Made by a program: the position numbers and the translations under genes
The notes under the pieces: generated by a model
Seen by the model: only the letters and a program-made list of their open reading frames with translations
Told to the model about the DNA's origin: nothing
Database searches by the model: none
In this document: positions 1 to 36,879 of the stretch, one piece after another
Layout: every line of letters begins with the position of its first letter
Position numbering within the stretch: position 1 is the first letter of the stretch
Virus record (IMG/VR): IMGVR_UViG_3300042896_000066
Span: 1 to 36,879 of that record
Source: a virus
DNA length: 36,879 nucleotides
Strand: one strand, 5' to 3'

Positions 1-56
1 TGAATAGGTACGATCTGGTCAATGTTGCGTACAGTAGCTAGTTTACGTTCAGTCAT
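1..56 (-). CDS. RNA ligase, duplicated 5' end only (partial)
   Basis: This is the first 56 bases of the RNA ligase gene, whose full copy lies at 35798-36808. It is here only because the contig ends overlap, and should not be counted as a second gene. The ATG is at 56-54. The upstream zinc-ribbon gene stops with TGA at 51-49, so the two genes overlap by eight bases and are probably translationally coupled. Confidence 0.9.
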   Translation of the reverse strand, partial: MTERKLATVRNIDQIVPI

Positions 57-127
57 TTTCAATCTTCCTGTGGTTGTTAAAGGTTCTTGCTCTCAATTCT
101 TGTTTTGCATTTGGCTTCTCACTAAAC
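1..127. repeat. Terminal direct repeat, left copy (circular-assembly overlap)
   Basis: Bases 1-127 are identical to bases 36753-36879. The length of 127 equals a common maximum assembler k-mer, so this is most simply the overlap left where a circular contig was cut. The unique genome would then be 36752 bp. A true phage terminal repeat of exactly this size is possible but less likely. Confidence 0.95.
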
Positions 128-396
128 CATGCTCCAAGTTTCTTGTTGTAGTCTTGCGATAGTCCGTTGTCCCATCCTGTAGCTTGCTCTGGTAACGAAG
201 GCTCTTCACTTATCATTTTCCCGGCGTCAGGAATACGATCTGGTTGCGCTTGATGCCACTCACTTGACCCGCACTGTGAGCAGTTCAGTTTGTGAACGTC
301 ATCAAAACTCACGTTCGATGTGTACTCTTGCGATCCACAGTCATTGCACTCCCAAACACTACCGCTTGTTTCCGCCTTGTTCTGTAATGTTTTCAT
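49..396 (-). CDS. Small zinc-ribbon protein next to the RNA ligase
   Basis: A 115-residue protein of unknown function. Its N-terminal half has two CxxC knuckles, C17-x2-C20 and C39-x2-C42, each followed by a Gly-Ser pair, as in a four-cysteine zinc ribbon. The C-terminal half is basic and ends in an Arg/Asn/His-rich tail. The ATG at 396-394 overlaps the stop of the gene before it by four bases (ATGA), and its own stop overlaps the start of the RNA ligase. This tight coupling suggests a nucleic-acid-binding or regulatory partner for its neighbours, but that is inference. The 3' part is repeated at the far right end of the window because the contig is circular. Confidence 0.85.
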   Translation of the reverse strand: MKTLQNKAETSGSVWECNDCGSQEYTSNVSFDDVHKLNCSQCGSSEWHQAQPDRIPDAGKMISEEPSLPEQATGWDNGLSQDYNKKLGAWFSEKPNAKQELRARTFNNHRKIEND

Positions 397-701
397 ATCA
401 CCTCCGCTGATTTAAGGTTGCCCGTCTCACCGTCGAATGTGAGTTTGAGATTGTTATCAGGTGTTGCTACACGGTAATACATCTCAATTCCCGTGAGGTC
501 AACTAGGCAATAGAGAACAACATCAGGCTGCTTGATACGCCACTCACGATTACCGGAAATTACGGTAAATGGCGTCACCATTCCATCTTGCCAGTCCACC
601 CAAGCACCCCATGCGCCTTGGTGGTCTTTGTAGCGAAGCTGGACTGTTGTTCCGTCAGCAATTGCATAGATTATTTCTTTTAAGGGGTGTGGTGTTTTCA
701 T
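393..701 (-). CDS. Small phage early protein of unknown function
   Basis: A 102-residue protein that I do not recognise by function. The layout (a short 'ADGTTVQLRYKD' segment, a Trp-rich middle and an E-W-R-I-K motif) recalls small proteins common in the early regions of tailed phages. The ATG at 701-699 overlaps the preceding stop by four bases and its stop overlaps the next start the same way, so it sits in a chain of translationally coupled genes. No membrane segment or metal site is visible. Confidence 0.8.
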   Translation of the reverse strand: MKTPHPLKEIIYAIADGTTVQLRYKDHQGAWGAWVDWQDGMVTPFTVISGNREWRIKQPDVVLYCLVDLTGIEMYYRVATPDNNLKLTFDGETGNLKSAEVI

Positions 702-919
702 TTTGTTACTCCAAAGTGTTCTTTAATGTCATTAACCAACTCAAAAGCCCAAACAGGTTCAGCATATTGAGCCGCTTCTAAGTAAATCTTATTTAAGCAT
801 TCCTTAACAATCAACTTGGCAAACTTTTCCTTGTCAAATCCGTAAAACGCCAATCTCACTGTGGGCAAATCTTTATAACCAGCCTGCGTAGCAAGTTCTT
901 GTATGCGGTTGGCTTTCAT
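698..919 (-). CDS. Small phage protein (IKEHFGV C-terminal motif)
   Basis: A 73-residue protein with an R-I-Q-E-L-A start, a central 'FAKLIVKEC' segment and a C-terminal 'IKEHFGV'. This order recurs in a widespread family of small hypothetical proteins of phages of Gram-negative bacteria; I know no established function for it. It is predicted to be mostly helical. The ATG overlaps the stop of a 36-codon gene at 916-1026, and the stop overlaps the start of the 102-residue gene, both as ATGA. Confidence 0.8.
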   Translation of the reverse strand: MKANRIQELATQAGYKDLPTVRLAFYGFDKEKFAKLIVKECLNKIYLEAAQYAEPVWAFELVNDIKEHFGVTK

Positions 920-1026
920 AGTGGCGCGTCTTCATAGTTATTAGGGTTGAACCTCGGTAATGACGCATTCGCTGGTGCATTCGGCTGCTTTACTGGTAGC
1001 GTCAAAGGGAAAGGCCAATTGTTCAT
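916..1026 (-). CDS. 36-residue Pro/Asn-rich micro-protein
   Basis: A short open frame of 36 codons. Its ATG at 1026-1024 overlaps the stop of the gene at 1023-1340, and its TGA at 918-916 overlaps the ATG of the 73-residue gene. ATGA overlaps at both ends, filling exactly the gap in a coupled chain, are the main evidence that it is translated. The product is rich in Pro, Asn and Ala, with no helix or membrane segment expected. It may be a real peptide or mainly a means of carrying ribosomes to the next start. Confidence 0.55.
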   Translation of the reverse strand: MNNWPFPLTLPVKQPNAPANASLPRFNPNNYEDAPL

Positions 1027-1340
1027 TTTGAAAACTCTTTAATTAAACTATCAAGCCAGCGGTGACGATACTTTTGCATTTGGTCAGAATGGATTTCATC
1101 ATCACTCGTACGAAAACCATTAGCTATTAGCCACTCCCTCACAGTATATTTTCCATTTAATCGTTCACTAATAATGAACTTAGCGCGGACGCAATTTTCC
1201 CACTGTTTACTATCTTTAACGGCTACCTCATCAATAGCCATACAAATATAGCTATATTTTGAATCTGAACAATTTAGTGCTAAATACTTCTTAGCTTCTT
1301 TAAATATAACAGCTATTTGTTTATTAGATGTTGATTTCAT
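1023..1340 (-). CDS. Small phage early protein of unknown function
   Basis: A 105-residue, mainly helical, basic protein. The pattern (an N-terminal 'FKEAKKYL', a central 'SYICMAIDEV' and a C-terminal 'YRHRWLDSLI') resembles a family of small uncharacterised phage proteins. It has no catalytic motif that I can name. Its ATG lies just after the stop of a 17-codon frame, and its own stop overlaps the 36-codon gene by four bases. Confidence 0.8.
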   Translation of the reverse strand: MKSTSNKQIAVIFKEAKKYLALNCSDSKYSYICMAIDEVAVKDSKQWENCVRAKFIISERLNGKYTVREWLIANGFRTSDDEIHSDQMQKYRHRWLDSLIKEFSK

Positions 1341-1341
1341 A

Positions 1342-1395
1342 TCAAATACTCATTTTAATTAAGACAACAAGAACAGTTACTAAAGTAATTATCAT
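1342..1395 (-). CDS. 17-residue hydrophobic micro-ORF
   Basis: An ATG at 1395-1393 overlaps the stop of the 67-residue gene (ATGA) and opens 17 codons that are almost all Ile, Leu, Val and Thr, ending in TGA just before the ATG at 1340. The peptide could span a membrane once. Its exact fit between two genes supports translation, either as a small membrane peptide or as a coupling leader. At this length chance is a serious alternative. Confidence 0.35.
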   Translation of the reverse strand: MIITLVTVLVVLIKMSI

Positions 1396-1595
1396 AGATT
1401 ATCAAATACTTCTTGCTTTACTTTATACTTTGAAGCCACTAACTCAGTGATAATAGACATAACATTATTATATCCTTTGCTTACAATCAATTCAGCAACA
1501 TCATTGCATGAAGACCACAAGTAAAACTCTTCCTGCCACACTGAATAATCTTCATCAGTAATATTATCATCAATAATATATCTATCGTTTGCCAT
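1392..1595 (-). CDS. Small acidic protein of unknown function
   Basis: A 67-residue protein with an acidic N-terminus (several Asp and Glu among the first 25 residues) and a helical C-terminus. No family is recognised. A good ribosome site (AGAGG, about five bases upstream) precedes the ATG. It is the first gene downstream of the internal promoter at 1710-1739 and of a 12-bp inverted repeat in that leader. Confidence 0.75.
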   Translation of the reverse strand: MANDRYIIDDNITDEDYSVWQEEFYLWSSCNDVAELIVSKGYNNVMSIITELVASKYKVKQEVFDNL

Positions 1596-1660
1596 CTTAG
1601 CCTCTTTAAAGTTTACATCTTAGTAATATACTTTATATGTATATAACTATAAATGGTATT

Positions 1661-1710
1661 TAACTACTTAGTCTTGCTTTGAAGTGTCTATGAAGACTAC
1701 TAAGTAGTTA
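1661..1710. repeat. Inverted repeat just downstream of an internal early promoter
   Basis: A perfect 12-bp inverted repeat has arms at 1661-1672 (TAACTACTTAGT) and 1699-1710, separated by 26 bases. The right arm touches the -10 box of the leftward promoter. It could be an operator for a dimeric regulator or a hairpin in the 5' leader. The arm contains the sequence ACTACTTAG, close to the ACTTCTTAG repeats near 5.2 kb. Confidence 0.6.
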
Positions 1711-1739
1711 GTGTAGCACGCTTTTGGCCTAGCTGTCAA
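1710..1739 (-). promoter_or_regulatory. Sigma-70-type promoter, leftward, internal to the early arm
   Basis: Read on the minus strand, TTGACA (1739-1734) is followed after 18 bases by TACACT (1715-1710). The -35 box lies across the stop codon of the upstream zinc-finger gene. It would restart transcription of the genes from 1595 leftward. Confidence 0.65.
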
Positions 1740-1923
1740 CAATCTCAGAACTTTCGTCATTGTATTCTTCTATCAGGTCTGTTCTGTCGATAGTCGGTAG
1801 ATATGAATCATTCCTGATGACCCCGAGACAGCCTGAGCAAGTGTCTAAGAACTCGCCCGTATGAGCGTGTCGTCTAGTCGATTCGTAATCGCTAAGGTTT
1901 TTATCGCAACAAATACACTTCAT
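1729..1923 (-). CDS. Small zinc-finger protein, two CxxC pairs
   Basis: A 64-residue protein beginning M-K-C-I-C-C, with C3-x2-C6 and C29-x2-C32 as the likely zinc ligands and an acidic C-terminal tail. It has the shape of a small phage zinc ribbon or treble clef, and may bind nucleic acid or a host protein; the target cannot be told. An AGGA ribosome site lies about six bases before the ATG. It lies between a cluster of three hairpins upstream and an internal promoter at its stop codon. Confidence 0.8.
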   Translation of the reverse strand: MKCICCDKNLSDYESTRRHAHTGEFLDTCSGCLGVIRNDSYLPTIDRTDLIEEYNDESSEIVDS

Positions 1924-1939
1924 TTTAAATCCTATTTAT

Positions 1940-2026
1940 AGCCCCTACAAGGGCTGTTTAACTGTTCAGGCTACGCTGCTATACCGTAGCCCCTTTAAAG
2001 GGCTTCTAAGCCCCTTCTAAGGGCTT
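1940..2026. repeat. Cluster of three GC-rich hairpins in the early transcript
   Basis: Three short palindromes share the core AGCCC...GGGCT: 1940-1955, 1988-2004 and 2008-2026. A fourth pairing, GGCTACG (1969-1975) with CGTAGCC (1985-1991), partly excludes the second hairpin. They fill the gap between the stop of the membrane gene (2026) and the start of the zinc-finger gene. No strong T tract follows, so RNA processing, stability control or attenuation is more likely than simple termination. Confidence 0.7.
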
Positions 2027-2268
2027 TAAAGCACTATCGCAGACCTGCTTAACTTACCATTCTCTATGTTCTGCTTGAAACAGTGCCAGCCATCGCTTGA
2101 TTGTGCAATGTAGGCATTGAATTTAGGCTCTGACCGACAATGGCCTTCTATGTTTGCCCGTTCGAGTAGTGCCCCTTCCTCTGTTATAAATGAGCCTGCA
2201 AAGAACGCCATTAATACCATTGAAGAAACTACAACCACTTCACCTATTGTTTTAAGCGGCTCATTCAT
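2026..2268 (-). CDS. Small membrane protein of unknown function
   Basis: An 80-residue protein with one hydrophobic segment at about residues 8-28 (Val/Met/Phe-rich) followed by a soluble part with two cysteines. It looks like a single-pass inner-membrane protein, or one with an uncleaved signal. The ATG overlaps the stop of the 72-residue gene by four bases. Small membrane proteins in the early arm often act on the host envelope or on superinfecting phages, but nothing here proves that. Confidence 0.75.
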   Translation of the reverse strand: MNEPLKTIGEVVVVSSMVLMAFFAGSFITEEGALLERANIEGHCRSEPKFNAYIAQSSDGWHCFKQNIENGKLSRSAIVL

Positions 2269-2483
2269 TTAGTGCTCTCGCTCGGTGTCTCGATGGGCTT
2301 AAAAGCTGCCTCAACGCACGATAATAGTGAATCACTCCCTGAGCTATAGCCTGAATATCCTAGGTTACTGATGGCCTTTGTAGCTATTACTTCGCCCCGT
2401 CCGTCATGTAAATACATAATAAACCCGGTAGTGCATCGTACAATCTCTACTGTTTCAATAGTTGATTTAATTGGTGTTGTCAT
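2265..2483 (-). CDS. Small phage protein of unknown function
   Basis: A 72-residue soluble protein with a Thr/Ile-rich beta-like N-terminal half and a Gly/Ser-rich middle. No family is recognised. The start is ATG at 2483-2481, and its stop overlaps the next ATG as ATGA, so it forms a coupled pair with the membrane protein at 2026-2268. Confidence 0.75.
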   Translation of the reverse strand: MTTPIKSTIETVEIVRCTTGFIMYLHDGRGEVIATKAISNLGYSGYSSGSDSLLSCVEAAFKPIETPSESTK

Positions 2484-2525
2484 AATATATTATTCCTTTA
2501 AATTGATACTGCTTTACGCTATTAC

Positions 2526-2672
2526 TTACGCAATAGCTTTAACTATTTTGTATAACTCTAATACTATACCATCAGGCATAGTTGAATTATCTTCTATCCA
2601 CTCGCGTGCAAATCCTTTATCGTTGAATGTTGCTGCTACGATGCCGCTTGAAATATGAACTATTTTATACAT
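2526..2672 (-). CDS. 48-residue early protein of unknown function
   Basis: An open frame of 48 codons from ATG (2672-2670) to TAA (2528-2526), filling an otherwise empty gap in the leftward gene string. The product is compact and mixed in composition, with a central 'FAREWIEDN' segment. Normal amino-acid composition and position support a real gene; there is no clear ribosome site. Confidence 0.6.
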   Translation of the reverse strand: MYKIVHISSGIVAATFNDKGFAREWIEDNSTMPDGIVLELYKIVKAIA

Positions 2673-2746
2673 AATGCTTTATACATTGTGAACCAGCAAA
2701 ATCGCTGACAATAGGAGCCACTTTAAAGCCCCTACAATCAATTATT

Positions 2747-2968
2747 TTAACGTCCTGCACCTCTAGGGTTGATTTTCATTATGCGCCCTCTAATGGCGTC
2801 AATCTCGATCCATAACTTAATAGCATAATTATCCTTTACATCATATCGTCCTACTTTCAATGTATCGTGACAATCATTTAAAGCATGAGTGCATTGTGCC
2901 ATGCTATAGTTTTTAAACTTATTATTATAAGTGTTGACTGTATCGGTGTAATTAATAGCGTTCATCAT
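2747..2968 (-). CDS. Small phage early protein of unknown function
   Basis: A 73-residue protein (72 if the second ATG is used). The middle 'CHDTLKVGRYDVKDNYAIKL' followed by W-I-E-I-D recalls small phage proteins with a C-H-x-T-L ... L-W-x-E-I-D pattern whose function is unknown. The C-terminus is basic. It is separated from the next gene upstream by only a few bases. Confidence 0.75.
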   Translation of the reverse strand: MMNAINYTDTVNTYNNKFKNYSMAQCTHALNDCHDTLKVGRYDVKDNYAIKLWIEIDAIRGRIMKINPRGAGR

Positions 2969-2973
2969 AGTAT

Positions 2974-3132
2974 TTAATTATTAAGTTTATCGTCAAGAAC
3001 TAAAATACAATCTAGTAAAGCATCTCCTACAGTTTCATTTTCAGGAAAGTTAGTAATAAGAGCTTGGAGACAATCAAGTAATTGATTTTCATCGGTGATT
3101 GTCCGTAATTTAGCTAATAATTCAGGCATCAT
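2974..3132 (-). CDS. 52-residue leucine-rich early protein
   Basis: An open frame from ATG (3132-3130) to TAA (2976-2974). The product begins M-M-P-E-L-L and is Leu- and Asp-rich and helical, with an acidic centre; no family is recognised. It fills the gap between the 250-residue early gene and the gene at 2747-2968, in the same direction. A weak AGAGAA ribosome site lies about eight bases upstream. Confidence 0.6.
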   Translation of the reverse strand: MMPELLAKLRTITDENQLLDCLQALITNFPENETVGDALLDCILVLDDKLNN

Positions 3133-3213
3133 AATATATTCTCTAGTTTAAAGGTTATCCTGTAAAATACAGGCCATAGGATTATTATATAACCCTACAG
3201 TCTATACTCTAGT

Positions 3214-3966
3214 TTAGAGCGACAATGCTATCATGCGTGACGCTGCACTGTAAACTACAAAACCCGTCATGTCATGCTTTGCTGCACCTTTGGCATATAA
3301 CGCGACAATTGTATTCTTTGGTTCAACATGGCGTATGTCGCTATTGTCTCCACCGATAACATCCAAGCCCATAAACTTATTAGGGATGATGTCCTTTGAC
3401 CGGAAAACCGCTGCAATTCTCATTCCTTTGGACAATGCTATATTGACATACTTTTGGTATTTTAAGACGCCACTATAAGAGAATGTAAGGTCATCGTTTG
3501 ATGGGATGTTATCACGGTTTACGTCTTTGGTGTAATCATAGAAATCGACTGTAGGGAAAGCGCCCATTATGTTTTCATAATATATACCATCAACTGTTAA
3601 CGGTACATTTTCCCATCGTATGTCAGACGTACCATTTAAACGTATAAGCGGTATTAAACCCTGTTTCTTTGCTTTATTAATCAATGAAACAATGTTTTTA
3701 TACAATTGAATCATAAATGTAGCACGTTCTTCGAAGTACCAAACTGTTTTATTGATACGACCTTGCTGAACGCTATTAAACGCACCGCGTCCGGCACTAT
3801 AAAGGCAGGCTTTGCTACACTCTGCTATAACGGCCATTGAACAAGTATTGTAAGCGGTAGTAGTAGCAGGCGCGAGATATAGAATGCCCGTCAGATAACC
3901 CAGCTTTTCACCTTTTACAGTCTTAGAATCGGCACTTATTGATAGCAGGTTTTTGGTTTGAAACAT
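3214..3966 (-). CDS. GP88/DUF7227-like early protein
   Basis: A 250-residue protein. I recognise the order of conserved elements of the phage 'gene product 88' (DUF7227-like) family: an N-terminal K-T-V-K-G/L-G-Y-L-T segment, a Cys cluster ending in K-A-C-L-x-x-A-G-R-G (about residues 42-60), an 'RLNGTSDIRWE' block near 110, a Y-D-Y-T-K motif near 145, and a C-terminal T-G-F-V-V segment. These proteins are widespread in phages and conjugative plasmids. Their function is unknown; the clustered cysteines suggest a metal site. It is the largest gene near the leftward early promoter, so it is expected to be made at once after infection. Confidence 0.8.
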   Translation of the reverse strand: MFQTKNLLSISADSKTVKGEKLGYLTGILYLAPATTTAYNTCSMAVIAECSKACLYSAGRGAFNSVQQGRINKTVWYFEERATFMIQLYKNIVSLINKAKKQGLIPLIRLNGTSDIRWENVPLTVDGIYYENIMGAFPTVDFYDYTKDVNRDNIPSNDDLTFSYSGVLKYQKYVNIALSKGMRIAAVFRSKDIIPNKFMGLDVIGGDNSDIRHVEPKNTIVALYAKGAAKHDMTGFVVYSAASRMIALSL

Positions 3967-3985
3967 GATAATTATCTCTTAAGGG

Positions 3986-4087
3986 TTATTTAGTAAGACA
4001 GTCAAAGTATTCTAGCATAAGACATAAGGTGACTATCAATGCTACAAATACTAACATGAAACGGGTTGCGAGATATAAGGTTGACAT
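3986..4087 (-). CDS. 33-residue single-pass membrane peptide
   Basis: An ATG at 4087-4085 with an AGGA ribosome site ten bases upstream opens 33 codons ending in TAA. About residues 10-25 are strongly hydrophobic, giving one predicted transmembrane helix. It is the first open frame after the leftward early promoter at 4133-4162, so if translated it would be among the first phage products. Confidence 0.55.
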   Translation of the reverse strand: MSTLYLATRFMLVFVALIVTLCLMLEYFDCLTK

Positions 4088-4132
4088 GGTGGTTATCCTG
4101 TTAAGCCTTGCTTTATTGCTTGGCATGGCTTA

Positions 4133-4162
4133 ATTATATAGAGTTATAAATACCCATGTCAA
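4133..4162 (-). promoter_or_regulatory. Strong leftward early promoter
   Basis: On the minus strand a perfect TTGACA (4162-4157) is followed after 18 bases by a perfect TATAAT (4138-4133). It lies 45 bases before the first leftward open frame and is the only strong promoter seen at the head of the leftward arm. Recognition by host sigma-70 RNA polymerase is expected from the consensus. Confidence 0.85.
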
Positions 4163-4211
4163 CTTGAAGGACATTATCGTAGTGTTGTATTTTAGAGACA
4201 CTATAGAATAC

Positions 4212-4290
4212 TTATCCACAGATTGTCAGCCTGCGTGAGTCTTATATAAGACCTGATATTGTGGATAACTATAACTACCAGTGTGGATAA
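4212..4290. promoter_or_regulatory. Cluster of three perfect DnaA boxes
   Basis: TTATCCACA occurs at 4212-4220 on the plus strand and at 4260-4268 and 4282-4290 on the minus strand. All three match the strongest E. coli DnaA box exactly. The last two are in the same orientation, 22 bp apart (two helical turns), which favours cooperative binding. A 14-bp perfect palindrome, GTCTTATATAAGAC (4239-4252), lies between the first and second. Confidence 0.8.
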
Positions 4291-4370
4291 CTTTGGCTGG
4301 TGCTGGTATGGCTTGACCCCATGATAGGCGCTTGTAGGACGTTTAAAGCCTTCGAAGCATGGCACGATAC

Positions 4371-4398
4371 TTGCCCCCTAGAATGATGAGACTATAAT
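4371..4398 (+). promoter_or_regulatory. Possible weak rightward promoter
   Basis: TTGCCC (4371-4376), 16 bases, then TATAAT (4393-4398). The -10 is perfect and the -35 poor. It would read into the repeat region, perhaps making a short leader or primer RNA. Weak evidence. Confidence 0.3.
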
Positions 4399-4424
4399 GT
4401 GACTGATGAGTCTACATTGTGACT
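4385..4424. repeat. 20-bp tandem direct repeat
   Basis: Two adjacent 20-bp units, 4385-4404 and 4405-4424, each starting GATGAG and ending TGTGACT, with three mismatches. They lie between the DnaA boxes and the 12-bp repeats. Confidence 0.7.
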
Positions 4425-4464
4425 TGATAGGTGTCTTCGTAGGCACCATCTCAGTCCCCCGCTT

Positions 4465-4512
4465 CGCAGTCATCGTCGCAGTCATCGTCGCAGTCATCGT
4501 CGCAGTCATCGT
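4465..4512. repeat. Four perfect copies of a 12-bp repeat
   Basis: CGCAGTCATCGT is repeated four times without a mismatch, 48 bp in all. On the minus strand it encodes Asp-Asp-Asp-Cys repeats in an 84-codon open frame, but that frame has no other sign of being a gene. It is better read as an iteron array or recent slippage product. Confidence 0.9.
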
Positions 4513-4537
4513 CACAGTATACGCACAAACGGTGGAT

Positions 4538-4617
4538 GATGTATATCAGTGATGGCTTATATAAGCATTGACGTATATAACCAGCTTCGATGTATATCAG
4601 TGATGACTTATATAAGC
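4538..4617. repeat. 29-bp direct repeat, two copies
   Basis: Bases 4538-4566 and 4589-4617 match at 28 of 29 positions; each runs from GATGTATATCAG to CTTATATAAGC. The start-to-start distance is 51 bp, near five helical turns. The TTATATAAG core also occurs in the palindrome at 4239-4252 and, in part, at 4625-4640. Confidence 0.85.
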
Positions 4618-4719
4618 GTATGACTATATAAGCATATAAGCATACATTGATGGGGGGAGGGTCATCGGAGACTGTATAACTTTTACAGGAGCCTCTGAAG
4701 TTCATAAAAAGGTAAAACT

Positions 4720-4888
4720 GAGCACTAGCGTTGGAAAGACCTACTAAGCAAACTAAATAGATTTAATCCCTTATAGACTATAAAGTCATAAGTGTCTGAT
4801 CTATATAGACAAAAGAGTAATATAGACAAATAGCTGTTAATGTTAATATAAAAGTTATTATCTTAGGTGTACTTCAACGCTAGTGCTC
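4720..4888. repeat. 14-bp inverted repeat around an AT-rich segment
   Basis: GAGCACTAGCGTTG (4720-4733) is repeated exactly in inverted form at 4875-4888. The 141 bases between are very AT-rich and contain two copies of ATATAGACAAA. This could be a duplex-unwinding element bounded by protein sites, or a cruciform-forming or packaging site. Confidence 0.75.
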
Positions 4889-4994
4889 ATAGGTCGAAGG
4901 ACTGAACAGTACGTAGAAGTACGTAGTCTAAGAAGTTCACCATGTGAAAGAAGTGTAAAGTTTAAGTAAAGTTCATGCAAAGTAGAAGAAAAGC

Positions 4995-5023
4995 TTGACA
5001 TCTAAGAAATAGTAGTGTATAAT
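4995..5023 (+). promoter_or_regulatory. Consensus rightward promoter for the virion arm
   Basis: TTGACA (4995-5000), 17 bases, TATAAT (5018-5023): a perfect sigma-70 promoter. The spacer contains CTAAGAA (5002-5008), and the 14-bp sequence TAGTCTAAGAAGTT lies just downstream (5031-5044), so a regulator binding this motif could control it. It leads to the terminase genes after a leader of about 250 bases. Confidence 0.85.
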
Positions 5024-5158
5024 ATCTATATAGTCTAAGAAGTTTGACCCTCTTCTAAGACACAATGTGTACAGTTGAGTAAACGAACTGAGAAGTAAAT
5101 ACACACTTAGATAAATAAATTAAAGTAATATTAATAAAGTATTTACTTTAATGTTTAA

Positions 5159-5213
5159 ACTTCTTAGTGACTTCTTAGTGACTTCTTAGTGACTTCTTAG
5201 TGACTTCATAGTT
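5159..5213. repeat. 11-bp tandem repeats upstream of the small terminase
   Basis: ACTTCTTAGTG is repeated from 5159 to 5202 in four exact units, followed by a fifth, diverged unit to 5213. The core ACTTCTTAG also appears inverted (CTAAGAAGT) at 4928-4936 and 5034-5042. The unit is close to one helical turn, so bound proteins would line up on one face. Candidates are a transcription regulator, an initiator, or the small terminase whose gene starts 70 bp on. Confidence 0.9.
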
Positions 5214-5225
5214 ACTTTAAAGTAA
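5212..5225. repeat. 14-bp perfect palindrome
   Basis: TTACTTTAAAGTAA is a perfect palindrome directly after the 11-bp tandem repeats. Copies of its half, TTACTTTAA and TAAAGTAA, also occur at about 5121-5152. Possible operator in the leader of the small-terminase gene. Confidence 0.6.
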
Positions 5226-5283
5226 ATACTTATAGAATAAACAATTGATGATGATTGTCTTCCTCAGAAAGGATAAAAGACTA

Positions 5284-5757
5284 ATGGATATAGAAACAAT
5301 ACTTGTTGAAGAAACACAAGAAGATAGGTCTTTAAGAGCAAAGGCTTTTACTATCAGTAAACGTAAAGATGTGACACCAATAGTACCTAAAGTTCGTGGC
5401 AAAGGTAGACCACCTAAAGCCGATCTTCAAGCAGTTAAAGACAGAACTAAAGGTAAAGTAGGTCGGCCTGTCGGTGACACTGGAAGGTTGATGGAATTTA
5501 AAGAGCGTCTACTAGCTACAGGTGGTACTAGAATCTTAGACAAGATGATTAGCATTGCACTTAATGACGAGCATCCCGGTCAGATGGCTGCTATCAAAAT
5601 GTCTATAGATCGTCTGTTACCTCTCAGTGCCTTTGATGCCTCTAAGAACTCTGCTGGCTCTATGCCTCAGATTTCAATTAACATAACCTCGCTGGGTCAA
5701 TCCAGTATCTCAGCAATAGAAACCATAGAAGACATTACAGATATAGACACTGAGTAA
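5284..5757 (+). CDS. Probable small terminase subunit (DNA-binding)
   Basis: I start the 157-residue protein at ATG 5284, which has an AAAGGA ribosome site ten bases upstream; an earlier in-frame ATG at 5245 has none. Residues around 38-65 carry two AT-hook-like sequences, G-R-P-P-K and G-R-P-V-G, within a very basic stretch. A helical segment follows that could oligomerise. It is the first gene of the packaging block, just before the large terminase, the usual place for the subunit that recognises the phage DNA. No family match can be made by eye, so the name rests on position and basic character. Confidence 0.65.
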   Translation: MDIETILVEETQEDRSLRAKAFTISKRKDVTPIVPKVRGKGRPPKADLQAVKDRTKGKVGRPVGDTGRLMEFKERLLATGGTRILDKMISIALNDEHPGQMAAIKMSIDRLLPLSAFDASKNSAGSMPQISINITSLGQSSISAIETIEDITDIDTE

Positions 5758-5775
5758 TCAGCTTGAAACACGTCT

Positions 5776-5799
5776 AGGGTGCGTGTGTCTAAACACCCT
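5776..5799 (+). other. Short hairpin between small terminase and HNH genes
   Basis: AGGGTG (5776-5781) can pair with CACCCT (5794-5799), and GTGT with ACAC in the loop region. No T tract follows, so it is not a standard terminator. It may tune expression of the HNH gene. Confidence 0.35.
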
Positions 5800-5822
5800 T
5801 CCTTATCAAGAGGACTTACATA

Positions 5823-6320
5823 ATGAAACCAAGACAAGAAGCTACTTTAGCTGGTAAAATAACATACTTTACAGGCAAACCCTGTAAGCATGGACATATA
5901 GCACAACGAAGAACAATTAATGGTTGTTGTGTTGGATGTGAAACTGTAAAGAATAATTCAACAGCTCGTCAAGAATACATGACAGAGTATGCCGATACAC
6001 AGCGATCTAAAATTAGAGAAATCGCATCTCGCTGGCAAAGAAATAATAAAGGTAAGGTTAATGCAAACACAGCGTTACGACACACTGCAAAGATGTCCCG
6101 AACACCTTTATGGCTAACGGCAGAAGATAAATTACATATTAGATGTCTTTACCAATTATCTGCAATGCGTAGCCGAGAATCAGATGTTGAATGGAATGTT
6201 GACCATATTGTTCCCTTACAAGGTAAAACAGTAAGTGGTCTTCATGTACCGTGGAATCTTCAAGTTATTCCTGCCTCCGTTAATTTTAGAAAGAATAATA
6301 GATTTCATGACAACTCTTAA
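5823..6320 (+). CDS. HNH endonuclease between the terminase genes
   Basis: A 165-residue protein. Residues 18-40 hold G-K-P-C-K-H-G-H followed by C-C-x-x-C, a zinc knuckle typical of phage-encoded HNH nucleases. The catalytic HNH fold is at 124-158: W-N-V-D-H-I-V-P with Asp127 and His128, then His141, Asn145 and Asn154. Such proteins are either homing endonucleases or, when beside the terminase, aids to DNA packaging. The stop overlaps the large-terminase start by 14 bases, so the gene is built into the operon rather than freshly inserted. A good AGAGGA ribosome site precedes the ATG. Confidence 0.88.
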   Translation: MKPRQEATLAGKITYFTGKPCKHGHIAQRRTINGCCVGCETVKNNSTARQEYMTEYADTQRSKIREIASRWQRNNKGKVNANTALRHTAKMSRTPLWLTAEDKLHIRCLYQLSAMRSRESDVEWNVDHIVPLQGKTVSGLHVPWNLQVIPASVNFRKNNRFHDNS

Positions 6321-7566
6321 TTTTGAACTGCTTTCATGGCAAAAAGAAGTATTTAATGATAAAACGCGGTTTAAGGTTGTAGCCGCAGGGCGACGATGTG
6401 GTAAATCAAGGCTATCAGCTATCCAGCTTTTAATTGAGGGTTTAAACTGCCCTGTAGGGTCTGCTGTTATGTATGTGGCCCCTACTCTTGGAATGGCTCG
6501 TACAATTATGTGGGACTTGCTACAAGACCTTGGAAGACCTGTTATTAAATCTTCTCATTTAAACAATTTAGAAATAACATTAATTAACGGAAGAAAGATT
6601 CTACTTAGGGGTGCAGATAATCCTGACTCGTTACGGGGTGTTTCTCTAACTTATGTTGTATTGGATGAATGTGCTTTTATTAAAGAAGATACATGGCAAA
6701 AGATTCTCCGTGCTGCATTATCCGATAAAAAGGGAAGAGCCTTATTTATTTCAACACCATCAGGACGAAACTGGTTTTATGATTTATATAAACTAGGTGA
6801 GAGTGAGATTGATGAAGAATGGAGAAGCTGGCATAAAACCACAGCAGATAATGAAACCATTGACCCTAAAGAGATTGAAGCTGCAAAGCGTACTCTAAGT
6901 ACATTTGCATTCAAGCAAGAATACTTATCCAGCTTCGATACAGCAGGAGCAGACCTCTTCAAAGAACACTGGTTCAAGAAAGAGCCTGAACCTACCTATG
7001 GGCAGTATGTAATTGCTATTGACTTGGCAGGCTTTGAAGATGTAGGCTCAGGTGCTAAGGCATCCAAGAAGAGACTAGATGAAACAGCTATCGCTATTGT
7101 AAAGGTAGAGGATGATGGCAACTGGTGGGTAGATAAGATTCTACATGGCAGATGGGACATCAAAGAGACTGCTGTGACGATTCTGAAGGTTATACGCGAT
7201 TATGAGCCTACAGCAGTAGGGATAGAGCGAGGTGCTCTAAAGAACGCTGTATTGCCCTATCTAAGCGATTTAATGAGGAAGAACAATGTTTACAGTCATA
7301 TCCACGATCTTACTCACGGAAATAAAAAGAAAGTAGATCGAGTTGTCTGGTCTTTGCAAGGTCGGATGGAACATGGACGTATCTCATTCAATCCTGAAGA
7401 GGACTGGAGAGAGTTCCAAGACCAGATGGTAATGTTCCCAACTTCAGGCGTACACGATGACTTGATAGACGCTCTTTCATATATTGACCAACTCGCACTC
7501 AGTAGTTACCAACAGGACTACGAGGAAGATGAACACCTTACCCTAGATATTATCTCAGGCTACTAA
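6307..7566 (+). CDS. terL: Large terminase subunit (ATPase-nuclease)
   Basis: The packaging motor, which pumps DNA into the prohead and cuts it. With the start at ATG 6307 it has 419 residues. The ATPase half shows Walker A G-R-R-C-G-K-S (28-34), Walker B V-V-L-D-E (117-121) and coupling motif S-T-P-S-G (149-153). The RNase H-like nuclease half shows Asp239 in I-A-I-D, Glu307 in V-G-I-E-R-G, and the D-D-L-I-D-A segment (384-389). All acid residues expected for a two-metal nuclease are present. The start lies inside the end of the HNH gene, so translation is probably coupled; a longer frame from 6235 lacks support. Confidence 0.95.
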   Translation: MTTLNFELLSWQKEVFNDKTRFKVVAAGRRCGKSRLSAIQLLIEGLNCPVGSAVMYVAPTLGMARTIMWDLLQDLGRPVIKSSHLNNLEITLINGRKILLRGADNPDSLRGVSLTYVVLDECAFIKEDTWQKILRAALSDKKGRALFISTPSGRNWFYDLYKLGESEIDEEWRSWHKTTADNETIDPKEIEAAKRTLSTFAFKQEYLSSFDTAGADLFKEHWFKKEPEPTYGQYVIAIDLAGFEDVGSGAKASKKRLDETAIAIVKVEDDGNWWVDKILHGRWDIKETAVTILKVIRDYEPTAVGIERGALKNAVLPYLSDLMRKNNVYSHIHDLTHGNKKKVDRVVWSLQGRMEHGRISFNPEEDWREFQDQMVMFPTSGVHDDLIDALSYIDQLALSSYQQDYEEDEHLTLDIISGY

Positions 7567-7583
7567 TTAATAACAAGGAACAA

Positions 7584-9629
7584 ATGGCTACAAATAAAAC
7601 TAAAGCAGACGTACCAGAGTGGGAAGAGCCTACGGACAGTGAGAAAGAGCTTACTGAGTGGGTTGTAGATCACCTTGATCGCTGGCGCGACTACCGAGAC
7701 TCTAACTTCCTTGATTTGTGGGAAGAGTATGAGCGTATCTTCCGTGGTCAATGGGCAGCAGAGGATAAGACTCGTGACTCAGAGCGTAGCCGCATCATCT
7801 CACCAGCTACTCAGCAGGCTGTGGAGACTCGTCACGCAGAGATCATCGAAGCTATCTTCGGTCAGGGTGAGTTCTTCGACATTCAAGATGACTTGAAAGA
7901 CGTAGATGGCAACCCAATGGACGTAGAAGCTCTTAAAGCTCAGTTGATGGAAGACTTTAAGAAGGATAAGATCAAGAAGAGTATCGACCACATTGAATTG
8001 ATGGCTGAAATCTATGGTACAGGTATCGGTGAGATCATTATCAAGAGTGAAACACAATATAAGCCAGCTACACAGGCCATGCCGGGTATTCAAGGAACAG
8101 CAGCTATCGGTGTAACAGAATCTCAGCGTACAAGTGTACGAATTAAGCCTGTAAACCCCAAGAACTTCCTTATTGACCCTAATGCAGACTCTATTGATGA
8201 AGCTATGGGCTGTGCAATTGAGAAATATGTATCAATTCACAAGGTTATTGAGGGTATGGAGCGTGGTATTTACAAGAAAGTAGATATTACACCTGAATAT
8301 GACGATACTTCCTTGGAACCTACTCAGGAACTCCGTAACTATCAAGACGATAAAGTCAAGATCATCACTTACTATGGCCTAGTACCTAAAGAGTACCTCT
8401 TAGGGCTTGAGAACGGTGAAGAAGAGGTGGTAGACCTGTTCCCTGAAGACTCTGTAGCTGATGACTATTCAGGGCTTGTAGAGGCTATTATCGTCATTGC
8501 TAACGATTCTATCTTGCTCAAGGCTGAAGAGAACCCTTACATGATGAAAGATCGTCCTGTAATCGCCTATCAAGATGATACTGTACCGGGACGCTTCCAC
8601 GGACGGGGAACTGTAGAGAAAGCATATAATATGCAGAAGGCCATTGATGGTCAACTTCGTGCTCATATGGACTCACTAGCCCTTACTACAGCACCGATGA
8701 TCGCTATGGATGCTACTAGGCTACCACGGGGTGCTAAGTTTGAAGTGAAGCCCGGTAAAGCTATTCTCACTAACGGCCCACCCGGTGATATTATCTTCCC
8801 ATTCCACTTCGGACAGACAGATGGTAATGCAGCGGCGGCGGCACAGAACTTTGAGCGTATGTTGCTTCAGGCTACTGGCACTGTAGATTCCGCAGGTTTA
8901 CCGTCCAATGTGCAACGAGATGGCGGCCAACAGGGAATGTCGATGGCTATGGCAGGCATCATTAAGAAGTACAAGCGTACTCTGGTGAACTTCCAAGAAG
9001 ACTTTATGATTCCTTTTATCAATAAAGCAGCCTATCGTTATATGCAGTTTGACCCTGAGCGTTATCCTTCTGTTGATATGGTCTTTGTGCCTACAGCTAC
9101 TCTCGGTGTCTTGGCTCGTGAGTTTGAACAACAGCAGCTTATTGGCCTGTTGCAGACACTTGGCCCTAATACTCCTGTATTGCCTTTGTTGCTTAAAGGT
9201 ATCCTCGGTAACTCCAGCCTTTCTAACCGTGCAGAACTGATGACAGGTTTAGATAAGATGAGCCAGCCAGACCCTAATGCAGCACAAGCTCAACAGGCAC
9301 AGCAAGAGGCAGCACAACAGCTTGCAGCAGCACAGGTAGCCGATGTAAGTGCAAGTGCTATGAAGAAGCAGGCAGAGACTCAGAAGATTACTGTAGAGAC
9401 TCAACTGCTCCCAGAGGAACAGAAGATTAAGATTGTTCAGGCTGCTTCTACGAATCTTGATAGTGATAAAGAGTTTGAAAAGCGTATGCAGCTTGCAGAC
9501 ATGATGCTTAAAGAGAAGGATTTGAATCTTAAAGCAGCAGATAGTGCAAGTAACGAACGAATTGCTCTGGCACAGATGGATAAGAAGAAACAAACTGATA
9601 CTGAGTTCGTAAGTGCTCTAGGAGGCTAA
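7584..9629 (+). CDS. Portal protein (head-tail connector)
   Basis: A 681-residue protein directly after the large terminase, the usual place for the portal, which forms the dodecameric ring for DNA entry and exit. The length suits podovirus portals of the T7/P22 type (about 530-725 residues). The N-terminal part has the W-x-x-Y-x-x-I-F-R-G-Q-W type segment seen in these portals. About residues 555-680 are Gln/Ala/Lys-rich and predicted coiled coil, matching the C-terminal barrel region of long portals. An AAGGAA ribosome site lies about eight bases before the ATG. Confidence 0.88.
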   Translation: MATNKTKADVPEWEEPTDSEKELTEWVVDHLDRWRDYRDSNFLDLWEEYERIFRGQWAAEDKTRDSERSRIISPATQQAVETRHAEIIEAIFGQGEFFDIQDDLKDVDGNPMDVEALKAQLMEDFKKDKIKKSIDHIELMAEIYGTGIGEIIIKSETQYKPATQAMPGIQGTAAIGVTESQRTSVRIKPVNPKNFLIDPNADSIDEAMGCAIEKYVSIHKVIEGMERGIYKKVDITPEYDDTSLEPTQELRNYQDDKVKIITYYGLVPKEYLLGLENGEEEVVDLFPEDSVADDYSGLVEAIIVIANDSILLKAEENPYMMKDRPVIAYQDDTVPGRFHGRGTVEKAYNMQKAIDGQLRAHMDSLALTTAPMIAMDATRLPRGAKFEVKPGKAILTNGPPGDIIFPFHFGQTDGNAAAAAQNFERMLLQATGTVDSAGLPSNVQRDGGQQGMSMAMAGIIKKYKRTLVNFQEDFMIPFINKAAYRYMQFDPERYPSVDMVFVPTATLGVLAREFEQQQLIGLLQTLGPNTPVLPLLLKGILGNSSLSNRAELMTGLDKMSQPDPNAAQAQQAQQEAAQQLAAAQVADVSASAMKKQAETQKITVETQLLPEEQKIKIVQAASTNLDSDKEFEKRMQLADMMLKEKDLNLKAADSASNERIALAQMDKKKQTDTEFVSALGG

Positions 9630-9632
9630 TAA

Positions 9633-10082
9633 ATGGTATCTGTTGACGCTAAGTTACTTGTACTTGCTAAATTAACTTCTAAGTTAAAGCAAGATGTACT
9701 TGAAGTCAAAGCCTTTACTGAAATTACACAGAAACTGGAAGGCCCACGAGGGTTTTCTGGTAAGGATGGTAAAGACGGTAAAGATGGCGTTGACGGTAAA
9801 GACGGTAAGGATGGTAAAGACGGTGTAGACGGTAAAGAAGGCACTGATGGCACTGATGGTGTTTCAGTAGTAGATGCTGAAATTGCTTTAGATGGTAATC
9901 TTGTTATTACTCTTTCCAACGGTAAGGAAATTGATGCAGGATATGCCAGAGGTGAGCGAGGCCCACAAGGTATCTCACTAGCTTCTACCGGGGGTAGCAA
10001 CGGAGGCTTTTACAACATCGACGGTGGTTTATATAATTCAGTTTATGGTGGTACAACCGCTCTAGACGCAGGAGGCCCATAA
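9633..10082 (+). CDS. Collagen-like virion protein
   Basis: A 149-residue protein in three parts. The helical N-terminus (about 1-35) could anchor or trimerise. About residues 43-76 form an uninterrupted run of Gly-x-y triplets (G-K-D, G-V-D, G-K-E, G-T-D). The C-terminus is short and beta-rich, with G-P-Q-G-I. Gly-x-y repeats in phages form collagen-like triple helices in tail fibres and spikes. A GGAGG ribosome site precedes the ATG, and its stop overlaps the next start (TAATG). It is likely a trimeric stalk or adaptor for the fibre encoded next. Confidence 0.8.
   Translation: MVSVDAKLLVLAKLTSKLKQDVLEVKAFTEITQKLEGPRGFSGKDGKDGKDGVDGKDGKDGKDGVDGKEGTDGTDGVSVVDAEIALDGNLVITLSNGKEIDAGYARGERGPQGISLASTGGSNGGFYNIDGGLYNSVYGGTTALDAGGP
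9759..9857 (+). repeat. 9-bp repeats coding for Gly-x-Asp triplets
   Basis: About eleven 9-base units of the form GGTAARGAY or GGYRYTGAY encode the collagen-like run. Synonymous differences between units argue against very recent slippage. Confidence 0.8.
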
Positions 10083-11086
10083 TGTCAGTTCAAATACAAA
10101 TGCGGAGAGGCACTGCTGCTCAGTGGACAACAGCTAATACTCTCTTGGCTGAAGGCGAGATTGGCCTTGAGCTAGATACTTCTAAGATTAAGATGGGAAC
10201 TGGCTTGCTGGCTTGGAACTCTTTGCCTTATTATGATGCAGGAAGCAGTTCAGGAGCAGTTACATCAGTATCAGCTACTTCCCCTCTTGCATCTACAGGA
10301 GGAACCACACCGACACTCAGCATACCCGCTAGTTCAAGCACTATAAATGGTTATTTAAGTTCAATAGATTGGAATACTTTCAATGGTAAACAAGCTGCAC
10401 TAGGATTTACTCCTTATAATGCAACTAACCCGGCAGGATATATTTCAAGTTATACTGAAACTGACCCTATCTTTGTTGCAAGCCCTTCATACGCTATTAC
10501 AACAACTAAAATATCTAATTGGGATACTGCATATAGTTGGGGAAACCATGCCTCAGTAGGTTATCTGGATGGTGTAGATATTGGAACAACTGTACAGGCA
10601 TATAATGCAAACACTGTAGTAGATGCTTCTTATGTACATACAGACAATAACTATACAACAACTGAAAAGAGTAAACTATCTGGTGTTGCAGCAGGCGCTG
10701 AAGTAAACGTTAATGCTGACTGGACTTCAGTATCAGGTGATTCTCAGATTCTGAATAAGCCAACATTAGGAACAGCCGCTGCCACAGATTCTACAGCCTA
10801 TGCAACAGCAGCGCAGGGAATACTTGCAGATAGTGCTTTACAATCTTCTGCAATTGGTGTTACAATACAGGCTTATGATTCAGATTTAGCAGCATGGGCA
10901 GGAATTGCAACTACTGCAAAGCAAGATACTCTTGTTTCAGAAACTAATCTTAAATCTATTAACGGTTCTTCGTTGCTTGGCGCTGGAACCATTACTCTCT
11001 TTTCAGGTGGCCTAGTTACAGTTGCTGTTGTCACTGTTCTCCCCGGCTCACCAGATGCCAATACACTCTATATTGTTACAGGATAA
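10082..11086 (+). CDS. Tail fibre with Mtd-like N-terminal head-binding domain
   Basis: A 334-residue protein. The first 50 residues follow the pattern I-Q-M-R-R-G-T-A-A-Q-W-T ... L-A-E-G-E-I-G-L-E-x-D-T ... K-M-G-T-G, the Mtd/fibre N-terminal domain that attaches receptor-binding proteins to the particle. The rest is Thr/Ser/Gly-rich and beta-repetitive, with phrases such as F-T-P-Y-N and Y-L-D-G common in phage fibres. The end 'ANTLYIVTG' is a usual fibre C-terminus. There is no sign of a diversity-generating retroelement. It forms a fibre cassette with the genes on either side. Confidence 0.85.
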   Translation: MSVQIQMRRGTAAQWTTANTLLAEGEIGLELDTSKIKMGTGLLAWNSLPYYDAGSSSGAVTSVSATSPLASTGGTTPTLSIPASSSTINGYLSSIDWNTFNGKQAALGFTPYNATNPAGYISSYTETDPIFVASPSYAITTTKISNWDTAYSWGNHASVGYLDGVDIGTTVQAYNANTVVDASYVHTDNNYTTTEKSKLSGVAAGAEVNVNADWTSVSGDSQILNKPTLGTAAATDSTAYATAAQGILADSALQSSAIGVTIQAYDSDLAAWAGIATTAKQDTLVSETNLKSINGSSLLGAGTITLFSGGLVTVAVVTVLPGSPDANTLYIVTG

Positions 11087-11094
11087 ATATACGC

Positions 11095-11307
11095 ATGAAG
11101 ATTGACTTTGAATTTAATACACCCCACGGCCTGTTCCGTGATGCTCTGCACCTTCCTGATGACCGTATGTGCTCGCCTGAAGAGATTCAGTTGATGAAGG
11201 AAGAGCGCCTCGACGGATGGCTTGCAGTAGTAGCCGCCCCTCCTGTTGAAGAAGCCCCCGCAGATTTCATTGAGGTTGATGGCGTCCAGTACGCACAGGT
11301 GGTCTAA
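11095..11307 (+). CDS. Small acidic protein in the fibre cassette
   Basis: A 70-residue acidic protein, rich in Glu, Asp and Pro, between two fibre genes. Its stop directly abuts the ATG of the large fibre gene, so the two are coupled. It may be a fibre-assembly factor or a small structural adaptor; no family is recognised. An AGGA sequence lies about 14 bases before the ATG, farther than usual. Confidence 0.7.
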   Translation: MKIDFEFNTPHGLFRDALHLPDDRMCSPEEIQLMKEERLDGWLAVVAAPPVEEAPADFIEVDGVQYAQVV

Positions 11308-13284
11308 ATGGCTGCTCGTTACTGGGTCGGTGGGGCTGGAACATGGAGTTCCACCAATACTACCAACTGGTCGACTACATCTGGCGGTGCTGGAGGTGCT
11401 TCCGTGCCTACATCTGCGGATACACCTACCTTTGATGCCAATTCAGGCACAGGTGTTGTCACGTTCACGAATGGTGGTGTAACTGTTGGTTCAACCACGG
11501 TCAACAATAGCGGCATTGAATTGAGTCTTGGCGCGGCGTTTGCGTCTAGTGCTGCTTTGACGCTGACTTTAGGAACCTTCACCACCAACAACTACGCTGT
11601 CACTGCAACATCCCTATCATCCAGCAACACCAATGTACGGACGATCAATCTGGGTAGCAGTTTAGTTACGTTGAGTGCAAGCGGCGCAACGCCAACTGTA
11701 AATTTACTTGACACATCAAATTTAACTTTTAATGCGGGCACGTCACAATTAACACTTACTAACGCTTCGGCGGCTATTAACTCTGGTGGATTAACGTTTT
11801 ACAACGTAAGTTTTACGTCCACCGGATTAACAACTCCTTCTATCGGTGGCGATGTAGATAATGTTTTTAACAATCTGACCATTGCAGGCAAAACTTCTGC
11901 TGGCATTGCGGCGTTTCAACTTGGCTCAAACCAAACCATCAACGGCACTCTAACGCTCTCTGTTGGAACCAACGCAACGATGCGGACGTTCTTGCGCTCA
12001 AACACCATTGGCATAACACGCACACTGACCTGTGCTGCTGTTGCGTCCTTAGCCGACATTGACTTCCGTGACATCACCATTGCTGGTGCGGCTGCTCCTG
12101 TCAGTGGTACTCGATTGGGTGACTGCAAAGGCAACAGCGGGATTACGTTTGATGCGGCTAAGACGGTGTATTGGGTAGGTACAAGCATCAGCCTAAACTG
12201 GAGCTCTAGCGGGGCTTGGTCTGACTCGGTAGGGGGCGCAGCTAGTGCAATCTGGTTTCCCTTAGCTCAAGACACTGCCACTATTGAAGCTACCAATCTC
12301 CCGACAGGTGGGACATCCACCATCAACGCTGCCTACAACATTGGCACTATTGATATGTCTGCCCGGACTCCCAATACGATGACGTTGGCAACAGGTACGA
12401 CTGCACCCTCAATTTACGGCAACTGGATCAACGGTACAGGCACTACGCTGACGGGTACGGGCACGATGACGTTTGCTGGTCGTGGAAGTCAGACGATTAC
12501 GAGTGCGGGTAAAACGTTTACGCAGGGTTTTACGATTGATACGCCCAGCGGGACCGTGACATTGCAGGATGCGTTTACGACAAGTAGGGCTGCGGCAAAC
12601 GCAATCGGGGTTACTGCTGGTGTGTTTGACGCGAATAACTACAATGTTTCTTTGACAAGTACGTCAGGCGGCGTTGATAGTTCTAGTGGGCGTGTTAGAA
12701 CAGTGGCTTTTGGGAGCGGCACATGGGTTATCGGAGGGACTAACTTCGACTTTGATCCTGCTACAAACTTAACCGTTACAGGGACGGGGACACTTAGTTT
12801 CACAAGCACTGCGACAAAGAACTTTCAAGGCGGAGGCATTCAGACCTATCCAACACTGAATCAAGGCGGCACAGGAACTCTTACAGTCACAGGCTCCAAC
12901 AAGTTCGCAGGTCTGACCAACACAGCCATTGGCCGTATCCAGTTTACTGGAGGCACAACCAACGAGTTCACGAGCTTCACAATCAGCGGTGCTTTGGGTA
13001 ACTTATTGCAGCTTGGCTCTACAAACACAACTCAAGCGATTCTGAAGAAGCCTACAACGTGGCAAGTGGGTTTGTTGTCAACTGACGCAGGAAACAACAC
13101 AGGTCTCACGTTCCTATCTAGTGATGGGACGATGGAATATCTTACTGTTAGCTACATCAACGGTATATCTACAGGTGTTACCCCTACCTCCAGTATTTAC
13201 TATAGTAGCACTAATATTACAGCTATTTATTATGGAAGTACTCTTGTAGACTCTATTTATTATGGGTCAATTCAAGTATTTTAA
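11308..13284 (+). CDS. Large beta-rich tail fibre or spike protein
   Basis: A 658-residue protein beginning with the Y-W-V-G-G-x-G-T-W segment, then S-A-D-T-P-T-F-D, found at the start of many large phage fibre-like proteins. Most of the chain is low-charge, Thr/Ser/Gly/Asn-rich and beta-repetitive, typical of a beta-helix or beta-sandwich stack. The C-terminus carries Y-Y-x-S-x-x-x-x-x-I-Y-Y-G-S repeats. It is the best candidate for the main host-binding fibre. Its DNA looks more GC-rich than its neighbours, suggesting separate acquisition. No hydrolase motif is evident, so depolymerase activity is open. Confidence 0.78.
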   Translation: MAARYWVGGAGTWSSTNTTNWSTTSGGAGGASVPTSADTPTFDANSGTGVVTFTNGGVTVGSTTVNNSGIELSLGAAFASSAALTLTLGTFTTNNYAVTATSLSSSNTNVRTINLGSSLVTLSASGATPTVNLLDTSNLTFNAGTSQLTLTNASAAINSGGLTFYNVSFTSTGLTTPSIGGDVDNVFNNLTIAGKTSAGIAAFQLGSNQTINGTLTLSVGTNATMRTFLRSNTIGITRTLTCAAVASLADIDFRDITIAGAAAPVSGTRLGDCKGNSGITFDAAKTVYWVGTSISLNWSSSGAWSDSVGGAASAIWFPLAQDTATIEATNLPTGGTSTINAAYNIGTIDMSARTPNTMTLATGTTAPSIYGNWINGTGTTLTGTGTMTFAGRGSQTITSAGKTFTQGFTIDTPSGTVTLQDAFTTSRAAANAIGVTAGVFDANNYNVSLTSTSGGVDSSSGRVRTVAFGSGTWVIGGTNFDFDPATNLTVTGTGTLSFTSTATKNFQGGGIQTYPTLNQGGTGTLTVTGSNKFAGLTNTAIGRIQFTGGTTNEFTSFTISGALGNLLQLGSTNTTQAILKKPTTWQVGLLSTDAGNNTGLTFLSSDGTMEYLTVSYINGISTGVTPTSSIYYSSTNITAIYYGSTLVDSIYYGSIQVF

Positions 13285-13312
13285 ACTTTATATTAAAATA
13301 AGTAAATAATAC

Positions 13313-13341
13313 TTGACAAAGTGTTGTATAAATGATACAAT
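13313..13341 (+). promoter_or_regulatory. Promoter for the scaffold and capsid genes
   Basis: TTGACA (13313-13318), 17 bases, TACAAT (13336-13341): near-perfect sigma-70 promoter in the gap after the fibre cassette. A second TTGACA at 13349-13354 has no matching -10. It would drive the head genes at 13379-15652 apart from the terminase promoter. Confidence 0.8.
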
Positions 13342-13378
13342 ATATACTTGACAAACTAAATAGAAAGGCTCTCCTTTA

Positions 13379-13609
13379 ATGGATAAAGAGTTACAACGAT
13401 ATTATGAAGCATCTTTCAACACATTCTCCACTCAAGGGTGGAAGGATTTGATGGAAGACTTCAAAACCCTTAAATCCAGTATCAACGATATATCAGCTAC
13501 TACAGATAGCAATAATCTCTTTTTCCGTAAAGGTCAGCTAGATATTCTTGATCTGGTTTTAAATCGTAAGGCAATGTGTGAACAAGCGTATGAGGATTTG
13601 ACTACATGA
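13379..13609 (+). CDS. Small head-region protein of unknown function
   Basis: A 76-residue helical protein, first gene after the promoter at 13313. It has no membrane segment or metal motif. Its stop overlaps the next ATG by four bases. Similar small helical proteins precede the scaffold in other podoviruses, but I cannot name a role. An AAAGG ribosome site is present upstream. Confidence 0.75.
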   Translation: MDKELQRYYEASFNTFSTQGWKDLMEDFKTLKSSINDISATTDSNNLFFRKGQLDILDLVLNRKAMCEQAYEDLTT

Positions 13610-13848
13610 AACGTATGTTTGAATTCAAGTGCTCTAACGACCACATCACCGAACGGTTTATTGATGAAACAATACGCACTTGCAAATGCTCAGTATGCAG
13701 CAAAGATGCGATAAGAATCATATCCATGCCTCATGTATCACTGGAAGGAGTCACTGGAGACTTCCCCGGTGCTGCTGATGCGTGGGTACGGAAACGTGCT
13801 GAAAAGCAACAACAAGAACAGAAAAGAGCCGCCTCTTATGGCGAATAA
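13606..13848 (+). CDS. FmdB-like zinc-ribbon protein
   Basis: An 80-residue protein starting M-K-R-M-F-E-F-K-C, with the cysteine pattern of the small FmdB-type zinc ribbon: Cys9 early, then C27-K-C-S-V-C and a following lysine-rich turn. The C-terminal third is basic and Gln-rich, probably helical. Proteins of this type often precede the scaffold or capsid gene in phages, with no proven function. It is translationally coupled to the gene before it. Confidence 0.8.
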   Translation: MKRMFEFKCSNDHITERFIDETIRTCKCSVCSKDAIRIISMPHVSLEGVTGDFPGAADAWVRKRAEKQQQEQKRAASYGE

Positions 13849-13918
13849 TCTCTTGGAGTTCATTTTTAATTATCCTAGAACCGTAATTGGCAGGAAAGGT
13901 ATAGCAGTATGGCATTGA
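13838..13918 (+). CDS. Possible 26-residue overlapping ORF
   Basis: An ATG inside the last codons of the zinc-ribbon gene opens 26 codons that end inside the start of the scaffold gene. The product would be basic with a hydrophobic start. It spans the 60-base gap between the two genes exactly, but has no ribosome site. It could be a coupling frame rather than a functional protein. Confidence 0.25.
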   Translation: MANNLLEFIFNYPRTVIGRKGIAVWH

Positions 13919-14694
13919 TTGACCCAGAAGAAGTGTTTGAGAGTGAATTTGATACTCCAAACGGACACAGTAACGAGCTAGATGATGCTTCTATTGTAGC
14001 TGAGAAACCCAAGATTCCCGATAAATACTCGGGCAAGAGTCTTGAAGATATTGTGAATATGCACCAAGAGGCTGAGAAGTTGATTGGTAGACAGGCACAA
14101 GAAGTAGGCGAGGTTCGTAAGTTAGCAGATGAACTACTTAAACAACAACTCTATCCGAAACAATCTAAAGAGCCGACTGCTCAGGTAGAAGATAATCAAG
14201 AGATTGATTTCTTTGAAGACCCTAAGAAGGCAGTTCGACAAGCTGTTGATAATCACCCCGATGTACTAGCTGCTAAACAAGCTACACGCGAGATGAAACA
14301 GATGCAAACTCAAGCAATGCTCCAAAAGAAGCACCCTGACTTTGCAGAAGTAACTAAGGATGGTGATTTCATTGAATGGGTAAAAGGTTCTCAGTTGCGT
14401 CTAAATATGTACGCACAGGCAGATTCCAATTACGACTTTCAATCAGCAGATGAACTACTGACTACGTTCAAACAGATTCGTGGTACTCGCAGCAATCAGG
14501 CAAAAGAAGAAGGCAATCAAGCCCTCAAGAAGAACTTGCAAGCTGCATCCGTGGATGTTGGTGGAACAGGGGAGACTTCACAGAAAGTCTATCGTCGTGC
14601 AGACCTTATCAGGCTTCGCATGACAGACCCAAGGCGTTACGAAGCATTGTCAGATGACATCATGCAGGCATACGCTGAAGGTCGCGTTAAATAA
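13909..14694 (+). CDS. Scaffold protein for capsid assembly
   Basis: A 261-residue, highly charged helical protein directly before the major capsid gene, the standard place for the scaffold, which guides prohead assembly and then leaves. It has an acidic N-terminus, a 'PDKYSGKSLEDIVNMHQEAE' segment near 35-55 that is typical of podovirus scaffolds, Gln/Lys-rich coiled-coil parts, and a basic C-terminus, the region that usually binds coat protein. An AGGAAAGG ribosome site lies upstream of the ATG at 13909. Confidence 0.85.
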   Translation: MALIDPEEVFESEFDTPNGHSNELDDASIVAEKPKIPDKYSGKSLEDIVNMHQEAEKLIGRQAQEVGEVRKLADELLKQQLYPKQSKEPTAQVEDNQEIDFFEDPKKAVRQAVDNHPDVLAAKQATREMKQMQTQAMLQKKHPDFAEVTKDGDFIEWVKGSQLRLNMYAQADSNYDFQSADELLTTFKQIRGTRSNQAKEEGNQALKKNLQAASVDVGGTGETSQKVYRRADLIRLRMTDPRRYEALSDDIMQAYAEGRVK

Positions 14695-14728
14695 ACAAAT
14701 TACATTAATTCTTTAAAGGAAATTACAA

Positions 14729-15652
14729 ATGGCTCTCGGAACCGCTCACGTCACTAAGACGACCGCTGCAACTTTCATCCCCGCTATCTGGTCTGATGAA
14801 ATCATTGCCTCTTACCAGAAGAATCTGGTTATGGCTAACCTCATCAAGAAGATGAGCTTCAAAGGCAAGAAAGGTGATACCGTTCACATTCCTGCCCCTA
14901 CTCGTGGTAATGCTTCTCTCAAAGGTGCTCAAGCTCAGGTTACACTGATCGCAGCTACTGAAGGTGAAGTTATTGTCAGCATCGACAAGCACTATGAGTA
15001 CAGCCGCTTGATCGAAGATATTGTGGAAACACAAGCTCTCGCTTCTCTCCGCAGCTTCTACACTGAAGATGCAGGCTACGCACTTGCCCGTCAGGTTGAT
15101 TTCGATCTGATCTCTCTTGGTCGTGGTGTTAATGCTGGAGGCGGTACTACTGCTTACTCTGGTGGTGTTTCCGGCGCTGATGGCTCTACTGCCTATGTTG
15201 CCGGAGCTAACACTGGCTTGGGCGCACTGACTGACATTGCTATTCGTCGCGCCATCCAACGTCTCGATGACGCTGATGTGCCTATGGATAATCGCTTCTT
15301 GATGGTTCCTCCTTCTACTCGCAACACCTTGATGGGTATCGCTCGATTTACTGAGCAAGCCTTCGTCGGTGAGTCTGGTGGTGGTAACACTATCCGTAAC
15401 GGTGAAATTGGTAATGTTTATGGTATCCCTGTATTCGTTACCTCTAATGCCGATACAACCAGCGGCACTACTGCTGCTCGTGTCTGCTTGTTGGGTCATA
15501 AAGACTTCGCAGTGTTGGCTGAACAACAATCTGTTCGCTCACAGACTCAGTACAAACAAGAATACCTCGGTACTCTGTTTACTGCTGATACCATCTACGG
15601 TTTCAAAGAACTGCGTGATGGCGCTGCCGTGGCCTTGGTTGTTCCAGCCTAA
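14729..15652 (+). CDS. Major capsid protein
   Basis: A 307-residue protein with HK97-fold-like features of podovirus coat proteins. It has an N-terminal arm (P-A-I-W-S-D-E-I), a 'GDTVHIPAPTR' strand near 50, a long helix around 85-115, and a C-terminal 'F-K-E-L-R-D-G-A-A-V' segment. It follows the scaffold gene, has a strong AAGGAAA ribosome site, and is followed at once by a strong terminator, as expected for the most abundant virion protein. Codon use is strongly biased, and this produces a long antisense shadow frame that should be ignored. Confidence 0.93.
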   Translation: MALGTAHVTKTTAATFIPAIWSDEIIASYQKNLVMANLIKKMSFKGKKGDTVHIPAPTRGNASLKGAQAQVTLIAATEGEVIVSIDKHYEYSRLIEDIVETQALASLRSFYTEDAGYALARQVDFDLISLGRGVNAGGGTTAYSGGVSGADGSTAYVAGANTGLGALTDIAIRRAIQRLDDADVPMDNRFLMVPPSTRNTLMGIARFTEQAFVGESGGGNTIRNGEIGNVYGIPVFVTSNADTTSGTTAARVCLLGHKDFAVLAEQQSVRSQTQYKQEYLGTLFTADTIYGFKELRDGAAVALVVPA

Positions 15653-15670
15653 GCAATAGGTTAGATTATC

Positions 15671-15706
15671 AAGGGGGACTCTTTCACAAGGGTTCCCCTT
15701 TTTTTA
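15671..15706 (+). terminator. Rho-independent terminator after the capsid gene
   Basis: An 11-bp stem with one mismatch, arms 15671-15681 and 15690-15700, an 8-base loop, and a run of seven T from 15699. Ends or dampens transcription from the capsid promoter. Confidence 0.9.
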
Positions 15707-15716
15707 AATGTGTATA

Positions 15717-15725
15717 TGATATAAT
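15717..15725 (+). promoter_or_regulatory. Extended -10 promoter after the capsid terminator
   Basis: TG (15717-15718), one base, TATAAT (15720-15725). An extended -10 can work without a good -35, and none is seen. It would restart transcription of the tail and lysis genes. Confidence 0.6.
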
Positions 15726-15799
15726 GCAAATCTAGGTAAAAACACCTAAATGTATTCCATAGTGTACACATCTAAAAGAATTAATAGGAGAATAATACA

Positions 15800-15964
15800 A
15801 TGGCTAAATTTAAATGTATTCATACAGGTAACGAGTTTACCTTTAATGATGTAGATTCAGTTGAGATGCGTAAACACGTTGAATATACAGAAGTACTTGA
15901 ACAAGAAGAACCAGTACCTGTTGTAGTTAAACCTAAGACAACTTCTAAGAAGGAATCTAACTAA
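15800..15964 (+). CDS. 54-residue virion-region protein
   Basis: A 54-codon frame with a TAGGAG ribosome site about ten bases upstream. Its TAA overlaps the next ATG (TAATG). The product starts with a short beta-like segment (M-A-K-F-K-C-I-H-T-G), then is acidic, and ends in a Pro/Val- then Lys-rich tail. Small proteins like this after the capsid gene can be head decoration or adaptor proteins, but the role here is unknown. Confidence 0.75.
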   Translation: MAKFKCIHTGNEFTFNDVDSVEMRKHVEYTEVLEQEEPVPVVVKPKTTSKKESN

Positions 15965-16944
15965 TGAGTATTTATCGCGGTGCTGGTGGCGCTAGTGATG
16001 CCACTGATGATTCAACAGTAAACGCTGTAGCTGGTTATGCTGCAAGTGCAGCCTCAAGTGCCACCAATGCAGCCAACAGCGCAACCAATGCAGCTACAAG
16101 CGCAACCAATGCAGCAGGCTCTGTAGCTACAGTAGCCTCTAGTGCATCAGCAGCAGCTACGAGTGCCTCTAATGCAGCTACAAGTGCTTCATCAGCACAG
16201 GGCTATTCCATTATTGGTTTAGGTTATAGAAACTTTGCTCAAACCTATGCAACCTTTGCACAGACAAGTGCCACTAATGCATCCTCTAGTGCATCAGAAG
16301 CTTCAGGTGCTGCTACAACGACTACTACACAAGCAAGTACAGCCACTACTCAGGCAGGTATTGCTACGGCTAAAGCTGCTGAGTCTGCGGACAGTGCTGC
16401 AAGTGCATTGAATATTTACGGCAACACTACTGTAATGAATAATAGTGTTAATAACGCCGCCACAAGTGCTTCTAACTCTTTAGACAGTGCCGATAATGCA
16501 GCGTCATCAGCTTCAGCTTCTTCTATTAGTGCAGTCAGTTCAGCCTCTTCTGCTAGTGCTGCTCTTACTTCTGCAAACTCTGCAAATAGTTCTGCAAGCT
16601 CTGCACAGAATAGTGCCAACACAGCGACATCAGCAGCCACAGTAGCGGCAACCACTGCAACACAAGCAGTTTATAATTCCCTACAAGGTCTTGTTAATAT
16701 AGTAAGTGCGTCAGAAAGTGCCGCAGAAAGTGCTGCTTATAATTCTGCTCGTTCAAGTAATAATGCTGCTGACTCTGCTCAATTATCAGAATATTATGCG
16801 TCAGTCTCTCAAAGTAACGCAATCAGTGTAGTTACTTTAGAAACTGCCCCTCCTTATGTGCAGGGCGGATTGTATTTTGATACCACGCTGAATAAGTTAC
16901 GGGGCGGCGGTGCTACAGCTTGGGAAACAGTGACTTCTATATAA
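15964..16944 (+). CDS. Ala/Ser-rich fibre or stalk protein
   Basis: A 326-residue protein. It opens M-S-I-Y-R-G-A-G-G, a start seen on phage fibre proteins that attach to the tail. About residues 25-290 are almost wholly Ala, Ser, Thr and Asn in heptad-like A-x-S-A-x-x-A repeats, predicted as a long trimeric coiled coil. The C-terminus (G-G-L-Y-F-D-T-T-x-N-K-L-R ... W-E-T-V) is a small beta domain found at fibre tips or joints. Likely a slender side fibre or an adaptor to it. Confidence 0.8.
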   Translation: MSIYRGAGGASDATDDSTVNAVAGYAASAASSATNAANSATNAATSATNAAGSVATVASSASAAATSASNAATSASSAQGYSIIGLGYRNFAQTYATFAQTSATNASSSASEASGAATTTTTQASTATTQAGIATAKAAESADSAASALNIYGNTTVMNNSVNNAATSASNSLDSADNAASSASASSISAVSSASSASAALTSANSANSSASSAQNSANTATSAATVAATTATQAVYNSLQGLVNIVSASESAAESAAYNSARSSNNAADSAQLSEYYASVSQSNAISVVTLETAPPYVQGGLYFDTTLNKLRGGGATAWETVTSI

Positions 16945-16945
16945 T

Positions 16946-17179
16946 ATGGAAACACAAGCACTAATTAATATCTTCTTAGGTTGTATGGCTTCAGTAACAG
17001 GGTGGTTTGCAAGAGAACTGTGGTCGGCTGTACAGACACTTAAAGATGATCTTTATAAACTAAGAGAAGAGATAGCTAAGAACTATATGCCTAAAGATGA
17101 GTTTGTTTCCTTCAAAGGGGAACTGTTCACAATGCTTAGGCGCATAGAAGATAAACTTGAAAAGAAAGAGGATAAGTAA
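16946..17179 (+). CDS. Membrane-anchored coiled-coil protein, possible lysis accessory
   Basis: A 77-residue protein with a hydrophobic N-terminal segment (about 5-22, L-I-N-I-F-L-G-C-M-A-S) and a charged helical C-terminal half rich in Lys and Glu. Similar small proteins beside phage fibre genes have been labelled holin-like, XhlA-like or i-spanin-like without proof. The main lysis genes lie 7.5 kb downstream, so a structural role is as likely. No partner o-spanin is recognised. Confidence 0.65.
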   Translation: METQALINIFLGCMASVTGWFARELWSAVQTLKDDLYKLREEIAKNYMPKDEFVSFKGELFTMLRRIEDKLEKKEDK

Positions 17180-17180
17180 T

Positions 17181-17372
17181 ATGGCTACAAAGAAACAAAT
17201 GGCTGCTAAGACAGGCAAGGTGATGGGTGAATATAAAGAAGGTACTTTGCACTCAGGTAAAGGAGGCAAGGTAGTTACCAATCCAAAGCAAGCGATTGCA
17301 ATTGCACTTAGTGAAGCTAAGAGTCTCCCTAAACGAGGACAACGAACAATGACAAATAAAGGTAAGAAATAA
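17181..17372 (+). CDS. DUF6496-like basic protein
   Basis: A 63-residue, Lys-rich protein. The order K-V-M-G-E-Y-K-x-G-x-L-H-S-G-K-G-G-K-V-V ... K-Q-A-I-A-I-A-L-S-E-A matches the DUF6496 family, small basic proteins of bacteria and phages with no known function. I start at ATG 17181, after the preceding TAA, rather than at the earlier in-frame ATG. The charge suggests binding to DNA or to the capsid interior. Confidence 0.82.
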   Translation: MATKKQMAAKTGKVMGEYKEGTLHSGKGGKVVTNPKQAIAIALSEAKSLPKRGQRTMTNKGKK

Positions 17373-17374
17373 TC

Positions 17375-18037
17375 ATGGCTCTTCCAACATACTTAGACCT
17401 TGTTAATGATGTGTTGGTTCGTTTGCGTGAACCAGCAGTAGGCTCTGTCAATGAGAATACACTATCAACCCTTGTAGGGAAGTTTATCAATGATGCTAAA
17501 CGACAAGTAGAGGATTCTTATAACTGGAATGCTTTAACTGCTACACTTTCTGTAGTGACAACTCCCAATGTATTTAACTATGGTCTTGTTTCTTCAGGTG
17601 GTAGATTTAAGTTATTAGATGCTTATAATCAAACAGATTTAACATCTATGTCAGGTGCTTCTTCTACTTTTATGAATGAGCAATTCATTTTAGCGGGAAC
17701 AACACCAACAACAGGTTCTCCTTATTATTATAACTTCAATGGCATCACAGCATTGGGTGATACGCAGGTAGATGTTTTCCCTGTTCCTGATAAGGCATAT
17801 ACACTATTCTTTAATATGTATATTCCCCAAGAAGAGCTATCTACAAACACAACAACAATGCTTGTACCTAAAGAGCCTGTTATCTTACTTGCGTATGCTC
17901 GGTCACTGGTGGAGCGCGGTGAAGATGGTGGACTTAATAGTTCTGAAGCATATTCGATGTATAAGAGTTCTCTGTCAGATGCAATCTCATTAGAATCAGG
18001 GCGATATGTTGAAGAAGAATGCTGGACATGGAGCTAA
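17375..18037 (+). CDS. Tail tubular protein A-like / head-closure adaptor
   Basis: A 220-residue protein of the T7 gp11-like adaptor type. It has an N-terminal helical part (T-Y-L-D-L-V-N-D-V-L-x-R-L-R-E-P-x-V) followed by 'FINDAKRQVEDSYNWNAL', and a C-terminal helical part with A-R-S-L-V-E-R-G-E-D-G. These proteins ring the portal and connect it to the tail nozzle. It directly precedes the nozzle-like gene, the same order as T7 genes 11 and 12. Confidence 0.85.
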   Translation: MALPTYLDLVNDVLVRLREPAVGSVNENTLSTLVGKFINDAKRQVEDSYNWNALTATLSVVTTPNVFNYGLVSSGGRFKLLDAYNQTDLTSMSGASSTFMNEQFILAGTTPTTGSPYYYNFNGITALGDTQVDVFPVPDKAYTLFFNMYIPQEELSTNTTTMLVPKEPVILLAYARSLVERGEDGGLNSSEAYSMYKSSLSDAISLESGRYVEEECWTWS

Positions 18038-18040
18038 TAG

Positions 18041-19603
18041 ATGGCACAACAATTACAAACATTCTCAATTACAGCACCGGGCTTCTACGGTCTTAACACA
18101 CAGGATAGCTCATTAGACCTCGCTTCAGGCTTTGCTCTAGTGGCTAACAACTGTGTCATTGACCAGTACGGACGCATTGGTGCTCGTAAGGGCTGGGTTC
18201 CACAGCACGTCTACAATACTGCCTTAGATGGCTTTGCAGTTCGTACACTAGGTGAGCACGTTGGTGACGATGGTTCAACCTATGTTATGTGTGCAGGTAA
18301 TAACAAAGTATTCCGCTTAGTCTCCGGTACGCTTACTGAGATTACTTATGGTGGTGGCGGTATTGCTCCGGTCATCACAGCAGACAACTGGAGTATCTGT
18401 TCACAAGGCGGTGCTGCATTTGCATTTCAGATTAATCATGACCCTCTGGTGTTTGACTCTAGTTTATCTACAACACAGTACAGACGAGTAAGTGAACTTC
18501 CCGGCTATAGTGGAACAGTTCAGAAAGCTAACTTCTGTATGAGTGCTTTCGGGCGTATCTGGAATGTAGACACTGCAACAGATAAATCTCTTATTCAGTG
18601 GAGTGACATCAATGCACCTAATAAGTGGAACTCAGGCTCCGCAGGTACACTAGATACCACCTCAGTATGGCCTAATGGTAATGATACTGTAGTTGGAATG
18701 GCTGCACACAATAATTACTTGTTTATCTTTGGACGTAATAACATCCTTATTTACAACAATGCCAACATCTTAATTACAGGGGTCTCAACTCTGGCTGCAA
18801 TGACCTTAGAAGACACAATCACAGGTATCGGCTGCATTGCTCGTGATTCTATTCAGTACACAGGTAGCGATGTCTTGTTCTTGTCTAACACTGGTCTACG
18901 ATCTGTGATGCGTACCATTCAAGAGAAGAGTGCTCCATTCAGGGACTTGAGTAAGAATGTTCGTACTGACTTAATGAATGCAGTTGCTGGAGAGGACTTA
19001 GCAACTATTAAGTCTGTCTACAATCCGTTCGAGAGTTTCTACTTGCTGACGCTTCCAATCCTCAAGACAGTCTACTGCTTTGATATGAGAAGTCCTTTAC
19101 AGGATGGCGCTGCAAAGGTAACCACTTGGGATGGAATGGAACCTTCTTCATTCTGTATGCTTCGAGATAACTCGATGCTTGTAGGCAAGGTAGCCTATGT
19201 CGGTAAATACACTGGCTACCTAGATAATGAATCTTCGTACCGTATGCAGTATTTTACTAATCATACTGACTTAGGTGCTCCATCAGTATCTTCTATTCTG
19301 AAGAAACTATCTGTAGTTGTTATTGGTGGTAGCGATCAGTTTGTTACTATTAAATGGGGATATGATTTCACTGGTAATTATTCTGCACAGAATGTTAAAA
19401 TACCTGCACAGGGGGTTGCTTATTATGGAGTAAGCGAGTATAATATAGCAGAGTATTCACCGGGTACATCATTACAAACTCTTGTGGCTTATCCTACAGG
19501 CAGCGGCAAAGTTATTCAAACAGGCTATGAAAGTGATATTGCTGGTGCTGCATTAAGCATACAGAAGATTGAAATTCTAGCTAAAAATGGAAAGATTATT
19601 TAA
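18041..19603 (+). CDS. Tail tubular protein B-like / tail nozzle (stabilisation) protein
   Basis: A 520-residue beta-rich protein. The opening G-F-Y-G-L-N-T-Q-D-S-S-L-D-L then 'ALVANNCVIDQYGRIGARKG' is the signature start of the phage stabilisation/nozzle family (P22 gp10 and T7 gp12 types), which form the propeller-like tail tube. A short GGAG ribosome site lies at the end of the preceding gene. Its stop overlaps the next fibre gene (TAATG), suggesting joint assembly. Confidence 0.85.
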   Translation: MAQQLQTFSITAPGFYGLNTQDSSLDLASGFALVANNCVIDQYGRIGARKGWVPQHVYNTALDGFAVRTLGEHVGDDGSTYVMCAGNNKVFRLVSGTLTEITYGGGGIAPVITADNWSICSQGGAAFAFQINHDPLVFDSSLSTTQYRRVSELPGYSGTVQKANFCMSAFGRIWNVDTATDKSLIQWSDINAPNKWNSGSAGTLDTTSVWPNGNDTVVGMAAHNNYLFIFGRNNILIYNNANILITGVSTLAAMTLEDTITGIGCIARDSIQYTGSDVLFLSNTGLRSVMRTIQEKSAPFRDLSKNVRTDLMNAVAGEDLATIKSVYNPFESFYLLTLPILKTVYCFDMRSPLQDGAAKVTTWDGMEPSSFCMLRDNSMLVGKVAYVGKYTGYLDNESSYRMQYFTNHTDLGAPSVSSILKKLSVVVIGGSDQFVTIKWGYDFTGNYSAQNVKIPAQGVAYYGVSEYNIAEYSPGTSLQTLVAYPTGSGKVIQTGYESDIAGAALSIQKIEILAKNGKII

Positions 19604-20271
19604 TGACAAATTATGTAAAATCAACTAACTTTACTTCAAAGGATTCCCTACCGCAGGGTAATGCTTTGAAGATTGTTAAAGGTGCTGAGATTGACTCAGA
19701 GTTTAATAATATTGCAGTAGCAGTTGCTACAAAGGCAAATACAGCTAGCCCTGTATTTACAGGTACTGTAACAGCACCGCTCATTACTGGAAATTTAACT
19801 GGTAATGTTACTGGAAATTCTAGTACAGCTACTTTAGCAACTGATGCAACTAATGCTGTTAATGCAACCAATGCTGTTAATGCAACCAATGCTATTAATG
19901 CAACTAATGCTGTTACTGCGGCTAATGCAACTAATGCTGATTATGCAACTAATGCCGGTAATGGTGGAGTAATTTCTGTTAATGGTGTTTCTGGTGCAGT
20001 AGTAACAACAAATTTATATTCAATCGGCTCAATTGTTGTGGGTCGTCCCGCCAATACAACAAATTATCCTATTAATTCTACAATAACCGGAACTAGCTTA
20101 TATTCAACTTCAATTTATAATTACTTTAATGGGGCATGGCAAAATTCTTTGCTTGGTGCTGGTTATATAAGTAATTGTGTTTTAATTAATACTGGAAACT
20201 GGAAATGTATTTCAGATGCCCAAGGCGATAACAATACTGGTGGGGCAGGTGTCTGGGTACGATACTCTTAA
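19603..20271 (+). CDS. Repeat-rich tail fibre protein
   Basis: A 222-residue protein. Its N-terminal part (K-G-x-E-I-D-S-E-F-N-N-I-A-V-A-V-A-T-K) is a common fibre attachment motif. The middle has F-T-G-T-V and L-T-G-N-V-T-G-N repeats followed by A-T-N-A-V-N repeats, likely a triple-stranded beta or coiled-coil shaft. A small C-terminal domain may be the tip. It is directly coupled to the nozzle gene, so it is likely attached to the tail. Confidence 0.82.
   Translation: MTNYVKSTNFTSKDSLPQGNALKIVKGAEIDSEFNNIAVAVATKANTASPVFTGTVTAPLITGNLTGNVTGNSSTATLATDATNAVNATNAVNATNAINATNAVTAANATNADYATNAGNGGVISVNGVSGAVVTTNLYSIGSIVVGRPANTTNYPINSTITGTSLYSTSIYNYFNGAWQNSLLGAGYISNCVLINTGNWKCISDAQGDNNTGGAGVWVRYS
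19843..19957 (+). repeat. 18-bp repeats coding for Ala-Thr-Asn units
   Basis: Units like AATGCAACCAATGCTGTT recur about six times with small changes, encoding the shaft of the fibre. Likely expanded by slippage. Confidence 0.8.
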
Positions 20272-20275
20272 AATT

Positions 20276-20578
20276 ATGAAGACACCTGTGATATATGCCA
20301 TGAGCTACACAGTCTATTTGGAGAACTACATGGGCAATTCGTTTATTCATTGCGATTGTCATAAATGGACTAAAGAAATAAAGCTGGCTCTGTTACAGGA
20401 TGTCAATACTCTTGTGCAAATACATAGAAAACCCCTACTTGCAATACATGAAATAGGTGATAAGAAACATTTAAAGTTTCTATCGCTCATGGGGTTTACA
20501 TATCATAGTAACTTTGAAGGAATGGACAATATAATGCGTCAACTTTATGTTAAAGAATTTAAGATGGGAGATAAATAA
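20276..20578 (+). CDS. GNAT-like protein (T7 gp13 position)
   Basis: I start the 100-residue protein at ATG 20276, just after the fibre stop; a start at 20216 would overlap that gene by 56 bases. The central H-C-D-C-H-K-W segment and the C-terminal 'HLKFLSLMGF' resemble a shortened GNAT acetyltransferase fold; the latter matches the usual end of such domains. Proteins of this kind stand before the ejection proteins in T7-like phages (DUF2833, gp13 type). Whether it binds acetyl-CoA is unclear because the P-loop part is not obvious. Confidence 0.6.
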   Translation: MKTPVIYAMSYTVYLENYMGNSFIHCDCHKWTKEIKLALLQDVNTLVQIHRKPLLAIHEIGDKKHLKFLSLMGFTYHSNFEGMDNIMRQLYVKEFKMGDK

Positions 20579-21591
20579 TGGGTATTGAAGCTGCACTAAT
20601 CGGGGGTGGTCTTGGACTACTCGGAAGTTCAATGTCAAGTAACGCTGCTTCTAATGCCGCTGCTCAGTCTGCCGCTGCTCAAGTAGAAGCTGCAAAGATC
20701 GCGGCAGAGGCTTCAAAGTTCAAGCCAATTGGAACCACTACTCGGTTTGGTTCTAGTCAATTTGGATATAACCCTGCTGGTGATCTAACCTCCGCAGGCT
20801 ACACAATGTCTCCTGAGCTTCTAGCACAGCAGAATCAATTGATGTCAGGCGCTGGTGCTGCTCTGCCTCAAGCAGGAACGAATGCTCAAGCAGGTCAAGG
20901 ATTGTTTAATCTTGGTCAACAGTATTCAGCTATCAATCCTCAAGAGGCTGCTGCACAGTGGATGAAGCAACAACAAGCTATTCTACAGCCCGGTCAAGAT
21001 CAGACTTATGCAGCCCTACAGCAACAGCTTCAGAATACAGGTCGTGGTGGCTTTTCAGTAGCTCAAGGAGGCAATCTCCAGTCAGCTAACCCTGAATTGG
21101 CTGCTTACTATAACTCCTTAGCTAACCAACAGAGTCAACTGGCTGGACAAGCTACTCAGATGGGGCAGCAACAGACTACATTCGGTGCTGGTTTAATGGG
21201 TACTGGATTAGACCTTCAGAGTGCTGCTTACAATCCTTATAAGACACAGTTCGGCCTTGCACAGACTCTTGAGAGCGCTGCTCAACAGCCTTTGGATATT
21301 AGTTCATCAATGGCAGGCCGTACTACGCAAGCTAATCAACTAGGAGCACAAGGTCTTTTAGCTGCTCAGAATGCTGCTGCTGGTTTGAACTATGGCGCTA
21401 ATGCTTATAGTCCAGCAGGGGCTACATTGGCAGGGCTGGCAGGCAATCAACAGTTTGGTACTGCCGTTAGTGATTGGTGGAAAGGGGCACCTACTCCAAC
21501 TGACATGACAGGTTTTCAATCACAGTATGCACCTGTAACATATCCAGCAGCAACAGGTGCTCCGCTGGGTTCTGGAATGTGGTCACAATAA
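20578..21591 (+). CDS. Internal virion (ejection) protein, gp14-like
   Basis: A 337-residue protein. The N-terminus M-G-I-E-A-A-L-I-G-G-G-L-G-L-L-G-S is a Gly-rich hydrophobic segment of about 18 residues. Ala-rich helix and a long Gln/Ala/Gly-rich region follow. T7 gp14-type ejection proteins have this shape, and insert into the outer membrane when DNA is ejected. The start overlaps the previous stop as TAATG. The next two genes also look like ejection proteins. Confidence 0.78.
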   Translation: MGIEAALIGGGLGLLGSSMSSNAASNAAAQSAAAQVEAAKIAAEASKFKPIGTTTRFGSSQFGYNPAGDLTSAGYTMSPELLAQQNQLMSGAGAALPQAGTNAQAGQGLFNLGQQYSAINPQEAAAQWMKQQQAILQPGQDQTYAALQQQLQNTGRGGFSVAQGGNLQSANPELAAYYNSLANQQSQLAGQATQMGQQQTTFGAGLMGTGLDLQSAAYNPYKTQFGLAQTLESAAQQPLDISSSMAGRTTQANQLGAQGLLAAQNAAAGLNYGANAYSPAGATLAGLAGNQQFGTAVSDWWKGAPTPTDMTGFQSQYAPVTYPAATGAPLGSGMWSQ

Positions 21592-21605
21592 AGGAATAAA
21601 TAACT

Positions 21606-22925
21606 ATGGCTGAAATTGTACAAGGACTCTTCGGAGTCTCACCAGAGAGCTTGAATGCTCAACGAGAACAAGCACTACAAGCACAGGCACTACAGTATGC
21701 CAACTTAAACCCTAACCAACAGGCTCAGATGGGCTTCTATCAAGCTGGTAGTCGTCTAGGTACTGGAGTAGCTGGTTTGATGGGTTCTCAAGACCCTGAG
21801 ATGCAGCGTGCTCAACTTCGTCAACAATTGCTTCGTACAGCAGATACAGGCTCTGTGCAGGGACTACAAGCCCTTGCCAGTGCTCTCCAGCAGGGGAATG
21901 ATGCTCAAGGTGCTATGCAAGCTATGCAGAAGGCTCAAGAACTTTCCAAGAGTCAGGGTGAACTGGCATATAAAGCAGCGGAGACACAAGGTAAGTTGGC
22001 TGAACTTCCTAAGATAGCCGCAGCAACTGAAGAGCTTAAAGCTAAGACTATCACTGAACAAGCTAAACAAACAGCAACACAGTCTCGTGTAGATTCCCTT
22101 ATTGCAATGGGCTTAGACCCTAAAGCTGCTGCTGGTGTTGCTTCTAATGATTCTGCTTACAGCTCCTATCTAATTAGTAAGAAGATTGCTACACCGCCTG
22201 ATTATGCTATTCAAGCAGGTATTGAAGGTATTCCAGTTAAACCTTTCTTAAGTGATTATACTAAAGAAGAGATGACTAAGATGGAGAAAGGTGTCTTTGG
22301 ACACAAAGCAGGAATTGCAGCCGCTGGTCGATCTACAGTAATTAACCAACAAGAAGGCGCATTTGCTAAAGGACGAGGGGAAGATCAAGCTAAGGCTCTT
22401 TCTGATGCTCGTATGGCTGCTGCTAGTGTTGGCCCTGCTATTGATAGGTTGAATACATTAGAGAGACTTAATTCTTCAGGGACCCTCTTTCAAGGCCCAC
22501 AGGCTAATGCAAGTTTGAATGCTGCTAATCTATTACAGAGTGCTGGATTAATTTCTCCGACAGTTGCTAAATCATTGTCAAATTCAGAAGTATATAATAA
22601 AACTGCCAAAGACCTTGTTATGCAAGATTTAAACGGTAAGTTAGGTGCAGGTATTTCCGATGCTGACAGGGCATTCGTTGAAGCACGTATTCCACAACTC
22701 ACAACAAGTCCTCAAGCACGAACTGAATTGATTGCTAAACTTAAAGAGATTCAACAAGGTAAAGCTGCTTCATATAAAGACATGAATGATTATGTTATGA
22801 AAAAGGGTAATCTTAATGATTATGATTTCTCAAAGAATATGCTAACTAATGTTTCTAAGCCTACAGCAACAACCGCTCCTTCTACAAAGACAGGAAATCC
22901 CCTGATTGATAAGTACTTACCGTAA
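21606..22925 (+). CDS. Internal virion (ejection) protein
   Basis: A 439-residue Gln/Ala/Lys-rich protein, mostly helical, with coiled-coil parts around 80-170. It ends in a low-complexity tail with the segment 'KTGNPLIDKYLP', often found at the end of such virion proteins. An AAGGA ribosome site is present. Position and composition match the middle ejection protein of podoviruses (T7 gp15 or P22 gp20 role), which forms part of the channel for DNA entry. Sequence alone does not prove it. Confidence 0.7.
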   Translation: MAEIVQGLFGVSPESLNAQREQALQAQALQYANLNPNQQAQMGFYQAGSRLGTGVAGLMGSQDPEMQRAQLRQQLLRTADTGSVQGLQALASALQQGNDAQGAMQAMQKAQELSKSQGELAYKAAETQGKLAELPKIAAATEELKAKTITEQAKQTATQSRVDSLIAMGLDPKAAAGVASNDSAYSSYLISKKIATPPDYAIQAGIEGIPVKPFLSDYTKEEMTKMEKGVFGHKAGIAAAGRSTVINQQEGAFAKGRGEDQAKALSDARMAAASVGPAIDRLNTLERLNSSGTLFQGPQANASLNAANLLQSAGLISPTVAKSLSNSEVYNKTAKDLVMQDLNGKLGAGISDADRAFVEARIPQLTTSPQARTELIAKLKEIQQGKAASYKDMNDYVMKKGNLNDYDFSKNMLTNVSKPTATTAPSTKTGNPLIDKYLP

Positions 22926-22933
22926 GGAATAAT

Positions 22934-24439
22934 ATGGCTGACTATACATACGAACAAGTAATGACTGCTCTACAGAATGCTGATAAAGCAGGAGATACCG
23001 CAGCAGCTACTGAATTGGCTAAGATGGCTGCTTCAATGCAGCCCACAGTAGCCGTTGAAGCCCCTAAAGAGCCTACCGCATTAGAAAGCTTAGGACGCAC
23101 AGCAGGATTGGCTGGAAGGGCTTTAATTACCGGGGCTTCGGCTATCCCTAATGCACTTGCTGGCTTCGGAGCAGGAGCATATAACATTGGGGCAAACCTA
23201 TTAGGTGCTGAAAGTCGTATGCCTGATTTAGGAGCAGCCCAGCAACAGGCCATGACTAATTTAGGCATCCCACAAGCACAGACGCTTCCTGAGAAAGTCA
23301 TGACTGGCGGTATAGAAGCAATGACAGGAACAGGAGTGAATGCAGCCCTTGCAGGTGCTTCTAAGATTCCTTCAGCAATATCTGCCTTTACCGAGAACCT
23401 ACCAACTCAGTTAGCGGCATCAGGTGCTGGTGGTGCCATTGCTCCGGCCTCTTATGCTGGAATTAAAGGAGTAACAGGAAGCGACTTAGCTGCAACTATT
23501 GGTTCACTTGGGCTTAGTTCTGTAGGCGCTGGCCTTGCTGGTGGTTTAATGAATAAAGCAACTGGAGCGCCGGTAGCACAAGTAACAATGGATGAAGTTA
23601 AGCAACGAGCACAACGAGCATACACTTCAATGGAAGATTCTGGTGTTACTGTAAAACCGTTAAGTGCTCAGAACATGGTTAAAAGTACAGAACAGGTTCT
23701 TATTGATAAAGGCTATGTTCCTGAGAATACCCCTAAGATTGGTAATCTATTATCTAATTTTACAAACATTATTGGTGATACTAGAGTACCTTTTAGAACA
23801 TTAGAAAGTATGCGATCTAAAGCATCTACACTAAAAGGCGACGAGAATAAAGATACTGCTCGACTGGCAGGTATTGTTGTAGATCAGATTGATAATTACA
23901 TGGCTAAAATGTCTGGTAAAGATATTATGACCAATAAAGGCAATCTTGATGAAGCCGTTAAGAATGTAATGTCTGCTCGTAAGGATTGGAGAAATATGTC
24001 AAGAGCGCAGACACTTGAAGACGCTCTTAATGTTGCTAATATTAGAGCTGATAATCCAACAGTATCTGAAAGTGAGGCTATTCGACAAGGTTTCCAAAAG
24101 ATTGCTAAAAGTCCTTCATTTAATTTATTCTCACAAGATGAACAAAATGCTATTAGAGCAGTCTCTAAAGGAACACCTTTTGATACTCTTCTTTCTATGG
24201 CAGGTAAATTTAATCCAGAGCGTAGTCAGCTTGTTGCGGGTGCCTCATTAGCAGGTGCCTTATCAAATCCAATGGCTATTGCTATCCCTGCTGCTGGTTT
24301 TGCTGCTGATAAACTTCAAAAGTATCTTAGAAGCACTACTGCTCAGAATACAGTTAAAGGTATCTTAGGCGGTTCTATTGCGCCTCCTAGACCACAATAT
24401 CCTTGGCTTGGTTTAGGTACTATGGGACAACAACAATAA
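22934..24439 (+). CDS. Internal virion (ejection) protein with Gly/Ala-rich segments
   Basis: A 501-residue protein. Residues 1-40 are helical. About 50-90 and 150-205 contain Ala/Gly-rich hydrophobic stretches that could insert in membranes, with a basic helical region after them. A third hydrophobic Ala-rich segment lies near 440-465, and the C-terminus is Pro/Gln-rich. It takes the place of the largest ejection protein (T7 gp16, P22 gp16). I see no lytic transglycosylase motif, so any wall-cutting in the particle must be elsewhere. Confidence 0.7.
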   Translation: MADYTYEQVMTALQNADKAGDTAAATELAKMAASMQPTVAVEAPKEPTALESLGRTAGLAGRALITGASAIPNALAGFGAGAYNIGANLLGAESRMPDLGAAQQQAMTNLGIPQAQTLPEKVMTGGIEAMTGTGVNAALAGASKIPSAISAFTENLPTQLAASGAGGAIAPASYAGIKGVTGSDLAATIGSLGLSSVGAGLAGGLMNKATGAPVAQVTMDEVKQRAQRAYTSMEDSGVTVKPLSAQNMVKSTEQVLIDKGYVPENTPKIGNLLSNFTNIIGDTRVPFRTLESMRSKASTLKGDENKDTARLAGIVVDQIDNYMAKMSGKDIMTNKGNLDEAVKNVMSARKDWRNMSRAQTLEDALNVANIRADNPTVSESEAIRQGFQKIAKSPSFNLFSQDEQNAIRAVSKGTPFDTLLSMAGKFNPERSQLVAGASLAGALSNPMAIAIPAAGFAADKLQKYLRSTTAQNTVKGILGGSIAPPRPQYPWLGLGTMGQQQ

Positions 24440-24440
24440 C

Positions 24441-24824
24441 ATGAAACATCAGTTCGGACTACAAAGTAAAGCTAAACTAAGTACCGTCCATAAGAGTCTT
24501 CAAGACCTCTTCTACGCAGCTATCGGAGAAGCCCCTTATGACTTCTCAATCACCGAAGGCTTGCGTAGCCTAGAGCGTCAGAAGCAACTCTTTAAAGACG
24601 GTAAGAGCCAAACAATGAATAGCAGACATCTAACAGGTAATGCTGTAGATGTTTGTATCATCATTGACGGTAAGCCATCATGGGATTTCAATGATTATAT
24701 TAAACTTGCTGACTATATTAAGAAAATAGCCAAAGCAGTTAATGTACCCATTGTGTGGGGAGGTGATTGGGAGTCCTTCAGGGATGGCCCTCACTTTGAA
24801 TTAGATAGAAAGGTATATCCATAA
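24441..24824 (+). CDS. Endolysin, M15 L-alanyl-D-glutamate endopeptidase type
   Basis: A 127-residue enzyme that cuts the peptide cross-bridges of peptidoglycan. The zinc site is complete: His63 in S-R-H-L-T-G, Asp70 in A-V-D-V, and His118 in G-P-H-F-E. Asp109 in G-G-D-W is the expected catalytic acid. Length and motif order match T5-type endolysins of the VanY/M15 family. There is no signal peptide, so it needs the holin to reach the wall. Its stop overlaps the holin start (TAATG). Confidence 0.93.
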   Translation: MKHQFGLQSKAKLSTVHKSLQDLFYAAIGEAPYDFSITEGLRSLERQKQLFKDGKSQTMNSRHLTGNAVDVCIIIDGKPSWDFNDYIKLADYIKKIAKAVNVPIVWGGDWESFRDGPHFELDRKVYP

Positions 24825-25207
24825 TGATTGTAACTGACCTACTCCTTGGCATAGCTTCAAAGGTCTTCGATAAGGTCTTCCCTGACCCTGTGAAGGCTGC
24901 TGAAGCTAAGTTAGAACTGTACAAGCTCCAACAGTCAGGAGAGCTTACAGCAATGATTGCTCAGACTGACATCAATAAGGTTGAAGCAGCTAGTTCTAGT
25001 GTCTTCGTAGCTGGCTGGAGACCATTCATAGGCTGGGTATGTGGACTTGCTTTGATGTATCAATACCTGATACGCCCATTCGTTACAGCCTTCTATCCTG
25101 AGTTGATCTTCCCCGGCCTAGATGATAACCTTTGGCAGCTATTGCTTGGAATGCTTGGCTTAGGTGGCTTGAGAACATTTGAGAAGACTAAGGGTGTAGC
25201 TGCTTAG
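24824..25207 (+). CDS. Holin (3-TM phage holin family)
   Basis: A 127-residue protein. An amphipathic N-terminal helix (1-20, with D-P-V-K-A-A-E-A-K-L) and a helical linker lead to the hallmark G-W-R-P-F-I-G-W-V-C-G segment (64-74). Hydrophobic helices follow at about 65-90 and 103-118, and the end is charged. This is the layout of the Holin_3TMs family. It would time lysis by opening the inner membrane for the endolysin encoded before it. It is the last gene of the rightward arm. Confidence 0.9.
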   Translation: MIVTDLLLGIASKVFDKVFPDPVKAAEAKLELYKLQQSGELTAMIAQTDINKVEAASSSVFVAGWRPFIGWVCGLALMYQYLIRPFVTAFYPELIFPGLDDNLWQLLLGMLGLGGLRTFEKTKGVAA

Positions 25208-25220
25208 TAGTAGAAACAAG

Positions 25221-25256
25221 AAAGCCTCCAAAGCTGCAAAGCTAAGGAGGCTTTTT
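25221..25256. terminator. Bidirectional terminator between the converging arms
   Basis: A 9-bp perfect stem, AAAGCCTCC (25221-25229) with GGAGGCTTT (25246-25254), with T runs on both sides: five T on the plus strand (25252-25256) and a T-rich TTTCTTGTTT on the minus strand. It lies between the holin stop and the last leftward stop, so it ends both arms. Confidence 0.9.
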
Positions 25257-25271
25257 AACGTCTATACTTTG

Positions 25272-25427
25272 TTAGTTAAAAATAAACGAGATGGTGAACA
25301 GTAGAAGGTGAATATAGATAACCTCTGAAGGCTCTTCAGCCATATTCTCGTCTTCATCCATCATATATACACGATCAGATTCAATTCCAACCTTCACACC
25401 TGCAATAAGCTCATAGTCAATAATCAT
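25272..25427 (-). CDS. 51-residue protein downstream of NrdJ
   Basis: A 51-codon frame with an AAGGAGA ribosome site about five bases before ATG 25427, starting ten bases after the ribonucleotide reductase stop. The product has an acidic middle (D-E-D-E, E-E) and a hydrophobic C-terminus of about 12 residues. It is the last gene of the leftward arm. No family is recognised. The strong ribosome site makes it likely to be real. Confidence 0.78.
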   Translation of the reverse strand: MIIDYELIAGVKVGIESDRVYMMDEDENMAEEPSEVIYIHLLLFTISFIFN

Positions 25428-25436
25428 ATATTCTCC

Positions 25437-27404
25437 TTAGCGAATAGGGCAAGCACCACTAGCACAATCATCATCCAGTGTATCAGATACTGTAGTCTCG
25501 TCCACTACGAAGGGAGCAATACGAGATACATATTCATCATACACAGCCTTAGTCACCACCTCTTGAGGCAGATAAGGATAACCTAAATCTGCTGCTGTCT
25601 TCGTAGGGTCATTACGGAACAGGAATGATACACCAACATAATTATCCCAATTCAATAACAACCAATCAATAATAGCTGGTACTTCAGAGGCATCATAACT
25701 AATAGTTGCTGATACATTCTGTTGGCACCATGTCTGCATAAGCATCTTGTAACGCTCAAGCTGATCTACAGCAGATTCCAGATTAACCTCAACACCATTT
25801 ACTTTATCAAACTGTACAGTGTCCCACGCAACAGGTAGAGTCGCCAGTACAGATTCCTTATCAAATGGATGCTCAAATACACGATAGCCAGCAGCACGAA
25901 GCTTAGGCACGACCAGATCAAACTTACTGAACACAACGTTATTGAAAATATACTTACCAAGAGGCTTATGAACCCCCTCAGTAGTATCCATAATCTTCGA
26001 AAGAGTGCCACTTGGCTTAACCGTAGTGACATTCTTTGGACGAGGTGTATCAAGTTCATCGGCCATTGCATAAGCAGCAGCAACCGCTGTTCGTTGAAGT
26101 TCGGCATAATCATACGCTTTCAAATCAGGCCGAGTAGCAATACCCGTTAGTCCAACACCACACAGGCGAAGGAAGTCATTATTCAAGTGCCATGCTTCTT
26201 GCAAGATACCGTCACGCAAGTTTACACAGGTCTGACGATAGTTTGCACGAGCTGCAATATGCACCGCACGTCGAAGTCCATCAGAGTCCCCATGAAACTT
26301 ATTCAAGTCGATCTCAGTCAGGTTACAGAAGCTCTTATTACCAAGCAGAATCTCTACGCATGGATTAGAGCCTTTAAACCACGGAGCACGCTTCGTAGCT
26401 GCTTCAGCGTTAATGAATCCCGGCTCTGAGCCTCCTGAATCAACCATTAGCTTAAAGATGTCCTGAAGTTCATTCAAAGCAGGCTTAGTCTTAAACAGCA
26501 AACTGTTATTAGATTGTGCTCGTTGCTCATTAGATACCCAGAAGTCTTTCTTAGCTACTGCAAACTCTTTCCACTCGTCTTCACCATACTCAAACAGAGC
26601 AATCTCTGCACTACGGCGTGATGACAGCACAGTCCCCATCCAGTTCACCAAATCGAGAATATTCATACGGGTCAACAAAGACCCGCTACGACGATTCAAG
26701 AGCTTGTGGATAGCTGTATAGGCTTTAGCAAGTGAGGCATCTCCTGAGCTAATCCAGCCGTATCCTGCAAGACGTTCTCCTGCTGGACGAATCTCGGAGA
26801 AATCGAGTACAAGCTTATCGGCAGGGAACTTATGAGCGACCAGCTTACCAATAGACTTGGCCCATGCCTCAGCAGAGTCCCCCACCTTGATTGTCCATAC
26901 ACCATTTTCAAATGTCTCCACGTTATCTTGAACACCGCCTTTATCAGTCCGAGTGCTCCGAATTACTTCAAAGTCCGTAATGCGCTTAGAGTAGCCTGTA
27001 AGCTGTCCAACAACAGGACGGAAGCCTACCCCACAGCCTTGCAACAAGAGCCACAGAGCGTCTACACAGTCCATCACAGTCTCAATGTTAGTGAAGCTGC
27101 AATTGAACTGTGAAGCCTCACGCTTCTTAGCTACTGATGTGCCACCAAGCCACAGAGTACGACCAGATGTAAGCACCTTACGTTCTAGCATTAGCTTCTT
27201 AAGTTCAGCGAGTTCATTGTGTTCAGCGTAAGTGAAGTTTTCAGCGCCCCGAGATCGTTCCCATAGCCACGCCTGATGACCAATTACTCGGTCAACTGTT
27301 TGTTCCCAAGTCTCAAAGCCTCCTTCTTCAAGTGGGCGATTATAGGTACGACGAGTGATAACCTGTGCGCGGAGAGAAGGTGTGTATGTATTTGTTTCAG
27401 TCAT
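25437..27404 (-). CDS. nrdJ: Adenosylcobalamin-dependent (class II) ribonucleotide reductase
   Basis: Reduces ribonucleotides to deoxyribonucleotides with a radical made from adenosylcobalamin. At 655 residues it is of the monomeric type of Lactobacillus leichmannii RTPR. The key residues keep RTPR spacing: Cys102, Cys349 and Glu351 in N-P-C-V-E-I, Cys360 eleven residues on (as 408 and 419), and the C-terminal pair Cys647/Cys652 five apart (as 731 and 736). The more usual Gly after N-P-C is Val here. The T-V-K-P-S-G-T-L phosphate-binding loop is intact. The ATG overlaps the preceding stop (ATGA). The host must supply B12, since no cobalamin gene is present. Confidence 0.95.
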   Translation of the reverse strand: MTETNTYTPSLRAQVITRRTYNRPLEEGGFETWEQTVDRVIGHQAWLWERSRGAENFTYAEHNELAELKKLMLERKVLTSGRTLWLGGTSVAKKREASQFNCSFTNIETVMDCVDALWLLLQGCGVGFRPVVGQLTGYSKRITDFEVIRSTRTDKGGVQDNVETFENGVWTIKVGDSAEAWAKSIGKLVAHKFPADKLVLDFSEIRPAGERLAGYGWISSGDASLAKAYTAIHKLLNRRSGSLLTRMNILDLVNWMGTVLSSRRSAEIALFEYGEDEWKEFAVAKKDFWVSNEQRAQSNNSLLFKTKPALNELQDIFKLMVDSGGSEPGFINAEAATKRAPWFKGSNPCVEILLGNKSFCNLTEIDLNKFHGDSDGLRRAVHIAARANYRQTCVNLRDGILQEAWHLNNDFLRLCGVGLTGIATRPDLKAYDYAELQRTAVAAAYAMADELDTPRPKNVTTVKPSGTLSKIMDTTEGVHKPLGKYIFNNVVFSKFDLVVPKLRAAGYRVFEHPFDKESVLATLPVAWDTVQFDKVNGVEVNLESAVDQLERYKMLMQTWCQQNVSATISYDASEVPAIIDWLLLNWDNYVGVSFLFRNDPTKTAADLGYPYLPQEVVTKAVYDEYVSRIAPFVVDETTVSDTLDDDCASGACPIR

Positions 27405-27562
27405 TCTAATTCTTTCAATAATTCTTCATATTTATATTCGATTCGATCAGTAAACATATTCACGATCTCTTCACTGCTAATGTCTAGCAACTCAAGAAGC
27501 ATTACTTCATCAAGTTTCTTTAGTTTCTCTAATACTTCTTTAAAAGGGAGCATAGAGTTCAT
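27401..27562 (-). CDS. Small helical protein coupled to NrdJ
   Basis: A protein of about 50 residues. Possible starts are ATG 27562 (53 residues) or 27553 (50 residues); an earlier in-frame one at 27583 lies deep in the previous gene. The product is highly charged and Leu/Glu/Lys-rich, almost surely one or two helices. It begins inside the end of the pyrophosphohydrolase-like gene and its TGA overlaps the nrdJ start, so it may exist to couple translation or to bind one of its neighbours. Confidence 0.6.
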   Translation of the reverse strand: MNSMLPFKEVLEKLKKLDEVMLLELLDISSEEIVNMFTDRIEYKYEELLKELE

Positions 27563-28091
27563 CCAGTTCTTGTGTACGGTCAAACCACAGTTTAAACAAG
27601 AGGCAACACACAGCGTGAGCTAGGTGATTACTTCCTGTTTCACCGTCATATTTATGTCCTTGCATATATGAAACAATGTGTCGAAAGGCTGCATCCATGT
27701 ATCGAGCATCAGCATCAGGTACAAATTTCCAGTTATCAGGTGCATACTTTTTTGCTCCAAAGGTAAGAACTTCTACAACCTCTTCTAAGGCTTCAAAGGG
27801 CAGTAAAGACCATTTAAGCTTATTGTTATCAAACTTAACACCAAGTTCTTTATCGTCCATAGCTTTAATTTCCTGTTCTTTATTACATTGTTGTGTGAGC
27901 CAGTCTGTCATTTGTTTAAACACGTCTTCTTCTTCATTGGTTACTTCCATCTCTTCTTCCTTAATATATATATTTCTACTTATCCATTTGCTGAATGCAA
28001 TGTCAGGAGCTTGTCGTATGCAGCTATTACAAGGTTCTTGCTCAATTTCAAGTTGACCGTAAAAACAATTACTACACGTCTTTTGTGCCAT
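27540..28091 (-). CDS. dATP/dGTP pyrophosphohydrolase-like protein with zinc-ribbon N-terminus
   Basis: A 183-residue protein. The N-terminus has C6-x2-C9 and C21-x2-C24, a small zinc ribbon. About residues 85-172 match the dATP/dGTP diphosphohydrolase N-terminal family common in phages: K-F-D-N-N-K-L-K-W-S-L-L-P, E-A-L-E-E-V, F-G-A-K-K-Y, then R-H-I-x-S-Y and H-L-A-H-A. Glu100, Glu103, Glu104, His138 and His159 are possible metal ligands. It may adjust the dNTP pool made by NrdJ and ThyX. The zinc ribbon is fused in front and spaced by an acidic linker. Confidence 0.8.
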   Translation of the reverse strand: MAQKTCSNCFYGQLEIEQEPCNSCIRQAPDIAFSKWISRNIYIKEEEMEVTNEEEDVFKQMTDWLTQQCNKEQEIKAMDDKELGVKFDNNKLKWSLLPFEALEEVVEVLTFGAKKYAPDNWKFVPDADARYMDAAFRHIVSYMQGHKYDGETGSNHLAHAVCCLLFKLWFDRTQELDELYAPF

Positions 28092-28845
28092 ATTTACCTT
28101 TCAGATATTCCATACTCAAGAACATTTCATCGAAATGTCCATCATTGACTTCATTTAAGATTACAAGGCCACGCCAGTGTTTATTACTGAGCAAGTCCAT
28201 GTAATCCTCGTTATGCTGATAATAACTACCTGCGATTATAGCACAGATGCTCTGTCCGTCTGCTCTTTTACCATAAGCCACTTGCTTACCTTGCTGATGC
28301 CCTCCCACACAAGACATATGCAGCTTACTGATAATAGCAGCAGGACTAGCAGCAGGACGACCCATAGCACCAACGGGCCAATAATGATTAAAGCCAACAC
28401 CATTAATAAATACCGGATGTAGAAAATCATGTACTTCCCAATCCTTCTTATACTCTAAATCCTCTACAGAAAGCAAGCCTTCCAGTTGAGGGTTATTGTT
28501 AATAGCTCGGTTGATACGATTCTCATGGTTACCTAGCGTAAGAACCATCCGAGGCGTATATACCTTATGCTTACCATCTTTATGTACCTTCTGCATAGTC
28601 CTAAGAGGTGCTAAGAGGGTCTTCATAGCCTCCTTAACAACTTCTACGTCCTTCTTGTACCGTAAGCCTTCAAAGTACTTACTTCCCTTGACATCATGTG
28701 TTGAGAGGCTTGGCATATCTGCAAAGTCCCCTATATTCACTACAACATCAGGGCGATAATCACAGATTGCTTTGCCTGCCCAAGTAAGGTGATCTAGAGG
28801 TACACCCTCCTTTACTTGGCAGTCAGGAATAACTAAGATTCTCAT
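28072..28845 (-). CDS. Calcineurin-like metallophosphoesterase
   Basis: A 257-residue enzyme. The metal-site motifs are in order: D8-x-Q10 (in place of the usual D-x-H), G-D40, G-N106-H107-E108, His154, and G-G-H183. These are hallmarks of the calcineurin-like phosphoesterase fold. The substrate cannot be told; phage members act on nucleic acid ends, cyclic phosphates or nucleotides. Its end overlaps the pyrophosphohydrolase-like gene by 20 bases, and it stands with nucleotide-metabolism genes. Gln instead of His at motif I is a recurring variant in phage proteins and might change the metal or activity. Confidence 0.85.
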   Translation of the reverse strand: MRILVIPDCQVKEGVPLDHLTWAGKAICDYRPDVVVNIGDFADMPSLSTHDVKGSKYFEGLRYKKDVEVVKEAMKTLLAPLRTMQKVHKDGKHKVYTPRMVLTLGNHENRINRAINNNPQLEGLLSVEDLEYKKDWEVHDFLHPVFINGVGFNHYWPVGAMGRPAASPAAIISKLHMSCVGGHQQGKQVAYGKRADGQSICAIIAGSYYQHNEDYMDLLSNKHWRGLVILNEVNDGHFDEMFLSMEYLKGKYGTKDV

Positions 28846-29099
28846 AGACTTTCTTCTGGGTTAAACACAGGGCCACTCCACTCACGAGAAGCGAACAACT
28901 TAGGGATAGCTACACGCTCTTTAACACCACGATAACCGCTAACTTCTAAGAAGTCAATAAAGGAAGCCATAACTTGTTCCCATCGGCAGTACTCCGGCCC
29001 ACCAACGATCATCTCTGCTGATTTACCCTCATTGTCTGTAAATCCAAAACAGTATGTTGAATATGTCCATTCAGAAGCATCATTCATATTATCGTTCAT
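28842..29099 (-). CDS. Small protein of unknown function in the nucleotide block
   Basis: An 85-residue protein with the start chosen at ATG 29099, which has a GGAGG ribosome site eight bases upstream. It is mixed alpha/beta in composition, with an 'SYW'-type aromatic N-terminus and a central 'EQVMASFIDFLEVSGY' helix. No family is recognised. It is coupled to its neighbours: it begins inside the end of the MazG gene, and its stop overlaps the metallophosphoesterase start (ATGA). Confidence 0.72.
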   Translation of the reverse strand: MNDNMNDASEWTYSTYCFGFTDNEGKSAEMIVGGPEYCRWEQVMASFIDFLEVSGYRGVKERVAIPKLFASREWSGPVFNPEESL

Positions 29100-29406
29100 T
29101 GCCACTACCTCCAATTACGTTACGTTTCTGACGATCTGCCAGTTTCAAGATATTCTGTTCAGCAATTACTGATAGATCAATATCCATGAACTGAGCAATC
29201 TCTGAGATGAACCACAGTGTGTCACCTAGTTCCTTTACCAGTTCCTTACGAAGTGCATTACGAGGTGTATCATCACGCACATACTTAGCATAGGCACTTG
29301 CAACCTCGCCAGCCTCACCTGCCAGCCCTGCTACAAGGTACTCTAGGCGGTACGCTGTAGGTAATACAAACTTGTCTGCTTGTTGTTGGTATTCATTAAA
29401 GTTCAT
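29089..29406 (-). CDS. mazG: MazG-like nucleotide pyrophosphohydrolase
   Basis: A 105-residue, all-helical protein with the MazG core: Glu31-x-x-Glu34 in E-A-G-E-V and Glu59-x-x-Asp62 in E-L-G-D-T. These four acids bind magnesium and hydrolyse nucleoside triphosphates to monophosphates. Single-domain MazG proteins are common in phages, where they are proposed to clean the nucleotide pool or lower ppGpp. The ATG overlaps the preceding stop by three bases. Confidence 0.93.
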   Translation of the reverse strand: MNFNEYQQQADKFVLPTAYRLEYLVAGLAGEAGEVASAYAKYVRDDTPRNALRKELVKELGDTLWFISEIAQFMDIDLSVIAEQNILKLADRQKRNVIGGSGNER

Positions 29407-29582
29407 TCTTTTAGTTCTTTCTTTTCGCCGTTAGGTGTAAACATCTCGCATGAAGCATGGTCTTTATCATAAGGGGTGAATGTAAAGTATGCCTGCCGAT
29501 ATGGATTAACAGGGGCAGTATAACGATAACATTCTTGCTTCTTAGGACATTCATGTCCATCACACATACTTATATCTGCCAT
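29403..29582 (-). CDS. 59-residue cysteine-rich protein
   Basis: A 59-codon frame between ThyX and MazG. It has four cysteines: C7 and C12 (C-D-G-H-E-C, with a His between them), C18 and C45, plus several aromatic residues in the middle. It may be a small zinc-binding protein. The start lies three bases after the ThyX stop, and its TGA overlaps the mazG ATG, so it sits firmly in the operon. No family is recognised. Confidence 0.75.
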   Translation of the reverse strand: MADISMCDGHECPKKQECYRYTAPVNPYRQAYFTFTPYDKDHASCEMFTPNGEKKELKE

Positions 29583-29584
29583 GA

Positions 29585-30205
29585 TTATACCCCAATATTA
29601 GGAAACAGTTTAATTAATTCTTCTTTACACTTCAAAGCTACATCTCTGTGCTCTTTCTGAGTAGCTGCATCACATCGAATATCGACATAGTGCATCCAGC
29701 TTCGTAGTGTCCCATTCATATACATTTTACTCATTGTAATGCCTTCTGGAAGCACCTTACGAGCAACCTCTTTAGCAATACCGATAGCAAGGGCTTCATC
29801 GTACACCATCCGAGCACTTCTAAGGGCTTCTCGCTGCTTTGCAGTCCACCACTCTTGTAACTCTCTGTCCTCAGTCTCTAGGCTGCTCTGACGGTTCTTA
29901 GTGTCTTGCATCCGAGCCTCAGAGATTGAATAACCCTGTACTTCAGCATACCGTTGACTAAACTCTTGGAATGAGAAACTACGATGCCTAAGAATCTGTC
30001 GAGCTATATCTCGTGTAGTTTCAATTTCCATACATACATTGACCATCTCAAAAGGCGACCAATGTTTATGTTTTACCAAGTATTTAATCAATCGTGATGA
30101 ATCAGTACCAGCCTCTTGATTAGCGGGGGCACTAACCCGAGCCATGTGTGCAATGAGGTCTTCACCGTTAGGGGTTGACCAGATTACTTTTACTTTATTT
30201 GTCAT
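29585..30205 (-). CDS. thyX: Flavin-dependent thymidylate synthase
   Basis: Makes dTMP from dUMP using FAD, NADPH and methylene-tetrahydrofolate. The 206-residue protein has the full ThyX signature R73-H-R-x7-S83 (in R-H-R-S-F-S-F-Q-E-F-S-Q-R-Y), plus the C-terminal R-S-W-M-H-Y substrate-binding region around 168. Length and motifs are normal for the family. It stands with NrdJ and MazG, so the leftward arm encodes its own dTMP and dNTP supply. Confidence 0.96.
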   Translation of the reverse strand: MTNKVKVIWSTPNGEDLIAHMARVSAPANQEAGTDSSRLIKYLVKHKHWSPFEMVNVCMEIETTRDIARQILRHRSFSFQEFSQRYAEVQGYSISEARMQDTKNRQSSLETEDRELQEWWTAKQREALRSARMVYDEALAIGIAKEVARKVLPEGITMSKMYMNGTLRSWMHYVDIRCDAATQKEHRDVALKCKEELIKLFPNIGV

Positions 30206-30210
30206 TTAAT

Positions 30211-30372
30211 TTATCGTTTAGGAAGAATAGAAACCACCACGGAAAGAAGAAAAAGAAAGAATGCAAGAATAATTCCACCATAAGCAGGGAGTAGGACATA
30301 CCACCAAGACCAATCAATAAAATTAGTTAATTTCAAACCAACAAACAAAACAGTTAATAAACTCAACAACAT
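30211..30372 (-). CDS. 53-residue two-helix membrane protein
   Basis: I start at ATG 30372, which has a GGAGAAA ribosome site, rather than at a start overlapping the endonuclease gene. Two hydrophobic segments, about residues 1-16 and 24-49 with a W-S-W-W turn between, predict two membrane helices. It lies between endonuclease I and ThyX. Its size and shape would suit a small inner-membrane effector or antiholin-like protein, with no direct evidence. Confidence 0.75.
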   Translation of the reverse strand: MLLSLLTVLFVGLKLTNFIDWSWWYVLLPAYGGIILAFFLFLLSVVVSILPKR

Positions 30373-30373
30373 A

Positions 30374-30796
30374 TTATTTCTCCAGTATCCAAGAGAGAGG
30401 GATTTCTCTATCGGAATATTTAAATCCATGTTTATCACACCACATACCATAAGTAGTCTTTGAAGCCTTACTAAGTTTAGCTTTAGAGTTACTAAAGACA
30501 AACCTAATATCTAACTCAGGATGTTGCTCCTTAACCCACAGATGCTTTAACCTATCTGCGACTAAGAATCTCCCTTTAGACTCAATAATTATACCATTAC
30601 TCAGCAACTGAAAGTCAGGGGTGTAACTCCTTTTCTTCTCAGGCTGATTAAAGTTAATCTTCAACTTCTCATACTCAAACGGTACTTTATCAGCAGATAA
30701 CTTCTTAGCAATGGTCTCTTCAAGTCCTGACCTGAATCCGTGCTTCAAAGCTACCTGCCTTACTGTCATTGGTTTACGTTTACTGGTGGTTGCCAC
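30374..30796 (-). CDS. Endonuclease I (Holliday-junction resolvase, T7 gp3-like)
   Basis: A 140-residue protein that resolves branched DNA before packaging and, in T7, degrades host DNA. The T7 active-site set is intact in order: Glu26 in S-G-L-E-E, Asp61 in T-P-D-F, Glu72 and Lys74 in E-S-K-G (T7 Glu20, Asp55, Glu65, Lys67). The C-terminal W-C-x-x-H-G-F-K segment also fits the family. It begins inside the exonuclease gene, with a 31-base overlap. Confidence 0.93.
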   Translation of the reverse strand: MATTSKRKPMTVRQVALKHGFRSGLEETIAKKLSADKVPFEYEKLKINFNQPEKKRSYTPDFQLLSNGIIIESKGRFLVADRLKHLWVKEQHPELDIRFVFSNSKAKLSKASKTTYGMWCDKHGFKYSDREIPLSWILEK

Positions 30797-31488
30797 AGCT
30801 CTCCTTTATAACGTCGAAGCCACAGCAACTGTCCATTCTCTACAATGCGCTCAAGAGGCTCCCCTGCATCTTTATAAGCCTTCACAACACTGTTGTACAG
30901 GTCTATCACAGCTACTGAGTCACCAAGTATCTTAGCAGCCTTAACAGGCCCAATGCCTTTTAAGCCAACAATGTTATCAGTTCTATCGCCAGTCAACAAC
31001 TGTAGGTAGAAGCTATAGTTTCCTTCATCCTCAGTAACAAAGTATTCTTCTTGCTTAACAGGATTGTAGTGCCACCCCGGTAATTGATTTAAATCTTTGT
31101 CAACGTGAACAATCCAGCTATCTTCCAGCACTATATCCATAGCCACGGTATCGTCAGCTTCTTCATTAACCGATACTGTAGCACCTAGGCGCATAGCGTG
31201 TTTACGAAGTGCATCAAAGTGCTCAGGGCGTACAACATCTTTACGATTACCTTTGTAGGGATAAGTAACTGCAATATCGTTTCTGAAGTTAGTACTACCA
31301 GTTAGGTATGCTTTAAAGTCATCACAATCCAGTTGGATATAGACAATCTCTGTAAGCCACTCTGTCAATCGGTTCTTGGCGATCTGTTCAGAGGCATCTT
31401 TAGCTGAGAAGGCAACACTGTAGATCATGAAGTCCATGTCTATCAGTGCTACCCTCGGCTTATTATCCTTAGAGGATGTATTCGTCAT
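30766..31488 (-). CDS. 5'-3' exonuclease (flap/RNase H-like)
   Basis: A 240-residue enzyme starting at ATG 31488. It has the acidic metal site of the FEN family: Asp17/Asp19 in I-D-M-D, Glu109, Glu110, Asp112 and Asp113 in E-E-A-D-D, Asp130/Asp132, and Asp168/Asp171 in G-D-R-T-D-N-I. The helix-three-turn-helix DNA-binding motif G-L-K-G-I-G-P follows (175-181). It serves to remove RNA primers and, as T7 gp6 does, to expose ends for recombination. The start overlaps the SSB gene by 20 bases. Confidence 0.9.
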   Translation of the reverse strand: MTNTSSKDNKPRVALIDMDFMIYSVAFSAKDASEQIAKNRLTEWLTEIVYIQLDCDDFKAYLTGSTNFRNDIAVTYPYKGNRKDVVRPEHFDALRKHAMRLGATVSVNEEADDTVAMDIVLEDSWIVHVDKDLNQLPGWHYNPVKQEEYFVTEDEGNYSFYLQLLTGDRTDNIVGLKGIGPVKAAKILGDSVAVIDLYNSVVKAYKDAGEPLERIVENGQLLWLRRYKGELWQPPVNVNQ

Positions 31489-31909
31489 CTTCAGAATCAA
31501 TGTCAGCAGAAGCTGGAGTGTATTTAATCAACTCCGTAACCACTACTCGCTTAGGGCTTGCACCGATACCCTTCTTCTTACCAAATGACCAGTTATAAGG
31601 TGCAACAACTACCATAGCTTTTGAGCCATTACCAATGATTCGAGGGTCAATCTCGTCACCATTTTCATCGGTAGGTTTAATTACAAACTTACTCTTACAG
31701 GTTACAAAGCGCCCCTTATCTGCATGATCTCCAACAACCATACCAAGGTCTTCCAACTTCTCTACAGCGGCTGCTGAGAGCTTACCAAGCTGTACGATGT
31801 ACTTCTGAGAGTCTTCAGTGTACTGATTAAATTCACACATATCCTTAGCGTAGAAGAGTTCTCCTGCGATCTTGATTGGTTTGATTGATGAGTCGTTATT
31901 TGTAGCCAT
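31469..31909 (-). CDS. Probable single-stranded DNA-binding protein (T7 gp2.5-like role)
   Basis: A 146-residue protein. The middle is beta-rich and basic, with aromatic residues typical of an OB fold. The C-terminal tail (about 136-146) is acidic, D-I-D-S-E-D-D-E-Y-I-L, like the tails by which SSBs bind polymerase and helicase. It is placed between the polymerase and the exonuclease. An AGGAA ribosome site lies about eight bases before the ATG. The call rests on tail, size and context. Confidence 0.65.
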   Translation of the reverse strand: MATNNDSSIKPIKIAGELFYAKDMCEFNQYTEDSQKYIVQLGKLSAAAVEKLEDLGMVVGDHADKGRFVTCKSKFVIKPTDENGDEIDPRIIGNGSKAMVVVAPYNWSFGKKKGIGASPKRVVVTELIKYTPASADIDSEDDEYIL

Positions 31910-31959
31910 TTTAAAGTTCCTATTAAGTTTTTAAATTCTTCGTCTATCCGAAGTGTCTC

Positions 31960-32151
31960 TTAGTGTACCACAGTATCTTCAGTTTTACCAGATATTTTAA
32001 ATGCTTCTGATAAATACTTTACAACACTAGCTAATACAAAGAACATCTGTTCATTAGTCATATCCTCTGAAGTCCCTATGATGAATGATTCACCATTGAA
32101 CTTAATGTGGATATGTTTATAGTCGTCATCTTTTAATGAGTCTGTCGCCAT
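31960..32151 (-). CDS. 63-residue protein between polymerase and SSB
   Basis: A small protein starting 19 bases inside the end of the polymerase gene, so likely coupled to it. It has an acidic N-terminus, a short beta segment (K-F-N-G-E-S-F-I-I-G), then a helix (E-Q-M-F-F-V-L-A-S-V-V-K-Y-L). A polymerase-associated factor is one possibility, by position only. Confidence 0.7.
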   Translation of the reverse strand: MATDSLKDDDYKHIHIKFNGESFIIGTSEDMTNEQMFFVLASVVKYLSEAFKISGKTEDTVVH

Positions 32152-33851
32152 GATTTCCCTGTCTTGTATTCACCGTCCAGAGGACAGCGAAGATTATAAA
32201 ATAAACCTGCATCAATGATTGCCTGCTTACCTGCTTCACCTGTTATTGTAGCATACTTCTCAGTAGTTTCCCACTGAAATTCATCATGAACATTAACTAC
32301 CATCTTTACAGGCCACTTATTCTTAACAATCTGCTCATTAAACAATACCAATGCTTTCTTCATAACAATAGCACCAGCACCCTGTAACAAACTATTAAGA
32401 GCAGCGTGCTCCGATCTAACCCAAATCATCCTGCCATCTAAGCCGGGAACAAATCCTTTTGCCGCATATTTTGAGACTGCTTCAATAAGTTTTCGTAAAG
32501 CTGGTGTCTGAGCGAGAAATGATTGTTTAAGTTTCTTACCTGCTGCTGCACTTCCCCCGACAATTGAACCAATTTTACTATCTCCTGCTCCGTAGAGAAA
32601 GGCATAAATGAAAGTCTTCGCGTTGTCTCTCGTAGCAAGTCCAGCTGCTCGTTGGTTGACGGTATGGACATCTGTGCCATCTTTGGAACTTCCCTCAGTA
32701 ACTGTTTTGACATATTTATCATCTTTCATATAATGAGCAAGCATACGCAACTCAAGGCCGCTGGCATCACACCCAACTAATACATTGTCTTCTTCAACTG
32801 TCCAGCATTCCCTACACTCAGGGCCAAAGATACTACCTGAGTTAGGTATCTGTGCCATATTAGGTGACGAGTGTGTCATACGTCCTGTAACAGCCCCATT
32901 AGTGATTACCTTACCGTGTACTCTACCATCCTCTTCCACAGCTTCTAACCAGCTTGTAATCTGTGCTATGCGCTTCTGTAACATCAAATACTCTTCAATC
33001 AAACGAGCTTCGGGAAACTTACAATCTTTTAATGTACTTTCATCAATAATCGGCTTGTTGTCAGTCGGTGTGAACTTCTTAGGCTTCCACCCAAGACTTA
33101 TCAGCTTCTCTCCAATTTGTACTCGGCTGCCGGGGTTGAAAGTAACCACGCCGTCTTTGAGGGTCTTTCCAGTTTTCTCTGAGATTCGCTGCACAGTGTA
33201 GGGAGGCCATCTGATTTGCATCTGTTCCTGTAAGCTGTCCAGTTTTCCTTTGACTGTAGTAAGTAAGCTGGTTGCATAAGGTAAATCCAATTTAAATCCA
33301 TTGCGTACCTGTTGACCAATGATAGCAGCTACTTCGTGTTCTAAAGTAACACTATCGTCGGAAAACTTCTTTTCCTTCAGCGCCAGTTCAAGCGTATGAA
33401 AGAGTCTCTCAGTGACTTCAACATCCCTGATACAGTAATCTGCAAGTAATCCCATGTGAGGGTTGTCATAGCATTCTCCTTTATATTCTTCACGTCGATC
33501 ATTTAACCACTGCCATACAGCTTTGTAGTTAATCTTGGCGATACCTAAGCTCTCGCCCCAATTCTCTAGCGAGTGACCGCTCTCTCTGCTTGGCTCTAAT
33601 AGCCTGCTTACTATCAGCGTATCGTATACCTGCTTCTTCTTGATTCTCACCTTCCAGCAATTCGCTAGGACTGGCGCGTCGAAGCTCGTCCCGTTGTGCA
33701 TGATAATCTGAGTACTGTCCTTTAGATAGTCCGAGAGTCCGTCGAGTGTGTTCCATGTCTTGATTTCCTGTGTGTCAATGTCTTTAGTAACCGCTAACCA
33801 GATTATTTTATGGCTTAGTGTTGTCTCAATGTCTAATACTACTCTTTTCAT
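32133..33851 (-). CDS. DNA polymerase, family A (T7-like)
   Basis: Replicates the phage genome. The 572-residue protein has a 3'-5' exonuclease domain (Asp7 and Glu9 in L-D-I-E-T, N-G-x-x-F-D near 53-58, Asp143 in R-D-V-E) and a polymerase domain with motif A (Asp362), motif B (Arg408, Lys412, Tyr416, then L-Y-G-A-G) and motif C (H522-D523-E524). Motif B is nearly identical to that of T7. It is about 130 residues shorter than T7 polymerase (704), so it may lack the thioredoxin-binding insert. Tyr416 occupies the E. coli Pol I 762 position. Confidence 0.96.
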   Translation of the reverse strand: MKRVVLDIETTLSHKIIWLAVTKDIDTQEIKTWNTLDGLSDYLKDSTQIIMHNGTSFDAPVLANCWKVRIKKKQVYDTLIVSRLLEPSRESGHSLENWGESLGIAKINYKAVWQWLNDRREEYKGECYDNPHMGLLADYCIRDVEVTERLFHTLELALKEKKFSDDSVTLEHEVAAIIGQQVRNGFKLDLPYATSLLTTVKGKLDSLQEQMQIRWPPYTVQRISEKTGKTLKDGVVTFNPGSRVQIGEKLISLGWKPKKFTPTDNKPIIDESTLKDCKFPEARLIEEYLMLQKRIAQITSWLEAVEEDGRVHGKVITNGAVTGRMTHSSPNMAQIPNSGSIFGPECRECWTVEEDNVLVGCDASGLELRMLAHYMKDDKYVKTVTEGSSKDGTDVHTVNQRAAGLATRDNAKTFIYAFLYGAGDSKIGSIVGGSAAAGKKLKQSFLAQTPALRKLIEAVSKYAAKGFVPGLDGRMIWVRSEHAALNSLLQGAGAIVMKKALVLFNEQIVKNKWPVKMVVNVHDEFQWETTEKYATITGEAGKQAIIDAGLFYNLRCPLDGEYKTGKSWRQTH

Positions 33852-33877
33852 ACAGATTCTCTTTAGTTAGATACATA

Positions 33878-35533
33878 TTATAACACCTCCAGCACATCTA
33901 ATTCGCATTCATTCAAGTATCCAGTCACTTTATTATAGTGCAGTCCAAACTTCTCACCTGTTGCACTGCCTGCATAACGATCTTTCAAGACCCTGAAGGT
34001 AGTTGTTTGACGAACCACAGGGTCAGCGGCTTGTTTATCTCGTTCCAAACCAAACATATAATGAGACCAGCGTGCAATAGCCCGTGAACCAGTAAAATGC
34101 TTCTCAAGAACCCTTCCTCCCTCTTCGTGAGCTTTACCTTCTGGAGTAGTAAGGTGACTGACAAAGTGAATGATGAGGCCATCAGACTGAGCGAGACTAG
34201 CCATATCTGCCATGATTCCATCAAGTGCTCTCCGTTCATCCTGTTCGTTAGCTGCCAATGCCGTTAAGTGGTCTAAATAGATCATTTTGATGTCATAAAC
34301 CTTAGCAAAGTACTTAATGATACCCTTTACAGTCGTCCAGTCCATAGCACCGAAGTGCTCCATCATGTATAACTGCTTACGCGCATCAATGCGCTCTACA
34401 CTCTCTTCATACTCCGTCCGTGTCCAGCCTGCATCAGGGATATGGTACAGCTTTCGGTCAATCTTTCCAGCTACTCGTTGAGCAGTTTCTACTACATTCT
34501 GTTCCAAGTAGATCACACCGACACGTTCGTTCAGGACTTCAATGTCATAAGCAATCTGTTGTGTAAATACATCAGTCTTACCGACACCAACACCAGCACC
34601 GAAGCCATAGAGTTCACCCTTACGTCGACCGTATGTGAGCTTAGTGAGGCTATCGAAGCACCAAGGTACACCAGCCACAGCAGGGGTCAACATACGCTCT
34701 TTAATATCGCTTATAGTGACGATACCTTCAGGTTTAAACTCTTCAGCCCTCCACCAAGCGTTAGTAAACTCTTTCTCCTTACCCTGTGAAAGGTAATCGC
34801 AAGCATCTTTAAAGCCTGACAAGTGCTTCATCACCTTAGCCTTACCTGAGAACAGTTCAGCCACTTCTTTAGAGGCTTTCTTACCCGGTTCATCACTATC
34901 AAAACAGATAATAATGCTGTCAAAGCTGTTGAGCCATTCAAACGATGCTTTGCAGTCCTTTAAAGCAGCCTGTGCTCCGTTGCGAACACTCACCGAAGGG
35001 TATAGGCTACCTTGCATCTGGAAAGCTGCTAGAGCGTCTAGTTCTCCTTCACAGATTGTGACGGCTTTACCACCAGAGTTAAATAAGCTCTGCCCGAACA
35101 AGACAGCTTCATTAAATGACCCCTTGATAGTGAAAGCTTTATCGGCAACGGTTCTAACTTTAGCAGCAACTGTGTCTCCTGCTCCGTTAGTGTAAGGATA
35201 AAAGTGTCGTCCATTGTCCTGTGTTACTCCATACTTATCACAAGTGTTGCGTGTGATGTTACGCTCAGGGATTGATTTGATAGTGCCTGTAATTTCCATC
35301 GGTACTGTGCTCTTGTTATGTTTAACGCTTGATTTACTGTAACTTACTCTGTCGCTGTCTTCGTCGCTGTTACCTGACGCATTCGCTGACGTGTAGGCGG
35401 TACAAATAGAGCAATAAGTGTGTCCATCACTGTAGAGAGAAGCTGCATCACTACTACCACACTGCGTGCATGGGATGTGTTTCAGAAACCGGCTCTTTGG
35501 CAGCGGCTGGATCGGTAGGTACTGTTTCATCAT
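33878..35533 (-). CDS. Primase-helicase (T7 gp4-like)
   Basis: A 551-residue fused primase and ring helicase. The zinc domain uses C22, C25, C41 and C44; F-L-x-H-I-P-C-x-x-C-G-S-S-D and L-Y-S-D-G-H-T closely follow T7 gp4. TOPRIM acids are Glu162/Glu164 in C-E-G-E-L-D and D212-S-D214. Walker A is G-A-G-V-G-V-G-K-T (312-320), with Walker B in I-Y-L-D-H. I start at ATG 35533 (or 35530), giving about 15 residues before the zinc domain as in T7. A longer frame from a TTG at 35587 would overlap the upstream gene more. Confidence 0.94.
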   Translation of the reverse strand: MMKQYLPIQPLPKSRFLKHIPCTQCGSSDAASLYSDGHTYCSICTAYTSANASGNSDEDSDRVSYSKSSVKHNKSTVPMEITGTIKSIPERNITRNTCDKYGVTQDNGRHFYPYTNGAGDTVAAKVRTVADKAFTIKGSFNEAVLFGQSLFNSGGKAVTICEGELDALAAFQMQGSLYPSVSVRNGAQAALKDCKASFEWLNSFDSIIICFDSDEPGKKASKEVAELFSGKAKVMKHLSGFKDACDYLSQGKEKEFTNAWWRAEEFKPEGIVTISDIKERMLTPAVAGVPWCFDSLTKLTYGRRKGELYGFGAGVGVGKTDVFTQQIAYDIEVLNERVGVIYLEQNVVETAQRVAGKIDRKLYHIPDAGWTRTEYEESVERIDARKQLYMMEHFGAMDWTTVKGIIKYFAKVYDIKMIYLDHLTALAANEQDERRALDGIMADMASLAQSDGLIIHFVSHLTTPEGKAHEEGGRVLEKHFTGSRAIARWSHYMFGLERDKQAADPVVRQTTTFRVLKDRYAGSATGEKFGLHYNKVTGYLNECELDVLEVL

Positions 35534-35780
35534 TGAAGGTATCTGGTTGAGATGTAATTGGCTTATAGAAAGTATTGAGTGTTTCAAATGCTCCTGATTT
35601 AAACTTCTTCTTAATGAGAGAAGTCCTCACCTCTTGTGCTCCTAAAGCGTAGTGATTCAGTGTGAACACACGAGCTACAGGGTGCTTAGGGTTACCAGCA
35701 TAATAAAAGAACTTTGCTGGTGGTGTAAAGTGTACCACAGGTTTGTTATCAACATTCACTTCTTTTGCTAATAGTTTCAT
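35454..35780 (-). CDS. Protein of unknown function upstream of primase-helicase
   Basis: A 108-residue protein with a beta-rich aromatic N-terminal half (H-F-T-P-P-A-K-F-F-Y-Y) and a Pro/Asp/Thr-rich, probably disordered C-terminus. A strong AAGGAG ribosome site precedes the ATG. It is unusual that the last 80 bases overlap the start of the primase-helicase in another frame. No family is recognised. Confidence 0.75.
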   Translation of the reverse strand: MKLLAKEVNVDNKPVVHFTPPAKFFYYAGNPKHPVARVFTLNHYALGAQEVRTSLIKKKFKSGAFETLNTFYKPITSQPDTFNDETVPTDPAAAKEPVSETHPMHAVW

Positions 35781-35797
35781 TTAATTACTCCTTAATG

Positions 35798-36808
35798 TCA
35801 TTCATATTTACACAACCACGCATTACTAATCACCTTGAAAGAGTTCTCTGTATCACTAAGTGACTTGAACACCAAGCCCTCACGTTGAGAATCATTTAAG
35901 TTACTCTCACCCTCTGCCTGAAACAATAGAACACTCATGTCATATTCTAACTCAAATCCTTCATAGAGAACAGGAACATGGTTAAGTGCAAGCCTTCTAC
36001 ATACTTCCCGGCGTTCGTAAGGAGACATATATTCTTGTGTTTGAATATTGAATATATCATAGACAAAGAACATAGCCTTACTCAGACCATACTGATTACC
36101 TTGGATACCGGGGCCACATAGTTCACCCTGAATAGCAAAGTCCCAATACTTATCAAATTCAGCCATGCGTTCTTGAAGGCCGTGCCATTTGGCTACTTCC
36201 CAGAATGTGTTGCCTTCTGTGTCCTTTAAATCAATGTTACGGCTACATACACCGAACTCACCTTTGTGCTGATAGACAGTCATTGAACTACCGTCCAGCT
36301 TCTCAGTAACTTCCCACTTTACACCTTCTTGCTTCCATTCATCATATGCTTTTGACAAGTTCTGAATGCGTGCCTGATCTGTCTTAGGAATGAACGTAGG
36401 AAAGTTACCCTTAGCTGACCCCGCTAGGCAGGCTGGGATGGGCTTTTCATACAATTGAATACCTAGGTAGTCTGTCAGGTCTGTACCCTCTTCTACGGAG
36501 CCTATGCCATCTGTTACCAAGTCGAGCAACAATCCCTGAGAGATAATCCCCTTGAACTTCTTAGTCCGTAGCCGTTCACCCACTACATCATTGAACATCC
36601 GTTCTCTATTGCCTGCAAGGAAGGGTGCAAGCTGAATCGGAACCCATGAATCAATCTCAACATAGATTGCTAAGGTATGTTCTTTGAATTGACCCTTCTT
36701 CACAACAACATCCCAGCCCCCGATGCGGGCAAGTTCAATGAAGTCTGCACCCTGAATAGGTACGATCTGGTCAATGTTGCGTACAGTAGCTAGTTTACGT
36801 TCAGTCAT
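35798..36808 (-). CDS. RNA ligase, Rnl5 (DRB0094/DraRnl)-like
   Basis: A 336-residue enzyme that seals nicks or breaks in RNA with ATP. I start at ATG 36808, which has an AGGAAG ribosome site seven bases upstream; an in-frame TTG lies two codons before it. The N-terminal half (1-110) looks like the extra OB domain of Deinococcus-type Rnl5 ligases (G-W-D-V-V-V-K-K-G-Q ... Y-V-E-I-D). The nucleotidyltransferase part has motif I with Lys170 (E-K-L-D-G-S), C-S-R-N (188-191), F-V-Y-D (248-251), motif IV E-G-L-V-F-K (310-315) and motif V F-K-V-I-S (324-328). All catalytic motifs are intact. It is coupled to a zinc-ribbon gene upstream. Confidence 0.9.
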   Translation of the reverse strand: MTERKLATVRNIDQIVPIQGADFIELARIGGWDVVVKKGQFKEHTLAIYVEIDSWVPIQLAPFLAGNRERMFNDVVGERLRTKKFKGIISQGLLLDLVTDGIGSVEEGTDLTDYLGIQLYEKPIPACLAGSAKGNFPTFIPKTDQARIQNLSKAYDEWKQEGVKWEVTEKLDGSSMTVYQHKGEFGVCSRNIDLKDTEGNTFWEVAKWHGLQERMAEFDKYWDFAIQGELCGPGIQGNQYGLSKAMFFVYDIFNIQTQEYMSPYERREVCRRLALNHVPVLYEGFELEYDMSVLLFQAEGESNLNDSQREGLVFKSLSDTENSFKVISNAWLCKYE

Positions 36809-36879
36809 TTTCAATCTTCCTGTGGTTGTTAAAGGTTCTTGCTCTCAATTCTTGTTTTGCATTTGGCTTCTCACTAAAC
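36753..36879. repeat. Terminal direct repeat, right copy (circular-assembly overlap)
   Basis: Identical to bases 1-127. It includes the start of the RNA ligase and the 3' part of the zinc-ribbon gene. The genome closes by joining base 36752 to base 1. Confidence 0.95.
36801..36879 (-). CDS. Zinc-ribbon gene, duplicated 3' end only (partial)
   Basis: This is the 3' part of the 115-residue zinc-ribbon gene whose full copy lies at 49-396; it runs off the right edge. It is present because of the circular overlap. Its TGA (36803-36801) overlaps the RNA ligase ATG at 36808. Confidence 0.9.
   Translation of the reverse strand, partial: FSEKPNAKQELRARTFNNHRKIEND

Follow-up and report, generated by a model that had tools for sequence, protein, structure and literature searches.

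A short module in the divergent gap upstream of the putative small terminase gene (terS) combines three perfect DnaA boxes with the palindrome GTCTTATATAAGAC, which lies between them and matches the core of the predicted operator of SdhR, a GntR/HutC-type regulator. It occupies positions 4212–4290 of the window, by which we mean the whole 36,879-base viral record that was analysed, and it is the lasting part of a region otherwise crowded with repeats. Several unrelated phages carry this arrangement and bacterial chromosomes do not, a distribution suggesting that the phages use it to read the growth state of their hosts. We read the lasting core as an exchangeable cassette that senses the host and controls outward transcription, an interpretation to which we assign about an even chance and in which binding and regulation are predicted from the sites.

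Genome setting and repeat families

The two ends of the record overlap exactly over 127 bp (positions 1–127 and 36753–36879), so the genome is a 36,752-bp circle. Its leftward genes encode a T7-type primase-helicase, a family A polymerase, an exonuclease, endonuclease I, ThyX and a class II-type ribonucleotide reductase; the leftward cluster also includes an RNA ligase-family gene with a PHA02142 OB-fold domain (35798–36814). The rightward genes encode a T4-like terminase, portal and capsid. The region studied is the gap from a Gp88-like gene to terS (5284–5757, plus strand), a gene without family match that was called by its position upstream of terL. The phage is a freshwater one, and its presumed host is that of the isolates that share the module. 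To our knowledge, clustered near-perfect DnaA boxes are not expected in lytic phages that possess their own primase-helicase and polymerase.

The preliminary description had likened the gap to an iteron-plus-DnaA origin and had listed several repeat families. The repeat units on that list are all in place on the plus strand: a degenerate 20-bp pair (4384–4424) whose register is not kept; a 12-bp array of TCGCAGTCATCG (4464–4518; 4.6 copies, 97%) that is private to this genome; two 29-bp units (4538–4566 and 4589–4617) that contain CTTATATAAG and no DnaA box and are absent in close relatives; and an 11-bp array in the terS leader (5159–5217; 5.4 copies, 95%). The inverted repeat is likewise present, with perfect arms of 15 bp (4719–4733 and 4875–4889) rather than the 14 bp claimed; it surrounds conserved A+T-rich DNA, and both arms are private. 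Conservation was judged by alignment with three close relatives, L002, L001 and L171, and by the refuting condition that came with the preliminary description this alignment rejects the iteron reading: none of the three has the 12-bp units, the 29-bp units or the inverted repeat, and the 11-bp unit is present in five copies here, two in L002, two in L001 and none in L171. The DnaA box cluster of the proposed origin therefore stands, and its iterons do not, most of the repeats being private to this genome.

The three boxes, the palindrome and a sigma-54-type element are kept in L002 and L171 and are all missing in L001. The close relatives largely retain a hairpin, a G-run, the rightward promoter and the A+T-rich block. 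The G-run GGGGGGAGGG (4652–4661, plus strand) is family-wide and marks the boundary between an exchangeable left arm and a conserved right part; this boundary is sharp, and may be an arm exchange point or a packaging-related site. Next to it, the block GTATAACTTTTACAGGAGCCTCTGAAGTTCATAAAAAGG (4673–4711) is near-identical in close relatives and can still be recognised in distant ones. The contigs of several relatives begin 40–125 bp upstream of terS, near the 11-bp array; these are probably assembly breaks.

DnaA boxes and the SdhR-type palindrome

The perfect boxes lie at 4212–4220 (box 1, TTATCCACA, plus strand, kept in L002 and L171), 4260–4268 (box 2, minus strand) and 4282–4290 (box 3, minus strand). 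Box 2 is 9 bp from the inner 10-mer of the palindrome, where the typical gap is 8–10 bp, and box 3 is 22 bp, or two helical turns, from box 2. DnaA boxes had been claimed for the region, and the claim is well supported: these three are the sole TTATNCACA matches in the 36.75-kb circle (about 1.9 expected by composition), and boxes are concentrated in the same place in relatives, where the 1.5 kb before terS has 1.05/kb against 0.026/kb elsewhere (about 40-fold), with counts per genome taken from virus records that are possibly incomplete. Relative to the palindrome, the preferred box positions are +14 and +36 on the minus strand, about −23 and −75 on the plus strand, and about −52 on the minus strand. 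A scan of the boxless relatives for degenerate boxes found none above background (0.17/kb vs 0.38). The densest cluster seen, nine boxes in about 600 bp, is at 45.9–46.5 kb of the L115 record (G311), and a module subtype with repeated GACCCAGTGGGT beside the boxes occurs in L170, L104, L123, L127, L174 and L185.

The palindrome (4239–4252) had been overlooked in the preliminary description. It is the single GTCTTATATAAGAC site in the window when up to two mismatches are allowed, and it stood at first as an unexplained motif; its SdhR identity came by way of host sites and a comparative-genomics study in which the predicted SdhR operator is TCTTATGTCTTATATAAGACATAAGA, whose core the phage palindrome matches (PMC4494728). 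The motif is based on this one paper and on host context, the latter resolved to the order level (Burkholderiales). Allowing at most one mismatch, ATGTCTTATATAAGACAT was found in 84 of 300 Burkholderiales genomes, and no match was seen for the reversed control. Nearly all of the fetched sites (29 of 30) adjoin a gene for a HutC-type regulator, mdh, aceA, icd or acnB; the neighbours were mostly identified by their N-termini, and Pfam and NCBIfam confirmed representatives. The outer half-sites (TCTTAT...ATAAGA) that directly flank the core were also compared: the host consensus is TATGTCTTATATAAGACATA and the phage form is AGTCTTATATAAGACT, and the exact phage form is also present at host acnB and icd. 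Judged by sequence, the palindrome between the boxes is apparently an operator for SdhR, a host HutC-type regulator of energy metabolism. In L023, a row of SdhR-type operators with no DnaA box lies about 760–810 bp upstream of terS, where relatives carry the DnaA module.

Distribution of the module

Viruses and 257 Gb of prokaryote genomes were scanned with the pattern CTTATATAAG-N0-30-TGTGGATAA, which returned at least 120 viral stretches and 48 matches in the prokaryote genomes. Among the matches listed, the gap between palindrome and box is 8–10 bp in 116 of 142 viral matches; the gap distribution of the 48 genome matches is flat, as chance would produce. The module is nearly absent from chromosomes. 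It lies 725–1060 bp upstream of terS, in mixed orientation relative to that gene (48 vs 16), and it extends beyond the window's family to Limnohabitans phage DC31 and Curvibacter phage P26059A. The window's terminase was missing from 29 of 30 module records tested, some of which are short fragments or weak matches, and the module-bearing records outside the family carry several other terminase and portal families. Within the family, the presence of boxes flips repeatedly along the terminase tree. The right parts of the pairs L006/L007 and L018/L023 are 97–99% identical and their left parts are unrelated, the change from one to the other falling near the G-run; these pairs constitute a natural experiment, in which near-identical late genes occur with and without the module.

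Possible sources of the module were also considered. A copy of the host oriC was rejected, since nothing like the module turned up in 34 Burkholderiales dnaA loci, as was a copy from chromosomes in general, given the chance-like matches of the 257-Gb scan; a plasmid source was set aside when the DC31 module matched no plasmid. No description of the module was found in the literature searched, which left most subscription journals out of reach, and the papers on DC31 and P26059A make no mention of DnaA boxes.

Promoters and RNA elements

Two sigma-70 promoters point apart, as the preliminary description had it, and both match the consensus at 12 of 12 positions. The leftward one (TTGACA-18-TATAAT, 4133–4162, minus strand) faces the leftward genes and lies about 50 bp from box 1; the rightward one (TTGACA-17-TATAAT, 4995–5023, plus strand) faces terS with a leader of about 260 nt, and many relatives have similar promoters about 260–310 bp upstream of terS. 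At the leftward position L002 has TTGACT-18-TATAAT, and L001 lacks the −35 hexamer as it lacks the module. A fixed distance of the leftward promoter throughout the family was considered and rejected, as it holds in close relatives only.

A rightward sigma-54-type −24/−12 element, TGGCACG-ATAC-TTGC (4360–4374, plus strand), escaped the first reading of the region. It fits the sigma-54 pattern GG-N10-GC with TGGCAC and TTGC, and is present in L002 and L171 as GGCA[CT]GATACTTGC and absent in L001. Of 86 distinct modules, 30 have elements of this type no more than 200 bp away, all of them directed outward (36 matches vs 1.45 expected), and these counts are not independent events, since the modules are related by descent; about two thirds of modules are without a recognisable element. 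DC31 and similar phages carry such elements on both sides of the module. A working sigma-54 promoter would depend on RpoN and on an enhancer-binding activator. In the window, a weaker sigma-70-like sequence, TTGCCC-16-TATAAT (4371–4398, plus strand), overlaps the sigma-54-type element; L002 and L171 retain its TATAAT. Downstream of these rightward elements is a hairpin with a UUCG loop (GGTGTC-TTCG-TAGGCACC, then the C-run CAGTCCCCC; 4430–4447, plus strand; z −3.8), the sequence of which is largely kept in L171, L002 and L001 and matched no known RNA family in Rfam.

Possible functions of the module

A model for the module as a host-sensing cassette can be proposed. Host DnaA would bind the near-perfect boxes, two to five in number and fixed in phase, and SdhR, the host HutC-type GntR regulator of TCA-cycle genes, would bind the operator between them. 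The cassette lies between outward promoters, in this genome sigma-70 leftwards and sigma-54-type plus sigma-70-like rightwards; joint occupancy by DnaA and SdhR would report the replication readiness and TCA-cycle state of the host and would set the timing of outward phage transcription. The cassette is optional and is swapped along with the early genome arm. The sites, their spacing, their spread among phages, their near-absence from chromosomes and the host setting of the palindrome are observed; that the two proteins bind, in which direction they regulate and whether replication is affected is what we infer.

Several lines of evidence support the host-sensing cassette: i) the three perfect boxes are the only ones in the genome, and boxes are enriched 40-fold upstream of terS; ii) the gap is 8–10 bp in viral matches and flat in genomes; iii) the palindrome coincides with the SdhR operator core, which in hosts lies beside TCA-type genes; iv) the module is common to phages with other terminases, and its sigma-54-type elements point outward; and v) L023 carries SdhR-type operators without boxes at the same place. 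The model is weakened by a leftward promoter distance that is fixed in close relatives only and by the mixed orientation (48/16), by the two thirds or so of modules in which no sigma-54-type element is recognisable, by the SdhR motif, which draws on one paper and on host context, and by the host of this phage being a presumed one. A more specific formulation, which we advance tentatively and regard as possible rather than probable, is that freshwater Comamonadaceae are infected by unrelated phages that have in common a mobile sensor of host state, in which DnaA boxes are arrayed around a TCA-regulator operator with outward sigma-54-type promoters, and which would tie the onset of phage transcription and replication to the host initiator and to carbon flux.

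The data do not support an obligatory DnaA/iteron origin, for the box cluster can be missing while the replication enzymes stay the same: the boxless near-complete relatives share primase-helicase and polymerase with the boxed ones (primase-helicase 45–49% and polymerase 67–71% to the window's) and show 1–2 scattered boxes per whole record. It is a doubtful but serious alternative that the module is a conditional origin, at which DnaA on the boxes would open nearby DNA and help to load the phage primase-helicase, while SdhR would make firing depend on metabolic state, in the way that regulators act at some bacterial origins. The box cluster is unique in the genome and its phase is conserved, but the orientation of the module varies, L001 does without it, and the near-complete relatives with the same replication enzymes have those scattered boxes only. 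Conserved A+T-rich DNA lies about 500–900 bp from the boxes, but the computed helical stability, a check suggested with the original origin claim, places no unstable segment next to them, the least stable DNA being about 550–900 bp away, around 4811 and 5140. The circle has its GC-skew minimum close to the boxes, where the gene directions diverge, whereas the modules of DC31 and P26059A are 15–16 kb from the skew minimum and the skew there follows gene direction, so that GC skew was discarded as uninformative. Among the proteins scanned, many of them small and without family match, no initiator-like gene was found.

That the module acts instead as a double decoy we consider improbable. Rising phage copies would soak up DnaA, so that host initiation stops as with datA, and SdhR, so that TCA-cycle gene expression is altered; several perfect boxes and a near-perfect operator, optional and common to unrelated phages, would suit this role, but it needs neither fixed spacing nor outward promoters at the module, and a genome offers only 3–5 boxes. 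Very unlikely indeed is a packaging (pac/cos) or arm-junction region in which the repeats would be terminase sites and the boxes incidental. The region does adjoin terS, with a sharp mosaic boundary at the G-run and some contigs that begin in or near it, but this explanation covers the right half of the region only and leaves the DnaA/palindrome geometry in phages with other terminases unexplained; moreover, circular assembly of the window and a T4-like terL suit headful packaging, and contig starts are scattered. An attempt to place cos or pac from contig ends failed on this scatter. If the host-sensing cassette is correct, phages would read host replication and metabolic state together, through an element common to lineages with different terminases, and this cis element is testable in two cultivated phage-host pairs, those of Limnohabitans phage DC31 and Curvibacter phage P26059A.

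Comparison with known systems

In iteron/DnaA plasmid origins and in phage P1 oriR, DnaA boxes are clustered beside repeats and A+T-rich DNA, and the region described here has the same look. It differs from them in that no Rep gene was found, the repeat arrays are not conserved, no unwinding element is adjacent, and relatives with the same replication proteins are without the module. E. coli datA and DARS are DnaA-box clusters that lie outside an origin and include the site of a second protein, a composition that the module resembles; the module is phage-borne, however, has a GntR/HutC-type operator instead of an IHF site and comes with outward promoters. Reading of host regulators by phage elements is known as well, for example in CTXphi with LexA and at the IHF sites in phage Mu. 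The likeness is that a host transcription factor would steer the phage programme via phage DNA, whereas here two unrelated host factors, an initiator and a TCA regulator, would be read in a fixed geometry and in several lineages. With the SdhR regulon of Burkholderiales (PMC4494728), the module has in common the same 14-bp palindrome core; the host sites of that regulon belong to TCA-cycle genes, and DnaA boxes accompany them at no more than chance level, unlike in the phages.
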